Source of the DNA: Flavobacteriaceae bacterium
GTDB lineage: Bacteria; Bacteroidota; Bacteroidia; Flavobacteriales; Flavobacteriaceae
Assembly (NCBI GenBank): GCA_024762795.1
Contig: JANTGS010000008.1
Location: forward strand, 1-58,937
Reading direction: 5' to 3'
Length of the DNA: 58,937 nucleotides
The notes under the pieces: generated by a model
The model's input: the letters and a program-made list of their open reading frames with translations, nothing else
Told to the model about the DNA's origin: nothing
The model's database searches: none
Translations under genes and position numbers: made by a program
In this document: one piece after another, positions 1 to 58,937 of the stretch
Position numbering within the stretch: the stretch's first letter is position 1
Layout: each line of letters starts with the position of its first letter

Positions 1-97
1 CAAAGGAATATCCAATTTTAATTCGTTTTAATGTTTACTTGCGGATTTGTGGTTTTTTATTTATTTTTATAAAAAATTAAATTAAAATCTATTTAAA

Positions 98-1663
98 ATG
101 TTAAAAAAACAAAACTTATTAAGTTTATTGATTGTCATTTTCATGATCTCATCAGTTTTCGCACAAAAAAAACCAAATATCTTAGTAATTTGGGGTGACG
201 ACATTGGAATTGAGAACATCAGCTACAACAATCGGGGTATGATGGGTTACATGACGCCTAATATTGACAGAGTAGCCAAAGAAGGTCTTGCTTTTACAGA
301 TTATTATGGACAACAAAGTTGTACAGCAGGTCGAGCAGCTTTTATTAGTGGTAGTGTACCTGTACGGTCTGGCATGACCAAAGTAGGTATGCCAGGAGCT
401 AAAGAAGGTTGGCAAGAAAGTGACCTTACAATGGCTACTGTATTAAAGAGTCTAGGTTATACTACGGGTCAGTTTGGAAAAAATCATCAAGGTGATTTGG
501 ATGAGCATTTACCTACAAATCATGGTTTTGATGAATTTTTTGGAAACCTCTATCATCTTAATGCAGAAGAAGAGCCCGAAAATTTAGATTATCCTGCTGA
601 TATGGTTTTAAAAGATGGCACCACATTTATAGAGAAATTTGGGCCCAGAGGCGTTATTCACTCCTGGGCAGATGGAAAAGGTGGACAACGTATTGAAGAC
701 ACAGGTCCATTGACCAGAAAACGTATGGAAACAATTGATGAAGAAACTGTTAAAGAAGCAAAAAGATTTATTAGAGATGCAGTAAAATCGGGCGAGCCCT
801 TCTTTGTTTGGTGGAACGGAACACGAATGCATTTTCGGACTCATGTGAAAAAAGAGCACAGAGGTATTTCCGGACAAGATGAATATAGTGATGGTATGGT
901 TGAACACGATATGCAAGTAGGTGAATTGTTAGATTTATTAGATGAATTAGGCATTGCAGATAATACAGTTGTTATGTATTCTACTGACAACGGACCCCAT
1001 TTTAATACCTGGCCTGATGCTGCAACCACTCCTTTTCACGGTGAAAAAAACAGTTCTTGGGAAGGCGCTTACCGTGTTCCCGCATTTGTAAGATGGCCGG
1101 GACATTTCCCTGCTGGAAAAACTTTAAACGGAATTGTTGCACATGAAGATTGGTTACCTACCTTTGCTGCTATTGCGAGTGAACCAAACATTGTGGCTAA
1201 GGCTAAAAAAGGAGTGAAAATGGGTGGTAGATTTTATAAAAATTATATTGATGGTGTAAACCAACTGGATTATTTAACGGGTAAAGTAAAAGACTCTCCA
1301 AGAGAAGGGTTTATTTATGTAAATGATGCAGGGCAAATTGCTGCACTCCGATATGGAGATTGGAAAGCTATGTTTCAGGTTAATAGAGCAGATCAGTTAC
1401 AAATTTGGTTAGAGCCTTTTATAGAATTAAGAGCTCCATATTTATTTAATCTTCGAAGAGATCCGTTTGAAAAAGCATTAAAGGGGTCTAATACCTATTA
1501 TGACTGGTATATAGATAGAGCTTATATTCTAATGGCTATTCAAGGTTATGCTTTTAATTTCTTAAGCACATTTAAAGAGTATCCACCTAGCCAAACAGCT
1601 GGAGATTGGAGTCTTTCAAAAGTGGAGAAACAGATAGAAGAAATGACATTACAAAGTAATTAA
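98..1663 (+). CDS. Secreted arylsulfatase-family sulfatase
   Basis: Type I formylglycine-dependent sulfatase, 521 residues. It hydrolyses sulfate esters; the substrate is not predictable. An N-terminal signal peptide ends near FAQ (residues 21-23), so it is exported to the periplasm. Seen directly: metal-binding Asp pair D34-D35 after the first strand, the core motif C-T-A-G-R at 75-79 (C75 would become formylglycine; family pattern C-x-P/A-x-R), and the distal metal ligands D297-N298 in YSTDNG. The length is typical of the family. The next gene, a HAD phosphatase lipoprotein, starts 54 bases downstream on the same strand, so co-transcription is likely. No carbohydrate-utilisation (SusCD) genes are adjacent, so a polysaccharide locus is not supported. 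The 97 bases before the gene are AT-rich with no clear promoter. Confidence 0.9.
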   Translation: MLKKQNLLSLLIVIFMISSVFAQKKPNILVIWGDDIGIENISYNNRGMMGYMTPNIDRVAKEGLAFTDYYGQQSCTAGRAAFISGSVPVRSGMTKVGMPGAKEGWQESDLTMATVLKSLGYTTGQFGKNHQGDLDEHLPTNHGFDEFFGNLYHLNAEEEPENLDYPADMVLKDGTTFIEKFGPRGVIHSWADGKGGQRIEDTGPLTRKRMETIDEETVKEAKRFIRDAVKSGEPFFVWWNGTRMHFRTHVKKEHRGISGQDEYSDGMVEHDMQVGELLDLLDELGIADNTVVMYSTDNGPHFNTWPDAATTPFHGEKNSSWEGAYRVPAFVRWPGHFPAGKTLNGIVAHEDWLPTFAAIASEPNIVAKAKKGVKMGGRFYKNYIDGVNQLDYLTGKVKDSPREGFIYVNDAGQIAALRYGDWKAMFQVNRADQLQIWLEPFIELRAPYLFNLRRDPFEKALKGSNTYYDWYIDRAYILMAIQGYAFNFLSTFKEYPPSQTAGDWSLSKVEKQIEEMTLQSN

Positions 1664-1717
1664 ATTAATATAAGAAAGTCCGTTCTGAAAAAATATCTGA
1701 CCTTTAAAACCAACACT

Positions 1718-2758
1718 ATGAAAACAAATTTATCCAGATTACTTATTGCATTACTATTTATTTCTTTTGTAACCTCTTGTAAACAGGAACCTGCAAAAGA
1801 AGTAAAAGAAACTTTTGAAAAGAAAACCATCCAAACTGATCCTCTCGCTTCATGGAATGAAACTTCTGCCAAAAAGGAAATTATGGCTTATGTGGATGCT
1901 GTGACCGATAACAACAATTCACGTTTTATTCCTGTTGTCGACAGAATCGCTGTATTTGATAACGATGGTACACTTTGGAGTGAACAACCCGCTTATTTTC
2001 AATTATTTTTTGCTATAGACAAGATAAAGGCAATGGCAAAAGATCATCCTGAATGGAAAAATAAGCAGCCCTTTAAAGCAGTTCTGGAAGATGATATAAA
2101 AACTCTTGCAAAGGGAGGACAAGAAGCAGTGGTCAAACTTGTACTTGCATCTCATGCAGGCACAACAACCGAAGAATTTAAATCGGATGTGAAAAAATGG
2201 ATTGCCATAGCAAAACATCCTACAAAAAATGTGAGATATGACCAATTAGTATTCCAGCCTATGCTGGAATTGCTTAAATATTTAAGAGCTCACGACTTTA
2301 AAACTTATATAGTTTCCGGTGGAGGAGTTGATTTTATGAGAGCAATTGTTACCGAAGTTTATGGAATACCCGAAGAACAAATCATAGGATCCAGATTTAA
2401 AACAGAATTTGATTATAATAACGGAAATCCGGTAATAAAAAGATTACCTACCTTAGATTTTAATGATGATAAAGAAGGAAAGCCCATTAATATTCATAAT
2501 ATAATTGGTAAAAAGCCTGTTTTTGCCGCAGGCAATTCTGATGGTGATTTACAAATGTTACAATGGACAGCATCTTCCAGTCAAAAGAGTTTTATGCTTT
2601 ATGTTCATCATACCGATGCAGAAAGAGAATGGGCATACGACAGAGATTCTCATATAGGAAGATTAGATAAAGGTTTAGACCAAGCTAAAAAAGATGGTTG
2701 GACTCTTGTTGATATGAAAAACGATTGGAAAGTGATCTATCCTTTTGAATTAAGATAG
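1718..2758 (+). CDS. HAD-superfamily phosphatase lipoprotein
   Basis: 346-residue haloacid-dehalogenase-type hydrolase. The signal sequence ends in a lipobox (V-T-S-C, Cys21), so it should be lipid-anchored outside the cytoplasmic membrane. HAD motif I is D81-N-D-G-T, with D81 the expected nucleophile. A later Ser/Thr motif (VSGGG) and a GNSDGD motif complete the fold, which resembles phosphoserine-phosphatase-like members. The substrate is unknown. It follows the sulfatase closely and is followed by a strong terminator at 2801-2829, so the two probably form one transcription unit. Confidence 0.85.
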   Translation: MKTNLSRLLIALLFISFVTSCKQEPAKEVKETFEKKTIQTDPLASWNETSAKKEIMAYVDAVTDNNNSRFIPVVDRIAVFDNDGTLWSEQPAYFQLFFAIDKIKAMAKDHPEWKNKQPFKAVLEDDIKTLAKGGQEAVVKLVLASHAGTTTEEFKSDVKKWIAIAKHPTKNVRYDQLVFQPMLELLKYLRAHDFKTYIVSGGGVDFMRAIVTEVYGIPEEQIIGSRFKTEFDYNNGNPVIKRLPTLDFNDDKEGKPINIHNIIGKKPVFAAGNSDGDLQMLQWTASSSQKSFMLYVHHTDAEREWAYDRDSHIGRLDKGLDQAKKDGWTLVDMKNDWKVIYPFELR

Positions 2759-2800
2759 AACTGCTATGATACTTTATCGGTTTCCATAAAAAAAATTATA

Positions 2801-2829
2801 AAAAAGCTGCCAAATGGCAGCTTTTTTTT
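2801..2829 (+). terminator. Rho-independent terminator after HAD lipoprotein gene
   Basis: Stem AAGCTGCC / GGCAGCTT with an AAAT-type loop followed by a run of T. It lies 43 bases after the stop codon of the HAD gene. Confidence 0.85.
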
Positions 2830-2981
2830 AAGCTTTAAATTGAGATATTAAGTCCATTACAAAAGTCGGATATTTGTTTAATTTCTATAAAATTAACAAC
2901 AATATAAATTTTTCAAATTAACAGTCTGTTATTAAAATTTTTTTCATTTAATTTGTGTTTAATAAACTAAATTATAAAATT

Positions 2982-3596
2982 ATGAAAATTATCAAAGGAT
3001 TAATTGTAATTGCAATGGTAGCGACAATTGCTATCTCTTGTAAAGACACTAAAAAAGAAGAACCATCAAAAGAAGGTACTGAAGTAGTAACAGAAACCAA
3101 AGAAGTTGTTGAAGAAGTAAAAACAGAAGCTCCTGCCACAACTACTACTACAACAACTACTACAAAGGCTGCTGAAAATAGTGAAAAAGCTATTGAAACC
3201 ACTTCTAAAGATTTAGAAGAATTACCAGTAGCAGAAGGAATCATTTACGATTCTGCAGCTGAGACTCCGGTTGCTTTCCCTGGTTGTGAAGGCACAAATG
3301 AGGAGGTCAGAGCCTGTTCATTAAAAGAATTTAAAAAGAATCTGTCAAAGAATTTCGACAAAGATCTGGCTAACCGGTATGATATTCAACCCGGCCACTA
3401 TAAGATCAGAACAATTCTAAAAGTTGATGCTGCGGGAAATGCATCAGTAGTAAGAGTTGACGGATCAACAGAAAAAGCTAAAAAGGAGATCATTAAACTA
3501 ATTGACAAATTACCTGTTTTAAAACCTGCAACGGTTGCCGGTGAAGCTGTTGATGTATATTATGTGGTACCCATCGTACTTGATGTACAAAACTAA
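2982..3596 (+). CDS. Lipoprotein with TonB-C-like C-terminal domain
   Basis: 204 residues from the ATG at 2982; an in-frame GTG at 2955 would add nine residues before the signal peptide and is unlikely. The lipobox is A-I-S-C (Cys20). Residues about 21-95 are a low-complexity Lys/Glu/Thr linker that includes nine consecutive Thr (53-61). Residues about 96-204 resemble the Bacteroidota TonB C-terminal domain: a FPGCE motif (C102), a second Cys (C112), a KNF helix, a 'V...GN...V.VDGS' strand, a 'L...LP.LKPA...G.AV' segment and a final VPIVLDV strand. TonB proper is anchored by a transmembrane helix and needs a long periplasmic span; this one is lipid-anchored, so a role as an energy transducer is doubtful. 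Confidence 0.75.
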   Translation: MKIIKGLIVIAMVATIAISCKDTKKEEPSKEGTEVVTETKEVVEEVKTEAPATTTTTTTTTKAAENSEKAIETTSKDLEELPVAEGIIYDSAAETPVAFPGCEGTNEEVRACSLKEFKKNLSKNFDKDLANRYDIQPGHYKIRTILKVDAAGNASVVRVDGSTEKAKKEIIKLIDKLPVLKPATVAGEAVDVYYVVPIVLDVQN

Positions 3597-3655
3597 AAAC
3601 TGTGTGTGAATATAACCGAAAGGTAAAGGCTAAATAATCACTTTTATAAAATTAT

Positions 3656-3690
3656 AAACCGTTTTCAAAATATTGAAAACGGTTTTTTTT
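3656..3690 (+). terminator. Rho-independent terminator
   Basis: Stem AAACCGTTTTCA / TGAAAACGGTTT with an eight-T tail, 60 bases after the TonB-C-like lipoprotein gene. Confidence 0.85.
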
Positions 3691-3725
3691 ATGTTTTTCA
3701 GGAATTTTTTTTATCAGAAAAAGTA

Positions 3726-3733
3726 TATCTTTG
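3726..3733 (+). promoter_or_regulatory. -7 promoter element (TATCTTTG)
   Basis: Exact match to the Bacteroidota -7 consensus TAnnTTTG, 33 bases before the ATG of the coiled-coil protein. A T-rich stretch about 20 bases upstream could serve as the -33 element. It lies just after a terminator, as expected for a separate unit. Confidence 0.6.
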
Positions 3734-3766
3734 AATAAATGATACTAACCTTATAAAACACAAACA

Positions 3767-4390
3767 ATGGATGAAAAATTATTAAAAGAGAAAGCGCTGG
3801 AAAAACTTAACAATTGGATAGCAAAACTTGAAGAACTGAAGAGTCAGATCAATTCAGAATCTGAGGAAACCCTGGATGGATTTGAAGCACAGAAAGCCAA
3901 GCTGAGTAAGTGGACAGAGAAAATTAAAACCCAATTTACTGAAGCAGAAGGCATGAGTAAAGAAAAAGCCGAGTCAGTACAGAAAATGTTGGAAGAGCTT
4001 AAAGAAAAGGCACTGCAGGCGAAAGCAGAGACAGAGGATACTATGGATAAGCAACATAAAAATCTAAGCAAAAAACTGGATAAATTAAAAGACTATCTGA
4101 CAGAAGCTTATAAAGATTCAAAAGATGCTGCCAAAGACCTTTCAGAAGATGCTTTGGATGATCTGGATGATTTTCATGCCAAATTTGATGCCTACAAAAT
4201 AAAAGCTCAGCATATGAGTAAAGATGCAGAAGGCACATGGGATGAAAAAAGAAAAGAGATCAACAAAAAATTGAATGAGCTTAGTGCAAAATTAACCGAC
4301 AGCCAGGGAGAAGCCTCTGAAAAATGGGAAGATATCTCTAAAGAATTATCTGAGGCCTGGAAGCATGTACGTAAAGCCTTTAAAAGTTAG
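3767..4390 (+). CDS. Cytoplasmic coiled-coil protein of unknown function
   Basis: 207 residues, almost wholly charged amphipathic helix rich in Lys, Glu, Asp and Ala, with no signal peptide, no membrane segment and no Cys. Repeated patterns such as LSKKLDKLKD and LNELSAKLTDS point to long helical or apolipoprotein/LEA-like structure. I do not recognise a family. It has its own promoter (3726-3733) and stands alone between two terminators. Stress-related or structural roles are guesses. Confidence 0.75.
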   Translation: MDEKLLKEKALEKLNNWIAKLEELKSQINSESEETLDGFEAQKAKLSKWTEKIKTQFTEAEGMSKEKAESVQKMLEELKEKALQAKAETEDTMDKQHKNLSKKLDKLKDYLTEAYKDSKDAAKDLSEDALDDLDDFHAKFDAYKIKAQHMSKDAEGTWDEKRKEINKKLNELSAKLTDSQGEASEKWEDISKELSEAWKHVRKAFKS

Positions 4391-4536
4391 TTTTTTTTTA
4401 AAAATATTCATCATTAAATTTTTTTCATTTTTAAGATGTGATATTTTAAATAAATTCGTAAATTGTAACATGTTTCAAGAACAATTATTCTTTAGGATCT
4501 TGTTTATGTTATAATTAATTTTGAGTTAATAAGTTT

Positions 4537-4562
4537 AAACACACTCTTCGGGGTGTGTTTTT
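4537..4562 (+). terminator. Hairpin terminator before gcvT
   Basis: Perfect 8-bp stem AAACACAC / GTGTGTTT around TCTTCGGG, followed by T residues. Confidence 0.75.
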
Positions 4563-4659
4563 ATTTTCATCTTTTATATTTTTATGAGAATTCTGTTATA
4601 ATATTGAATACTTCCCTTATTAATCCCTTAAAACAAGTGATAAAACCATTATTTTTCAA

Positions 4660-4667
4660 TAATTTTG
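4660..4667 (+). promoter_or_regulatory. -7 promoter element of gcvT (TAATTTTG)
   Basis: Exact TAnnTTTG match 25 bases before the gcvT ATG. No clear TTG was seen at the -33 position. Confidence 0.55.
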
Positions 4668-4692
4668 TAAAACTCATTTAAATTAAATTATC

Positions 4693-5775
4693 ATGAAAAA
4701 TACTGCTTTAACACATATTCACGAAGCACTCGGAGCCAAGATGGTTCCCTTTGCAGGATACAATATGCCTGTTCAATATGAAGGGGTAAATACCGAACAC
4801 GAAACCGTTAGAAAAGGGGTGGGTGTTTTTGACGTATCTCATATGGGAGAATTTCTAATCGAAGGAGAAAATGCACTCGATCTTGTTCAGAAAGTTACCT
4901 CTAATGATGCCTCAAAACTTGAAATTAATGATGCCCAATACAGCTGTATGCCCAATGAAACCGGCGGAATAGTTGATGATCTTATTGTTTACCACGTTCA
5001 TAAAAATACTTATTTACTTGTGGTCAATGCCTCAAATATTGATAAAGACTGGAATTGGATCGCATCTCAAAATACCATGAATGCTACCATGAGAAATCTT
5101 TCTGACGATTATTCCTTGTTAGCCATTCAGGGACCAAAAGCTGTGGAGGCCATGCAAAGTCTTACTTCTGTTGACCTTGCTTCTATTCCTTTTTATAAAT
5201 TCAGAGTAGGTGATTTTGCAGGAATAAAAAATGTGATCATTTCAGCAACAGGTTATACCGGAAGCGGTGGATTTGAGATCTATTGTAAGAATGATGAAGT
5301 GGAACAGGTTTGGAATAAGGTATTTGAGGCTGGAAAGGAATTTGGTATTAAGCCTATCGGATTGGCAGCCAGAGATACTCTCCGACTTGAAATGGGTTAT
5401 TGTTTATACGGTAATGATATTGATGACACCACCTCACCTATCGAAGCAGGGTTGAGCTGGATCACTAAATTTACCAAAGATTTCACCAATTCAGAAGCTC
5501 TTAAAAAACAAAAGGAAGAAGGTGTTTCCAGATATCTTAAAGCTTTTAAGATCGACGGAAAAGGTATTCCGCGTCATGGTTACAATATCGTCAATGAAAA
5601 CGGCGAAAAGATCGGTGTGGTCACTTCCGGCACAATGAGTCCAAGTTTAAAAGAAGGAATTGGCATGGGATATATAGATAAACCCTATCATAAATTAGGA
5701 ACACAAATTTTTATTCAAATAAGAAATAAAGCCATTCCGGCTACTATCGTAAAATTACCTTTTTATAAAGGATAG
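4693..5775 (+). CDS. gcvT: Aminomethyltransferase (glycine cleavage T protein)
   Basis: 360 residues, the usual T-protein length. It transfers the methylene group of the aminomethyl-lipoyl H protein to tetrahydrofolate in glycine cleavage and acts in the cytoplasm. Seen: N-terminal '[10 protein letters not shown]' and '[10 protein letters not shown]' blocks, the folate-domain '[12 protein letters not shown]' block, '[18 protein letters not shown]', and the C-terminal barrel with '[18 protein letters not shown]'. The other glycine cleavage genes (gcvH, gcvP) are not in the window, so gcvT stands alone, which is common in Bacteroidota. It has its own promoter and terminator. Confidence 0.95.
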
Positions 5776-5798
5776 CACATTTTTAAATTTAAATATTT

Positions 5799-5840
5799 AA
5801 AGCCTTCACAATAGTATTTATTGTAAAGGCTTTCTTTTTT
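5799..5840 (+). terminator. Rho-independent terminator of gcvT
   Basis: Long stem AAAGCCTTcACAATA / TATTGTaAAGGCTTT with a T-rich tail, 24 bases after the gcvT stop. Confidence 0.9.
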
Positions 5841-5968
5841 ATGGAATTCCCTCATTCTCAATAAAAAGAAGAAAACTTATTTCAGGATTAAGCATATTAT
5901 TTATTATATTTACTAGTCCAAAACTTTAAACAGTTCTTTTACTTTACAAACCTATAAATATTTTTACC

Positions 5969-7222
5969 ATGCAAATAACCGGTATGAAATATGGCGCGCC
6001 CATTTTAAAACTTTCAGGATTCCCTGTTCCCGAAGTACTAAATGCCAATGCAACACTCGATGAGATTGAGAAACTCATTCACAAAAGAAGTAAATGTGTT
6101 GTAAAGCCGGTTTTTTACGGAGGGGTAGGTAAGAAAGGGAAAGCCGGTCTTGTCAGGATTGTAAAATCAACCTCAGAGGCACTTCAGGCCAAACACGATC
6201 TGTTTTTTGCCGAACATAGTTTTCATAATCAGCGAATACAGTCAACAGGAGTTACTTATGAAGAGTTTATACCCTCTGATTATGAGATCTACTTTAATCT
6301 TAATGTTTGCACATCGTCACGCCGGGCCAGCTTTACCCTCACGCATCATGGAGGAGTTGACATTGAAGAATTACCTTCCGTCAAGATCATCAATAAATCA
6401 TTTAATGTTTTAACCGGACTCAAAGCTTATCATATTATCGATGCCTTGTCTGATCTTAATGCTCCTTCCGAAATTATCAGTCCCCTGGTACAATTCTTAC
6501 CTAAATTATGGAATCTTTACAATGATTTCGGATTTACAACCCTGGAGCTTAATCCCATTAGAATGGAAAAAGTGGGTAAAAAATATTTTCCTGTGGCCTG
6601 TGATTTTAAAGCTCAGTTCGATCAGGACAATCCGCACTGGAAACGACTTCAGCTTCCTCCGGAGATTTTTCATGCCAACCTTTCTAAATTTGAAGCAGAA
6701 ATTAATCAGCTCCGCACCTATCAGGGGCAAAGTGATGTAGTGGTCATCAATCCAAAAGGAAGCATTACCTCTTTTATGTTTGGTGGAGGAGCCAACAGTG
6801 CAGCAACAGAAGTATTATCGCAAAAAGCAACAATCTCCAGTGATTTTGGTGGAAATCCACCGTATGAGAAAATGTATCAGATAGCCTCTATAGTTTTTAA
6901 ATACTGGCTAAAACAATCTAATGTATTACTGATCATAGGAGGAAAAGCCAATAACACTGACATTTTTGTAACCTATAAAGGCATGTTTGATGCACTGAGG
7001 GATTATGTAAACGAAAATGGAAAACCTGATATTTATGTAGTTTCCGGACGCGGAGGACCTAACCTGATCAAAGGCTTTACTTATGCTGCCAATATCCTGG
7101 ATGCACTTGAAATTCCTTATAAATTTTTTGGGTATGACAGTTCCATGATAGAAGTGATTCAATATGCTGTAGATATTGATAATTACCTGCTGGAAAAACA
7201 CACACAAAAAATATCTCTTTAA
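5969..7222 (+). CDS. ATP-citrate-lyase-like small subunit (ATP-grasp plus citrate-binding domain)
   Basis: 417 residues, about the size of the small (AclB-type) subunit of split bacterial ATP-citrate lyase. The N-terminal half is an ATP-grasp/succinyl-CoA-synthetase-beta-like region (VVKPVFYGGVGKKGKAG near residue 45; TTLELNPIRM near 190). The C-terminal part matches the citrate-binding domain of human ACLY block by block: NPKGSITSFMFGGGANS (NPKGRIW...GGGAS in ACLY), LLIIGGKANNTD (LIIGGSIANFTN), FKGIVRAIRDY-like 'YKGMFDALRDY', and 'SGRGGPN' (RRGGPN). The partner gene begins 104 bases downstream. Family knowledge: together these subunits make citryl-CoA from citrate, CoA and ATP. I infer a citrate- or homologue-activating ligase; the substrate is not proven because the partner is unusual. 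Confidence 0.8.
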   Translation: MQITGMKYGAPILKLSGFPVPEVLNANATLDEIEKLIHKRSKCVVKPVFYGGVGKKGKAGLVRIVKSTSEALQAKHDLFFAEHSFHNQRIQSTGVTYEEFIPSDYEIYFNLNVCTSSRRASFTLTHHGGVDIEELPSVKIINKSFNVLTGLKAYHIIDALSDLNAPSEIISPLVQFLPKLWNLYNDFGFTTLELNPIRMEKVGKKYFPVACDFKAQFDQDNPHWKRLQLPPEIFHANLSKFEAEINQLRTYQGQSDVVVINPKGSITSFMFGGGANSAATEVLSQKATISSDFGGNPPYEKMYQIASIVFKYWLKQSNVLLIIGGKANNTDIFVTYKGMFDALRDYVNENGKPDIYVVSGRGGPNLIKGFTYAANILDALEIPYKFFGYDSSMIEVIQYAVDIDNYLLEKHTQKISL

Positions 7223-7326
7223 AAGATTAAAATGTTAATTCATTTTCAGAAAATACAAAGAGTTTCTAATACCATAACCTCTCCCCCTGCGGGAAGCTGA
7301 TGTTCTAAAAATAAAAAACCATACTG

Positions 7327-10041
7327 ATGAAACAAGTTGACAATTCCTTTTCATACTTTGTAGGCATACAAAATTTACAAGATGTTGCTCCAAAAGATGC
7401 ACGAATTTGCGTAATGAATATTTTAGGCAATGAAAGCCGGAAAGTAACCCCGGTTTCGCATGCTTTTAGTGGTGGTAATGTAGTCGCCGGTGTTCAATAC
7501 GGCCGTTCCGGAATACTGGAAACCCCTATAGGTGATATTCCGGTTTATCCGCGTTTGGCACAGGTGATAAAACATCATCAGTTCGACACCGGAGTGATCT
7601 ATTTGCCTCCGGGTGCTGTTTTTCATGCCGTTACCGAGCTATTACATTATAATAAATCTTTAAAAAGGATTGTGATTGTAACCGAAAAAATGAGTGTAAA
7701 AGATCAACTGGTCATTCGTGAGATCTGTCAGTCCAATCAAGTAGATGTTTTTGGGGCCAACTCGCTAGGTGTAGGGGATTCATGGAATAAGGTAAGAATC
7801 GGAGGTGCTCTGGGAGGGGACAAACCTGAAGAGTCATTGCTCAAAGGTTCTATTGCCATTCACAGTAATTCCGGGAATTTTGGAAATACCATTGCTTCCT
7901 ATTTAAAAACATCCGGATTTGGTACTACCACCATCATCAGTTCAGGGAAAGATAAGATCATTCAGTTTGGAATAGCTGAATTTTTACATGCCGCCCAAAA
8001 CGACAAACGTACCAAAGCTGTTGTGTTATATGTTGAACCGGGTGGCCGATATGAACAGGAGGCACTGAATATGATCAAAAACAAAAAACTGAAATTTGAC
8101 AAACCTATGGTGGTTTGTGTAACCGGCAGATGGAAATCTCAACTCACCCGTGCGGTGGGCCATGCAGGTGCGCTGGCAGGAGATGGTGATGGAGCCGAAT
8201 CAAAAGAGAAGTGGTTTGATAATTACCTTGAAATGAATGCTTTTGATCCGGAGAAACCCGATAAAGTTGGTAAAAAAGGAATTCGTGTCAAATCCATTCA
8301 ACATATTCCCATAGCGGTAAAAGCGGTTTTTGATAAACTTAAGTGGAATAATGATTTTAAGCCTATTGGCGATCTGAGTCTGAAACCCTGGATGGGAAAA
8401 GACTTTGAATATAAATTGCCCATTACATTAAGGCTCCCTGTTGTGGAAGCCATGGATCCCTATAATCATGAGATCAAAAAGTTCAACAAAGAATTGGGTG
8501 GTTCCTATTTACGAAGGAAAATGCGCAATGCTTCAGGAGCTTCTCGTATCGATCCCAAAACACAAATTGCCGAACTCTACAATTCTCCTGTAGTTGATCT
8601 GGTAGAATATCCTTTTGAAAGCAATATTATTTTTACATTGATTAAAGAACATCCACATCAAGAAGACCTTCCTTTTGTCAATGCTTGTCTTAATTATTTA
8701 AGCAGATCTGAAGACATTTATTACGAAGCCATACTGGTTGCAGAACAAAATAATGCAACTCCCAACCAGGCACTGATGACCGCAGTAAGTATGATGGGAA
8801 ATAACAGTCAGTTTGTATTGGGAAAGAAATATATAAGAGGCTTGTTAACACTGCTTACCGAAATGGAGGTAAAAGATAAGTTTACCCCTTTTGATCTGGA
8901 AAAAGCATCTAAAATTGCAAAAAAACTATTCCCTACAGGGAAGCTAAATCAGGATGATTTTGCAAAAATGATGATTAGTGAACTGAATGAGAAGATCAGT
9001 AAAAGTAATATCATTCAATTCGTACTGCACTTTATAAAAAATAATAAATTAGAAAACTGTAATCTATTCCTTATAGCAGCTATTTATACAGATATTGCCT
9101 TTCAGGCTTTATTACTAAAAAAAATCAGCCGGAACACTGTGGAAAACTTGATCACTTTTACAGGGATTGAAGCCAGAATTTCTGTATTAGCAGGAATTAA
9201 TCCGTTGAAAAATACACTCCTTAAAAAAATAAGAAAAAGAGAACCTGTAAAAATTCTTCAAACACCGTTTACTGAGGTCGCTTTTCAAAGTGTTTTTGAC
9301 AGACCCCCAAGAGACACTGAACTTCAGGAGTTTCAGGCTTTACTGGCCCTAACCCTGACCAATGGAGTTGGGACCATCAGTGCGAAGGGAGCAAAAGAAA
9401 GTGTTAGCGCCCGAAATAATATATCTACCGCCTTTGCCGGTTTTATGTCAAATACCGGACTGGCACACGGTGGCGCCGGTTTTGAAGCAGTAGATTTCTT
9501 AATCGATGCTTTCCATAAAATGAAAATATCCGATCCCGGGAAAATTCCTGATGCCTTCAGGATCAAATCCCTTAGCGATGATGTGGCGATTCAATACCTG
9601 GAATACAAACAAAAAGCCAAAGCTGAAGGAAAAACCAGCTACAACAGAATTCCTTGTATCAACCATCCTGTTTTTAAAGGGAATCCTATAAATACAGATC
9701 CGCGAGAAGATTATATCTATCATCATTTTAAACAGCTTAAGATCGATAATGTATTTTGGGAGTTTTATCATGAACTGGTCAATTCTCTTTTTAAAGTGGG
9801 AGTTTCCTCCAACGTATATTGTGTAAATATTGATGCTGTGATTGCTGTAATATCCCTTAAATTGATGTGGCCGGATTATAAAAAGGATCGTATCAGAAAA
9901 GCAGATATGCAAAAAATCGGATTTATTATTTTCTTATTAGGAAGAATGACAGGCGTTTCTGCTGAAATTTCGGATCATCTCGACCGAGGCCAGGATATGG
10001 ACTGCCGTACACCGGTAAGTGAAACAGTTTATGTAGTGTAA
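7327..10041 (+). CDS. Oversized ATP-citrate-lyase-like large subunit with two citryl-CoA-lyase-type modules
   Basis: 904 residues against roughly 600 for a standard AclA. Residues 1-350 are SucD-like, with the phospho-His loop VGHAGALAGDGDGA (H279). Residues about 399-630 align by eye with the ACLY citryl-CoA lyase part (S-R-I-D...Q...LY..P then F450-x3-C-L, later NLFLIAA), but the positions of ACLY H900 and D1026 are S461 and A585, so this copy looks inactive. Residues about 640-904 are a second copy: PFTEV, TNGVG, LAHGGAG, NHPVFKGNP (H780, matching H975), NIDAVI (D836, matching D1026) and LLGRMTG. Here ACLY H900 is N679, and H714 sits in a citrate-synthase-like HGGA. I infer an intramolecular pseudo-dimer; whether it cleaves citryl-CoA is open. 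No terminator is obvious after it. Confidence 0.75.
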   Translation: MKQVDNSFSYFVGIQNLQDVAPKDARICVMNILGNESRKVTPVSHAFSGGNVVAGVQYGRSGILETPIGDIPVYPRLAQVIKHHQFDTGVIYLPPGAVFHAVTELLHYNKSLKRIVIVTEKMSVKDQLVIREICQSNQVDVFGANSLGVGDSWNKVRIGGALGGDKPEESLLKGSIAIHSNSGNFGNTIASYLKTSGFGTTTIISSGKDKIIQFGIAEFLHAAQNDKRTKAVVLYVEPGGRYEQEALNMIKNKKLKFDKPMVVCVTGRWKSQLTRAVGHAGALAGDGDGAESKEKWFDNYLEMNAFDPEKPDKVGKKGIRVKSIQHIPIAVKAVFDKLKWNNDFKPIGDLSLKPWMGKDFEYKLPITLRLPVVEAMDPYNHEIKKFNKELGGSYLRRKMRNASGASRIDPKTQIAELYNSPVVDLVEYPFESNIIFTLIKEHPHQEDLPFVNACLNYLSRSEDIYYEAILVAEQNNATPNQALMTAVSMMGNNSQFVLGKKYIRGLLTLLTEMEVKDKFTPFDLEKASKIAKKLFPTGKLNQDDFAKMMISELNEKISKSNIIQFVLHFIKNNKLENCNLFLIAAIYTDIAFQALLLKKISRNTVENLITFTGIEARISVLAGINPLKNTLLKKIRKREPVKILQTPFTEVAFQSVFDRPPRDTELQEFQALLALTLTNGVGTISAKGAKESVSARNNISTAFAGFMSNTGLAHGGAGFEAVDFLIDAFHKMKISDPGKIPDAFRIKSLSDDVAIQYLEYKQKAKAEGKTSYNRIPCINHPVFKGNPINTDPREDYIYHHFKQLKIDNVFWEFYHELVNSLFKVGVSSNVYCVNIDAVIAVISLKLMWPDYKKDRIRKADMQKIGFIIFLLGRMTGVSAEISDHLDRGQDMDCRTPVSETVYVV

Positions 10042-10154
10042 AATAGGACTCTTTTGTATGGGTTAAACACTTTTAGTTTTAAGCTCTACGCTTTAGACAA
10101 TAAGCAATTAAAAGATTAAAAGTTAAAATGACTTAAAAATTAGTACATCAGCTT

Positions 10155-10173
10155 GAACATCCCTGATTAGTGT
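10155..10173 (+). repeat. Direct repeat copy 1
   Basis: GAACATCCCTGATTAGTGT, identical to 10438-10456; the next bases (AAACC here, TGACC there) also largely agree. It may be the end of a decayed insertion sequence, since the second copy lies just past the C-terminal end of the transposase remnant. Confidence 0.7.
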
Positions 10174-10320
10174 AAACCTTATTTAAGAATGGTCACCCCT
10201 ATAATGTGAAACTTTTAAGCCCTTATTATATTTTCTTTTTCAAGTTATTTTTGTGTATCTATTCCACAAGCCTCGTAGAGGCTAACTATTTATAAAACAC
10301 TATAACACAAAAATATTAAC

Positions 10321-10410
10321 AGCTCTGTAGGAGCGTACTATCCTTTTCAATCCTTAACGATATTTTTTTTTAATATTACATTGGGATAAACAGACCGCTC
10401 CTACGGAGCT
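10321..10410. repeat. REP-like inverted repeat pair
   Basis: Left arm AGCTCTGTAGGAGCG (10321-10335) and right arm CGCTCCTACGGAGCT (10396-10410) are inverted copies with one mismatch, separated by 60 AT-rich bases. Each arm is itself partly self-complementary (GCTCC...GGAGC). A similar short palindrome GCCTCGTAGAGGC lies at about 10268-10280. Confidence 0.65.
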
Positions 10411-10437
10411 ATATCCGTTTATCTTGTTTTGTCACTA

Positions 10438-10456
10438 GAACATCCCTGATTAGTGT
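10438..10456 (+). repeat. Direct repeat copy 2
   Basis: Second exact copy of the 19-base repeat at 10155-10173, 283 bases away, directly next to the IS3 remnant. Confidence 0.7.
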
Positions 10457-10469
10457 TGACCGGTTTTTA

Positions 10470-10700
10470 TTAATTTTTCATTATCAAAATAGTTAAAACA
10501 TAATTAACATCTTGTCTATTATTAAACCACTTTTTCTCAAAACATTCAGGAGTTAACTTCCAAATATTATCATGTGGTCTTTTAGTATTATAATGTTTAA
10601 CAGCTTTTTTAACCTGCCTTTTAGTTGTCCAAAACTCTTGGGATTCCAATAATCCAGATATTCTTCCTTTATCGTTATCGTTTAGAGGTGAGATAACCAC
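10470..10700 (-). pseudogene. C-terminal remnant of an IS3-family transposase (OrfB integrase)
   Basis: A 76-codon open frame whose last two thirds (AVKHYNTKRPHDN...LTPECFEKKW) match the conserved end of IS3-family OrfB, where HYNTKRPH precedes a TP-x-E-F motif. The DDE catalytic domain upstream is missing. The frame opens inside the repeat element that begins at 10695, so the transposase appears to have been cut by that element. It is non-functional. Confidence 0.75.
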
Positions 10701-10839
10701 CCCGGCTACGCCACCCCTCCTTCAACGTTTCACTAAGGAGGGGAGTTTTAAATTCTCCTCCTTTTGAAGAAGGAGCCTGCCTTTGTCGGTAGGTAGGCTT
10801 GCCTTGCCGGACGAGGCAGGTCCCGAAGGGAAGGTGGTT
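10695..10839. repeat. Composite GC-rich intergenic repeat bounded by AACCACC/GGTGGTT
   Basis: Terminal inverted bases AACCACC (10695-10701) and GGTGGTT (10833-10839) enclose three nested hairpins: CCCCTCCTT/AAGGAGGGG (10714-10743), CTCCTT/AAGGAG (10758-10775) and CCTGCC/GGCAGG (10776-10820). This resembles the multi-hairpin intergenic repeats common in Flavobacteriia genomes. A related hairpin CCTGCC-TAAC-GGCGGG follows at about 10869-10884. Confidence 0.65.
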
Positions 10840-10969
10840 AGTTTTTCATATTTTTTCGACTTTCGACTCCTGCCTAACGGCGGGTTCTACTTTTTACTCA
10901 TTCTCTGATCCCTCTTCGCTTTTCCTTCTGAATCTTTTCCTTTCAATAGCAAACTAAATCATTTTTATT

Positions 10970-10977
10970 TATCTTCG
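10970..10977 (+). promoter_or_regulatory. -7-like promoter element (TATCTTCG) for the DUF2520 gene
   Basis: One mismatch from TAnnTTTG. It ends only four bases before the ATG at 10982, which implies a leaderless or nearly leaderless mRNA. Confidence 0.45.
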
Positions 10978-10981
10978 CTAT

Positions 10982-11749
10982 ATGATTAAAGTTGTAATTC
11001 TCGGTGCAGGAAATGTTGCCATACATCTGGCGAAAGCCTTTCAAAATGCTTCAGGGGTTAAAATAGTGCAACGTTATAATCAGAGTGAAAGAAATAATTC
11101 TGAATTTGACCCATTAATTCCTTTTACAAAAGACCTCAAAAAACTGGATGTAGCCGATGTTTATATCCTCTCTATTACAGATGACGCAGTAGCTGATTTT
11201 TCTAAAAAACTTAAGTTTAAAAACGGAGTTGTAGCCCATACTTCAGGAAGTCTCTCGATAGATGCACTGCAATGTAAAGCCCGGAAAGGAGTCTTTTATC
11301 CTTTGCAGACGTTCACCAAAGAAAAAAAGATCGATTTTAAAAATATTCCAATCTGTCTGGAAACTAAAAATAATGATGATCTGCTCCTTCTTAAAGATCT
11401 TGCCGGATCGATTAGTGATAAAGTCTATGAACTCAATTCACAACAAAGAGAAAAATTACATATAGCCGCAGTTTTTGCCAACAATTTTTCAAATCATATG
11501 TTTAAGATCGCTTATGATCTCTGCGAAAGCAATCAGATTAATTTTGATATTCTCAAACCGCTCATCCTGGAAACAGCAAAAAAAATTGAAAATATTTCAC
11601 CCGAAATGGCACAAACCGGGCCTGCAAAAAGAAAGGACAAAAAAACAATTCAAAAACATTTATCGCAATTGGAAGGTATTCAAAAGGAAATTTATATTTT
11701 AGTAACCAAATCTATAACCGAAACTTATTCTCATGGAAAAGAGCTATAA
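10982..11749 (+). CDS. Rossmann-like/DUF2520 domain protein
   Basis: 255 residues. The N-terminal NAD(P)-binding fold shows V-V-I-L-G-A-G-N-V-A at residues 4-13, followed by a DUF2520 C-terminal helical domain (FANNFSNHMF; TGPAKRKD). The family resembles F420-dependent NADP oxidoreductases and pyrroline-carboxylate reductases, but its substrate is unknown. The ATG is fixed by the glycine-rich loop starting at residue 8. It overlaps the KdsC-like gene by 17 bases, a pairing common in Flavobacteriia, so the two are translationally coupled in one operon. Confidence 0.88.
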   Translation: MIKVVILGAGNVAIHLAKAFQNASGVKIVQRYNQSERNNSEFDPLIPFTKDLKKLDVADVYILSITDDAVADFSKKLKFKNGVVAHTSGSLSIDALQCKARKGVFYPLQTFTKEKKIDFKNIPICLETKNNDDLLLLKDLAGSISDKVYELNSQQREKLHIAAVFANNFSNHMFKIAYDLCESNQINFDILKPLILETAKKIENISPEMAQTGPAKRKDKKTIQKHLSQLEGIQKEIYILVTKSITETYSHGKEL

Positions 11750-12260
11750 AGAGATCATGCATCAGATTACTACTTTTATTTTTGATGTGGACGGCGTACT
11801 TACCGATGGAACTGTCACCATTTTTCCAAACGGTGAACTGATCAGATCTATGAATACCAAAGACGGGTTTGCTCTTAAGACTGCTGTAGACAAAGGATAT
11901 CATGTTTGTATCATTTCGGGAGGTACTAATGAAGCGGTCAAAATGAGGTTAGAAGGACTGGGAATATCTGATATTTATCTGGGAGCTCATAACAAAACCG
12001 ATCAGATGAAAGAGTTTTTAGATCAAAACAGTATCGATGCTGAAAATGTGTTGTATATGGGCGATGATATACCTGACCTGCCTGTAATGCAAAATGTTGG
12101 TTTACCTGCCTGTCCGAATGATGCAGTTCAGGAGGTACAGAATATTTCAAAATATATTTCACAAAAAAAAGGTGGAAAAGGTTGTGTGAGAGATGTGATA
12201 GAACAGGTATTAAAAGTTCAGGATAAATGGCATACTAATTTTGATGCCAAATATTTTTAA
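11733..12260 (+). CDS. kdsC: KdsC-like HAD phosphatase (KDO-8-phosphate phosphatase family)
   Basis: 175 residues, a capless C0-type HAD enzyme like KdsC, which removes phosphate from 3-deoxy-D-manno-octulosonate-8-phosphate in lipopolysaccharide core synthesis. Motif I is FDVDGVLTDG, motif II IISGG, and motif IV MGDDIPDLP. The length is that of the tetrameric KdsC enzymes. There are no other KDO genes nearby, so a related phospho-sugar (for example a nonulosonate) is possible. It overlaps DUF2520 upstream and the YihY gene follows immediately. Confidence 0.8.
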   Translation: MEKSYKEIMHQITTFIFDVDGVLTDGTVTIFPNGELIRSMNTKDGFALKTAVDKGYHVCIISGGTNEAVKMRLEGLGISDIYLGAHNKTDQMKEFLDQNSIDAENVLYMGDDIPDLPVMQNVGLPACPNDAVQEVQNISKYISQKKGGKGCVRDVIEQVLKVQDKWHTNFDAKYF

Positions 12261-12261
12261 A

Positions 12262-13191
12262 ATGCATTTTAATTTTTCATTCATAAAAAAAATAATCTCT
12301 TTCTTCGATAAGCTGAAAATCCCCGGAATGGAAGGGATGACCATATACGATTTCCTGAAGTTATATTTTAACGGAATTATCAAAGGTATGCTGACTGCAA
12401 GAGCCGGTAGTATTGCCTTTAGTTTCTTTATTGCTCTTTTTCCGTTTGCTCTTTTCCTGTTGACCCTTATCCCCTATGTTCCCATAGATGGTTTTCAGGA
12501 GGATCTTTTGGATTTTATCTATAAATCTATGCCCTCCAAAGTAGTATCTGATGCTGTAAATGAAGTGCTTAAAGATATATCCCTTAATAAATACGGGGAG
12601 TTACTTTCTTTTGGTTTTATTCTTTCGATGTTTTTGATGACCAATGGAGTAAATGCCATTTTGAGCGGATTTGAATATACTTTTCACCAAATTGAGACAC
12701 GGACTGTGATCAGACAGTATTTTGTGGCTTTTTTCATTACGTTACTCCTGACCTTTTTATTGCTGGTTACCGTAAGTACCATTATATTTCTTGAATTTCT
12801 GATAAAAAGTATGGAACAACAGGGAATGGTGGGTAATACAGCCTTCTGGATCAATGCAGCACAGGTTGTTGTATTTATTTTTATGGTCTTTACAGGGACT
12901 TCCCTGCTCTATTACTTTGGTACCAAAGAAGGAAAAAATCTGTCCTTTTTTTCCCCCGGAACCATTTTAACAACGGTTTTGGTAATTATCAACTCAAAAC
13001 TTTTCAGCATTTATATTGAAAGATTTGCCCAGTATAACAAATTATACGGATCGATTGGAACCGTTCTGGCCGTTATGATCTTTATATGGATTAATTCAAT
13101 TATTTTACTGCTTGGTTTTGAATTAAATACGAGTATCACTAAATTGCATAACCAAAACGAATTAAATAAAAAACAATTAGAATCAAATTAA
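12262..13191 (+). CDS. YihY/BrkB-family membrane protein
   Basis: About 310 residues with roughly six hydrophobic segments. The family signature is visible around 'TARAGSIAFSFFIALFPF' (shown in part: ARAGSIAFSF) and the C-terminal 'YGSIGTVLAVMIFIW' block, typical of YihY/virulence factor BrkB (formerly misnamed RNase BN). It is an inner-membrane protein of uncertain function. I chose the ATG at 12262, one base after the kdsC stop; in-frame TTG 12241 and ATG 12244 would add six or seven residues and overlap kdsC. Probably the third gene of the operon. Confidence 0.85.
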   Translation: MHFNFSFIKKIISFFDKLKIPGMEGMTIYDFLKLYFNGIIKGMLTARAGSIAFSFFIALFPFALFLLTLIPYVPIDGFQEDLLDFIYKSMPSKVVSDAVNEVLKDISLNKYGELLSFGFILSMFLMTNGVNAILSGFEYTFHQIETRTVIRQYFVAFFITLLLTFLLLVTVSTIIFLEFLIKSMEQQGMVGNTAFWINAAQVVVFIFMVFTGTSLLYYFGTKEGKNLSFFSPGTILTTVLVIINSKLFSIYIERFAQYNKLYGSIGTVLAVMIFIWINSIILLLGFELNTSITKLHNQNELNKKQLESN

Positions 13192-13203
13192 AAACAAATC
13201 ATT

Positions 13204-13623
13204 ATGAAAAATTTATTTATCATCGGATTATTTCTTTTTATTTCTAACGCCTATGCACAATCGGTTACCGGCAAATGGTATACTGTAGATGATGGTAACA
13301 AGAAAAAATCTATTGTTGAAGTATACAAACAAGGAGACAAAATCTATGCCAAGATCCTTGAACTGGTCAGACCGGAAGACAAAGGAAAACTTTGTGATAA
13401 ATGTGAAGGAAAAGAACACAACAAACCTATTGAAGGCATGGTCATTCTCGATGGACTAACTAAAGATGGTGATGAATGGAATGGAGGAAAGATCCTCGAT
13501 CCAAAATCAGGAAATATCTACAAATGTTATATCGAACTGGAAGAGGCTGACAAATTAAAAGTAAGAGGTTATATGGGATTCTCTTTGCTGGGAAGAACAG
13601 AATACTGGTACAGAGTTAAATAA
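13204..13623 (+). CDS. DUF2147 secreted protein
   Basis: 139 residues with a signal peptide ending AYAQ (about residue 19). The mature part fits DUF2147: 'VTGKWYTVDDG', 'IVEVYKQGDKIYAKI', 'LDGLTKDGDEWNGGKILDPKSG' (in part) and 'LKVRGYMGFSLLGRTEYWYR'. It contains a Cys pair (C-D-K-C near residue 60). Likely a small periplasmic lipocalin-like beta protein; function unknown. It starts 12 bases after the YihY gene and is followed 10 bases later by the TlpA-like gene. Confidence 0.85.
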   Translation: MKNLFIIGLFLFISNAYAQSVTGKWYTVDDGNKKKSIVEVYKQGDKIYAKILELVRPEDKGKLCDKCEGKEHNKPIEGMVILDGLTKDGDEWNGGKILDPKSGNIYKCYIELEEADKLKVRGYMGFSLLGRTEYWYRVK

Positions 13624-13633
13624 AAATAAATAG

Positions 13634-15526
13634 ATGAGAAAATTTGCATTACTACTACTGGTATCAGTATTAGGCTTTACTTCCTGTAAAAAAGAAGAAC
13701 CAAAAGTTACGGAATTAAAATTGGGTGATTTCACCTTATCCAGCGAACATTTTACCGCCGGAGAATCGGTAGATATAAAATATAACGGAGCAGATAAGAA
13801 GGTGGAAGCTTTATATTATTACATGGTAAATTATATGATCTATCCGGTTGATATCAATTTATCTAAGGATCAAACAGCTTCTTTAAAATTACCGGATTCT
13901 GCCCAGGCTATTGCGTTTAATTTCATCATTGATGGAAAGGCAGAAAACAATGCTAAAAAGGGATATCTTTTCCCGCTGTACAATAAAGATGGAAAAATCA
14001 TTCCGGGAAGTAAAGCTGCACTAGCCTATTACACATTAAATTATGGAGAAAGAAATGGAATTGCTGTAAATAAGGAACTTTTGATAAAAGAGATTGAAGA
14101 TGACCTGAAACAGCATCCTGAACTAAAAGATACATGGAATAAAGCATACCTATCTTCTTTATATCGGGCTGATAAAAATAAAGGAAAGAAGTTAATTAAA
14201 GAATCTTTAAATAATCTCTTAGATAAAGATCCATTAACTGAAGAAGATTATTCAACAATAATCAGTTATTATAACCTTTTAAGAGATGCAAGATCTTCCG
14301 ACTCCATTAAAAAAATTGCTATAGCAAAATTTCCTGATGGAAGTATAGCAAAGTCTAATTATTACACCTTGTTTTCAAGGGAAAAGGATCTGAAAAAAAA
14401 AGAAAAGATCTTTTCTGAATTCCTTAAAAAGTATAAAGATCCCGGCGTTGCAGAAAATTATATGGCACGTACACTGGCGATGGAATACTTCAAAAAAGGA
14501 GATCCGGATAGTTTTGATAAATATGCTAATACGATAAAAGACAAAGAATTTAGAGCCAGTTTGTATAACAGTGCCGCCTGGCCTTTGGCAGAAAAAGGAA
14601 AAGATCTGGATTTTGCAGCAAAGATCTCAAAATCTTCATTGGATCTCTTAAAATCAGAAGAAAATGAAATGACCAGTAAACCTGATTTTTATTCCGTAAA
14701 TCAATACAAAAAAAACTTATCTCAATCTTACAATATGTATGCGGATACTTATGCTTTTATTTTATTTAAGCAAGGAAAAATTGAAGAAGCTTTGACCTAT
14801 CAGGAACAAGCTGTTGGAGATGGAAAAAGTAATGATGTGAACGAAAGATATATTGAATTTCTGGTAGCCAACAAAAAATACAAAAAAGCAAAGGAAAAAG
14901 CTGAAGAGTTTATCAGAAACGGGGTGGCCACTCAAAAAACCAAGGATCTGTACAAAACCGCCTTTTTAAAGGTAAATCCGAATGAAAAAGAATATAAAAC
15001 CCAAATAGCTGCTTTGGAGAAGGTTTCCCATGAAAAACAAATGGAAGAGATAAAAAATAAAATGATCGATGAAAGATCATTTGACTTTACTCTAAAAGAT
15101 CTCGAAGGAAAAAATGTTTCTCTGGCCTCCTTAAAAGGAAAGATCGTAATTCTCGATTTCTGGGCAACCTGGTGTGGTCCGTGTAAAGCTTCATTCCCCG
15201 GAATGCAAAAAGTGATAACCAAATATAAGAATGATCCAAACATAGCAATCCTTTTTGTTGATACTTTTGAAAGAGGAAAGGACAGAATCAAGAAAGTTTC
15301 CGACTTTATCTCCAAAAATAAATACACCTTTCATGTAGTCTTCGACAACCAGATTAAAGATTCTAATGATTTTGAAGTGGCTCCAAAATACGGAATTACC
15401 GGAATTCCAACAAAGATCATTATTGGTCCTGACGGAAATGTGAAATTCAGAGCTGTAGGTTATAGCGGTAATGTTGACAAACTGGTAAGTGAAATGGATA
15501 TGATGATCGAATTATTGAAATCCTGA
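13634..15526 (+). CDS. TlpA-like thioredoxin lipoprotein with long helical N-terminal region
   Basis: 630 residues. The lipobox is FTSC (Cys19). Residues about 25-110 are beta-rich, about 130-470 consist of helical repeats that look TPR-like (for example 'FKQGKIEEALTYQEQAV'), and about 475-630 form a TlpA/ResA-type thioredoxin domain with active site W-C514-G-P-C517 and the cis-Pro region GIPT. Expected role: extracytoplasmic disulfide reduction or redox signalling, possibly haem-related, as CcsBA is elsewhere in the window. The TPR-like region suggests a bound protein partner. A good terminator follows at 15589. Confidence 0.85.
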   Translation: MRKFALLLLVSVLGFTSCKKEEPKVTELKLGDFTLSSEHFTAGESVDIKYNGADKKVEALYYYMVNYMIYPVDINLSKDQTASLKLPDSAQAIAFNFIIDGKAENNAKKGYLFPLYNKDGKIIPGSKAALAYYTLNYGERNGIAVNKELLIKEIEDDLKQHPELKDTWNKAYLSSLYRADKNKGKKLIKESLNNLLDKDPLTEEDYSTIISYYNLLRDARSSDSIKKIAIAKFPDGSIAKSNYYTLFSREKDLKKKEKIFSEFLKKYKDPGVAENYMARTLAMEYFKKGDPDSFDKYANTIKDKEFRASLYNSAAWPLAEKGKDLDFAAKISKSSLDLLKSEENEMTSKPDFYSVNQYKKNLSQSYNMYADTYAFILFKQGKIEEALTYQEQAVGDGKSNDVNERYIEFLVANKKYKKAKEKAEEFIRNGVATQKTKDLYKTAFLKVNPNEKEYKTQIAALEKVSHEKQMEEIKNKMIDERSFDFTLKDLEGKNVSLASLKGKIVILDFWATWCGPCKASFPGMQKVITKYKNDPNIAILFVDTFERGKDRIKKVSDFISKNKYTFHVVFDNQIKDSNDFEVAPKYGITGIPTKIIIGPDGNVKFRAVGYSGNVDKLVSEMDMMIELLKS

Positions 15527-15588
15527 AAATTTTCAATTGAACGGCCTGTAATATTTGTACATAATCAGGTTATCAATATTACACAATT

Positions 15589-15635
15589 AAAAGAGTTAAT
15601 ACTTTGTAATACATTGTATTAACTCTTTTCTTTTT
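15589..15635 (+). terminator. Rho-independent terminator after the TlpA-like gene
   Basis: Perfect 14-bp stem AAAAGAGTTAATAC / GTATTAACTCTTTT with a short T tail. Confidence 0.85.
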
Positions 15636-15682
15636 AGGTTTAAAAAACTGATAAATATCACTGATTTGCGTGCTGTATTTTG

Positions 15683-15690
15683 TAACTTTG
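15683..15690 (+). promoter_or_regulatory. -7 promoter element of fumC (TAACTTTG)
   Basis: Exact TAnnTTTG match 35 bases before the fumC ATG. A TTTG lies 14 bases upstream, closer than the usual spacing. Confidence 0.55.
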
Positions 15691-15725
15691 TTAGAACATA
15701 TTTAAAATAATTTAAATCTTACATA

Positions 15726-17123
15726 ATGAAATATAGAATAGACCATGACACACTTGGTGATGTTAAAGTTCCCGCTGATAAATACTGGGGAGCTCAATCA
15801 GAAAGATCACGAAACAATTTTAAAATTGGTCCTGCTGCTTCAATGCCAAAAGAGATCATTCAGGCTTTTGGATATCTTAAAAAAGCTGCTGCACATACCA
15901 ATTACGAACTCGGTGTTTTAGATGAAAAGAAAAAAGATCTGATCTCAAAGGTTTGTGATGAGATTATTGAAGGTAAACTGGATGATCATTTCCCACTGGT
16001 AATCTGGCAAACAGGTAGTGGTACTCAAAGTAATATGAATGCCAATGAAGTGATTGCCAATCGTGGACATGAACTTGCAGGTAATGTTGTGGGGGAAGGT
16101 GAAAAAACCCTGCAACCCAATGATGATGTGAACAAATCACAATCTTCAAATGACACTTTCCCAACAGGCATGCATATTGCAGCCTATAAAATGGTAGCTA
16201 AAAAAACCATTCCGGGAGTTGAACAGTTAAGAGATACTTTAAAAAAGAAATCAGAAGAATTTAAAGATGTAGTAAAAATAGGACGGACACACCTAATGGA
16301 TGCTACTCCCCTTACTTTAGGACAGGAATTCAGTGGATATGCCTCTCAGCTCGACCATGGATTAAAGGCTTTAAAAAATACCCTTGATCATCTTTCTGAA
16401 CTCGCTTTAGGAGGAACTGCGGTAGGTACCGGACTCAATACTCCTAAAGGTTATGATGTACTGGTAGCTAAGAAGATCTCAGAATTTACAGGATTACCTT
16501 TTAAAACTGCCGAGAATAAATTTGAAGCCCTGGCTGCTCATGACGCTATCGTTGAAACTCACGGGGCTCTCAAACAACTGGCTGTTTCTTTAAACAAAAT
16601 AGCCAATGATATTCGTTTACTGGCTTCGGGTCCGAGAAGTGGTATCGGAGAGATCATCATTCCTGCCAATGAGCCGGGATCTTCTATCATGCCGGGTAAA
16701 GTAAACCCAACCCAGTCAGAAGCACTGACCATGGTTTGTGCTCAAGTAATGGGGAATGATGTAACCATCAGCATCGGAGGTACTCAGGGACATTATGAAC
16801 TCAATGTATTTAAACCTGTAATGGCTTATAACTTCCTTCAAAGTGCTGAATTACTGGGAGATGCCTGTGTTTCTTTCGACGTAAATTGTGCACGCGGAAT
16901 TGAGCCTAATAAAGACAGAATTAAAGAGCTGGTTAACAATTCTTTAATGCTGGTTACTGCACTAAATACAAAGATTGGTTATTATAAAGCTGCCGAAATT
17001 GCTAATACAGCCCATAAGAATGGGACTACATTAAGAGAAGAAGCCGTTAGATTAGGGTATGTTACCCCGGAAGAATTTGATGCCTGGGTAAAACCTGAAG
17101 ATATGGTTGGAAGTCTTAAATAA
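15726..17123 (+). CDS. fumC: Class II fumarate hydratase
   Basis: 465 residues, the standard FumC length. Converts fumarate to L-malate in the TCA cycle without an iron-sulfur cluster. Seen: '[13 protein letters not shown]' near residue 100, '[16 protein letters not shown]' near 185, and the fumarase/aspartase signature [13 protein letters not shown] at about 318-330 with the catalytic Ser loop (S319-S320). The C-terminal '[11 protein letters not shown]' is normal for the family. It has its own promoter, and a strong dyad follows the stop. Confidence 0.97.
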
Positions 17124-17150
17124 ATTTATTATATTATAGAGGTAAATATT

Positions 17151-17178
17151 AAGTACTGCATCAGTTGATGCAGTACTT
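17151..17178. repeat. Perfect 13-bp dyad between fumC and the deaminase gene
   Basis: AAGTACTGCATCA / TGATGCAGTACTT separated by GT. It would fold into a very stable hairpin, but no T tract follows, so it is not a typical terminator. It lies just before the -7 element of the next gene, where an operator would sit. Confidence 0.7.
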
Positions 17179-17190
17179 AGTATTGTGCCT

Positions 17191-17198
17191 TAATTTTG
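17191..17198 (+). promoter_or_regulatory. -7 promoter element (TAATTTTG) of the deaminase gene
   Basis: Exact TAnnTTTG match ending five bases before the ATG at 17204, directly downstream of the 13-bp dyad. Confidence 0.5.
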
Positions 17199-17203
17199 CT
17201 TCT

Positions 17204-17755
17204 ATGTGCAACAATTTTAATAAGAAATTTCTGGATGAAGCTTCAAAAACCTTAAGCGATCCGAACCGGGATATTCCTCAGGAAGATACCCACAAACAGT
17301 TTATGAAAGAAGCTGTTGATCTGGCAATCAAAGGAATGGAAAAGAATGAAGGCGGACCTTTTGGCTGTATAATTGTAAAAGACGGGAAAATAGTTGGCCG
17401 TGGAAACAATAAGGTAACTTCTACCAATGATCCCACTGCACATGCAGAGATCACAGCTATCCGTGATGCCTGTAAAAACCTAAATTCCTTTCAGCTCGAT
17501 GGATGTATCGTGTACACTTCCTGTGAACCCTGCCCCATGTGTCTGGGGGCTATTTACTGGGCCCGCCCCGAAAAGGTATTCTTCGGTAGCAATAAAAAAG
17601 ATGCAGCTGATGTGGGTTTTGATGATGATTTTATCTATAAAGAAATAGATCTGGATTATGATAAAAGGAGTATTCCTTTTGAACAGATCAACCGGGAAGA
17701 GGCGATAAAAGCTTTTCAAATATGGAATGAAAAAGAAGACAGAACTGATTATTAG
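17204..17755 (+). CDS. Cytidine/deoxycytidylate-family nucleoside deaminase, guanine-deaminase-like
   Basis: 183 residues from the ATG at 17204. An earlier in-frame ATG at 17165 lies inside the dyad and upstream of the predicted promoter, so it is unlikely. The zinc site is T-A-H-A-E and P-C-x-x-C (CEPCPMCLGA). The mature core 'GGPFGCIIVKDGKIVGRGNNKV' (in part) and the C-terminal tail 'EAIKAFQIWNEKEDRTDY' fit the small Bacillus-type guanine deaminase better than tRNA adenosine deaminase TadA. The expected reaction is guanine to xanthine in purine salvage. A roughly 30-residue N-terminal extension before the domain is unusual; a start at the Met codon near 17303 is an alternative. Confidence 0.82.
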   Translation: MCNNFNKKFLDEASKTLSDPNRDIPQEDTHKQFMKEAVDLAIKGMEKNEGGPFGCIIVKDGKIVGRGNNKVTSTNDPTAHAEITAIRDACKNLNSFQLDGCIVYTSCEPCPMCLGAIYWARPEKVFFGSNKKDAADVGFDDDFIYKEIDLDYDKRSIPFEQINREEAIKAFQIWNEKEDRTDY

Positions 17756-17920
17756 AACTTAAAATCTTAAATATGAACCTGACATGAATAAATTTAATCA
17801 AAATCTTTACACGAGTTGAGACCGTTGTAAAAGGCGATTAATTTTTCATGAGATAAGGTAGTACTTACTGCTTTTTTATATACTTAATATATTTTCTGAT
17901 GATTACTAAATTTTAAACTT

Positions 17921-18325
17921 ATGAAACAAATTGGTGTTTGGTTAGATCTAAAAGAAGCAAATATTGTATGTCTTGACGAAGACAAACAGGATTATAAGAC
18001 CCTCTACTCCGAAATTGAGACCCGTGAAAGAATTCCGGGGGAGTCAAAGAATTTCGGAAGATTCGGAGAACAGTATCTGAATGACGAAAAGACCAAAAAA
18101 CATAAGCTTGATGAGCAAATTCATAAATACCTTCTAAAAGTTTTAAAAGAGATCAAAGGCGCAGAAGAAATCCTTATTTTCGGACCTTCACAAACCAAGA
18201 TCCGTCTTGAGAAAATCATGCTCAGCGACCCAAAACTGGTCGTAAAACTTAAAGAAGTTAAGAATGCTGATCAAATGACCGACAATCAAAAGAAAGCCTA
18301 CGTAAGAAAATATTTCAAAGATTAG
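17921..18325 (+). CDS. Small protein, possibly eRF1-like (VLRF1/host-attachment type)
   Basis: 134 residues without a signal peptide. It begins 'MKQIGVWLDLKEANIV' and contains 'ILIFGPSQTKIRLEK' and a C-terminal 'NADQMTDNQKKAYVRKYF'. The pattern (a beta strand with a modifiable residue, then FGP...K, then a final DQMTDNQ helix) recalls bacterial eRF1-domain-like proteins, but I am not certain. It would act in the cytoplasm. It converges with a small basic protein gene, and the stop codons overlap. Confidence 0.7.
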   Translation: MKQIGVWLDLKEANIVCLDEDKQDYKTLYSEIETRERIPGESKNFGRFGEQYLNDEKTKKHKLDEQIHKYLLKVLKEIKGAEEILIFGPSQTKIRLEKIMLSDPKLVVKLKEVKNADQMTDNQKKAYVRKYFKD

Positions 18326-18516
18326 AACTCAAAACCTTTGCTAAATGATTTGATCTTGTTATAGTAAATATCGGTACCGAGGTCTTCTAAAAACAGGTCT
18401 TTTTCATGTTTGGAGAATTTCCTTTTTTTTCTTTTTTTCCTGATTGAAAATTCAAAATCGTTATAATCTTTAGCTCTCATAATCAATGTTGTTTTCTTTT
18501 TTAACGAAGAATCCAT
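18322..18516 (-). CDS. Small basic hypothetical protein
   Basis: 64 residues from ATG 18516, or 52 from an internal Met (MRAKDYND). Strongly basic centre RKKRKKRKFSKHEKD followed by 'LFLEDLGTDIYYNKIKSFS', which looks like a real folded segment rather than random translation. No family recognised. Its stop overlaps the stop of the convergent gene on the other strand. No promoter match was seen. Confidence 0.5.
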   Translation of the reverse strand: MDSSLKKKTTLIMRAKDYNDFEFSIRKKRKKRKFSKHEKDLFLEDLGTDIYYNKIKSFSKGFEF

Positions 18517-18675
18517 TTTGATTATTATATTTTTTAGACAAAAATTTGAGCCTTATTCGTCTTCGGTTTAATAAATGTAGATTTTTGGGACCTGTAATGA
18601 ATAAAATATAGATCCGAAAATTAGATAAGATAAGGTAATATTTACCCATAAAAAAGATCAAGCTTTGTTATATAA

Positions 18676-18714
18676 AAAAATGCTTTTGAAGATATTTTTT
18701 CAAAAGCATTTTTA
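18676..18714 (-). terminator. Rho-independent terminator of pta-ackA
   Basis: Stem AAAAATGCTTTTGA / TCAAAAGCATTTTT located 20 bases past the ackA stop in the direction of transcription. It is nearly symmetric and may also act in the other direction. Confidence 0.8.
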
Positions 18715-18733
18715 TCTTGATATCAAAAATCAT

Positions 18734-19918
18734 TTAACTCAACAATCTGAATGTTTGTTTTGCTATTTCAAGTTCTTCATTGGTGGGAACAATAAGAATT
18801 TTTACCAGTGAATTTTCTTTATTGATCTCTCTGATTTCTTTAGATCGGATACTGTTCTTTTCTTCATCCAGTTCAATACCAAAATAATCCATATCGGCAC
18901 ATACCAATCTTCTGATCACATCCGAATTTTCTCCTATTCCTGCCGTAAAAACAATCGCATCAAGTCCGTTCATTGCTGTCACATAAGCTCCAATAAATTT
19001 CTTGATCCTGTAGGCATTCATATCCAGAGCGATCTGACATTCTTTATTTCCTTTAGCTGCTTCCGATTCGATCTCACGTAAATCACTGTATCCGGTTAAA
19101 CCGAACATTCCGCTTTCTTTTTGCAAAGTTCTGTTCACATCATCAATAGAATATCCCATCGATTTTACCAGATAAAAAATAACTGACTGATCTATATCAC
19201 CACTTCTTGTTCCCATGATCAAACCATTCATAGGACCGAAGCCTAAAGAATGATCAATACTTTTACCGTCTTTTACCGCAGTAATGCTACATCCATTCCC
19301 CAAATGAATTGTAATCAGTTTGGATTTGGTTCTATTTAAATATTCATTGGCCTTTTCAGACACAAATTTATGACTTGTACCGTGAAAACCGTAAACTCTG
19401 ATCTGATTCTCTTCCAGAAAATGATTAGGTATTGCGTAACGGTAAGCCACTTCAGGTATACTTTGATGGAATGCTGTATCAAAAACCGCAATTTGCTTGG
19501 CATCCGGAAAGATCATCTCAGCAACTTCTATACCTTCATAATTTGGTGGATTGTGAAGCGGGGCCAGTTCAAACAGTTCTTTGATCTTTTCTTTAACTTT
19601 ATCATCGATCTCAACAGTTTTGGAAAAAGTACTTCCACCATGAACTACCCTGTGCCCTACGGCATTGATCTCATTTGAATTTTTAATCACTCCTGTATCT
19701 TCATCCAGCAAAAAAGAAGCAATCTTTTTTAAACCAACCTGATGGTCAGGTATATCTAGAATTTCTTCTAGTTCGTTACTTTCTGATTTAAATGTGATCT
19801 TTGAATCTTTAAGACCAATTCTTTCAGCCATTCCTGTACAGATCACTTTCTTTTCAGGCATCTGGATCAACTGATATTTGATCGAAGAACTCCCTGAATT
19901 AATTACTAAAATTTTCAT
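18734..19918 (-). CDS. ackA: Acetate kinase
   Basis: 394 residues. Interconverts acetyl phosphate plus ADP with acetate plus ATP. Both family signatures are visible: 'VINSGSSSIKYQLI' at the N-terminus and 'HRVVHGGSTFS' near residue 90, plus 'HLGNGCS' and 'FTAGIGENS'. The length is standard. It starts 22 bases after the pta stop, so pta-ackA is one operon ending at the terminator at 18676-18714. It indicates overflow or fermentative acetate production, or acetate activation. Confidence 0.97.
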   Translation of the reverse strand: MKILVINSGSSSIKYQLIQMPEKKVICTGMAERIGLKDSKITFKSESNELEEILDIPDHQVGLKKIASFLLDEDTGVIKNSNEINAVGHRVVHGGSTFSKTVEIDDKVKEKIKELFELAPLHNPPNYEGIEVAEMIFPDAKQIAVFDTAFHQSIPEVAYRYAIPNHFLEENQIRVYGFHGTSHKFVSEKANEYLNRTKSKLITIHLGNGCSITAVKDGKSIDHSLGFGPMNGLIMGTRSGDIDQSVIFYLVKSMGYSIDDVNRTLQKESGMFGLTGYSDLREIESEAAKGNKECQIALDMNAYRIKKFIGAYVTAMNGLDAIVFTAGIGENSDVIRRLVCADMDYFGIELDEEKNSIRSKEIREINKENSLVKILIVPTNEELEIAKQTFRLLS

Positions 19919-19940
19919 CTAATATTATTTTCTTTTATTT

Positions 19941-22034
19941 TTATAAACCTTCTGCCTGAATTGCTGTGATCACAACTGTATTAAACACATCATCTTCAGT
20001 ACATCCCCTGCTCAGATCGTTTACCGGTTTGTTGAGTCCCTGCAACATGGGGCCTATAGCAATTGCTCCGGTTTCTCTTTGAACAGCTTTATAAGTATTG
20101 TTACCGGTATTCAGATCAGGGAAAATAAGCACATTGGCCTGTCCTGCCACTTCTGAATCGGGTAGTTTACTTTTACCAACAGCCATATCAACCGCTGCAT
20201 CATATTGAATAGGCCCTTCAACCTTAAGTTCAGGGCGGAGTTTTTTAACGATCTTTGTAGCTTCTCTTACTTTATCCACATCTTCTCCTTTTCCAGAGGC
20301 TCCTGAAGAATAGGACAACATGGCTATTTTGGGCTCAATACCAAAAGCTTTGGAAGAATCAGCCGAAGAAATTGCAATTTCAGCAAGCTGTGCAGCATTT
20401 GGATTTGGATTGATAGCACAATCGCCAAAAACAGAAACTCTGTCTTCAAGACACATAAAGAAGATTGAAGAAACCACAGATACTCCCGGTTTTGTTTTAA
20501 CAAACTGTAAAGCGGGGCGTATGGTATGCTGAGTAGTATGAACAGCTCCCGAAACCATACCATCGGCATCCCCTTTATAGACCATCATGGTACCAAAATA
20601 CGAAACATCCATCATCAGGTCTTTCGCCACATCTATGGTAACATTCTTATGTTTTCTAAGTTCATAAAAGGTATTAACATAATCTTCGTATTTATCAGAT
20701 TCAACGGTACAAATTATATTAACCTTATCGAAATTCAGCGGAATACTGTTTTTTGCCACAACACGGCTGATCTTTTCTTTACTTCCCAGTAAAGTAATCT
20801 CAACAATATCCAAAGCGATCAGTCTTGCTGCTGCTCTTAAAATCCTTTCATCTTCTCCCTCCGGAAGTACAATATGTTTTTTATGCTTTTTAGCTCTGGA
20901 AACCAGATTATACTGGAACATTCTCGGTGTAATTCCTTTAGGTTGAAATTCAACAAAATTCTTAGAGATCTCATCGATATTCACAAATTTTTCAAAAGTG
21001 CTTATTGAAGTATAAATTCGTTGTTTATTATCGGCATAAATATGAGAACGTATAGCACCTATTTCATTGGCTGCATCAAAAGTTCCGCTTTTTACAGAGA
21101 TCACAGGTACGATCTGATTCAAACCTTTGATCAGTTTTATAATAGATTTTTCAGGTTTTAAGCCTCCTGTAAGCACGATTCCTGAGATACTCGGGTAATT
21201 ATCAGAAATATTGGCCTGTAAGGAGCTTAAAATGATATCAGCACGGTCTCCAGGTGTTATCACAAGACTTTTTTCTTTTAACTTCTTTACAAAATTTCTT
21301 AATTGCATTGCCCCAACAGCAAAGCTGCCGGTTTGATTGTTCAGATATTTTTTACCAAATAAAACTTTGGCATCCAGTTCATCAACAATTTCCTGTACTG
21401 ACGGATTGTTCAAATTAGAAATAAAAGGAATTGAATAAACAAAAATATCTTCAGGAAGTTCTCTTTTCAAACCAAGGTTGATGGCTTCAATATCATTGAT
21501 ATCAGCCTTATTGATCACAATTGATAAAACTTTGACATCTTTTTCATTAAAGGAATCATAGGCCAAAAGTACATTTCCTTCTATCTCTTCCTGTAACTTG
21601 TCTTTCCCATTAGATACAATTACAACAGGAACTCCAAGATTTTTAGCAATCAGCACATTAAGATCCATCTCAATAAATACACCATCACCTGAAAAATCCG
21701 TTCCTTCGATCAGAATAAAATCAAATCTATCTTCAAGATATTTATATTTTTCAATAATCTTATCAATGATCTCATCTTCCTGACCATTTGATTTTTTATG
21801 AATAACCTCAGCCCCGGTTAAAGCATAACAATCCTCATATTCCATCTTAAGATCGAAATGTTTTAAAACGGTCTCAATATGATTATCCATTTCCTGTTTA
21901 GGATGTTCATCAATAATCGGTCGGAAATAGGCTACCTTATTAGTCTTTCCCAATAATAATCTCATCAAACCCAGAGTAATAATCGATTTACCACTTTCGG
22001 GCTCATTGGTTGCAATATATACTGCTTTACTCAT
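19941..22034 (-). CDS. pta: Phosphate acetyltransferase (long form)
   Basis: 697 residues, the long three-domain form: an N-terminal P-loop-like BioD/cobyrinic-synthase-type domain ('ATNEPESGKSIITLGLM'), a central DRTGG domain, and the C-terminal PTA domain ('VLPEGEDERILRAA', 'GMVSGAVHTTQHTIRPALQ' in part, 'YDAAVDMAVGKSKLPDSEVAG' in part). It converts acetyl-CoA and phosphate to acetyl phosphate and CoA. Promoter at 22052-22059; ackA follows directly. Confidence 0.97.
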   Translation of the reverse strand: MSKAVYIATNEPESGKSIITLGLMRLLLGKTNKVAYFRPIIDEHPKQEMDNHIETVLKHFDLKMEYEDCYALTGAEVIHKKSNGQEDEIIDKIIEKYKYLEDRFDFILIEGTDFSGDGVFIEMDLNVLIAKNLGVPVVIVSNGKDKLQEEIEGNVLLAYDSFNEKDVKVLSIVINKADINDIEAINLGLKRELPEDIFVYSIPFISNLNNPSVQEIVDELDAKVLFGKKYLNNQTGSFAVGAMQLRNFVKKLKEKSLVITPGDRADIILSSLQANISDNYPSISGIVLTGGLKPEKSIIKLIKGLNQIVPVISVKSGTFDAANEIGAIRSHIYADNKQRIYTSISTFEKFVNIDEISKNFVEFQPKGITPRMFQYNLVSRAKKHKKHIVLPEGEDERILRAAARLIALDIVEITLLGSKEKISRVVAKNSIPLNFDKVNIICTVESDKYEDYVNTFYELRKHKNVTIDVAKDLMMDVSYFGTMMVYKGDADGMVSGAVHTTQHTIRPALQFVKTKPGVSVVSSIFFMCLEDRVSVFGDCAINPNPNAAQLAEIAISSADSSKAFGIEPKIAMLSYSSGASGKGEDVDKVREATKIVKKLRPELKVEGPIQYDAAVDMAVGKSKLPDSEVAGQANVLIFPDLNTGNNTYKAVQRETGAIAIGPMLQGLNKPVNDLSRGCTEDDVFNTVVITAIQAEGL

Positions 22035-22051
22035 TTTATTAAAATTTTTTG

Positions 22052-22059
22052 CAAAGATA
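22052..22059 (-). promoter_or_regulatory. -7 promoter element of pta-ackA (TATCTTTG on minus strand)
   Basis: Exact TAnnTTTG match on the minus strand, 17 bases before the pta start codon. Confidence 0.6.
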
Positions 22060-22197
22060 CTCCATAACTACAGAATATTATTGATATTAATCATAATAAT
22101 TTGATATTATTATAATCTTAACATTTAGATAAAGGAAAGGAAGGCATTAAAATATAAAGTACTGATATACTTTTAAATAGATTAAATATATAAAATT

Positions 22198-22731
22198 TTA
22201 AGGACCTACTTCCGGTATGACTACAGTTTCAAAAACACCAAAAAGATAGGTATCATTAAAAATTAGTGTCTCACTACCACTTTCTAAAACAACATCATTG
22301 AGTACGATCTTATGTTTATAGGCAATAATCTCGGTTTGATCTTCATTATAAACGGCTTCATTCTTGATCAGGATCTTGCCCGAAACTCCCCTCCAGTCTT
22401 TAACAACCTTTGGCTCTGCCGGTGGAATTACAGAACAGAAATAACTACTGGTTACTTCTTTATCAAAAACTCTGTCGGTAACTGAATAAACACTATTTAA
22501 ACTAACATTCACAGGGAGTACGGGATCTTCCGACTGTTTTATCTCTTTATCTGTCAGGGTTACAATCAAAGCTTCCCTGTGCCCGTTATTTCCCAAACGA
22601 TACAAGGTGTAAACATCACTTTTACACACATTAACCGTTTCTTCAAATTCAAAACCGGCAATATCGGTATCTCCGTCACTACAGGAAACCGAAAAAAATA
22701 AAAGGAATATCAAAAGATAACTGTACTTCAT
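22198..22731 (-). CDS. Hypothetical lipoprotein
   Basis: 177 residues. The signal peptide ends with a lipobox S-V-S-C (Cys17) followed by S-D-G-D. The mature part is mainly beta-strand in character, with Cys residues near 36 and 99, and no recognised domain. It lies downstream of nothing obvious and upstream of pta on the same strand, separated from it by 163 AT-rich bases. It has its own promoter (22756-22763). Confidence 0.75.
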   Translation of the reverse strand: MKYSYLLIFLLFFSVSCSDGDTDIAGFEFEETVNVCKSDVYTLYRLGNNGHREALIVTLTDKEIKQSEDPVLPVNVSLNSVYSVTDRVFDKEVTSSYFCSVIPPAEPKVVKDWRGVSGKILIKNEAVYNEDQTEIIAYKHKIVLNDVVLESGSETLIFNDTYLFGVFETVVIPEVGP

Positions 22732-22755
22732 TCTAATTTATTCTTAATGTTCTGA

Positions 22756-22763
22756 CAAAAATA
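22756..22763 (-). promoter_or_regulatory. -7 promoter element (TATTTTTG on minus strand) for the hypothetical lipoprotein
   Basis: Exact TAnnTTTG match, 24 bases before the start codon at 22731. Confidence 0.55.
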
Positions 22764-22804
22764 CATTTTATTCAATAATAAAATTCTATAAATTTTAAAT
22801 TAAG

Positions 22805-22812
22805 TATTTTTG
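22805..22812 (+). promoter_or_regulatory. -7 promoter element (TATTTTTG) of the cysteine desulfurase gene
   Basis: Exact TAnnTTTG match ending four bases before the ATG at 22817. The start is fixed by the conserved YLDNAAST at residue 5, so the mRNA is probably leaderless. Confidence 0.55.
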
Positions 22813-22816
22813 AACC

Positions 22817-23956
22817 ATGCAAAGTATCTATTTAGACAATGCAGCTTCAACCCCGGTGGATCCGGAAGTGGTCAAGGTAATGACAGAAACCATGCTGGAA
22901 ACATCCGGTAATCCATCGTCAACTCATCACTTTGGCAGAAAAGCACGGGTTTTACTGGAAACTTCAAGAAAAGAAATTGCTGCGCTGCTGAATTGCAGTT
23001 CCGGCGAAATCATCTTTACCTCCGGAGGCAGTGAAGCCGATAATCTTATCCTGTTCAATGCTATTACCAATCTTGGAGTGGAAAGAATTATTTCGTCTGA
23101 GATCGAGCATCCGGCCGTGTTAAATACGATCAAAAATCTTTCAGATCAGCATAAAACAGAAGTGAAATATGTTAATTTAGACCCCATGGGTTCTATCGAT
23201 TACCATCATCTGGAAGAACTTCTAAAGGCTTCAGAAAAGAAAACCCTGGTCAGCCTGATGCTGGCCAATAACGAGATCGGGAATCTTTTAGATGTTGCCA
23301 AAGTATCCGGCCTTTGCAAAGAACACAAGGCTTTATTTCATTCTGATACCGTACAATATATTACTCATTCACCTGTTGACCTGCAAAAAACACCCATCGA
23401 CTTTCTGGTAGCCAGCGCACATAAATTCCATGGTCCTAAAGGAGTTGGATTCGCATTTTTTAAAAAAGGTTTTGGAATTAACCCCATGATTACCGGAGGA
23501 GATCAGGAGAAAGGAGCCCGGGCAGGAACCGAAAATATTCATAGCATTGCGGGAATGGCAAAGGCTCTAAAAACAGCCTTTAAGAATATGGAAGAAGATC
23601 AGAAGCACCTTAAAGCCCTAAAAGAATATTTTATCAACGACTTAAGAAAACATATACCGGGTATTCGATTTAACGGAGCTTCCACAGATTATAAAAGAAG
23701 TGTTCATCATATTCTCAATGTACGTTTTCCAAAAAAGATCCCGATGATGCTTTTTAATCTCGACTTAAAAGGGATTGCTGCTTCAGGAGGCAGTGCCTGC
23801 CAAAGTGGTAGCAATAAGGGTTCGCATGTATTAAACCGGATTCTTGATACTGAAGAATCTAAAAAAACCTCTGTACGATTTTCTTTTAGTAAATACAATA
23901 CCAAAGAAGAGATTGATAGGGTTGTTAAAGTTCTCACAGAGATTTTTAACAGATAA
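22817..23956 (+). CDS. Cysteine desulfurase (NifS/IscS family)
   Basis: 379 residues, class V aminotransferase fold. It removes sulfur from cysteine, giving alanine and an enzyme persulfide for Fe-S clusters or thio-modified tRNA. Seen: 'YLDNAASTPVDPEV', 'GGSEADNL', PLP lysine in 'SAHKFHGPKGVG', 'RAGTENI', and the catalytic Cys loop 'GSACQSGSNKGSHVL'. The residues around the Cys and the length suit the NifS-like group. mnmA, a consumer of such sulfur, is at 51.6 kb. It converges with the transsulfuration gene, with only five bases between the stop codons. Confidence 0.93.
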   Translation: MQSIYLDNAASTPVDPEVVKVMTETMLETSGNPSSTHHFGRKARVLLETSRKEIAALLNCSSGEIIFTSGGSEADNLILFNAITNLGVERIISSEIEHPAVLNTIKNLSDQHKTEVKYVNLDPMGSIDYHHLEELLKASEKKTLVSLMLANNEIGNLLDVAKVSGLCKEHKALFHSDTVQYITHSPVDLQKTPIDFLVASAHKFHGPKGVGFAFFKKGFGINPMITGGDQEKGARAGTENIHSIAGMAKALKTAFKNMEEDQKHLKALKEYFINDLRKHIPGIRFNGASTDYKRSVHHILNVRFPKKIPMMLFNLDLKGIAASGGSACQSGSNKGSHVLNRILDTEESKKTSVRFSFSKYNTKEEIDRVVKVLTEIFNR

Positions 23957-23961
23957 ATCTT

Positions 23962-25110
23962 TTACACTTTTACTTTTTTAAAGGCCTGCTCGATATCATT
24001 GATAATATCTTCCTGATTTTCAATTCCTACCGAAAAACGCAAAAGATGATCGCTGATGCCTATTTCAGCTCTTTCTTGAGCACTTAAAAGGGCATGTGAG
24101 GTTACCGATGGCATTAATATTGTTGATTCCACCCCGGCCAGGCTCATCGAGGGTTTGATCATTCTTAAAGCTTTCTGAAAAGCTATAGCATCGAGGTCTG
24201 AACGTAATTCAAACGACATCATTCCACCAAAACCATGCATTTGTGCTTTGGCGATCTGATGATTAGGATGATTTTTTAATCCGGGATAATATACTTTCTT
24301 AATCAAAGGATGAGCCTGTAAATATTCGGCTAAAACCTGTGCATTGGCATTGTGTTTCTCAACTCTTAATGCCAGTGTTTTGATACTCCTTTCCAGTAAA
24401 TAGGCCATAAAATCACTTAGATTTCCACCAAAATTTATCCCTTTTTGAAACACCTTATCCATATACTCCTGACTTCCGGCTACGGCTCCTGCAAGAATAT
24501 CGCTGTGACCGCCCAGATATTTTGTAGCACTGTGAATGGAAATATCAATTCCCAGGTCCAGAGGAGTCTGATTGATCGGTGAGGCAAAAGTATTGTCTAT
24601 CATACTGATAAGTCCGTATTTTTTGGCCAATCCGGCGACGGCTTTAATATCGGTGATTGTTAAAAGAGGATTGGATGGAGTTTCAATATAGATCACCTTT
24701 GTATTTTCTTTGATCTTTGCTTCAAAATTCGCAACATCCACCCCATCCGTAAAATCATATTCAATACCGTAATCCACAAACTCTTTTACCACAAAGTTAT
24801 GGGCTCCTCCATAGATCTCATTTTGAAAGACCACATGATCTCCCTTTTTTAAAAAGGCCAGTAAGGCTGTACTGATAGCAGCAATACCCGAACCAAAAGG
24901 CAGGGCAGCCTCTGCATTTTCCAGTACGGCGATCTTTTTACCGATCGCCTCCTGATTTGGCGTGTTAAAATAACGGGGATATCTTTTGGGTAAGTATCCT
25001 AAAAAAGGATAAGATGTTGCCATATAAATGGGGGATACTGCTCCGCCAAATTGTTCATCCCGGATTTCTCCATCGTGAACACATTTAGAATGAACTCCTT
25101 TTTTTTTCAT
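23962..25110 (-). CDS. PLP-dependent transsulfuration enzyme (cystathionine gamma-synthase/lyase family)
   Basis: 382 residues of the Cys/Met metabolism PLP family. Seen: 'AVSPIYMATSYPF', 'FGSGIAAIST', 'IYIETPSNPLLTITDI', PLP lysine in 'HSATKYLGGHSD', and 'SLAGVESTILMPSVTSH' near the C-terminus. Candidate activities are cystathionine gamma-synthase, cystathionine gamma-lyase and methionine gamma-lyase; sequence alone does not decide. It follows the glutathione peroxidase gene by 21 bases on the same strand, so they are probably co-transcribed. Confidence 0.9.
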   Translation of the reverse strand: MKKKGVHSKCVHDGEIRDEQFGGAVSPIYMATSYPFLGYLPKRYPRYFNTPNQEAIGKKIAVLENAEAALPFGSGIAAISTALLAFLKKGDHVVFQNEIYGGAHNFVVKEFVDYGIEYDFTDGVDVANFEAKIKENTKVIYIETPSNPLLTITDIKAVAGLAKKYGLISMIDNTFASPINQTPLDLGIDISIHSATKYLGGHSDILAGAVAGSQEYMDKVFQKGINFGGNLSDFMAYLLERSIKTLALRVEKHNANAQVLAEYLQAHPLIKKVYYPGLKNHPNHQIAKAQMHGFGGMMSFELRSDLDAIAFQKALRMIKPSMSLAGVESTILMPSVTSHALLSAQERAEIGISDHLLRFSVGIENQEDIINDIEQAFKKVKV

Positions 25111-25131
25111 GATCTTATTTTTCTAATGATT

Positions 25132-25713
25132 CTAGTTCGGTGTAAATCTGCTAAGATCTCTTTTCCCTTCAATCCATTCAGAAATATTAGGATCTTCAGG
25201 AGTCACTTTTGGAGCATAAATTCTAACCAGTTTACCATTTGTATCAATCAGGTATTTTTGAAAATTCCAGCCCACTTCCGAATCCATATATCCGTTCTTA
25301 GATCTTTGAGTAAGGAACTGATATACAGGATGCATTTGCTCTCCTTTTACATGTATTTTAGCCATCATTGGAAAGGTAACACCATAATTTTCTTTACAGA
25401 ATTGCGCTATTTCAGCATTAGTGCCGGGCTCTTGAGATTTAAAATCATTTGCCGGAAAGCCTACTATGACAAATCCCTTATCTTTATACTTTTTGTATAG
25501 TTTTTCCAGGCCTTCATATTGAGGTGTAAATCCACATTTTGAAGCTGTATTTACTATCATGATCTTTTTCCCTTTTAAAGAAGCAAAATCGAAAGTTTTT
25601 CCATTGATGTCTTTTACTTTAAACTGATAGATTGTTTGATCATTTTGCGCAACTGCAGTTTTTAATACAAATACCGATATCATCACCAATATCAGATAGT
25701 TTAAATTTTTCAT
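25132..25713 (-). CDS. Exported glutathione-peroxidase-family protein
   Basis: 193 residues with a signal peptide ending near VAQ (residue 23). The peroxidatic Cys is C60 in 'NTASKCGFTPQY', with the family blocks 'GFPANDF', 'FCKENYGVTFPM' and 'GWNFQKYLI'. Such bacterial enzymes usually take electrons from thioredoxin rather than glutathione. It would reduce peroxides in the periplasm. It is the first gene of a two-gene unit with the transsulfuration enzyme. Confidence 0.92.
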   Translation of the reverse strand: MKNLNYLILVMISVFVLKTAVAQNDQTIYQFKVKDINGKTFDFASLKGKKIMIVNTASKCGFTPQYEGLEKLYKKYKDKGFVIVGFPANDFKSQEPGTNAEIAQFCKENYGVTFPMMAKIHVKGEQMHPVYQFLTQRSKNGYMDSEVGWNFQKYLIDTNGKLVRIYAPKVTPEDPNISEWIEGKRDLSRFTPN

Positions 25714-25845
25714 AATTATAATTGTTAAAGTTAAATTGTTTATTTGTTTGATTTAAATATTTACCTTTTGTCTAAAAAAACATTTCAATCTGCTTTTGTC
25801 CCAAGCCTTAATCTTAAATTTTTAATCTTGAATCATAAATTTATT

Positions 25846-28800
25846 CTATTCTTTCTTATAGTATTTTTTATACTTAAAATAAGCCAGTATACTTAAAATT
25901 ACCGAGATTCCTAACCACCCCCAGATCTGAGTTGGAATCGGTGCCGATTCTCCTGAAGCATACGAATGTAATCCTGACAATAAATGATTTACTCCAAGAA
26001 AGGTCATTAAAATTACAACAAAAGAGAATACGGAGATAACATTAAATAAATATTTACCTCTTAAGCCCGGTATTATTCTCATGTGCAGCACAAAAGCATA
26101 GATCATGATACTGATCAGTGCCCAGGTTTCTTTTGGATCCCATCCCCAGTATCTTCCCCAGCTTTCATTCGCCCAGATCCCACCCAGGAAGTTTCCAATG
26201 GTAAGAAGGATTAAACCTAAAGTCAGTGACATTTCATTGATTATGGTAATTTCATCAATGGCCAGTTTTATTTTCTTTTGGTTGTTGTCATTGGTAAAAA
26301 TATATAAAACCAAAGCCAGCATCCCCAGGATCATACTGATAGTAAACGGACCGTAACTCGCCACGATGATCGCCACATGAACCATCAGCCAGTAAGAATC
26401 GAGAACAGGTACCAGATTACCAATAGAAGGATCAAGCCAGTTCCAGTGTGCTACCATAAGTAACATTGAAGTTACAAAAGTAGTAGCTGCCAGAGTTAGT
26501 GCCGATTTTTTTCCGAAAATAAGTCCGAAAAGCATTGTTGCCCACGAAACATAGATCATCGATTCATAACCATTACTCCATGGAGCATGCCCTGAAATAT
26601 ACCATCGTATCCCAAGCCCCACGGTATGATAAATAAATAATAATAAAATGATCACTGTACTGATATTGATCAGGATCCTGTTAAGTTTACTGTCTTTAAG
26701 AATATTTAGTATGACCACAATAAACATGAGCAAACTCGCCAGCATGTATTTCCAGAATAAGCCCTTAAAAATATCATATTTATTATAAAAAAGTTCCAGC
26801 TTGATCTTTTTATGCGAAGGCATCACATCGCCCCCGTATTTATCCTGAAATTTTCTGATACCTTCAACCAGTTTATCCGCATTGGTAAAATCATTTTTCT
26901 TTACATCGTTCTGTATTTCCATACTATACATTGGAAGAATCTTTGCTACAAAAAGTGAATCGTTACCTTTTAAAGCAGAATGAGATACATCTATTTGTGA
27001 GATCCATTTATGATTCTCATCCCCCGGTACAGGGAAAAAACGGTAAATACCACCGTATAAGGCTCCATAAAGAATGTTTGCCCTACCATCAATATTTAAA
27101 ACACTTTCTTCATACTTGTTTTTGATCTTCTTTTTATGAGCTTCAGCCACATCTTTTGTAAGCTTGTACTCACCATTTTCTGTAAAAAGGTCGGCAAAAC
27201 GCGCATATTTCTGATCTTCAGGAATTCCAAGCAGATCTCTTACCCGGGTATTTTCCTTTTTGATGTAAATAAAAGGTACAAAAAACCAGACTCTCGGATT
27301 GGTTACCATAGAAACCAGTACCTGATCTGCATTCAAATCTTTATAAGTATCTTTTTTACTTACTTTTCTGAGCAGCTCTGAAGCAAAGGTATTTACCGGT
27401 TTCATTCTTCCACCTTCATCCTGTATTACCAGTGAACCAAAATTTTTGGCATGTTCTTTACTTACTTTCGTGGATTGCAATAAAGAATCTATATCCGCAT
27501 TATTTTGATGATTATCCTGTGAAAAAGCGCTTAAACCGATTAAAAAGATCAGAATTGTTAGTCCGGCCTTCTTTTCTTTAATTTTTTTAAGCATTTTTCG
27601 TAAACTTCCAAAGCGAGTTTTCTTTTCAAAAAGTGTTAAGATCAATCCTAAAAACAGTAAACCGTAACCTATATATGAAGTCCAGGTTCCCAGTTTATCA
27701 TGATTCACCGATAAAAAGGTCTGCTCAACCTCACCTCTGTCGTTATAACTCGACTGGAAAAAACGATAGCCTCTGTAATCGAGTACATGGTTCATAAAAA
27801 TTCGGTAGTCAAAGGTTTTATCTTTATCGATGACCGTAACTTCACTGGCATAGGATTTCGGACTCATAGAACCGGGGTAACGATCGAGCTGGAAATCTCG
27901 TAATTTTACCGAGAAAGGCAATGTTATTTGTTTTGCTCCGTAACTGAGCCTGAAATTCAATCCGTTCAGAGAAAAACTTTCAGGTATGGACACCTGATTT
28001 GCATTTCCGGAAAGCTGAACGATTTTTTCTTCATTTCCCGAACTTATCTTTACTTCAAGCAAATCGTTAAGATGCTGATCCTTATCGGCACTTACCAGCT
28101 CCATTTTTCCTTTTTGAGGTGCATCAGGAACTACAAAACGTATATCTCCAAACTGATATAAAGAGCGCAAATGAAAATCCTGAACAGAATCTTTTGCTAC
28201 CTTTCGTTGTTCCTGAGTACTCATGATCATATAAGTACCCTCAACAGGTGTTTTGATCTTTAACGTATTATTTTCTGTAATGATATTTACAGCTCCTTCA
28301 GTAGGTTTATCAAAAGCAAAAAGAAAATTATGTAAATTGATCACTTCCCCCTGAACAAGAAAATGATCATGCCGCCCTCCTCCACCGGTCTCAACGATTT
28401 TTAAATAATTTTTTCCGTTTTCATCAGGTATGAATTTTTCAAAGGCATTGGAAATATAATTTAGATATTTCACTTCAACAGGTTTTCCTTTAAAATCGGT
28501 AGAGAGCTTAAAATCATTTCCTCCCCGAAGCAGATTGAAAAATTTTCCCGCATTGGGGGTAAATCCACCATCCTGTTCCAGAATACTGCTAAAAAGATAG
28601 CTTTTATAAACGGGATTCTTTTGCTCATTTCCATCATCAATATGCAATTTTAAATAAGCTTTATCAGAAAGCATCGTATTAGTGGTCTCTCCTTCAAAAA
28701 TAGGCATAATACCTTCAAAACTGATATAACGAGTAAATCCGGCTCCCAGAATGATCAATACAAAAGCCAAGTGAAAAGTAAGTACAGCGATTTTTTCTCT

Positions 28801-29016
28801 TCTCAACAATCTGTATTTTGAAATATTACCTATAAAATTGATCATAAAAATTACCATGATCAACTCAAACCACCAGGCATGATACACAACTGCCATAGCT
28901 GTTTGTGTACCAAAATCATTTTCAATAAAGGTGGCAATGGCCATAGAAGCAGCAAAAACAATAAATAAAATACCGGTAAGCCTGGTAGAGAATAAGAAAT
29001 TGAAAATTTTCTTCAT
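25846..29016 (-). CDS. Fused ResB-CcsA (CcsBA) cytochrome c biogenesis protein
   Basis: 1056 residues. The N-terminal part is ResB/Ccs1-like (three early membrane segments, 'YHAWWFELIMV', a long periplasmic domain and a fourth segment near 450). A middle periplasmic region of about 250 residues follows, then a multi-span CcsA domain with the tryptophan-rich haem-handling motif 'WGRYWGWDPKETWALI' near residue 960. It exports haem and attaches it to CxxCH apocytochromes in System II. The fused form is the rule in Bacteroidota. The cytochrome c'-like protein at 52.9 kb is a possible client. It is transcribed away from the MarR operon. Confidence 0.95.
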   Translation of the reverse strand: MKKIFNFLFSTRLTGILFIVFAASMAIATFIENDFGTQTAMAVVYHAWWFELIMVIFMINFIGNISKYRLLRREKIAVLTFHLAFVLIILGAGFTRYISFEGIMPIFEGETTNTMLSDKAYLKLHIDDGNEQKNPVYKSYLFSSILEQDGGFTPNAGKFFNLLRGGNDFKLSTDFKGKPVEVKYLNYISNAFEKFIPDENGKNYLKIVETGGGGRHDHFLVQGEVINLHNFLFAFDKPTEGAVNIITENNTLKIKTPVEGTYMIMSTQEQRKVAKDSVQDFHLRSLYQFGDIRFVVPDAPQKGKMELVSADKDQHLNDLLEVKISSGNEEKIVQLSGNANQVSIPESFSLNGLNFRLSYGAKQITLPFSVKLRDFQLDRYPGSMSPKSYASEVTVIDKDKTFDYRIFMNHVLDYRGYRFFQSSYNDRGEVEQTFLSVNHDKLGTWTSYIGYGLLFLGLILTLFEKKTRFGSLRKMLKKIKEKKAGLTILIFLIGLSAFSQDNHQNNADIDSLLQSTKVSKEHAKNFGSLVIQDEGGRMKPVNTFASELLRKVSKKDTYKDLNADQVLVSMVTNPRVWFFVPFIYIKKENTRVRDLLGIPEDQKYARFADLFTENGEYKLTKDVAEAHKKKIKNKYEESVLNIDGRANILYGALYGGIYRFFPVPGDENHKWISQIDVSHSALKGNDSLFVAKILPMYSMEIQNDVKKNDFTNADKLVEGIRKFQDKYGGDVMPSHKKIKLELFYNKYDIFKGLFWKYMLASLLMFIVVILNILKDSKLNRILINISTVIILLLFIYHTVGLGIRWYISGHAPWSNGYESMIYVSWATMLFGLIFGKKSALTLAATTFVTSMLLMVAHWNWLDPSIGNLVPVLDSYWLMVHVAIIVASYGPFTISMILGMLALVLYIFTNDNNQKKIKLAIDEITIINEMSLTLGLILLTIGNFLGGIWANESWGRYWGWDPKETWALISIMIYAFVLHMRIIPGLRGKYLFNVISVFSFVVILMTFLGVNHLLSGLHSYASGESAPIPTQIWGWLGISVILSILAYFKYKKYYKKE

Positions 29017-29280
29017 TTTTATTTTTAATAGTTAGAGGTGCGAAGTTAATCAAAATTAACAAATCTATTCTCTAAACCGGTTGTTATAAACTATACTATT
29101 TATCTTTTAATAAGATATTCTTATAGATGGTTTTATTCTCTAAAAATGAGTACAGACTGATCCAATATTATTCATAATGATACCTTTAAAAAAATCTTTG
29201 ATTTATTTAGATCTTTACCCGTATTCCATAAAAATTATCGTTTTACAATAAATATTTATTCTTTTAAGATAATTTTAACA

Positions 29281-29298
29281 TAGTTGCATATACAACTA
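29281..29298. promoter_or_regulatory. Probable MarR operator dyad
   Basis: TAGTTGCATATACAACTA, a near-perfect 18-bp palindrome (one mismatched pair). It lies about where the -33 element of the marR promoter should be, 45 bases before the ATG. Size, symmetry and position fit an autoregulatory MarR-family operator. Confidence 0.7.
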
Positions 29299-29314
29299 AT
29301 TAGAATATAATACT

Positions 29315-29322
29315 TATATTTG
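29315..29322 (+). promoter_or_regulatory. -7 promoter element of the marR-RND operon (TATATTTG)
   Basis: Exact TAnnTTTG match, 21 bases before the marR ATG and 16 bases after the dyad. Confidence 0.6.
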
Positions 29323-29342
29323 CCGCGATTTACAGTTTAAGG

Positions 29343-29798
29343 ATGGAAAAAATTACTTTTGAAAAAACAGTTCTGCCCCAGATCGGAATTACTGCAAAAC
29401 TAGCCGGTTTTTATATTACCGATCATTTTCATGAGAAAAATATCGATCTGTCAAAGGAACAATGGTTGATCCTGTTAAAGCTAAATGAAAAGGACGGTCA
29501 GGTTCAAAATGATCTTGCTCTTATGACCAACCGCTCAAAAACATCGCTTACAAGACTGATCAACACTATTGAAAAAAAAGGTTTTGTTCATCGTATTCAT
29601 TCTAAAGAAGATAAAAGAATCAATCATATTTTTTTAACAGAAAAAGGAAAAGAGGTTTTTGCAAGATCCTTACCTGTTCTACAAAACCTGATCAATAATT
29701 TACAGGAAGGTATTGATCCCGAAGATCTAAACAATACAATTAAAGTTCTTAATAAAATACAGAAAAACATTACTAAACACCATCTTAATATTAATTAA
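29343..29798 (+). CDS. MarR-family transcriptional regulator
   Basis: 151 residues with the MarR winged-helix layout: dimer helices at both ends, HTH near 'DLALMTNRSKTSLTRLIN', and the wing 'SKEDKRINHIFLTEKGKEVF'. It is followed with no gap by the efflux adaptor gene, so it is the first gene of a four-gene efflux operon. I infer that it represses its own operon through the dyad at 29281-29298. The ligand is unknown. Confidence 0.92.
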   Translation: MEKITFEKTVLPQIGITAKLAGFYITDHFHEKNIDLSKEQWLILLKLNEKDGQVQNDLALMTNRSKTSLTRLINTIEKKGFVHRIHSKEDKRINHIFLTEKGKEVFARSLPVLQNLINNLQEGIDPEDLNNTIKVLNKIQKNITKHHLNIN

Positions 29799-30926
29799 AT
29801 GAGAAAAATTGTCAGTATAGGTATTGGAATATTGATCCTCGCTTTGGCTTTCTTTGCCTACAAAGCTATGGTCAACAGCAACAAGAAAAAAAACAGAAAA
29901 GCTCCAAAAATAGTAAAAACAGTTTTTGTGGAAGAGGTTAAAAACCATAAGATTCCTGTGGTTATTTCTGCTAATGGAAATCTTGTTGCTAAAAACAAGA
30001 TCGATCTTTACAGTGAGGTACAAGGGGTACTTAAACCGGTTGCCAAAGATTTTAAACCCGGTAATACTTACAGAAAAGGAGAAGTTATTTTAAAGATCAA
30101 CAGTGAGGAATATTATGCCAACCTGCAGGCGCAAAAAAGTAATCTTTTTAACACCATTACTTCTATTATGCCTGATATCCGCCTGGATTATCCCGATGAG
30201 TATAAAAAATGGCAAAATTATTTAGAAGGTTTCGATTTTAGCAAGTCCACTCCTCCCCTTCCTGAGACCCATTCCGAAAAGGAAAAGTTTTTTATCTCCG
30301 GAAGAAAGATCTATACAACCTATTACAACGTAAAAAATATGGAGGTACGTTTAAGTAAATATACCATCAGAGCCCCATTTACAGGTATTTTAACCGAAGC
30401 CATGGTAACCCAGGGTACTTTGGTAAGGCCCGGACAAAAATTAGGAGAGTTTATAGATCCCAGTGTATATGAAATGGAAGTGGCTGTAAATGCTAACTAT
30501 AAAGACTTTTTACAAAAAGGAAAACTGGTTAAATTACATAATCTTGAAAAGACACAAAGCTGGACCGGCAAGGTAGTCAGGGTCAATGGTAAGGTTGATC
30601 AGGCTTCACAAACCGTTAAAGTTTATATTCAGGTAAAAGGCCGCGAATTGAGTGAAGGTATGTATTTGGAAGCCGATCTGGTAGCAAAATCTGAAAAAGA
30701 TGCCTTTGAGATTCCCAGAAAAGTGCTGGTAAATAACAACAGTGTCTATATTGTAAATGATACGGTATTAAAACTTACCCAGGTAAAACCGGTTTATTTT
30801 AAAGATCAGTCGGTAATTATTAAAGGATTGCCCGACGGAAGTAAGACTTTAAAGCAAATGGTGCCCGGAGCTTATGACGGGATGAGTGTTAAAATCTACA
30901 ACAACAATGATACTGAAAACAAATAA
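29799..30926 (+). CDS. RND efflux periplasmic adaptor (membrane fusion protein)
   Basis: 375 residues. One N-terminal membrane segment (residues about 4-24), then the HlyD/AcrA-type lipoyl half 'NKIDLYSEVQGVLKPV', a helical hairpin, the second lipoyl half 'YTIRAPFTGILTEAMVTQGTLVRPGQ' (in part), a beta-barrel and a membrane-proximal domain. It bridges the RND pump and the TolC-like channel. Its ATG follows the marR stop directly, and the pump gene starts nine bases after it. Confidence 0.93.
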   Translation: MRKIVSIGIGILILALAFFAYKAMVNSNKKKNRKAPKIVKTVFVEEVKNHKIPVVISANGNLVAKNKIDLYSEVQGVLKPVAKDFKPGNTYRKGEVILKINSEEYYANLQAQKSNLFNTITSIMPDIRLDYPDEYKKWQNYLEGFDFSKSTPPLPETHSEKEKFFISGRKIYTTYYNVKNMEVRLSKYTIRAPFTGILTEAMVTQGTLVRPGQKLGEFIDPSVYEMEVAVNANYKDFLQKGKLVKLHNLEKTQSWTGKVVRVNGKVDQASQTVKVYIQVKGRELSEGMYLEADLVAKSEKDAFEIPRKVLVNNNSVYIVNDTVLKLTQVKPVYFKDQSVIIKGLPDGSKTLKQMVPGAYDGMSVKIYNNNDTENK

Positions 30927-30935
30927 ATTTTAAGA

Positions 30936-33900
30936 ATGAAAAAGTTAATTAGTTATTTTATAAAGTATCCGGTAGCCACCAACATCTTTATTCTTACCTT
31001 TTTTATTTTTGGTACCCTTGGAATCTTATCGATGAAGTCTTCCTTCTTTCCGCTAACAGATTCTCATAATATCTCAATATCCGTTTTCTATCCCGGGGCT
31101 TCCCCACAGGAAATGGAAGAAGGAATTGTACTTAAGATAGAAGATAATCTAAAAGGAATTGTGGGTATAGACCGGGTTACTTCGGTGTCACGTGAAAATT
31201 CAGCAAGTATCAATGTAGAGGTTGAAACCGATAAAAACATTGATGTTGTGCTTTCCGATGTGAAAAATGCCGTTGACCGTGTACCTTCCTTTCCCTCCGG
31301 AATGGAACCCCCGGTAATTGCCAAGATTGAAATGATCCTGCCCACCATCAACTTTTCAATCAACGGAGATAATATGTCTTTGGCCACTTTAAAACAATAT
31401 GCCAGAGATATTGAAAATGACCTTTTGGCCATGGATGGTATTTCTCAGGTAAAACTTTCCGGATTTCCCGCTCAGGAGATCGAAATATCCGTTAGGGAAA
31501 TTGATTTAAGGGCCTATGATCTTTCTTTTGCAGAGGTTGCCAATTCAGTAAGACAAAGCAATTTACTGATTACAGGAGGTAAAATTAAAACCGATGCCGA
31601 AGATTTTCTGATCAGAGCCAGAAATAAGAATTATTACGGGGATGAACTGACCAATATTATTGTACGTGCCGATAAGACCGGTAATATCATTCGTTTATCC
31701 GATATTGCCGATGTAAGAGATACCTGGGATGAAAACCCTGACAGAAGTTTCTTTAACGGTGAAATGTCGATCAATATGCAGATCAGTAATACCAACAGTG
31801 AAGATCTGTTAGAATCGGCCGAAAAAGTAAAGGCTTATATCAAAACCTTTAATGATCAACACAACAATGTTCATTTAAATATTGCCGATGACCGTTCAAT
31901 TACCCTGAACCAACGTACCCAATTGTTACTCAAAAACGGTATTATGGGAGTTCTTCTGGTTTTATTTTTCCTGTCATTGTTTTTAAATGTCAGAATGGCT
32001 TTTTGGGTGGCTTTAGGACTTCCTATATCCTTTTTTGGCATGTTTATGATCCTGCCTATGATGGGCATTACTATTAATGTACTTTCACTTTTTGGCATGA
32101 TCATCGTGATTGGTATTCTGGTAGATGATGGTATTGTGATTGGTGAAAATATCTTTCAGCATTATGAACGGGGTAAATCACCGGTAAGAGCTGCTATTGA
32201 CGGTACTTTGGAGGTGATTCCCCCTGTAATTTCAGCCATCATTACTACTTTACTGGCTTTTTCAACCTTTTATTTTCTGGAAGGAAGAATGGGAGAGTTT
32301 TTTAGTGATGTTTCCACTGTTGTAATGCTTACGCTTACTATCTCACTTATTGAAGCTTTACTTATTTTGCCTGCTCACATTGCACATTCCAAAGCATTAA
32401 GAAGAAAAGATGCCAAAAGGAAAGGAATTTTCCTGTTTTTTTATAATGTCAATCAAAAAGCCGACCAACTCTTAAAATTTGTAAGGAATAAGTTGTTTGA
32501 ACCCTATATGAGGTATTTTATACACCATAAATTTTTAGGTTTTGCTATTCCCATTGCCCTGTTAATTTTTTCGATAGGTGCCTTAAAAGGAGGTTTGGTA
32601 AGAACATCATTCTTCCCAAATATGGCAAGTGATAAAGTTTCCATCAGCCTTACTATGCCACAAGGAACCAGTGAAAGAATTACCGATTCGATCATATCAA
32701 AAATAGAAACTGCTGCATGGCTTGTAAATGAGGATTTTACTAAAAAACAACACGATGATCAACAGGTAATCCAGAATATCATTAAAAATATTGGTCCGGG
32801 TACTAATAAAGCCAGCCTGACCATCAACCTGTTACCGGGAGAATTTCGTGATTTCCCTGCCAGCGATATTACCAATGCTATCAGTGATAAAGCCGGTAAA
32901 TTCTATGGCGTGGAAAGTTTAACCTACGGCTCAGGAAGAAACTTTGGTGGAAGTCCGGTGGCCGTTGCACTGCTGGGAAATAATATCAGCGAGTTAAAAG
33001 CGGCCAAAGTAGAATTGAAATCTATTCTTGAGAGCAATCCTACCTTAAAAGATATCTCTGATAATGATCCTGCCGGAATCAAAGAAGTACGTATAAAATT
33101 AAAAGATAAAGCTCAAATTTTAGGACTTACCCTGCAATCGGTTATGAATCAGGTTCGGTATGGTTTCTTTGGTTTTCAGGCACAAAGATTCCAACGGGGT
33201 AGAGATGAAATAAAAGTTTGGGTTCGCTATAAAAAAGAAGACCGCTCCTCCATTAAAAATCTCGATGATATGTGGATTTCCACTCCAACGGGGAGCAAGG
33301 TTCCTTTTAGTGAAATTGCCACTTACGAAATTGCCCGCGGAGAAGTTGCTATCAATCATCTAAACGGTCAAAGAGAGATTCAGGTAACTGCCGATTTGAA
33401 GAATGCTGAAGACAGTGCTACAGATGCAATGAATGAGATCAAAGATCATATCATGCCCGGGATAATGTCAAAATATCCTACAGTTTCTGCCAGCTATGAA
33501 GGTCAGAACCGTGAGGCGGAGAAAACAAAAAAATCCGTAAATAAAGTAGGACTTATCATTATCTTACTCATTTATATTACCATTTCATTTACATTCAGAT
33601 CCTATAGTCAGGCCTTATTATTGATCCTGCTGGTACCATTTAGTCTTATTGGAATTGTATGGGGACATTATTTCCATAATTTCAGTATCAATATTCTATC
33701 CTGGCTGGGTATTATTGCCCTGGTTGGAATCATGGTGAACGATGGCCTGGTGCTTATAGGTAAGTTTAACAGCAATTTGAAAGAAGGAATGAAATTTGAT
33801 GAGGCGCTGATCGATGCGGGAGTTTCCCGATTCAGAGCGATCTTTTTAACCTCTATAACCACCGTTGCCGGTTTAATGCCTTTGCTGCTGGAAAAAAGCC

Positions 33901-34157
33901 GTCAGGCGCAGTTCTTAAAACCTATGGCGATTTCTATCTCCTACGGAATTATAATCTCTACATTTTTAACCCTGCTCATGCTACCTCTGTTATTATCATT
34001 AAGTAATACTATTACGGTATTCTTTAAATGGTTAAGAACAGGGGTAAAACCTACCAAAGAAGAAGTAACCAGAGCGATTAAAGAAATGAAATCGGAACAA
34101 GAAGAATTACTGGCTGAAGAAGAAGAAAAAAACGAAAATTATAAAAATGAAAAATAA
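30936..34157 (+). CDS. RND efflux permease (AcrB/MexB superfamily)
   Basis: 1073 residues, the expected size. It shows 12 membrane segments, two large periplasmic loops, and the proton-relay Asp pair in TM4 (GILVDDGIVIGEN), with the matching second-half block 'GIMVNDGLVLIGKFN'. It moves drugs or other toxic compounds out by proton motive force. A Glu/Lys-rich cytoplasmic tail ends the protein. It overlaps the TolC gene by 11 bases. Substrates cannot be named; the MarR control suggests an aromatic or antibiotic inducer. Confidence 0.95.
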   Translation: MKKLISYFIKYPVATNIFILTFFIFGTLGILSMKSSFFPLTDSHNISISVFYPGASPQEMEEGIVLKIEDNLKGIVGIDRVTSVSRENSASINVEVETDKNIDVVLSDVKNAVDRVPSFPSGMEPPVIAKIEMILPTINFSINGDNMSLATLKQYARDIENDLLAMDGISQVKLSGFPAQEIEISVREIDLRAYDLSFAEVANSVRQSNLLITGGKIKTDAEDFLIRARNKNYYGDELTNIIVRADKTGNIIRLSDIADVRDTWDENPDRSFFNGEMSINMQISNTNSEDLLESAEKVKAYIKTFNDQHNNVHLNIADDRSITLNQRTQLLLKNGIMGVLLVLFFLSLFLNVRMAFWVALGLPISFFGMFMILPMMGITINVLSLFGMIIVIGILVDDGIVIGENIFQHYERGKSPVRAAIDGTLEVIPPVISAIITTLLAFSTFYFLEGRMGEFFSDVSTVVMLTLTISLIEALLILPAHIAHSKALRRKDAKRKGIFLFFYNVNQKADQLLKFVRNKLFEPYMRYFIHHKFLGFAIPIALLIFSIGALKGGLVRTSFFPNMASDKVSISLTMPQGTSERITDSIISKIETAAWLVNEDFTKKQHDDQQVIQNIIKNIGPGTNKASLTINLLPGEFRDFPASDITNAISDKAGKFYGVESLTYGSGRNFGGSPVAVALLGNNISELKAAKVELKSILESNPTLKDISDNDPAGIKEVRIKLKDKAQILGLTLQSVMNQVRYGFFGFQAQRFQRGRDEIKVWVRYKKEDRSSIKNLDDMWISTPTGSKVPFSEIATYEIARGEVAINHLNGQREIQVTADLKNAEDSATDAMNEIKDHIMPGIMSKYPTVSASYEGQNREAEKTKKSVNKVGLIIILLIYITISFTFRSYSQALLLILLVPFSLIGIVWGHYFHNFSINILSWLGIIALVGIMVNDGLVLIGKFNSNLKEGMKFDEALIDAGVSRFRAIFLTSITTVAGLMPLLLEKSRQAQFLKPMAISISYGIIISTFLTLLMLPLLLSLSNTITVFFKWLRTGVKPTKEEVTRAIKEMKSEQEELLAEEEEKNENYKNEK

Positions 34158-35472
34158 AGTATTCACCACATCAATGTTGATCTTATGGTCGTTGGTAAGT
34201 TTGGCTCAGGAGAATCTTTCCAAGAATGAAGCCGTGAACATTGCTTTAGAACATAATTACAATATCAAGGTTGTAAATAACAATGTAAAGATGGCAGAGA
34301 ACAATGCCAGTATTTATAACAGCGGCTATTTACCTACACTTTCCGCCAATGGAGGAGCAAATTACAGTGACAAGGACAATGAAAATGAATTTCAGGATGG
34401 CCGGGTGATCAATCAAAGTACCACCAGCAATACTTTAAATGCCTCTACCGGTTTAAATTATTTGCTTTTTGACGGTCTTGGCAGAAGGTATAATTACAAA
34501 AAATTAAAAGAACTTTATAATTTAAGTGAAATTCAGGCCCAACAGGTAATTGAAAATACTGTTTTACAATTGCTTACTGCTTATTATGAGGTAGCACGAC
34601 TTACACAAAATCAAGTCAATCAAAAGACTTCTCTTTCTATTTCAAAGGATCGTCTGCAACGGGAAAAATATAAATACCAATACGGTCAAAGCACGCAGCT
34701 TGATATGTTAAATTCAGAAGTTGATGTGAATAATGACAGCATTAATCTTCTGAATATCAACAGGGAAGTTGCCAATTCAAAACGCAACCTAAACCTAATC
34801 CTTGGCCGGGAAATACAAAAAGATTTTAAAGTGGATACCAGCGTTACTTATGCTATTGACCTAACTTTACCAAATGTACTGGCTTCTGCTAAGAAAAGAA
34901 ACAAGATCCTTCAACAGGCCGAGAAGAATATTGAACTGAGTAATTTTGATCTGAAGATCAACAGATCCGGGTGGTACCCTACTATCGGGGTTAACGGTGG
35001 GTATAGCTGGAATACTTTAAATACAGAATCTGATGTTGCCAATCCATTCGGTCTGGCTACCAATACTTCAAAAGGCTTTCAAACCGGTTTGACTTTATCC
35101 TGGAATATCTTTGATGGGGGAAAAACAAAAACAAGAGTTCAAAATGCAAAGATCGCTTTAGATAATAATCAGATCGTTAAAGAACAAGTAGAACAGGAAC
35201 TGGAAAGAAATGTTTCCAATGCCTGGGAAACCTATCAGAACGCACTTTTTGTACTTCAGGCAGAAAAAAAGAATATGGAAACCAACAAAAGAAATTTTGA
35301 GAGAAGCTCGGAACAATTTAAGCTGGGACAGATCATCTCAGTTGAATTTCGTGTGGCTCAAATCAATTATCTGAATTCGGTAACCAATTTTAACAAAGCA
35401 AAATATCTGGCTAAGATTGCCGAATTGAACCTACTACAATTATCTGGCCAATTACTGGGAGCAACTTATTAA
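34147..35472 (+). CDS. TolC-family outer membrane efflux protein
   Basis: 441 residues with a signal peptide ending near LAQ (residue 20). It has the repeated OEP organisation: 'NEAVNIALEHNYNIKVVNNNV' type opening helix, coiled-coil hairpins, and the second-half copy 'LPNVLASAKKRNKILQQAEKNIELS' (cited in part). The final helix '...YLAKIAELNLLQLSG' is typical. It forms the outer-membrane exit duct of the pump encoded upstream. Last gene of the operon. Confidence 0.93.
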   Translation: MKNKVFTTSMLILWSLVSLAQENLSKNEAVNIALEHNYNIKVVNNNVKMAENNASIYNSGYLPTLSANGGANYSDKDNENEFQDGRVINQSTTSNTLNASTGLNYLLFDGLGRRYNYKKLKELYNLSEIQAQQVIENTVLQLLTAYYEVARLTQNQVNQKTSLSISKDRLQREKYKYQYGQSTQLDMLNSEVDVNNDSINLLNINREVANSKRNLNLILGREIQKDFKVDTSVTYAIDLTLPNVLASAKKRNKILQQAEKNIELSNFDLKINRSGWYPTIGVNGGYSWNTLNTESDVANPFGLATNTSKGFQTGLTLSWNIFDGGKTKTRVQNAKIALDNNQIVKEQVEQELERNVSNAWETYQNALFVLQAEKKNMETNKRNFERSSEQFKLGQIISVEFRVAQINYLNSVTNFNKAKYLAKIAELNLLQLSGQLLGATY

Positions 35473-35548
35473 TACTGATAAATGCGGATGTGTAAAATTT
35501 CGTATAAAAGTTTTTATTCTATTCAAATTTATTTCAGATTTTAGTTTA

Positions 35549-35556
35549 TATTTTTG
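35549..35556 (+). promoter_or_regulatory. -7 promoter element (TATTTTTG) of the VOC gene
   Basis: Exact TAnnTTTG match, 21 bases before the ATG at 35577. Confidence 0.55.
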
Positions 35557-35576
35557 TCATTTGAAATATAGCACTT

Positions 35577-35960
35577 ATGTATTTAAAAACAGATGGAATA
35601 GATCATATTAACCTGATGGTAATAGATCTTGAGGAGACTACATTATTCTGGAATAAATTACTCGGATTTAAGATTCTGGAAGAAATGCCCTATGAAAAGG
35701 GAAGAATCATCGGTAACAAATCAGCAATGCTGGCTATTTATGAAATTCCAAAAATGGAAAAAGTACAAAAAAGTGGCTTTGCTCATATTTCATTTCACAT
35801 TAATAATTTTAATGATATTGAGAGAATCCTGGAAAAGATGGATCTTAAAATGAAATACAATAAGGTTTTTAACTGGAAAAAATCAAGATCAGTTTATATT
35901 GAAGATCCAAACGGATATGAAATAGAGCTGGCTGAAAAATGGGGTGGCGGCTTGGTTTAA
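35577..35960 (+). CDS. VOC/glyoxalase-superfamily protein
   Basis: 127 residues with the two beta-alpha-beta-beta-beta units of the vicinal-oxygen-chelate fold. Probable metal ligands: His in 'GIDHINLMV', His in 'SGFAHISFHI' and Glu in 'DPNGYEIELAEKW'. Members include glyoxalase I, dioxygenases and fosfomycin thiol transferases; as bshA is present, a bacillithiol-using role is possible but unproven. Monocistronic, convergent with the Omp85-like gene. Confidence 0.85.
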   Translation: MYLKTDGIDHINLMVIDLEETTLFWNKLLGFKILEEMPYEKGRIIGNKSAMLAIYEIPKMEKVQKSGFAHISFHINNFNDIERILEKMDLKMKYNKVFNWKKSRSVYIEDPNGYEIELAEKWGGGLV

Positions 35961-35965
35961 TTGTT

Positions 35966-37159
35966 TTATAAAGCGGTTCCAAACGAAATCACCCAACCAA
36001 AATTATCATCTGTTCCCCAACCAAAATCAACCCCTACTCGTAAATTATCCACCTTTTTTAAAGTGTATCTTATACCTGTACCGTAATTATACAGCAGTTT
36101 GGAAGTATTAAAATCGTTAAATTTATTGTAGGCTTCTCCCAGCCCGGTAAAAGCAACAAGCGACCAACTTTTATATACATCAACACGCCATTGCATCTCG
36201 GCTGTGGTCACCTGATTTCCCTGATAACGCATAGCCGGAATACCTCGTAACCCAATAAAAGGTTTTATATAGAACGGAGCTTTATCTCCTGTATACTGAT
36301 GATCAAAATGCAGTATTGAATATACCCTGCTTCCCAGCTTGTAATAGGCATAAGCAAAAATATCTCCCTGATTATAATCACGGCTGGCCCCCAGCCAGCT
36401 CGCAACAGTCCTGAATACAAAACCTGCATAATAACCTTTAACCGGAGAAATCGTTTGGTCTCTGTTGTCAAAGTTTCCCAATAAGGCCAATCCGCTTATT
36501 CTATCACTAAAACTTTTATAAAATTTTAGATCATCAAAATTTGGGTGAGATATCTTAATATTGAGTCCCCCGTTTATATCCATAAAACGGTACTGCGGTC
36601 CTACAAAAAATTTACTGTTTCCCAGTCTGAACAACACCTGATGCTGTGTTCCCCAAAAGGAAATATTGGTTTCAACAGGAAAATGTATAAATTCAATTTC
36701 TTCAAGAATATAAAAATCTAAATTAATACTTGCATAGCCAAGTATTCCACCATATCTAATCTTATCATTATTAAAAGTGCTGGAATGAAAGACCGTTGCC
36801 AGCCAGGTACCTTTATTCGTTCCTCCACCGGCAATACCGGTTATATTTTTGGGTGTATTTTCACGATTTGATTTGGTATTCTTTTTCATATGGGCCAAAC
36901 CTAAAACCCCTCCGTAACCTATGTTCTCATCGGTAATGGGAACAGGAAAAGGTACCAGATTCCCTTTGTTTTTTACTTTAACAGAGTCTTTTGTACCTAC
37001 CTGATTAAAAAGTTCTGAGATACCATTATAATTCTGAACATCATTGGTCTTTTGACCATAAACAGCTAAAAAACCAACTACAAAAAAAAAGAAAATTGTT
37101 GCGAAAATAGTATTGTTTACTACTTTAGAAGATAATATCGAAATTTTGTGTTTCTTCAT
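35966..37159 (-). CDS. BamA/TamA (Omp85)-type surface antigen barrel protein
   Basis: 397 residues. Signal peptide or anchor within the first 36 residues (ending VYGQ), then a stretch rich in amphipathic beta strands: 'NIGYGGVLGLAHM', 'GNFDNRDQTISPVKGYYAGFVF' (in part), 'KPFIGLRGIPAMRYQGNQ' and a C-terminal aromatic-ended strand 'NFGWVISFGTAL'. It lacks POTRA domains, so it is a short barrel-only member of the bacterial surface antigen group. Outer membrane location expected; function unknown. Confidence 0.82.
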   Translation of the reverse strand: MKKHKISILSSKVVNNTIFATIFFFFVVGFLAVYGQKTNDVQNYNGISELFNQVGTKDSVKVKNKGNLVPFPVPITDENIGYGGVLGLAHMKKNTKSNRENTPKNITGIAGGGTNKGTWLATVFHSSTFNNDKIRYGGILGYASINLDFYILEEIEFIHFPVETNISFWGTQHQVLFRLGNSKFFVGPQYRFMDINGGLNIKISHPNFDDLKFYKSFSDRISGLALLGNFDNRDQTISPVKGYYAGFVFRTVASWLGASRDYNQGDIFAYAYYKLGSRVYSILHFDHQYTGDKAPFYIKPFIGLRGIPAMRYQGNQVTTAEMQWRVDVYKSWSLVAFTGLGEAYNKFNDFNTSKLLYNYGTGIRYTLKKVDNLRVGVDFGWGTDDNFGWVISFGTAL

Positions 37160-37280
37160 CAGTTTTGTATAAAACTTTTTTATACAGGTAAATATATAAA
37201 AAAATAATAATCAAAACAGTAATGTTATTGTAATATATTTAAAACAAACCCCAAAAGGAAAATCATTATAAAATCCAATT

Positions 37281-37310
37281 AAAAAAAGCAGCTGAAAAGC
37301 TGCCTTTTAT
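37281..37310 (-). terminator. Rho-independent terminator of typA
   Basis: On the minus strand GGCAGCT-TTTC-AGCTGC is followed by a run of T, six bases past the typA stop codon. Confidence 0.85.
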
Positions 37311-37315
37311 CAATT

Positions 37316-39085
37316 TTATTTGAAAACGATCTTTCTCATTCTTAAACTCAAGGGAGTAATTTCCAAATATTCATCATCTCTAATATACTCCATACATTCT
37401 TCAAGAGAAAATTCTATTTTTGGAGCAATCTTGGCACTATCATCAGTACCCGAAGCTCTTACGTTGGTCAGTTTCTTTCCCTTGATAAGATTGACCACAA
37501 TATCATCCTGACGATTATTCTCTCCTACAACCTGACCGGTATAGATCTCCTGGTTTGGATCGATAAAGAATTTACCTCTGTCCTGTAAACGATCTATCGC
37601 ATAGGCTGTAGCTTTACCTGTTTCTGAAGAAACAATGGCACCATTCACCGTATCGTTAAATTCTCCTTTATAAGCATCATACCCTCTCAATCGGTGATTG
37701 ATGATGGCCTCTCCCTGTGTAGCGGTCAGGATCTTATTTCTAAGACCTATCAAACCTCTTGAAGGAATATCAAATTCCAGATGCTGCAGATCTCCTTTGG
37801 GTTCCATGATATGCAGATCTCCTTTTCTCATCGTTACCAGATTGATCGCTTTACTTGAAAGTTGTTCCGGAACATCGATAACAAGTGTTTCATAAGGTTC
37901 TGATTTAACCCCATCGATATCCTTAAAGATCACTTTCGGGCGGCCAACCTGAAGTTCATAACCTTCTCTCCTCATGGTCTCAATCAATACAGATAAATGC
38001 AGAATACCTCTACCGTAAACATTAAATTTATCTTCACTATCGGTTTCTTCAACACGTAAGGCAAGATTCTTTTCCGTTTCCTTAAAAAGTCTGTCCCTTA
38101 GATGACGGGAAGTAACAAATTTTCCTTCTTTTCCAAAGAAAGGTGAATTGTTTATGGTGAACAACATACTCATAGTTGGCTGATCTACCTCAATTCTGGG
38201 CAGGGCTTCCGGATTTTCCAGATCAGCAATCGTATCACCTATTTCAAAAGCATCAATTCCGGTAATCGCACAAATATCTCCACTTCTCACCTTATCCACC
38301 TTGGCTTTTCCAAGTCCTTCAAAAGTATGAAGTTCTTTGATCCTGACTTTCTTAATGGAACCATCTGCTTTACAGATTGAATAATCCTTTCCTACTTCCA
38401 GATCTCCTCTAAACACCCTTCCAATAGCAATTCTTCCTGTAAAAGAAGAAAAATCCAGTGAAGTGATTTGCATTTGCGGACTTCCTTCACGGTAAGGTGC
38501 TTCAGGTATTTTTTCAATGATCGTATCCAGAAGTGGAATGATATTATCATTTTCTTCTTCCCAGCTGGTATTCATCCATCCATTCTTTGCAGAACCATAT
38601 ATGGTATCAAAATCAAGTTGTTCTTCTGAAGCATCCAGTGCAAACATCAGATCAAATACTTTTTCATGAACAATATCCGGTGTACAGTTTTCCTTATCTA
38701 CCTTATTAACAACTACTATAGGCATCAAGCCCAGTTCCAAAGCTTTTCCCAGTACAAAACGGGTTTGTGGCATTGGCCCTTCAAAAGCATCAACCAGAAG
38801 AAGAACCCCATCGGCCATTTTTAAAACCCTTTCAACTTCTCCCCCAAAATCGGCGTGACCGGGGGTATCGATTACATTGATCTTTACTCCTTTATAGTTT
38901 ACTGATACATTTTTTGAAAGGATGGTAATACCCCTTTCACGTTCCAGGTCATTACTATCCAGTAAAAGATCGGTTCTGACCTTTCTTTCATCCAGTATCT
39001 TTGCCTGGTCAATAATTTTATCTACAAGGGTTGTTTTTCCGTGGTCTACGTGTGCTATAATAGCAATATTTCTGATTGATTGCAT
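37316..39085 (-). CDS. typA: Translational GTPase TypA/BipA
   Basis: 589 residues, usual size. GTPase motifs: G1 '[14 protein letters not shown]', G2 region 'ERGITI', G3 'DTPGHADF', G4 'NKVDK'. Domains II, III and V follow, then the BipA C-terminal domain ('[20 protein letters not shown]' in part; '[20 protein letters not shown]' in part). It binds ribosomes and supports 50S assembly and stress growth. Single-gene unit with promoter at 39105-39112 and its own terminator. Confidence 0.97.
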
Positions 39086-39104
39086 GCTCTAAATTTTCAA
39101 AGTG

Positions 39105-39112
39105 CAAAAGTA
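39105..39112 (-). promoter_or_regulatory. -7 promoter element of typA (TACTTTTG on minus strand)
   Basis: Exact TAnnTTTG match on the minus strand, 19 bases before the typA start. Confidence 0.6.
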
Positions 39113-39178
39113 ACTGATTTTTAAGGATTAATAAGCTAAAAAGTGATATTTATCATTTTATATCTTATTTAAATAAAA

Positions 39179-39186
39179 TAGATTTG
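39179..39186 (+). promoter_or_regulatory. -7 promoter element (TAGATTTG) of the 46-residue membrane protein gene
   Basis: Exact TAnnTTTG match on the plus strand, 33 bases before the ATG at 39220, in the divergent region upstream of typA. Confidence 0.55.
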
Positions 39187-39219
39187 TGAAAATGATAACT
39201 AATTAAATTTTAGAAGATT

Positions 39220-39360
39220 ATGGCATATTTGTTTTTACCCTTAGTAGATTGGAACTGGGGAATCATTGGTTCTATCTTTATGTTTTTAGTTTTTTTAGGC
39301 TTGGTTGTAGCGCTTTTACTGCTTATGCGGGGTGGAAAAAAGAAAAATACAGACGTTTAA
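39220..39360 (+). CDS. 46-residue single-span membrane protein
   Basis: ATG to TAA gives 46 residues: a short N-terminal part (MAYLFLPLVDWNWG), one hydrophobic helix of about 20 residues (IIGSIFMFLVFLGLVVALLL) and a positively charged tail (GGKKKNTDV), which predicts N-out/C-in topology. The composition is far from random, and a -7 element sits just upstream. No family is recognised with certainty. It is the only gene in a 360-base gap. Confidence 0.65.
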   Translation: MAYLFLPLVDWNWGIIGSIFMFLVFLGLVVALLLLMRGGKKKNTDV

Positions 39361-39445
39361 TAAAAGTAAGATTAACACTACAAATTAATCAAAAGGTACT
39401 GTAAAATTTCAGTACCTCAATAAGACGTGTCAGGCTTTTAATAAT

Positions 39446-40723
39446 TTATGCAATATCTTTCCTGCCGAATTCAATTACCGTGATCTCAGGCCAGATTCCT
39501 GCTCTTCCGGGAAATCCAATAAAGCCAAAACCCCTGTTCACATATAAATATTCATCCTTTTTTTTATACAAACCTGCCCAGTAAGGATATATGTATTTAA
39601 TTGGGCTCCACTTAAAGCCGGGTATTTCCACTCCCATTTGCATACCATGCGTATGACCGGCAAGTGTAATGTCAAAACGTGTTTGATGAGGAACAACCTT
39701 TTTTACCCAGTGGGTAGGATCATGTGACATTAATATTTTAAAAGGTAAATCTTCTGTTCCTTCAAGAGATTTATCCAGATCTGCTCTTTGCGGAAAAGGT
39801 TTATGCCCCCAGTTCTCCACACCGTATAAACCAATTTTTTCATGGTTCTTTTCAAAAACAACATGCTCATTCTTCAACAGTTGGAAATTCATCTGATCCT
39901 GAAGCTCATGCAAGAGCTTGTTGTTCTCTGCCTTTTCCTCTTCCGAATTCCAGGTCTTGTAATCACCATAATCGTGATTACCCAAAACTGAGTAAACTCC
40001 TCTTTTGGCTTTTAGTTTCTTTAATTCGGAAAGAAACGGAAGTATTTCTCTTGAATCATTGTTTACAAGATCTCCGGTAAAAAGAATAACATCAGCATTT
40101 TGCTGATTGATCATCTGAACAGCTTCTTTAATCGCATCGATACTGTCGAAACTACCCAGATGAATATCAGATATCTGAACTATTTTAAATCCTTCAAACG
40201 ATTTAGGCAAATTCCCAAAATTTAATTTTAACTTCCTTATTTTAAAATTATATTTCCCTTTGGTAATACCGTACAACAAAGAAGTAAATGGTATTGCAGC
40301 CAAAGTAAGTCCGGCCTGTCTAACAAACCTTCTTCTGCCGGGTGCAATTACTTTATCAGGATCTTTAAAAAATAGTTTCTTCAGAGTTAAAAACAGCATA
40401 TGGAAAAACCGGTAAATATCCTCAGCCAGAAATATAAAAATGAGTAATAGTTTGGTTATAAAAAAAGTGAAAAAGAAACCAATAAAAAAATTTTCAAAGG
40501 CGAAGGATTCAAAAGGTTTATTGATGAAATTAGAAGAAAGAAAATAAAAACCTATATATCCGGCAATAACAGCAAAGAAATAGAGAAGTTTCACCAGATT
40601 TTTATATTTGAACTTGTCAACACTTTTCCTGATCGCAAAGATGACATAAACATCTACAGCTACTAAAAACAGTGTGATCAGTGCAAAAAACTTAAAATTT
40701 GGTGTTACTTCTCTAATCGACAT
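39446..40723 (-). CDS. Membrane-anchored metallophosphoesterase
   Basis: 425 residues. Three or four N-terminal membrane segments (residues about 10-125), an 'RRRFVRQAGLTLAA' Tat-like stretch near 140, then a calcineurin-like phosphoesterase domain with all metal motifs: 'DIHLG', 'GDLVNND', 'GNHDYG', 'SHDP' and 'GHTHGMQ'. It resembles YkuE/YaeI-type enzymes such as UDP-2,3-diacylglucosamine or lipid phosphohydrolases acting at the membrane. The gene starts three bases after the proline dehydrogenase stop, so they share a transcript. Confidence 0.88.
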   Translation of the reverse strand: MSIREVTPNFKFFALITLFLVAVDVYVIFAIRKSVDKFKYKNLVKLLYFFAVIAGYIGFYFLSSNFINKPFESFAFENFFIGFFFTFFITKLLLIFIFLAEDIYRFFHMLFLTLKKLFFKDPDKVIAPGRRRFVRQAGLTLAAIPFTSLLYGITKGKYNFKIRKLKLNFGNLPKSFEGFKIVQISDIHLGSFDSIDAIKEAVQMINQQNADVILFTGDLVNNDSREILPFLSELKKLKAKRGVYSVLGNHDYGDYKTWNSEEEKAENNKLLHELQDQMNFQLLKNEHVVFEKNHEKIGLYGVENWGHKPFPQRADLDKSLEGTEDLPFKILMSHDPTHWVKKVVPHQTRFDITLAGHTHGMQMGVEIPGFKWSPIKYIYPYWAGLYKKKDEYLYVNRGFGFIGFPGRAGIWPEITVIEFGRKDIA

Positions 40724-40726
40724 TCT

Positions 40727-41899
40727 TTATTTTAATTTTCTTCTTTTCTTTTCCTTTGTGATCAGGTCGAGCTCTCTGGTAGTCTGTCCTGCTACAGATG
40801 TATTTTCTTCGGCTCTTCTTATCAGGTAAGGCATAACGTCTTTTACCGGACCAAAAGGCAGGTATTTTGCAGCATTGAATCCTTCCCTGGCAAGGTTAAA
40901 ACTGATATGATCACTCATTCCGTAGAGTTGCCCGAACCAGAGTCGCTGATCATTTCTTTTTAAACCTGCTTTATCTATCAGATCCATTAGCAAATAAGCA
41001 CTCTCTTCGTTGTGCGTACCGTTAAAAATAGACATATCTTCAAGATTATCAAACATATATTTTAATACCTCATTGTAATTCTTATCGGTAGCAGGCTTAT
41101 CGGCACAGATCGGATCTTTATAACCTTTTTCTTCAGCTCTTTCCCGTTCCTTCTCCATATAAGCTCCTCTCACAAGTTTCATACCAATCTTGAATCCTTC
41201 AGATTTTGCACGTTCGTGTAAGCCCCTTAAATAATCTAATCTGTCCCAACGATAAAGCTGCAGGGTACCAAAAACTATAACCCTTTCTTTATTGTAACGT
41301 TTCATCATCTCTTCGATAAGATCATCAGCAGCAGTCTGCATCCAGGTTTCTTCAGCATCGATTAGCAAAGGCACATTATTCTCATAGGCTGCTTTGGATA
41401 CAGCATCATAACGATCAACTACCCTGCCCCATTCTTTCTCTTCCTCTGGAGTAAGAGTTTCATGTTCGGTAATTTTTCGATATAATTCAAATCGGCCGAA
41501 ACCTGTTGGTTTAAAAACTGCAAACGGTATAGCCTGATTTGTCTTAGCATAATTTTTAATAATACCAATGGTAATATCCTTTGCCTTGTCAAATTGTTTT
41601 TCTTCTTCTTTACCTTCTGCTGAATAATCTAAAATTGAATAAACATTTTTAGAATATAATTTTTCAATGGTCGGAATACAATTTTCCTCACTCACACCTC
41701 CACAAAAATGATCAAAAACCGTAGAGCGGATCAAACCTTCTACAGGCAAGTGTGATTTTAGTGCAAATTTAGTTACAGCGGTACCTATCTTAACCAAAGG
41801 TTCACTTTTGATCATTTTAAATAAAAAGTATGCTTTTTCAAGATCTGAATCTGACTTTAAAGCAAAGGCTGTTTCTGTATTATCAAATATTCTGTTCAT
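40727..41899 (-). CDS. Proline dehydrogenase family protein
   Basis: 390 residues, monofunctional FAD-dependent TIM-barrel enzyme that oxidises proline to pyrroline-5-carboxylate. Seen: 'PLLIDAEETWMQ', 'LQLYRWDRLDYL', 'KLVRGAYMEKERERA', 'THNEESAYLL', 'FGQLYGMSDHIS' and the C-terminal 'YLIRRAEENTSV'. The R-R-x-E-E-N ending is the substrate-binding signature. The separate P5C dehydrogenase is not in the window. TATCTTTA on the minus strand 16 bases upstream is one mismatch from a -7 element. Confidence 0.93.
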   Translation of the reverse strand: MNRIFDNTETAFALKSDSDLEKAYFLFKMIKSEPLVKIGTAVTKFALKSHLPVEGLIRSTVFDHFCGGVSEENCIPTIEKLYSKNVYSILDYSAEGKEEEKQFDKAKDITIGIIKNYAKTNQAIPFAVFKPTGFGRFELYRKITEHETLTPEEEKEWGRVVDRYDAVSKAAYENNVPLLIDAEETWMQTAADDLIEEMMKRYNKERVIVFGTLQLYRWDRLDYLRGLHERAKSEGFKIGMKLVRGAYMEKERERAEEKGYKDPICADKPATDKNYNEVLKYMFDNLEDMSIFNGTHNEESAYLLMDLIDKAGLKRNDQRLWFGQLYGMSDHISFNLAREGFNAAKYLPFGPVKDVMPYLIRRAEENTSVAGQTTRELDLITKEKKRRKLK

Positions 41900-41995
41900 A
41901 ATTTTATTTTTTTGTAAAGATACTTCACTAAATTTAATTTTTTCAAAAAATTGAGCGTTATTTGTATTCCTTAAAAATTAAAAAACACTTTTAAA

Positions 41996-43063
41996 ATGCA
42001 ATCTGTTTTATCTACCGGTTATTATATTCATTTTCAAGAAAAAGCATATAACGAATTGAACTTATACCTCGAAGAAAGTTCCCATTCGAAGATATTTGTT
42101 TTGGTAGACAGCAATACAAAAAAATACTGTTTACCACATTTTAAAGAGTCGCTGGTCAAAGATTTTGATTATGAAGTTCTTGAAGTTGATCCCGGAGAGG
42201 AATTTAAAAATATCAACACCTGCATCAAACTGTGGAATCTACTTACTGATCTTAAGGCCGACAGAAAAAGCTTGTTGATCAATCTTGGTGGCGGAGTGAT
42301 TACTGATATGGGTGGTTTTGTTGCTTCTACTTTTAAAAGAGGTATTAGTTTTATCAATATCCCTACTACATTGCTCAGTATGGTTGATGCTTCTGTGGGA
42401 AGTAAGACCGGTGTTGATCTGGGAGTTCTTAAAAATCAGATCGGATTGTTCAGTAATCCGGAAATGGTTTTGATAGATCCTGATTTTTTAAAGACCATTT
42501 CTAACCGGCAATTACGTTCGGGACTGGCAGAGATCAATAAATACGGATTTACTTTTGATCAGAATATCTGGAAAAAAATTAAAACCTTTGATAAGATTGA
42601 CCATTCCATGGCCAACGACCTGATCTACCGTTCTATCCAGATCAAAAATGATGTAGTATTACAGGATCTGAAAGAAAGTAAACTACGTAAAACCCTTAAT
42701 TTCGGTCATACCATCGGTCATGCCATAGAATCTTATTTTATGGAAAATAAGGATAAAGAAGCTCTTACCCACGGAGAATCCGTTGCTGCCGGCATGGTTA
42801 TCGAATCTTATTACTCTTCTAAACTCATGGGATTCAGCAAAGAAATTACCGATGAATTAAAACACTTTACACGGGGTTTCTTTGGGAAGATAGATCTGAA
42901 AAAAGAAGATTTTCAAGAGATCATCAATCTGATGATCTACGATAAAAAAAATGTAAACGGAAAAGTGTTTTTTGTATTATTGAATGAAATGGAGGACTGC
43001 AGTATTGACAGGCAGGTTCCTGATGAGCTTATCCTCGAAGGATTGGATTATTATATCAGCTAA
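41996..43063 (+). CDS. aroB: 3-dehydroquinate synthase
   Basis: 355 residues. NAD- and metal-dependent cyclisation of DAHP in the shikimate pathway. Seen: 'NLGGGVITDMGGFVAST', 'IPTTLLSMVDASVGSKTGVD' (in part), 'GLAEINKYGFTF' (one of the metal-ligand regions), and 'NFGHTIGHAIES' plus 'HGESVAAGM' with the remaining metal-binding His residues. Standard length. Convergent with bshA; the ends overlap by four bases. No other aro genes nearby. Confidence 0.96.
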   Translation: MQSVLSTGYYIHFQEKAYNELNLYLEESSHSKIFVLVDSNTKKYCLPHFKESLVKDFDYEVLEVDPGEEFKNINTCIKLWNLLTDLKADRKSLLINLGGGVITDMGGFVASTFKRGISFINIPTTLLSMVDASVGSKTGVDLGVLKNQIGLFSNPEMVLIDPDFLKTISNRQLRSGLAEINKYGFTFDQNIWKKIKTFDKIDHSMANDLIYRSIQIKNDVVLQDLKESKLRKTLNFGHTIGHAIESYFMENKDKEALTHGESVAAGMVIESYYSSKLMGFSKEITDELKHFTRGFFGKIDLKKEDFQEIINLMIYDKKNVNGKVFFVLLNEMEDCSIDRQVPDELILEGLDYYIS

Positions 43064-44193
43064 CAACAATCAAAAAGAACTTCTCGATAAACTGCTTCAT
43101 ATTTGGGCAGGATCTTTTCAATTGAAAAACGATGGGCGAATTCATAGGCATTATCTTTAAATTCATCTAATTTCACCTCATCTTCAAGAAGGTAAAGTGC
43201 ATTCTTAATCATATCTTCGGTATCTCCAACATCACTTAAAAAACCTGTTCTTCCCTGAAGATTAACCTCAGGCAAACCTCCTGTATTTGTTGAGATCACC
43301 GGTGTTCTTGCTGCCATAGCTTCCAAGGCAGCCAAACCAAAACTTTCGGTTTCCGAAGGAAGAATAAAAAGATCTGAAAGACAAAGGATCTTTCTAACTT
43401 CATCACTTTTTCCTAAAAACAATACCTTGTCTTTAATTCCTAATTCCCTTGCATAATTTTCAGCTTTTTCACGTTCCGGACCGTCGCCTACCATGAGTAA
43501 CTTTGATTTTACTTTTTTCTGAATTTCATTAAAAACACTAATCACATCATCAATACGTTTTACCGGACGGAAATTACTAACATGAGTAATCACCTTTTCA
43601 TCATCACGTGCCAGTGATATTCGTAAACAATCATCGTCCTCCCAGTTTTTCTGGTATTCAAAATCGATAAAATTATAGATCACACTGATCTTGTTATAGA
43701 TGGTAAAAAGCCTTAAAGTATCCGTTCTCAAACTTTCTGATACGGCTGTAACCACATCAGAATTATTGATACTGAATTCCACAGCGGTTTTATAAAACGG
43801 ATGACTGCCTACCAGTGTTATATCGGTTCCGTGTAAAGTGGTTACAATAGGGATATCCACCCCCTTCTGACCAAGCATTTTTTTGGCCATATAGGCAGCA
43901 TAAGCATGTGGGATGGCATAATGCACATGAAGAATATCAAGTTCGTATTTTTCTACAACCTCTACCAGTTTACTTGAAAGAGCGAGTTCATAAGGTTGAT
44001 AATGGAATAAGGGATATTCTTCTACAAAAACCTCATGAAAGAACAAATTAGAACCTAAAAATTCTAATCTTACCGGTTGATGAGAAGTTACAAAATGTAC
44101 TTCGTGTCCTTTTTTTGCGAGAGCCATTCCCAACTCGGTAGCCATTACTCCGCTCCCACCATAAGTAGGATAACAAACAATTCCTATTTTCAC
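43060..44193 (-). CDS. bshA: N-acetyl-alpha-D-glucosaminyl L-malate synthase
   Basis: 377 residues, GT4-family glycosyltransferase. It joins UDP-GlcNAc to L-malate as the first step of bacillithiol synthesis. Typical BshA features: 'MKIGIVCYPTYGGSGVMATELG' (in part) at the N-terminus, 'HVHYAIPHAYAAYMA', 'HVSNFRPVKRIDDVI', 'LPSETESFGLAALEAMA' and 'STNTGGLPEV'. Bacteroidota use bacillithiol as low-molecular-weight thiol, so this fits. bshB and bshC are not in the window. Confidence 0.94.
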   Translation of the reverse strand: MKIGIVCYPTYGGSGVMATELGMALAKKGHEVHFVTSHQPVRLEFLGSNLFFHEVFVEEYPLFHYQPYELALSSKLVEVVEKYELDILHVHYAIPHAYAAYMAKKMLGQKGVDIPIVTTLHGTDITLVGSHPFYKTAVEFSINNSDVVTAVSESLRTDTLRLFTIYNKISVIYNFIDFEYQKNWEDDDCLRISLARDDEKVITHVSNFRPVKRIDDVISVFNEIQKKVKSKLLMVGDGPEREKAENYARELGIKDKVLFLGKSDEVRKILCLSDLFILPSETESFGLAALEAMAARTPVISTNTGGLPEVNLQGRTGFLSDVGDTEDMIKNALYLLEDEVKLDEFKDNAYEFAHRFSIEKILPKYEAVYREVLFDCC

Positions 44194-44254
44194 TTTATTC
44201 TTTTTAAATAAATACTTTTTTATCTGAACTGACGATCAAACCTCTAAAAACTTT

Positions 44255-45433
44255 CTATTCGTCAGGTAAATTTTCTAACATAAAATTTTTTACATTTTCT
44301 CCCATCACCTTACGGATCTCTTCTTCACTTACATTCAGTTTTAAAAGTTCCTCAACAATTAAAGGTAATCCGGTAACATCAAAAGGGGTTGTTACAGAGC
44401 CATCAAAATCCGAACCCAAAGCCACATGGTCTGCTCCAATAAGATCTATAGTATATTTTATTGCTTTTGCCGTTGCAGAAGCATCAGTACCACATACTGC
44501 CTTTTTAAACATAGCTATCCCAACCAATCCTCCGGATCTTGCAATAGCCTTTAAATGCTTATCAGATAGATTACGAACATTATCGCAAGTGCCTTTTACA
44601 CCGGTATGAGAAGAAATAACAGGGGCATCGGTCATTTCAATTATATCATCAATTATTTTTGGAGAACTATGAGCAATATCAATGATCATATGTTTTTTGG
44701 TCATTTCACCGATAACATGTTTGCCAAAATCCGTTAAACCTTTATGAGAAATTCCGTGGGCTGATCCTCCTAGTTTATTATCGAAAAAATGTGTAGGCGA
44801 CATCATTCGCACTCCGGCCTTATATAAAGTCTCAACATTTTCCAGTTCTCCATCTAAGGCATGAGCTCCTTCCACTCCCAGAAAACCGGCCGTGATCTCT
44901 CTGTTCTTTCTTTTATCTGATAAATATCTTACAAAATCATTTTTTGAAAGAATTACTCTGAAAAGCCCTTTAGATCTCTTTTCAAAGTCAAAAAGATCTT
45001 CACACTGTACTTCTGCCCTTTTGGTTAGGCTTTTCCAGGAAGAAACCGGCCTTCGCTGCATCATATAAAGCAAGGTAATATTATCTGAATTTCCAGTATT
45101 TTTATCAAAATTTTGTGCTTTAGGCGACTTCGTCACGATAGTAAAGCCTTGTAAACCCATATTTGCTTTAATCATTCTGGGAATATCCACCTGACCAAAA
45201 TCGTGTTCTTTGAGCAGATCTCTTTTCCACAAAAGTGCATCACAATGAAGATCGGCTCTAAAATCAAGTGATTTATACAATTGCTGAGCTTCTTCAGATA
45301 CCTGATAGGGAGGTTTTTGCCTGATTTGATTGTGATCCTTATCAACTATTTCAGGCACGAACATACTGGCTGTTAAATAGATAATCAATAGAAAAGAAAC
45401 TGTATAACCTGTAATTTTTAAGAATTTCTTCAT
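44255..45433 (-). CDS. Membrane dipeptidase (peptidase M19)
   Basis: 392 residues with an N-terminal membrane anchor or signal (residues about 7-26). Zinc-site motifs of renal-dipeptidase type: H-x-D in 'RADLHCDALLW', Glu in 'EGAHAL', His in 'DIAHSSPKI' and 'SSHTGVKG', and the terminal 'LGSDFDG'. It hydrolyses dipeptides, including D-amino-acid-containing ones, outside the cytoplasm, perhaps in peptidoglycan turnover. It lies 61 bases upstream of bshA on the same strand. Confidence 0.92.
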   Translation of the reverse strand: MKKFLKITGYTVSFLLIIYLTASMFVPEIVDKDHNQIRQKPPYQVSEEAQQLYKSLDFRADLHCDALLWKRDLLKEHDFGQVDIPRMIKANMGLQGFTIVTKSPKAQNFDKNTGNSDNITLLYMMQRRPVSSWKSLTKRAEVQCEDLFDFEKRSKGLFRVILSKNDFVRYLSDKRKNREITAGFLGVEGAHALDGELENVETLYKAGVRMMSPTHFFDNKLGGSAHGISHKGLTDFGKHVIGEMTKKHMIIDIAHSSPKIIDDIIEMTDAPVISSHTGVKGTCDNVRNLSDKHLKAIARSGGLVGIAMFKKAVCGTDASATAKAIKYTIDLIGADHVALGSDFDGSVTTPFDVTGLPLIVEELLKLNVSEEEIRKVMGENVKNFMLENLPDE

Positions 45434-45562
45434 CAGAATAAAAGGATTAAAATAATGATATTTTTTTTATTTTTGATAAATGTAAAATAATGACCATTAC
45501 AAAACTATATAGAATTATGAAATAAAAGCTATTATTTGCAATTGTTTTACTTAATTTACCCT

Positions 45563-46234
45563 ATGGATTTCAACTATTTTTTGTCGCAAATAAATCATCT
45601 GGAACTATCTGTTAACGGAGGTTTGGATTCTCAGTTTAAAATGGCACCGGTGGAAAGATTGAAATACAATGACTCGGAAATACAGAAACTAAAACCCAGA
45701 AAAGCAGCTGTTTTATCACTTTTTTATCCTAATAAACAGATGGAAACCTGTTTTTTATTAACTTTAAGGGCAAATTATAAAGGAGTACACGGAGCTCAAA
45801 TCAGTTTCCCCGGAGGAAAATTTGAGCCGGAGGATGTTACTTTTAAAAAAACTGCCCTTAGAGAAGCTGAAGAAGAAATTGGAATAAAAGCAAAAAATGT
45901 TAAGATCTTTAAAGAGATGACAAAAACTTTTATACCTCCAAGTAATTTTTTAGTTACCCCTTATTTGGGGTATCAAACTTTTACCCCTGTTCTTAGAAAA
46001 AATCATGAAGTTGAACAAATATTAGAGGTTAAACTGTCTGATTTACTAAATGACAGGTCAATAACGGTAAAAAATCTTTCAACAAGTTATATGGATAATA
46101 TTGATGTACCCTGCTTTAAATTAAACAATTGCATCGTTTGGGGAGCCACAGCCATGATGTTGAGTGAAATAAAAGATTTGTTTACCTCTGTTAAATTCTT
46201 AATTTTATTTATGTTTGTGTCGCAATTAGCTTAG
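45563..46234 (+). CDS. CoA pyrophosphatase-type NUDIX hydrolase
   Basis: 223 residues from ATG 45563; the longer frame from 45536 starts with a TTG and adds nine hydrophobic residues. The Nudix region is 'GGKFEPEDVTFKKTALREAEEEIG' (cited as GGKFEPED...REAEEEIG) with the one-residue insertion before RE that marks CoA pyrophosphatases of the NudL group, preceded by 'HGAQISFPGG'. The expected reaction cleaves CoA or its derivatives to phosphopantetheine and 3',5'-ADP. The acyltransferase gene begins one base after its stop. Confidence 0.88.
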   Translation: MDFNYFLSQINHLELSVNGGLDSQFKMAPVERLKYNDSEIQKLKPRKAAVLSLFYPNKQMETCFLLTLRANYKGVHGAQISFPGGKFEPEDVTFKKTALREAEEEIGIKAKNVKIFKEMTKTFIPPSNFLVTPYLGYQTFTPVLRKNHEVEQILEVKLSDLLNDRSITVKNLSTSYMDNIDVPCFKLNNCIVWGATAMMLSEIKDLFTSVKFLILFMFVSQLA

Positions 46235-46235
46235 T

Positions 46236-47048
46236 ATGGACTTATTTAAAAGTGATGTTTTTGGTAATAATTTATTCCTGAAAAAGAATCTTATCAGGGT
46301 TCTAGGTTTATTATCACACCGAAGATACCGAGGTTTTAATGAATTACAAATTGAAGGATCTGAGATCATCAGAGACTTACCTCCCTCCAATGTTCTGTTC
46401 GTTTCAAATCATCAGACCTATTTTGCCGATGTAACCGCCATGATACATGTTTTTAATGCTGCCTTAAGTGGTAGAGTTGACAGCATCAAAGACGTTGGAT
46501 ACCTGTGGCAGCCTAAGCTCAATATCTATTACGTTGCTGCCAAAGAAACCATGAGATCTGGTATTTTACCCAAAATTATGGCATATGCAGGTTCCGTTTC
46601 TATTGAAAGAACCTGGAGAGAAAAAGGAAAAGCTGTAAAAAAACAGGTAAAAATGTCGGATGTGTCTAACATTACCAAAGCATTGAATAATGGCTGGGTT
46701 ATCACTTTTCCTCAAGGAACTACCACCCCTTTTAAACCTATCCGCAGAGGTACCGCACATATCATCCTTAAAAATAAACCTATTGTAATTCCTATAGTGA
46801 TCGATGGTTTTAGAAGGTCATTTGATAAGAAAGGCTTGTTGATCAAAAAGAGAGGTATACTTCAAACCATGGTAATTAAAAAACCTCTTGAAATTGATTA
46901 TGAAAATGACAGCGTTGAAGATGTTGTAAAAAAACTCGAATTCGCCATAGAGCAGCATCCTTCTTTTTTAAAGGTTACTCCACTTACTGACTATCAGAAA
47001 GAAGAGGAAGAGCTCAACAAGAAACGAGAATTCTGGTCGCAGTATTAA
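46236..47048 (+). CDS. PlsC-like 1-acylglycerol-3-phosphate acyltransferase family protein
   Basis: 270 residues. The acyltransferase motif I is S-N-H-Q-T-Y-F-A-D, an H-x5-D spacing instead of the canonical H-x4-D. Motif III is 'TFPQGTTTP' (usually FPEGT) and motif IV 'PIVIPIVIDGF'. It should acylate a glycerolipid at the inner membrane face, but the altered spacing and Gln for Glu are notable. It is directly coupled to the CoA pyrophosphatase gene and converges with the helicase gene (ends overlap by four bases). Confidence 0.85.
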   Translation: MDLFKSDVFGNNLFLKKNLIRVLGLLSHRRYRGFNELQIEGSEIIRDLPPSNVLFVSNHQTYFADVTAMIHVFNAALSGRVDSIKDVGYLWQPKLNIYYVAAKETMRSGILPKIMAYAGSVSIERTWREKGKAVKKQVKMSDVSNITKALNNGWVITFPQGTTTPFKPIRRGTAHIILKNKPIVIPIVIDGFRRSFDKKGLLIKKRGILQTMVIKKPLEIDYENDSVEDVVKKLEFAIEQHPSFLKVTPLTDYQKEEEELNKKREFWSQY

Positions 47049-48565
47049 AGTGTAAACTCCTGACTGATCTTAACACGCAACTGTCTTCTGTAATCTTCTT
47101 CAAGCCATTTGATATAATTCTTTGAACTTTTTAAAATACAATAAGAATATTGTTTGATTCTGAAGGCAATATCATCATTGAGATCTCTCGATAAGATATG
47201 AGCATCAAAAACATCCTCACTGTTCTCAGCACACATCCTGGCGTGCTGTTCAATTGATTTTTGCAAAACAATCTTTGTTTTGATTCCCGCATTCTTAGCG
47301 AGTTCATATTCTTTCTTTACATCAAAAGTGATATCTTCCGAGCGTGAAAATTTTTCACGAATCGAACTGGGCATTTCGTAGGTAAACCTGCTTTCAATCT
47401 CTGCATCGCTCATCAGATTTTCCAGGTACAAATTAGGATTCTTAAAAATATGGTGCCAATTGATATCATCTGTCCAAAGGCCAAACCTTGAAACGTTATT
47501 TCCCAGATCCAGCACTTTAAAAGTTTTCTTATTAGCCAGCACCCGTGAACCTCTTCCAATCATCTGAAAATACAATGCCAGCGATCTGGTAGCTCTATTG
47601 ATAATGATCGTTTCTATGGATGGCTCATCAAAACCTGTAGTTAGAATACCTACAGAGGTCAAAACCGCATCGGTAGTATTTTTAAACCAGCTTAAAATTT
47701 CTTTTCTTTCTTCTTTTGTATTGGTATTATCAATATATCTTACCGGATAACCTGCCAGTAAAAAAGTTTCATAGACGTGCCTTGAAGTGTTGATCCCATT
47801 GTTAAATATCAACGTTTTGGTTCCTTTAGCTTCCTGCTCATAGGCCTGTAATAGTTTAGACTGCATCTCATTCTTTACATAGAGCTCTTCCGAAGATTTA
47901 ACCGTATAATCACCATTAATCCCAATCTTTAAAGAAGTAAGATTAACATTAAATCCAATGGTGGTTGCTTCTGCAAGGAATCCTTTTTGTATCAAAGAAG
48001 TAATATTCTCTCCAACAATAAGATCATTATAGATCTCATACATGGGTAAACTGATATTTGAACTGATGGGTGTTGCAGTTACCCCAAGAATAAAACAGGT
48101 CTCAAAATACTTAAACAGCTTTCTGAATGAATTGTAATGTGCTTCATCAACAATTACAAGTCCGATATTGTGAATATCAACCTTTTCATCTTTGATCCTG
48201 TTGTTAAGGGTTTCTACCATAGCCACATAACAGGGTAGATTGTCATCATCATTGACTTCCTTTACATTACTATCGATAATTTTATTCTTAACTCCAAATT
48301 CAAGGAGCATATGTGAGGTTTGTTTGCTCAGTTCTATCCTGTGTGTCAGAATGAGCACTTTCTTCCCTGTAGTCTCTATATATCTTCTGGCAATTTCTGA
48401 GAAAATAACAGTCTTTCCACCTCCGGTTGGCAGTTGATAGAGTAGATTGTAGTCAGTGGGATGATCATCGATCTTTTCAAAGATTTTATCGATCGCACCA
48501 TGCTGATAATCGTAAAGTTTTTTACCAATTTTCTTTTCCTGTTTTTCAAATATTGTTAGAGCCAT
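47045..48565 (-). CDS. SF2 DEAH-box helicase family protein
   Basis: 506 residues. Walker A 'LPTGGGKTVIFSE', DEAH in 'VIVDEAHYNSF', motif III 'GVTATP', and C-terminal motifs 'TTGFDEPSIETII' and 'MIGRGSR'. The layout resembles the restriction-enzyme-R-subunit/XPB-like helicases (residues about 1-340), followed by a 150-residue lysine- and glutamate-rich tail. A stand-alone copy with no nuclease or methylase nearby, so a repair helicase is more likely than a defence role. Promoter at 48589-48596. Confidence 0.9.
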   Translation of the reverse strand: MALTIFEKQEKKIGKKLYDYQHGAIDKIFEKIDDHPTDYNLLYQLPTGGGKTVIFSEIARRYIETTGKKVLILTHRIELSKQTSHMLLEFGVKNKIIDSNVKEVNDDDNLPCYVAMVETLNNRIKDEKVDIHNIGLVIVDEAHYNSFRKLFKYFETCFILGVTATPISSNISLPMYEIYNDLIVGENITSLIQKGFLAEATTIGFNVNLTSLKIGINGDYTVKSSEELYVKNEMQSKLLQAYEQEAKGTKTLIFNNGINTSRHVYETFLLAGYPVRYIDNTNTKEERKEILSWFKNTTDAVLTSVGILTTGFDEPSIETIIINRATRSLALYFQMIGRGSRVLANKKTFKVLDLGNNVSRFGLWTDDINWHHIFKNPNLYLENLMSDAEIESRFTYEMPSSIREKFSRSEDITFDVKKEYELAKNAGIKTKIVLQKSIEQHARMCAENSEDVFDAHILSRDLNDDIAFRIKQYSYCILKSSKNYIKWLEEDYRRQLRVKISQEFTL

Positions 48566-48588
48566 AGAATTTCATAAAAATCAACCCG

Positions 48589-48596
48589 CAAAAATA
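48589..48596 (-). promoter_or_regulatory. -7 promoter element of the helicase gene (TATTTTTG on minus strand)
   Basis: Exact TAnnTTTG match on the minus strand, 23 bases before the start codon. Confidence 0.55.
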
Positions 48597-48714
48597 CTCA
48601 ATTGTTAAGGTTAAATTACTATGATAGGGCCAATATTTATCCAATTTTTAGCAAACCTCTTTAAATCACTTATTATCAACTACTTTAAATTAATGATTAT
48701 TTTAAACCTTTTTA

Positions 48715-48722
48715 TATATTCG
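48715..48722 (+). promoter_or_regulatory. -7-like promoter element (TATATTCG) of the ECF sigma operon
   Basis: One mismatch from TAnnTTTG, 28 bases before the GTG at 48751. Confidence 0.4.
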
Positions 48723-48750
48723 TAGTCTAAAGAGTAAATAAGAATTGTTT

Positions 48751-49296
48751 GTGATTGACGAAAAAGTATTTGTAAAACAATTACAGGATAAAGACACTCA
48801 GAATAAGGCTTTTAAAGAACTCATTGATCTTTACAAAGAACGCTTGTATTGGCATATCCGGAAAATGGTGATCTCTCATGATGACACTGATGATGTTTTG
48901 CAAAATACTTTTATCAAGATCTTTAAAAATATTGGAAATTTTAATGGAAAAAGCAAGTTGTATTCGTGGATGTACAGAATTGCAACCAATGAGGCTATAA
49001 CTCATATCAATAAAAAAGCGATCATTCAAAGGATCGATAGTGATGAGATCAGACAAAAAATGGTCGAAAATCTGGAAGCCGATGTATATTTTGAAGGTGA
49101 TGAGATTCAGCTCAAATTGCAAAAAGCGCTGGTACGACTGCCACAAAAGCAGCAACTCGTATTCAACATGCGATATTTTGATGAAATGAAATATGAAGAC
49201 ATCTCCGATATTCTTGAAACATCCGTAGGAGGGCTGAAGGCTTCCTATCACCATGCCAGAAAAAAAATTGAGGCTTATTTAACAGAAGAAAATTAA
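48751..49296 (+). CDS. ECF-type RNA polymerase sigma factor
   Basis: About 181 residues. Region 2 'YKERLYWHIRKMVISHDDTDDVLQNTFIKIFKNI' (cited in part) with the core-binding DDVLQNTF helix, and region 4 'LPQKQQLVFNMRYFDEMKYEDISDIL' (in part) with the HTH 'SVGGLKASYHHARKKIE'. No ATG is available near the front; the start is GTG 48751 or TTG 48745. It is followed by a membrane protein and a periplasmic Spy-like protein within a few bases, which matches the Bacteroidota ECF-sigma operons carrying their own sensor. Confidence 0.92.
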   Translation: MIDEKVFVKQLQDKDTQNKAFKELIDLYKERLYWHIRKMVISHDDTDDVLQNTFIKIFKNIGNFNGKSKLYSWMYRIATNEAITHINKKAIIQRIDSDEIRQKMVENLEADVYFEGDEIQLKLQKALVRLPQKQQLVFNMRYFDEMKYEDISDILETSVGGLKASYHHARKKIEAYLTEEN

Positions 49297-49299
49297 AAA

Positions 49300-49884
49300 A
49301 TGGATCAGGAAAAGGACATATTGAAAAAGATAAAATCCAAAGATACAGGCTTTAAGATCCCTGAAAATTATCTGGAGGAATTTAGTGTTGATCTTCCCGG
49401 GGAAAAGGATTCTATCATTCCTAAAGACCATGGATTTAAAATTCCTGAGAATTATTTTAAAGAACTGGATAAGAGATTGATCAAAGAAAGCATTTCAACT
49501 ATTCCTGAAGAAACAGGCTTTAAAGTTCCTGATGAATATTTTAACGATTTTAAAGTTATAAGAGCATCTCAAAAAGAAAATAAGGTAATTCAGTTGTTTA
49601 AAAAGAATCGTATTAAATTCATCGGTTTTTCCATTGCAGCCTCATTTTTGTTGTTGTTCAGTATTTATCCTATTTTTGATAACAACAAGGACCTTGATTT
49701 TAATTCACTAAGCGATAATGATATTGAAACCTGGCTTGATCTAAACTCAGATCAAATCAACAGTTTCGAATTTTCTGAGCTTATTGATGATGATGACCTT
49801 TATGCCATAGAAATGATCTCAGAAGAAGATATTTCCGATTATTTGATTCAAACTGATATAGAAAGCTGGATGCCTGATAATTAA
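49300..49884 (+). CDS. Probable anti-sigma-associated membrane protein with three 28-residue repeats
   Basis: 194 residues. Three copies of G-F-K-[IV]-P-[ED]-x-Y-[LF] begin at residues 17, 45 and 73, exactly 28 residues apart, all predicted cytoplasmic. One membrane helix follows (about 107-125), then an acidic periplasmic tail of about 70 residues containing paired 'DLNSD...ELIDDDD' and 'EMISEED...DIESW' segments. No zinc-anti-sigma motif is present. Its position three bases after the sigma gene suggests it binds and holds the sigma factor; the repeats are candidates for that contact. Inferred, not proven. Confidence 0.75.
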   Translation: MDQEKDILKKIKSKDTGFKIPENYLEEFSVDLPGEKDSIIPKDHGFKIPENYFKELDKRLIKESISTIPEETGFKVPDEYFNDFKVIRASQKENKVIQLFKKNRIKFIGFSIAASFLLLFSIYPIFDNNKDLDFNSLSDNDIETWLDLNSDQINSFEFSELIDDDDLYAIEMISEEDISDYLIQTDIESWMPDN

Positions 49885-49897
49885 AAAATTAAAACCA

Positions 49898-50353
49898 ATG
49901 AAAAAATTATTTCTGTTAACATTCATTTTTACATTGAGTATAACTTCTGCCCTGGCTCAACACCATGACAGAAAAGAACGGATGCGGGCTTTTAAAACCG
50001 CTTTTATAACTGAAAGACTTGATCTGAGCCCCAAAGAAGCAGAAAAATTCTGGCCGGTCTACAATAAATATTCCGAAAGTTTATACAACCTAAAAGTTGT
50101 TGAACTCAGAAAAAAACAAATGAAGATCAGAGAAAAAGGAGGTATCGATGCCCTTACCGATCAGGAAGCAAAAGATTATTTGCAAGTACTGATTAACAAT
50201 GAAAAAGAACTTACTGATATTAAATTGAAATTATTTAATGATCTAAAAAAAATACTTCCTCCAAAAAAGATCCTGCTACTCTATCAGGCCGAACACGACT
50301 TTAACCGCAAATTACTGGAAGAGTACCGAAGGAAACATGCTGCAAGAAAGTAA
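49898..50353 (+). CDS. Spy/CpxP-like periplasmic protein of the sigma operon
   Basis: 151 residues with a signal peptide ending ALAQ (residue 21). The mature protein is helical and charged, with the pattern 'FITERLDLSPKEAEKFWPVYNKY' (in part) typical of the sensor-like proteins next to Bacteroidota ECF sigma genes, related in shape to the Spy/LTxxQ family. It may sense envelope state or metal (HHDRKE near the mature N-terminus). It starts 13 bases after the membrane protein gene and is the last gene of the operon. Confidence 0.82.
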   Translation: MKKLFLLTFIFTLSITSALAQHHDRKERMRAFKTAFITERLDLSPKEAEKFWPVYNKYSESLYNLKVVELRKKQMKIREKGGIDALTDQEAKDYLQVLINNEKELTDIKLKLFNDLKKILPPKKILLLYQAEHDFNRKLLEEYRRKHAARK

Positions 50354-50361
50354 AGATTGTA

Positions 50362-50369
50362 TATATTTG
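50362..50369 (+). promoter_or_regulatory. Orphan -7 element (TATATTTG)
   Basis: Exact TAnnTTTG match with no gene downstream on the plus strand; it points into 250 bases of non-coding DNA. Confidence 0.3.
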
Positions 50370-50484
50370 TTGATGCGGAGCTTATTTAGAATTTGAAATT
50401 TAATCAGTATTATCTGAAGGAAAGACATTCTTTTAATTCTATAAAAATTTTATTCTCTGATGATATGATATAGTATCAAAAGAA

Positions 50485-50560
50485 CCCCGTTTACACGGGG
50501 ATGACAGTCTTAGGTAGAACACATTTTAAAACGATATCATTCCCTTGAAAAAAGGAATCT
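50485..50560. repeat. REP-like hairpins in the gap after the sigma operon
   Basis: CCCCGT-TTAC-ACGGGG (50485-50500) followed by ATGACAG, and a second hairpin ATTCCCTT-GAAA-AAAGGAAT at about 50539-50558. Both resemble the dispersed 'GGAATGACA'-type intergenic repeats of this phylum. The first could also serve to end transcription of the sigma operon. Confidence 0.55.
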
Positions 50561-50620
50561 TTTACTACATTTCCCAAACCTGATTAAAATCTTTATTTAG
50601 GAGTACTTTTGGCTCATAAC

Positions 50621-51568
50621 TTAAAACTCTACTTCCCCCATCTCCTTCTGAGCTGATATAAATTCTGAAATGATCTCTTTAATAATAGTTCCTGCAGGCT
50701 TAATCTGATGAATCAGTCCGGCCACCTGACCAATTTCCAGTTCTCCTTCTTCAAGATCTCCTTCAAACATACCCAGTTTTGCTCTTGCCCTTCCCAATAG
50801 TTCAATCATCTCTTCAACACCTGCTTTTTGATCATATAAAGCCTGAATCCTGTGATAGAATTCATTTTTGATCAAGCGTACCGGGATGAGTTCTTTTAAA
50901 GTAAGATCCGTTCCGCCATCTTCAGTCTCTACAACTTTCTTTTTAAAATTAACATGTGCCGATGATTCTTCACTCGCAACAAACCGGCTGCCCATCTGTA
51001 CTCCATCAGCCCCCAGAGCCATAGCTGCCAGCATACCTCTTCCTGTACCAATACCTCCGGCTGCAATCAACGGAATTTTTAACTTTTCTTTTACCATGGG
51101 AATCAAGGTAAAGCTTGTAGTTTCTTCTTTGCCATTATGTCCTCCCGCTTCAAAACCTTCAGCTACCACTGCATCTACCCCGGCATCCTGTGCTTTTAGC
51201 GCAAATTTTACACTGCTTACAACATGAGCCACTTTAATCCCTTTTCCCTGAAGGAATGAAGTATATAATTTAGGATTCCCGGCTGATGTAAAGACAATCC
51301 TTACCTTTTCATCAACAATGATCTTCAGGATCTCTTCAAGATCCGGATAAAAAAGGGGAATATTCACTCCAAAAGGTTTATCAGTAGCTTTTTTACATTT
51401 TTGAATATGTTCACTCAAAACATCCGGATACATCGATCCGGCTCCAATCAAACCTAATCCGCCTGCATTGCTTACCGCAGAAGCCAGTTTATACCCGCTT
51501 ACCCAGATCATTCCGCCCTGAATGACAGGATATTTAATTTTAAAAAGTTTAGTGATCTTATTTTGCAT
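50621..51568 (-). CDS. Nitronate monooxygenase/FabK-like flavin enzyme
   Basis: 315 residues, FMN-binding TIM barrel of the 2-nitropropane-dioxygenase family. Seen: 'YPVIQGGMIWVSGYKLASAVSNAGGLG' (in part), 'VAEGFEAGGHNG' with the conserved His, 'PLIAAGGIGTGRGMLAAMALGADGVQMGSRF' (in part). FabK-type enoyl-ACP reductases share this fold, and the sequence does not clearly separate the two. It stands 68 bases downstream of mnmA on the same strand. Confidence 0.85.
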   Translation of the reverse strand: MQNKITKLFKIKYPVIQGGMIWVSGYKLASAVSNAGGLGLIGAGSMYPDVLSEHIQKCKKATDKPFGVNIPLFYPDLEEILKIIVDEKVRIVFTSAGNPKLYTSFLQGKGIKVAHVVSSVKFALKAQDAGVDAVVAEGFEAGGHNGKEETTSFTLIPMVKEKLKIPLIAAGGIGTGRGMLAAMALGADGVQMGSRFVASEESSAHVNFKKKVVETEDGGTDLTLKELIPVRLIKNEFYHRIQALYDQKAGVEEMIELLGRARAKLGMFEGDLEEGELEIGQVAGLIHQIKPAGTIIKEIISEFISAQKEMGEVEF

Positions 51569-51635
51569 AAGAATTTATTTTAAAATGTTTAGCCAAACAA
51601 ATTTAAAATAAATATCTGGATAAAAAGAAAACCCG

Positions 51636-52823
51636 CTAAGAGATCACTCCTGAGCCCAGTAATTCGTCATCATGATACCAGGCAACAAACTGGCCCTCTG
51701 AAATAGCCGATTGTGCCTCTTCAAATTCTACAAAGAGTCCGCTATGGTATTTATAAAGCCTTGCTTTTTCCAGTTTTTGTCGATATCGTATCCTCGCCTC
51801 TACTTCCATCTCCTCACTATCTTTTATTTCAAGATCCGGTCTTACCCAATGAATATCTTCATTTTGGACTTTCAAGACATTTCTGTACAATCCGGGATGT
51901 GATTTCCCTTCGCCGGTATAGATCACATTTTCTTTTACATCAGTATCGATTACAAACAAGGGTTCAACCGTTCCTCCCACTGCCAGGCCTTTTCGCTGAC
52001 CTTTGGTGAAATAATGTGCCCCGTGATGTTTGCCCATGATCTTACCATCTTCTACAGAATAGGTATATTTTTTACTAAAAAATTCCAGTTCTTCTTCCTT
52101 ATTCTTAAACTCAGGAATCTTTCTGTCGTAAATGGGAGAATCCTTCGGAATATCAACAATGATCCCTTCTTTGGGTTTTAGCTGTTGTTGAAGGAATTCC
52201 GGTAAACGAACCTTTCCAATAAAACACAAGCCTTGTGAATCTTTTTTCCCGGCAGTGACCAGATCGAGTTCTGAGGCAATGGCCCTAACCTCCGGTTTGG
52301 TCAATTCTCCTATAGGAAATAATGATTTTTCGAGCTGTTCCTGCGAGAGCTGACATAAAAAATAGGACTGATCCTTATTATCATCTTTCCCGGCAAGCAA
52401 TTGATAAACAGTCTCTCCATCTTTCTGAACTTGTGATTTACGACAATAATGTCCTGTAGCTACAAAATCGGCTCCGAGTCCAAGAGCAATATTCATAAAG
52501 ACATCAAATTTGATCTCACGATTGCATAAAACATCAGGATTTGGCGTTCTGCCCATTTCGTATTCACGAAACATATAATCTACGATGCGCTCTTTGTATT
52601 GTCCACTAAGATCGACTACCTGAAAAGGAATTCCAAGCTTTTCTGCCACAAGCATCGCATCATTGCTATCTTCCAGCCATGGACATTCATTGGAGATCGT
52701 TACCGTATCATCATGCCAGTTCTTCATAAAAAGACCAATCACTTCATAGCCCTGTTCTTTTAACAAATATGCTGCCACACTCGAATCTACTCCACCCGAT
52801 AAGCCTACTACAACTCTCTTCAT
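51636..52823 (-). CDS. mnmA: tRNA-specific 2-thiouridylase
   Basis: 395 residues. Adenylates and thiolates U34 of tRNA-Lys, -Glu and -Gln. PP-loop '[17 protein letters not shown]' at the N-terminus, the first catalytic Cys in '[14 protein letters not shown]', the second in '[15 protein letters not shown]', and the C-terminal '[11 protein letters not shown]' barrel. Sulfur would come from a cysteine desulfurase such as the one at 22.8 kb. Promoter at 52842-52849. Confidence 0.97.
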
Positions 52824-52841
52824 TTTACAAATTTAAGGATG

Positions 52842-52849
52842 CAAAAATA
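52842..52849 (-). promoter_or_regulatory. -7 promoter element of mnmA (TATTTTTG on minus strand)
   Basis: Exact TAnnTTTG match on the minus strand, 18 bases before the start codon. Confidence 0.6.
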
Positions 52850-52914
52850 CGAAATAATAGATTAATCTTTTTTAGAAAACTGCAAGTAAAATCAATAGAT
52901 CTAATGAGGGGAGA

Positions 52915-53385
52915 TCATTCCGTCTCCAGACGATAGGTTTTATGGCAAGCAATACAATTATTGGTTAGCTCAGATAATTGTCTGATGGTGGTAGATCTTT
53001 TAAAATTTACTTTGGCACTATCGGCAATGGTCTGAAAAATATCATGCCCTTTAAAACCCATTTGCTTACATTGGAGGGGAGATAATTTTAGTAACCGAAC
53101 GGGAGTTTCCTGTAATGAAATATCACCTTGCCGGGTTGCTGCCGATATTATTTTTTGAGGATCATTCTCAGCCAATCCGTTTTGAATTTCATTAATTACC
53201 TCCAGATAATCTCTCATCTCACTTAAAACCAGCTTTTTAAGATCCGGAGCATATTTTACTACAACACGATTGTCTTCGGGTAGTTTTACCATTTCAGTTC
53301 CCGTGAATAATAAGATGTATCCAAGAACTGCCACTAAGGTTAATAAAATAATATTGGTAATAATGAAAAATCTCTTTGTAAACAT
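52915..53385 (-). CDS. Membrane-anchored cytochrome c'-like protein
   Basis: 156 residues. One N-terminal membrane helix (about 7-27) anchors a helical periplasmic domain with a single haem motif C144-I-A-C147-H148 only eight residues from the C-terminus, followed by KTYR. A C-terminal CxxCH followed by x-x-[YF]-R is the hallmark of the four-helix cytochrome c'/c556 group, which bind NO or CO or carry electrons. Length and helical content fit. CcsBA at 25.8-29 kb would attach the haem. Promoter at 53408-53415. Confidence 0.75.
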   Translation of the reverse strand: MFTKRFFIITNIILLTLVAVLGYILLFTGTEMVKLPEDNRVVVKYAPDLKKLVLSEMRDYLEVINEIQNGLAENDPQKIISAATRQGDISLQETPVRLLKLSPLQCKQMGFKGHDIFQTIADSAKVNFKRSTTIRQLSELTNNCIACHKTYRLETE

Positions 53386-53407
53386 AACAGCGCCTTAAAA
53401 TTTCCGG

Positions 53408-53415
53408 CAAATATA
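53408..53415 (-). promoter_or_regulatory. -7 promoter element (TATATTTG on minus strand) of the cytochrome gene
   Basis: Exact TAnnTTTG match on the minus strand, 22 bases before the start codon. Confidence 0.55.
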
Positions 53416-53461
53416 TGCTTATTTAGAATATTTCCAAATAATAAATCCTTTTTCTTAAAAA

Positions 53462-54169
53462 CTACTTTTGCCTTTCAGGTTTTAATGCAGGCTGTTCGGT
53501 ACTAACCAGCTCTCCATCTACATAATTTTCCCAGGTACCCACACGCAGATCATCTTTAAACTGACCTTTTTTGATCAGATCACCCGTCTTTCTGCTGTAA
53601 TAAGCTGCTTTCCCGTTGAGCATTCCGTTCTTATAATTGAAATCATAGATTAGGTGTCCTTTAATGGCATATTTTTTATAATTACCTTCCAGTTTTCCAT
53701 TTTTATAATGGGCTACTTCAGTAGGACTACCATCGGGATAAAAGGTTTTATAGTCGCCTTCCAGCTTTCCGTTTGTATAATTTTCTTCACTCATAACAGA
53801 CTTACCATCAGTATGATAATAAAGCCATTTTCCTACTCTTTTTTTCCCCTGCATCTTACCTTCACTTTCAAGAACCCCTTGATCATTAAAAAATTTTACA
53901 TCTGCCAGATCATCATTGGTATGGTACTTTTTTATTATAACAGGAAAATCAGAAGTGGCCGGTGAGTAATATTTAAATGTCCCCACTTCTTTTCCATGCT
54001 CAAATTTTCCATGGTAACGAATACGGTTATTATCCCAGTATTTTTTCCATACACCATCCCGTTTACCATTCGCATCAAGTTTATTGTATTCGGTCTGGGC
54101 AAATATGCCTGAAATAAAAAACAACAGAACAGCTGTAAATATCAATCTCATACTCTTATATAGGGTCAT
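53462..54169 (-). CDS. MORN-repeat/YwqK-like exported protein
   Basis: 235 residues with a signal peptide ending IFAQ (about residue 25). The mature part is a series of about eight to nine MORN/YwqK-type repeats of roughly 20-23 residues with the pattern G-x-x-x-G-x-[WY]-x-x-[YF]: 'NGKRDGVWKKYWDNN', 'HGKEVGTFKYYS', 'QGKKRVGKWLYYHTDG', 'NGKLEGDYKTFYPDG', 'NGKLEGNYKKYAIKG', 'NGMLNGKAAYYS' and 'KDDLRVGTWENYVDG'. Likely a beta-rich periplasmic or surface protein; function unknown. Confidence 0.85.
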   Translation of the reverse strand: MTLYKSMRLIFTAVLLFFISGIFAQTEYNKLDANGKRDGVWKKYWDNNRIRYHGKFEHGKEVGTFKYYSPATSDFPVIIKKYHTNDDLADVKFFNDQGVLESEGKMQGKKRVGKWLYYHTDGKSVMSEENYTNGKLEGDYKTFYPDGSPTEVAHYKNGKLEGNYKKYAIKGHLIYDFNYKNGMLNGKAAYYSRKTGDLIKKGQFKDDLRVGTWENYVDGELVSTEQPALKPERQK

Positions 54170-54203
54170 TTTTTTAATAATTAAAAATAAAATTACTTAT
54201 CAT

Positions 54204-54250
54204 AAGGTGTAAAAATATGAATTTTTTATAATTTTGAACGTTTACACCTT
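54204..54250. promoter_or_regulatory. 10-bp inverted repeat flanking a promoter
   Basis: AAGGTGTAAA (54204-54213) and TTTACACCTT (54241-54250) are exact inverted copies 27 bases apart. A -7 element TAATTTTG (54229-54236) for the rightward genes lies between them. Position in the divergent region suggests an operator pair or a regulatory hairpin in the 5' leader. Confidence 0.6.
54229..54236 (+). promoter_or_regulatory. -7 promoter element (TAATTTTG)
   Basis: Exact TAnnTTTG match, 30 bases before the ATG of the 47-residue membrane protein and inside the inverted repeat. Confidence 0.55.
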
Positions 54251-54265
54251 TGATATATTGTAAGT

Positions 54266-54409
54266 ATGCGCGATTCAAATTTTTGGTTCTATTTTATTAT
54301 GATCGTTGTTATTGGTCATTTTATTGCCGGTTTTGTCTATTTGATCTATAAACTTTCTCCCAGAAAAAAAGATAAGTCTGAAAAAGATGAACAGAAAAGA
54401 TCTGATTGA
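54266..54409 (+). CDS. 47-residue single-span membrane protein
   Basis: ATG to TGA gives 47 residues: MRDSNFWFYF, a hydrophobic helix (IMIVVIGHFIAGFVYLIY) with a central His, then a highly charged tail (SPRKKDKSEKDEQKRSD), predicting a cytoplasmic C-terminus. It overlaps the next gene by 23 bases in a different frame, so translation of the two may be coupled. A -7 element lies 30 bases upstream. Confidence 0.6.
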   Translation: MRDSNFWFYFIMIVVIGHFIAGFVYLIYKLSPRKKDKSEKDEQKRSD

Positions 54410-54947
54410 TAAACTGAATTCTTTTACCACTGCTGAGAGGAGCAACCGGGATAAAGCAGCAGAATTTGTATTAGACCATGAGGAATTATTCCCCTATCTT
54501 ATTAAACTCACTTTTGAAGAACAAGGCAGGTTATCCGTAAAAAGCGCATGGATACTTGAATTGGTCTGCATTCAGAAACTCAGTCTTATTTATCCTTTCC
54601 TCGATTTTTTTAGTTCACACATGAAAAATATTTCGGATGAAAGTGCTTTACGGCCTCTTTCAAAAGTGATCAGTTTTATTACAAACGAATATTATATTGT
54701 TAAAAATCCTGAGATCCTTACCAAATTAACACAAGCTGCCAAAGAACAACTGATTGAGGTGAGTTTTGATTGCCTTATTGAAGATCATAAGATCGCTGCA
54801 CAGGTTTTTGCCATGGATAGCCTATACGACCTGGGTAAAGAATTCAGCTGGATTCATCCGGAATTAAAACAGATCTTACTTCAAAATCTGCCCAAAGGAA
54901 GTAAAGGATATCAATCACACGCAAAAAAGATCCTTAAACTGCTTTGA
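54387..54947 (+). CDS. Helical hypothetical protein upstream of purB
   Basis: 186 residues, no signal peptide or membrane segment, mainly helical with HEAT-like spacing of hydrophobic residues ('SAWILELVCIQKLSLIYPFLDFF' in part; 'AAQVFAMDSLYDLGKE'). No recognised catalytic motif. Proteins of this type sit beside adenylosuccinate lyase in other Flavobacteriia as far as I recall, which hints at a conserved but unknown partnership. It overlaps the 47-residue gene and ends 66 bases before purB. Confidence 0.78.
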   Translation: MNRKDLIDKLNSFTTAERSNRDKAAEFVLDHEELFPYLIKLTFEEQGRLSVKSAWILELVCIQKLSLIYPFLDFFSSHMKNISDESALRPLSKVISFITNEYYIVKNPEILTKLTQAAKEQLIEVSFDCLIEDHKIAAQVFAMDSLYDLGKEFSWIHPELKQILLQNLPKGSKGYQSHAKKILKLL

Positions 54948-54985
54948 AATGTTTTTTTATTCACTGATAATTTAACTTAAAAACT

Positions 54986-54993
54986 TACTTTTG
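54986..54993 (+). promoter_or_regulatory. -7 promoter element of purB (TACTTTTG)
   Basis: Exact TAnnTTTG match, 21 bases before the purB ATG. Confidence 0.6.
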
Positions 54994-55013
54994 CTTTTTT
55001 TAAAATTATAAAG

Positions 55014-56357
55014 ATGGATTTGACAAGTTTAAATGCGATTTCTCCCATAGATGGAAGATACCGAAGTAAAACCGAAGCACTGGCTCCTTTTTTTTCTGAG
55101 GAAGCTTTAATAAAATACCGTGTAAAAGTTGAAATTGAATATTTTATTGCACTTTGTGAGATTCCTCTGCCCCAGCTTATAGATTTTGACAACTCAGTTT
55201 TTAATCAACTGAGAAAAATTTATAATAATTTCACTTCCTCTGATGCACAAAAGATCAAGGATATTGAAAAAATAACCAACCATGATGTGAAAGCGGTTGA
55301 ATATTTTATAAAAGAGGCGTTTGATCAACTCAAATTACACAAATTCAAAGAGTTTATTCACTTCGGACTCACCTCACAGGACATCAACAATACAGCTACT
55401 CCACTCTTGATCAAGGATGCTTTTAAAGAAGTCTATCAGCCTCAGCTTCAAACTCTTGAAAACAGACTTAACGAACTGGCTGACGACTGGAAAGCAATTC
55501 CCATGCTGGCGAAAACTCACGGACAACCGGCCTCTCCTACCCTTTTGGGGAAAGAGATCAGGGTTTTTTCAGAAAGGATCAGTCAACAAAAGAATTTGCT
55601 TGAAAAGATTCCCTTCGCTGCCAAATTTGGTGGTGCTACCGGAAATTTTAATGCCCATCATGTTGCCTATCCGGAGATCAACTGGAAAGATTTCGGGAAA
55701 CATTTTGTAGAAAATATTTTAGCTCTCCACCACTCTTTTCCTACAACCCAGATTGAACATTATGATCATCTGGCAGCATTTTTTGATGCTTTAAAAAGGA
55801 TCAATACCATCATCGTCGATCTTGACAGAGATGTTTGGCAATACATCTCTATGGGCTATTTTAAGCAAAAGATCAAAAAAGGGGAAGTAGGCTCTTCGGC
55901 CATGCCACATAAAGTAAACCCCATTGATTTTGAAAACAGTGAAGGAAATATGGGATTAGCCAACGCAATTTTTGAGCATTTATCGGCAAAACTTCCTATT
56001 TCACGACTCCAAAGAGATCTTACCGATTCAACTGTTTTAAGAAATGTTGGGATCCCTTTCGGGCATACACTTATCGGATTCCAATCTACATTAAAAGGTT
56101 TAAATAAATTACTTTTGAATGAGGAAGCCATAGAAAATGATCTTGAAAATAACTGGGCTGTGGTGGCAGAAGCCATTCAAACCATTCTCCGGCGTGAAGC
56201 TTATCCCAATCCGTATGAGGCCTTAAAAGGATTAACAAGAACCAACAAAAAGATCGATCACCAGTCTATCTCTACATTTATAGATACCCTGAAGATCACT
56301 GAAGATCTTAAAAAAGAATTAAAAAATATAACTCCGGAAAATTATACCGGAATTTAA
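55014..56357 (+). CDS. purB: Adenylosuccinate lyase
   Basis: 447 residues. Acts twice in purine synthesis, releasing fumarate from SAICAR and from adenylosuccinate. Seen: 'SPIDGRYRSKTEAL', 'HFGLTSQDINNTATPLLI', 'AKTHGQPASPTLLGKE', and the superfamily signature 'GSSAMPHKVNPIDFENSEGN' near residue 290. This is the longer PurB form resembling the E. coli enzyme. It has its own promoter. The fumarate product can be used by the FumC encoded at 15.7 kb. Confidence 0.96.
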   Translation: MDLTSLNAISPIDGRYRSKTEALAPFFSEEALIKYRVKVEIEYFIALCEIPLPQLIDFDNSVFNQLRKIYNNFTSSDAQKIKDIEKITNHDVKAVEYFIKEAFDQLKLHKFKEFIHFGLTSQDINNTATPLLIKDAFKEVYQPQLQTLENRLNELADDWKAIPMLAKTHGQPASPTLLGKEIRVFSERISQQKNLLEKIPFAAKFGGATGNFNAHHVAYPEINWKDFGKHFVENILALHHSFPTTQIEHYDHLAAFFDALKRINTIIVDLDRDVWQYISMGYFKQKIKKGEVGSSAMPHKVNPIDFENSEGNMGLANAIFEHLSAKLPISRLQRDLTDSTVLRNVGIPFGHTLIGFQSTLKGLNKLLLNEEAIENDLENNWAVVAEAIQTILRREAYPNPYEALKGLTRTNKKIDHQSISTFIDTLKITEDLKKELKNITPENYTGI

Positions 56358-56405
56358 TTGGATTTTAAGTAAATTGCACCTCCTTAAGAGTTGCTTAAAA
56401 ATAAC

Positions 56406-56732
56406 ATGAAAAAACAGATTCTCCATAGAATTACAGCTTTATTGTTCCTGACAATTGTTCTGGTTCCGATTTCAATTCAGTTTGTACATTCTTTCCAGGA
56501 ACATCATTTCCGGTCTGTCTTATCTGATCAATATGATCAAATACAAAAGGTAGAGAAGAGTTGTGCTTCATTTCATCAACAGATCAATTTTAATGCTATT
56601 GATCTTTCTTTTCATTTTGAACTTAAATCTTTTCAATACATAACTCCTGATATTCAATTACCAGATACCCAAAAGATCAGGAATTATTCAGGACAAAAAT
56701 CTTCAAGGGGTCCTCCCACTTCATTTGTATAG
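56406..56732 (+). CDS. Small exported protein upstream of a TonB receptor
   Basis: 108 residues from ATG 56406; a TTG at 56391 would add five. The N-terminal hydrophobic segment (about 8-25) is followed by His-rich and single-Cys pieces ('HSFQEHHF', 'CASFHQQINF', 'LSFHFELKSFQYI'). Small His/Cys-containing secreted proteins of this kind often precede metal-related TonB receptors in Flavobacteriia, which I take as a hint of a metal role. No named domain. The receptor gene starts 80 bases later. Confidence 0.65.
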   Translation: MKKQILHRITALLFLTIVLVPISIQFVHSFQEHHFRSVLSDQYDQIQKVEKSCASFHQQINFNAIDLSFHFELKSFQYITPDIQLPDTQKIRNYSGQKSSRGPPTSFV

Positions 56733-56812
56733 AAAAAAGTGGCCTGATATATCTCAGCCGCTTAAAAGAATGTAAACAACTCTGTTAAAACAAATTATCT
56801 AAATATTTACAA

Positions 56813-58937
56813 ATGAAAAAATTTTTAGTGGCCTTATTTATATTAGGCCTTACACAATTTACGTATGCACAAAATAAAATTTCGGGTATCGTTACCGATC
56901 AGAATAATCAAACCTTACCCGGAGTACAAGTCTATATTGAAGAACTGCACATTGGCTCTACTACCGATCCGGAAGGTTATTATGAGTTAGAAAAGATTCC
57001 GAAAGGAAACATTCAAATTATTTACAGTTATATAGGCTATGAAACTGTAAAAAAAGAAATCCGGATCGATAAACAAGAAACCGAACTGAATATTCAGTTA
57101 AAAGAATCTATTTTTCATATGGATGAAGTAATTGTATCTACTCCATTTAATAAGGTACAAAGCGAGAATGTGATGAAAATAGAGCATAAAAGCATTCAAT
57201 CTCTGGAAAAGAATGGCGCACCAACGCTGATCAGAAGCCTTTCCTATATCCCGGGAGTAGAACAGTTTTCAACCGGAACGGCCATTGGAAAACCGGTGAT
57301 CAGAGGTTTAACCGGGAACAGGGTTTTGGTGTATACACAGGGGGTTCGACTTGAAAATCAGCAATTTGGAGGCGAACACGGACTAGGATTAAACGAAGCC
57401 GGAATAGAAAGTGTTGAAGTGATCAAAGGCCCCGCCTCATTGCTTTACGGATCAGATGCTTTGGGAGGAGTTTTATATTTCAACCCCGAGAAATTTGCTT
57501 TGGAAAATGAAACGGATATCAATATCAATCAGAAATTCTTTGGAAACACACTTGGATCAAATACTTCTGTAGGTTTTAAAACTTCAAAAACAAATTTTAA
57601 ATATTTAATCAGAGGTACCTATACTACACATTCTGATTATAAGATCCCCGATGGGAACAGAGTAACCAATACCAGATTTAATGAAAATGATCTTAAAGCA
57701 GGAATAGGTTATAACTCCGAAAAGTTTGTCTCTGAATTAAGATATAATTTTACCCGCTCTGATATAGGCCTTACCGAAGGAATAGACTTTCAAACTCGTA
57801 GCAAAAAACCGGAATTACCATTTCAAAAGATCGATAATCACATTCTTAGCTTACATAATCACTTCTTTTTAAATCAATCGAAAATCGATTTAAATTTGGG
57901 TTATGTTTATAACAATCGTAAGGAATTTGAAGATAATTCAGCGGAGGCTGCATTGAATTTAAAATTAAAAACCTTTACCTATGATGCAAAATATTATTTC
58001 CCAAAGCTTCATAAAATAGAAACCATTATTGGAATTCAGGGAATGCATCAGGAAAATTCAAATTTTGGTGAAGAGATCCTTATACCAAACGCCAAAACTG
58101 ATGATATTGGAATTTTAACTACTGCACTCTGGAAATTTGATAACATCAATAGTTTGCAAGGAGGAATCCGTTTTGATTACAGAAATCTTAAAACAGAAAG
58201 ACATGAGCTTGAAGATGAAGACGGTTTGTTGAAGATCTTTGAGCCGGTGGAGAGAAAATATCATAATTTTACAGCTTCACTGGGTTATAAAACCATGCTT
58301 TTTCAAAATATACTTACCCGTATAAATCTTGCATCCGGGTATAGAGCTCCTAACCTTGCCGAACTGACATCCAATGGAGTTCATGAAGGGACTTTCAGAT
58401 ATGAGATTGGTAATCCGGACCTAAACAGCGAACAGAACTTTCAATCGGATATATCCTTTGAATATAAAAATGATCACATAGAATTCTTTGCCAATGGGTT
58501 TTACAATAAAATCAACAATTATATCTATATAGCCCCTACGGGAGAAACGATCGATGATTTTGATGTTTATAAGTACCTGCAAAATAATGCCAGACTTTAC
58601 GGAGGAGAAGTAGGGTTTCACTTCCACCCACATCCTATTCACTGGCTCCATCTGGAAAGCAGTTATGAAATGGTTACAGGGAAACAGGATAACGAAAGTT
58701 ATTTACCTCTTATCCCTGCTAATAAATGGGTAAATACTGCCCGGGGAGAATTTAAAGAAATAGGAAGATTTACCGAAAATTATATTTCGTTAAAATTAAA
58801 TACTTATTTCAACCAGGATAAGGTAAGTGAATTTGAAGAACCTACAGAGGGGTATAATCTATTGGATTTTGCTATCGGTAGTAACCTCAATCTTAAAAAA
58901 GCATCTTTACATTTTAACTTCAGCATCAATAATATTT
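56813..58937 (+). CDS. TonB-dependent receptor, ZnuD-like (cut by the window end)
   Basis: At least 708 codons with no stop; the 3' end lies beyond the window. Signal peptide ends TYAQ (about residue 20). A carboxypeptidase-regulatory-like beta domain covers about 23-105 ('ISGIVTDQNNQTLPGVQVYI'), a plug about 120-220 ('PVIRGLTGNRVLVYTQGVR', 'VEVIKGPASLLYGSDALGG'), then barrel strands. The barrel segment 'NGVHEGTFRYEIGNPDLNSE' is the pattern of the ZnuD zinc-receptor group, and 'HFHPHPIHWLHLESSY' is His-rich. It would import a metal or metal complex through the outer membrane with TonB energy. The substrate is inferred. Confidence 0.85.
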   Translation, partial: MKKFLVALFILGLTQFTYAQNKISGIVTDQNNQTLPGVQVYIEELHIGSTTDPEGYYELEKIPKGNIQIIYSYIGYETVKKEIRIDKQETELNIQLKESIFHMDEVIVSTPFNKVQSENVMKIEHKSIQSLEKNGAPTLIRSLSYIPGVEQFSTGTAIGKPVIRGLTGNRVLVYTQGVRLENQQFGGEHGLGLNEAGIESVEVIKGPASLLYGSDALGGVLYFNPEKFALENETDININQKFFGNTLGSNTSVGFKTSKTNFKYLIRGTYTTHSDYKIPDGNRVTNTRFNENDLKAGIGYNSEKFVSELRYNFTRSDIGLTEGIDFQTRSKKPELPFQKIDNHILSLHNHFFLNQSKIDLNLGYVYNNRKEFEDNSAEAALNLKLKTFTYDAKYYFPKLHKIETIIGIQGMHQENSNFGEEILIPNAKTDDIGILTTALWKFDNINSLQGGIRFDYRNLKTERHELEDEDGLLKIFEPVERKYHNFTASLGYKTMLFQNILTRINLASGYRAPNLAELTSNGVHEGTFRYEIGNPDLNSEQNFQSDISFEYKNDHIEFFANGFYNKINNYIYIAPTGETIDDFDVYKYLQNNARLYGGEVGFHFHPHPIHWLHLESSYEMVTGKQDNESYLPLIPANKWVNTARGEFKEIGRFTENYISLKLNTYFNQDKVSEFEEPTEGYNLLDFAIGSNLNLKKASLHFNFSINNI

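Follow-up and report, generated by a model that had tools for sequence, protein, structure and literature searches.

A gene pair of the type II ATP citrate lyase family in a Flavobacteriaceae genome, with an invariant altered lyase site and a predicted extra citryl-CoA lyase-fold domain

The analyzed window, a stretch of 58,937 nucleotides from a Flavobacteriaceae bacterium (contig JANTGS010000008.1), carries two genes, B and A, which are both intact (Table 1). The unit in which B lies directly upstream of A recurs in 70 of 80 loci; at nine more loci it is cut by the contig start, and one locus (L104) has no B. In the window, the pair adjoins gcvT and a DUF2520 gene, and no functional link from these neighbors was found. 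The gene pair looks horizontally acquired, and the copy of a distant host (L052) is 81% identical in A and 91% identical in B. We consider it very improbable that the pair is a decayed or non-functional homologue. The first citryl-CoA lyase (CCL)-fold domain lacks catalytic residues, and in one plasmid copy B is in pieces, as decay would predict; however, the genes of the window are intact, the catalytic columns are invariant across phyla, and the similarity to the distant host's copy is high in both subunits.

Table 1. Coordinates of the gene pair, its domains and its putative catalytic residues (positions in the window).
Feature	Position	Strand	Basis or remark
Gene B, small subunit, 417 aa: ATP-grasp and citrate-binding domain	5969..7222	+	Pfam ATP-grasp_2, Citrate_bind PF16114
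Gene A, type II ATP citrate lyase large subunit, 904 aa	7327..10041	+	
Succinyl-CoA synthetase alpha-like ligase domain, gene A residues about 20-320	7384..8286	+	
E237 of EPGG	8035..8037	+	aligned with Glu of citryl-CoA synthetase GE.GG; 87/87 rows having the position
H279, presumed phospho-histidine of GHAGA loop	8161..8163	+	87/87 rows having the position; role by homology
First CCL-fold domain (predicted), residues 405-632, without catalytic residues	8539..9222	+	AlphaFold2 model, pLDDT 93.9
Second, catalytic CCL/citrate synthase-like domain, residues 633-904	9223..10038	+	Pfam Citrate_synt 620-883, E 2.6e-8 for the protein
N679	9361..9363	+	site of ACLY H900 / HE histidine of citrate synthase
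H714, HGG histidine	9466..9468	+	citrate synthase GPLHG His; Phe in type I ACL
H780	9664..9666	+	counterpart of ACLY H975
R793 of DPRE	9703..9705	+	aligned with citrate synthase DPR Arg; 89/89
D836	9832..9834	+	counterpart of ACLY D1026
R873	9943..9945	+	aligned with conserved Arg of citrate synthase and type I ACL; 87/87
R894 of RTP	10006..10008	+	87/87; possible counterpart of citrate synthase C-terminal Arg; no partner in profile alignment

By family, genes B and A form a type II ATP citrate lyase (ACL), a little-studied second kind of bacterial ATP-using, citrate-splitting enzyme, and their sequences make it probable that the pair cleaves citrate with ATP and CoA. The two-gene build of this type is present: a subunit with ATP-grasp and citrate-binding parts adjoins a subunit that joins a ligase-alpha part to a citrate synthase homologue. 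PMC3522073 attributes the name "type II ACL" to Hugler and Sievert 2011, and the literature excerpts surveyed assign the type to Magnetococcus and tubeworm symbionts. Relatives of gene A include a Lamellibrachia endosymbiont, Magnetococcales, and Nitrospina. Over its full length, gene A is homologous to genes of both lineages linked with the type name, tubeworm symbionts and Magnetococcales (43.3% over 910 residues for L125 and 42.5% over 915 for L123), and the Nitrospina protein (L129) matches that of the window at 42.3% over 925 residues. The Nitrospina ACL is described in the literature as having very low similarity to known ACLs, and PMC5459899 gives some Planctomycetes enzymes an intermediate position, with citryl-CoA synthetase/lyase on one side and type II ACL on the other. 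The excerpts surveyed contained neither a residue- or domain-level description of type II ACL nor an assay of a purified enzyme.

The published type II primers fit members of the family unevenly. Their sites correspond to the motifs AKEEWF and NGFEAIA (NGFEAIS in two sequences), the second of which lies directly behind H714-G-G. Both sites occur in L125, L109, and L118 (3 to 4 mismatches for the forward and 1 to 4 for the reverse primer; amplicons of 1318 to 1330). The match is partial in L129, L106, and L123 (reverse primer only in L123), and neither site is found in L114. At the corresponding places, the window gene encodes SKEKWF and AGFEAV; its best primer matches have 8 mismatches, the reverse one being off-site.

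The ligase half of the pair bears on the substrate. The best solved relatives of the ligase domain of A and of B are the small and large subunits of citryl-CoA synthetase, respectively (6hxq_A, E 3.8e-31; 6hxq_B, E 1e-32). Residues N328, N329, T330, and R361 of B are constant in all 68 distinct B proteins, and three of them (N328, T330, and R361) align with the citrate-site residues N346, T348, and R379 of human ACLY. The proximity to citryl-CoA synthetase and the invariance of these ACLY counterparts point to citrate as the substrate, and ATP- and CoA-dependent citrate cleavage is the most likely function of the pair as judged from its sequences, although the substrate could be a relative of citrate instead, given the tricarballylate genes that adjoin the copy at one plasmid locus. 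The gene context agrees with citrate: at L125, genes for isocitrate dehydrogenase, aconitase, and transhydrogenase follow downstream of the type II gene, and genes for tri-/dicarboxylate or 2-hydroxycarboxylate transport or for tricarballylate lie within 9 kb at four of six annotated plasmid loci.

In the C-terminal module, a sequence-only reading of this DNA had singled out N679, H714, H780, and D836 as equivalents of lyase active-site residues. The codons bear out all four, which together span exactly positions 9361 to 9834, and profiles align them with the catalytic sites of citrate synthase, CCL, and type I ACL. N679 is paired with a His in both citrate synthase and type I ACL; H714 is paired with the citrate synthase His and with a Phe in type I ACL, and H780 and D836 with His and Asp in both alike. 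We take H714, H780, and D836 to match H274 (the GPLHG His), H320 (the second His), and D375 of pig citrate synthase, and N679 to occupy the place of what is presumably H238, the substrate-side His of the HE motif. Among 89 distinct type II sequences (window included), N679, H714, and H780 are each present in all 89, and D836 in 87 of 87 (leaving out two incomplete rows). The same four residues are constant in the window protein and its first 12 relatives, which were found without motif seeds. Given the constancy in 89 of 89 sequences, the N679/H714 combination is not a chance pattern among homologues.

The spacing between these two sites is 35 residues in the window protein and in 54 of 87 type II rows, and 42 in the remaining 33, which carry a 7-residue insert. 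It is also 35 in six type I ACLs, where the pair reads His and Phe in two and Asn and Phe in four, and between the DHG and AHGG histidines of the CCL structure 6hxp (counted by eye). All 48 citrate synthase genes examined have the His pair (HE/HT and HGG/HGL/HGR), at a spacing of 35 in 34 and 36 in 14. The earlier statement that CCL lacks the HGG His is not supported, since the free CCL of Hydrogenobacter thermophilus (6hxp) has both histidines; all six type I-like sequences have Phe at this site. Neither residue is peculiar to type II: the His at 714 is shared with CCL and the Asn at 679 with four of the six type I-like ACLs.

An altered site could signify another reaction, as the sequence-only reading had proposed: a Claisen condensation in the direction of citrate synthase, or cleavage of another acyl-CoA (2-methylcitryl-CoA, a tricarballylate-derived one, or similar). 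The citrate synthase-like catalytic set of the module and the Asn that replaces the substrate-side His in 89 of 89 sequences would suit such a change. So would the surroundings of some plasmid copies, which have acyl-CoA thioesterases and a tricarballylate operon beside them. Another reaction is nevertheless unlikely in our view, because the ACLY citrate-site counterparts in B are invariant, the ligase half is nearest to citryl-CoA synthetase, type I-like ACLs can have this Asn too, and an ordinary citrate synthase is already encoded in 20 of 22 genomes that carry the type II gene, as well as in the window's own genome. Moreover, citrate cleavage has been reported for organisms of the type II family (PMC6783814). 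The proposal that the pattern implies a different reaction thus loses ground to citrate cleavage, while the presence of citrate synthase in 20 of 22 carriers means that gene content does not fix the direction of the reaction. TIGR03710 oxidoreductases occur in all 24 genomes (14 of 24 over the cut-off), including a same-genus genome without ACL, and are not diagnostic.

The description of the module as citrate synthase-like holds for its residues, with H714, H780, D836, R793, and R873 all present and only the substrate-side His changed to Asn, but not for closer kinship. Comparison of profiles (hhalign) gave E 4.5e-8 (94.9%) for the catalytic domain against citrate synthase and E 3.9e-6 (87.2%) against a thin type I ACL profile of six sequences, values that do not separate the two as nearer kin; we therefore dropped the idea of a clearly closer kinship with citrate synthase than with type I ACL. 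The citrate synthase profile had 46 rows (L151 and L153 were left out by a position filter; L132, L144, L155, and L163 were included). Type I ACL itself matches this profile better than the type II module does (E 2.9e-17), and both CCL-fold domains together match it at E 8.6e-9 (95.7%, 337 columns). In a tree of 53 catalytic-domain rows, the type II branch is about 6 changes per site long and the program warned of long-branch joins; the tree does not settle whether type II joins citrate synthase or CCL and type I ACL. PF24948, used at E 1e-60 to look for type I ACL, had no match in any of 296 genomes from the phylum of the window and likewise none in the controls, so the search is uninformative.

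Residues 405 to 632, on which the sequence-only reading had been silent, are predicted to fold as a further, complete CCL domain that has no catalytic residues. Over its whole length, the model of this region superposes on CCL 6hxp (Z 14.9, 203 residues, rmsd 3.8) and on residues 844-1079 of human ACLY (Z 15.1, 212 residues, rmsd 4.1), and hhalign matches residues 405-628 to 629-904 at E 1.9e-13; in the profile alignment, none of the catalytic residues is kept in the first domain. In a Foldseek search with the 405-632 model, the first 34 of the 50 matches listed are chains of ACLY or CCL, with citrate synthases ranking lower, at weak E-values (1.8e-3 to 3.5e-2). With this extra domain, the C terminus of A would amount to two fused lyase units, a pseudo-dimer whose residues 397-893 superpose on a single citrate synthase monomer such as 2c6x (Z 24.9, 333 aligned, rmsd 3.4). 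The tandem arrangement comes from AlphaFold2 models, and these may be biased toward known structures. We considered residues 397-904 as a plain citrate synthase with an insert and rejected this, given the end-to-end alignment of residues 405-632 with CCL domains and the leading ACLY and CCL chains in Foldseek. Among the 50 matches listed for the 345-904 model, there are no CCL or ACLY chains, an absence that is uninformative. As far as the literature excerpts surveyed show, the predicted tandem CCL domain and its dead first copy are new, and these excerpts are silent on the N679/H714 pattern in type II ACL as well as on any tandem CCL domain.

For substrate, direction, place of cleavage, and the role of each residue, we infer the following scheme. 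B and residues 20-320 of A would use ATP to phosphorylate H279, the phosphate would pass from H279 to citrate, and citryl-CoA would then be made in the ligase half. The C-terminal half, a predicted covalent pair of CCL-fold domains, would split citryl-CoA into acetyl-CoA and oxaloacetate. Residues 405-632 probably replace the partner that free CCL takes from a second copy, while in residues 633-904 H714, H780, and D836 would carry out acid-base catalysis as their counterparts do in citrate synthase, with N679 taking the place of the substrate-side His.

Citryl-CoA could instead be split in the ligase half, leaving the C-terminal module to CoA loading and allostery; we regard this as unlikely. 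It would fit the retention of E237, which we take to be the counterpart of ACLY E599. For the human enzyme, Wei et al. 2023 proposed cleavage in the ligase half and a CoA-loading and allosteric module, reporting that a D1026A mutant forms citryl-CoA in the ligase domain and assigning roles there to E599 and F347 (PMC10115795). In all 68 type II B proteins, however, the F347 position is Asn (N329), as in citryl-CoA synthetase, and the whole catalytic set of the module is invariant, which is unexpected for a pure spacer.

If cleavage does take place in the C-terminal module, type II ACL would represent a naturally occurring case of citryl-CoA cleavage by a citrate synthase-like module without the H900 His. 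Together with this, we tentatively put forward, as a possible but doubtful history, that the type II module is a living intermediate on the way from a single-domain CCL to citrate synthase: the lyase would have been duplicated in tandem, the first copy would have stayed whole while losing its catalytic residues, and citrate synthase would have arisen from such a pair once that copy had been shortened. Of the two halves of citrate synthase, the N-terminal one (70.2%, 84 columns) is a better match to the first domain than the C-terminal one (0.2%). Because the matched region corresponds to the beginning of a CCL-like domain, and because type I ACL matches there too (85.2%, against a citrate synthase profile containing one type II row), this is no proof of a shared duplication.

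The prediction bears on the relationship between citrate synthase and citryl-CoA lyase, and a fused pair with one copy worn out and the other with a changed site could serve as a natural experiment on the mechanism and evolution of such enzymes. The cleavage site of ACLY is disputed between the citrate synthase-like module and the ligase half with an allosteric module (PMC10115795). Type II ACL alters residues on both sides of this dispute (Asn for H900, His for the FGGA Phe, and Asn for F347) and keeps the rest, and it therefore offers a natural mutant series.

The window pair shares its two-gene build with other type II ACLs and differs from them in lying in a Flavobacteriaceae genome, apparently by transfer. 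Compared with the Hydrogenobacter thermophilus system (6hxq and 6hxp), the ligase parts both have their best solved relatives in 6hxq, and the HGG His, GH His, and NVD Asp are common to CCL and type II; in contrast, the Hydrogenobacter synthetase and lyase are separate proteins, and the lyase is single-domain and retains the DHG His that is Asn in type II. Type I ACL (human ACLY; AclBA) likewise has a ligase domain followed by a lyase module, and its N346, T348, and R379 have counterparts in type II. It differs in having Phe at the H714 site, His (2 of 6) or Asn (4 of 6) at the N679 site, F347 where type II has Asn, and a single CCL domain where two are predicted in type II, an arrangement that, if true, would give type II fewer ligase units per lyase core. 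Citrate synthase has counterparts of H714, H780, R793, D836, and R873, whereas it carries the substrate-side His (48 of 48) where type II has Asn, and it stands alone, while the type II module is fused to a ligase and has about 160 more unaligned residues within 397-893.

The candidate type II ATP citrate lyase (ACL) is encoded by two adjacent genes, for a large subunit (A) and a small subunit (B). B carries ATP-grasp and Citrate_bind domains, and A carries CoA-binding, ligase and Citrate_synt domains (Pfam). The residues N679, H714, H780 and D836 (numbering of A) are where the sequence-only reading had placed them, with codons starting at 9361, 9466, 9664 and 9832.

Coordinates of the ACL gene pair in the window
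Gene	Position	Product	Remark
B	5969-7222	417 aa	directly upstream of A
A	7327-10041	904 aa	C-terminal half is the subject of the finding

These active-site residues do not vary among relatives. We aligned 93 large subunits, 89 of them distinct (window included). N679, H714, H780 and R793 are invariant in all 89 distinct sequences; D836, R873, E880 and R894 are likewise constant in all 87 that reach these positions, the other two being truncated. The scan of named genome contigs, which found at least 501 relatives and from which the best 80 were kept, was seeded with two peptide patterns, one containing H780 and one beginning three residues past N679; the choice of its 80 rows is therefore somewhat biased. 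The same constancy is seen in the window and 12 relatives obtained without such seeds.

In the window's family, a whole-protein search of 199 genomes gave a full-length A only in the window genome among the matches listed; 195 of the 199 genomes were matched, and every listed row from outside the window is confined to residues 6-345, the succinyl-CoA synthetase-like part. Across the phylum, a C-terminal query of A was matched in 6 of 395 genomes, including the window's. Plasmid copies occur in Microvirga, Paraburkholderia, Sinorhizobium and others (20 records, 19 with at least 80% query coverage). On the Gemmobacter fulvus plasmid (L041, 10697-13572) an acyl-CoA thioesterase gene overlaps the end of A, followed on the other strand by the tricarballylate genes tcuB and tcuA; a thioesterase gene also lies nearby in Microvirga (L038). 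On the Paraburkholderia sp. PGU19 plasmid (L040, 6680-7928) the small-subunit gene upstream of A aligns as three separate pieces, as if broken. In a Nitrospinaceae MAG chromosome (L104) there is no small-subunit match near A, whose open frame is short at the start.

The best 80 of the at least 501 relatives include a Lamellibrachia endosymbiont, Magnetococcales and Nitrospina. The name type II ACL is used for the first two lineages in PMC3522073, PMC6315080 and PMC6783814, and PMC3578206 gives N. gracilis two genes with very low similarity to known ACLs. Published type II primers have their expected sites in the tubeworm (Lamellibrachia) symbiont locus L125 and in loci L109 and L118, with partial or no match in other members; the reverse primer encodes NGFEAIA, immediately behind H714-G-G. 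Because its relatives fall in lineages named for type II ACL and the primer sites are found in these three loci, the window gene is assigned through homology to type II ACL, of which it is a previously undescribed member.

The nearest solved structure to both the ligase part of A (E 3.8e-31) and B (E 1e-32) is citryl-CoA synthetase. N328, T330 and R361 of B lie opposite N346, T348 and R379 of human type I ACL (ACLY), which bind citrate there. All 68 B proteins share these three residues and also have N329 where ACLY has F347. In A, the GHAGA-loop residue H279 is found in all 87 rows that cover it. In L125 the pair is followed by genes for isocitrate dehydrogenase, aconitase and transhydrogenase. 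Eight of the 20 plasmid records were inspected at the locus, and in four of the six annotated ones genes for tricarboxylate, dicarboxylate or 2-hydroxycarboxylate transporters or for tricarballylate lie within 9 kb. Magnetococcus MC-1 is described as cleaving citrate, with only postulated type II genes (PMC6783814). Given the likeness to citryl-CoA synthetase, the kept citrate-site residues and H279, the gene context and the MC-1 report, ATP-dependent citrate cleavage is the best reading of what the type II pair would do.

A is 82% identical to its counterpart in genome G580 and 81% to that in G581, where B reaches 91%. The flanking genes are closer to the same-genus genome G146: gcvT, which immediately precedes B, shares 84% identity with G146 and 57% with G580 and G581; the downstream DUF2520 gene shares 56% with G146 and 41% with G580, and G581 gave no match to it. 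In G146 the whole-A query found only a SucD-like match. Together these patterns suggest horizontal gain of the pair as the simplest account; its loss in other genomes would be a less simple one, and G146 has a completeness of roughly 90%.

Pfam assigns nothing to residues 405-619 of A at E 0.001; its Citrate_synt match begins at 620. At the level of family profiles, 405-628 aligns with 629-904 (98%, E 1.9e-13, 202 columns), and an AlphaFold2 model of 405-632 by itself (pLDDT 93.9) aligns over its whole length with ACLY 844-1079 (Z 15.1, 212 residues, rmsd 4.1) and with 9-229 of 6hxp, the citryl-CoA lyase (CCL) of Hydrogenobacter thermophilus (Z 14.9, 203 residues, rmsd 3.8), although the alignment tool cautions that helical models without a clear relative can reach Z 13-14. 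All 23 structures from Z 15.1 to 12.9 are ACLY or CCL, citrate synthases (CSs) coming next from 10.4; Foldseek E-values are weak (best 1.8e-3). This first CCL-fold domain lacks all of the catalytic residues, the aligned positions being variable or without partner. Because a model of 345-904 (pLDDT 88.8, pTM 0.90) overlays the whole length of one CS monomer (2c6x 8-352, Z 24.9, 333 aligned, rmsd 3.4) and the two-domain profile matches a clean CS profile (E 8.6e-9, 337 columns), the two CCL domains are predicted to be arranged like the two halves of a CS monomer, but with the first domain complete. Neither the tree nor a half-by-half comparison decides whether type II and CS pairs share one duplication. 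As far as our searches show, the literature, in the portions available, holds no description for type II ACL of the invariant Asn/His pattern or the predicted dead first domain. Within the first domain, which otherwise varies strongly, a Pro-Asn pair (residues 479-480, window 8761-8766) is the same in all 88 rows that cover it.

CS genes also occur in genomes with type II ACL. One gene cluster (blastp clustering) recurs beside it in five Holophagaceae and Geothrix loci (L084, L091, L093, L097, L098); the L091 member, on the opposite strand just downstream, is a CS by Pfam. Another contig of the window genome (G000:C71:3058-5593) carries two different CS family genes, L131 and L132, side by side. 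Of 22 genomes with type II ACL, two, G598 (Nitrospinaceae) and G599 (Magnetococcales), gave no CS family match; in them type II ACL could be the sole enzyme for the CS step, although these two MAGs may lack part of the genome.

Against the clean CS profile, N679 lies opposite the substrate-side His, and H714, H780, R793, D836 and R873 lie opposite the corresponding CS residues; the type I ACL alignment gives the same pairing, but with Phe at 714. These alignments bear out the earlier placement of N679 at the ACLY H900 site and H714 at the FGGA Phe and CS His, with the H975 and D1026 equivalents kept. A spacing of 35 from 679 to 714 is common to CCL, all six type I-like ACLs and 34 of 48 CSs, the HE-to-HGG-type spacing being one residue longer in the other 14; in 33 of 87 type II rows the stretch is lengthened by a 7-residue insert. 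The sequence-only reading erred in holding that CCL lacks the HGG His: free CCL carries both the HGG and the DHG His, so among CS, CCL and type I ACL only the last deviates at the HGG site. DNGP replaces DHGP in four of the six type I-like sequences, which come from the phylum of genome G597 and were labelled type I by length and sequence (L174, a fragment starting past the site, and G670, a match without a locus, were left out). Both observations alter the argument of that reading for a CS-like or Claisen-type reaction. The DNGP sequences are L167, L168, L169 and L170 (genomes G669, G672, G671 and G668); L167-L169 are single open frames of 1024-1028 aa and thus bacterial single-chain ACLY-like proteins. 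By profile, the type II catalytic domain scores E 4.5e-8 against clean CS and E 3.9e-6 against type I, whose profile is thin; the former is not clearly the better match. Type I itself lies nearer to clean CS (E 2.9e-17) than type II does.
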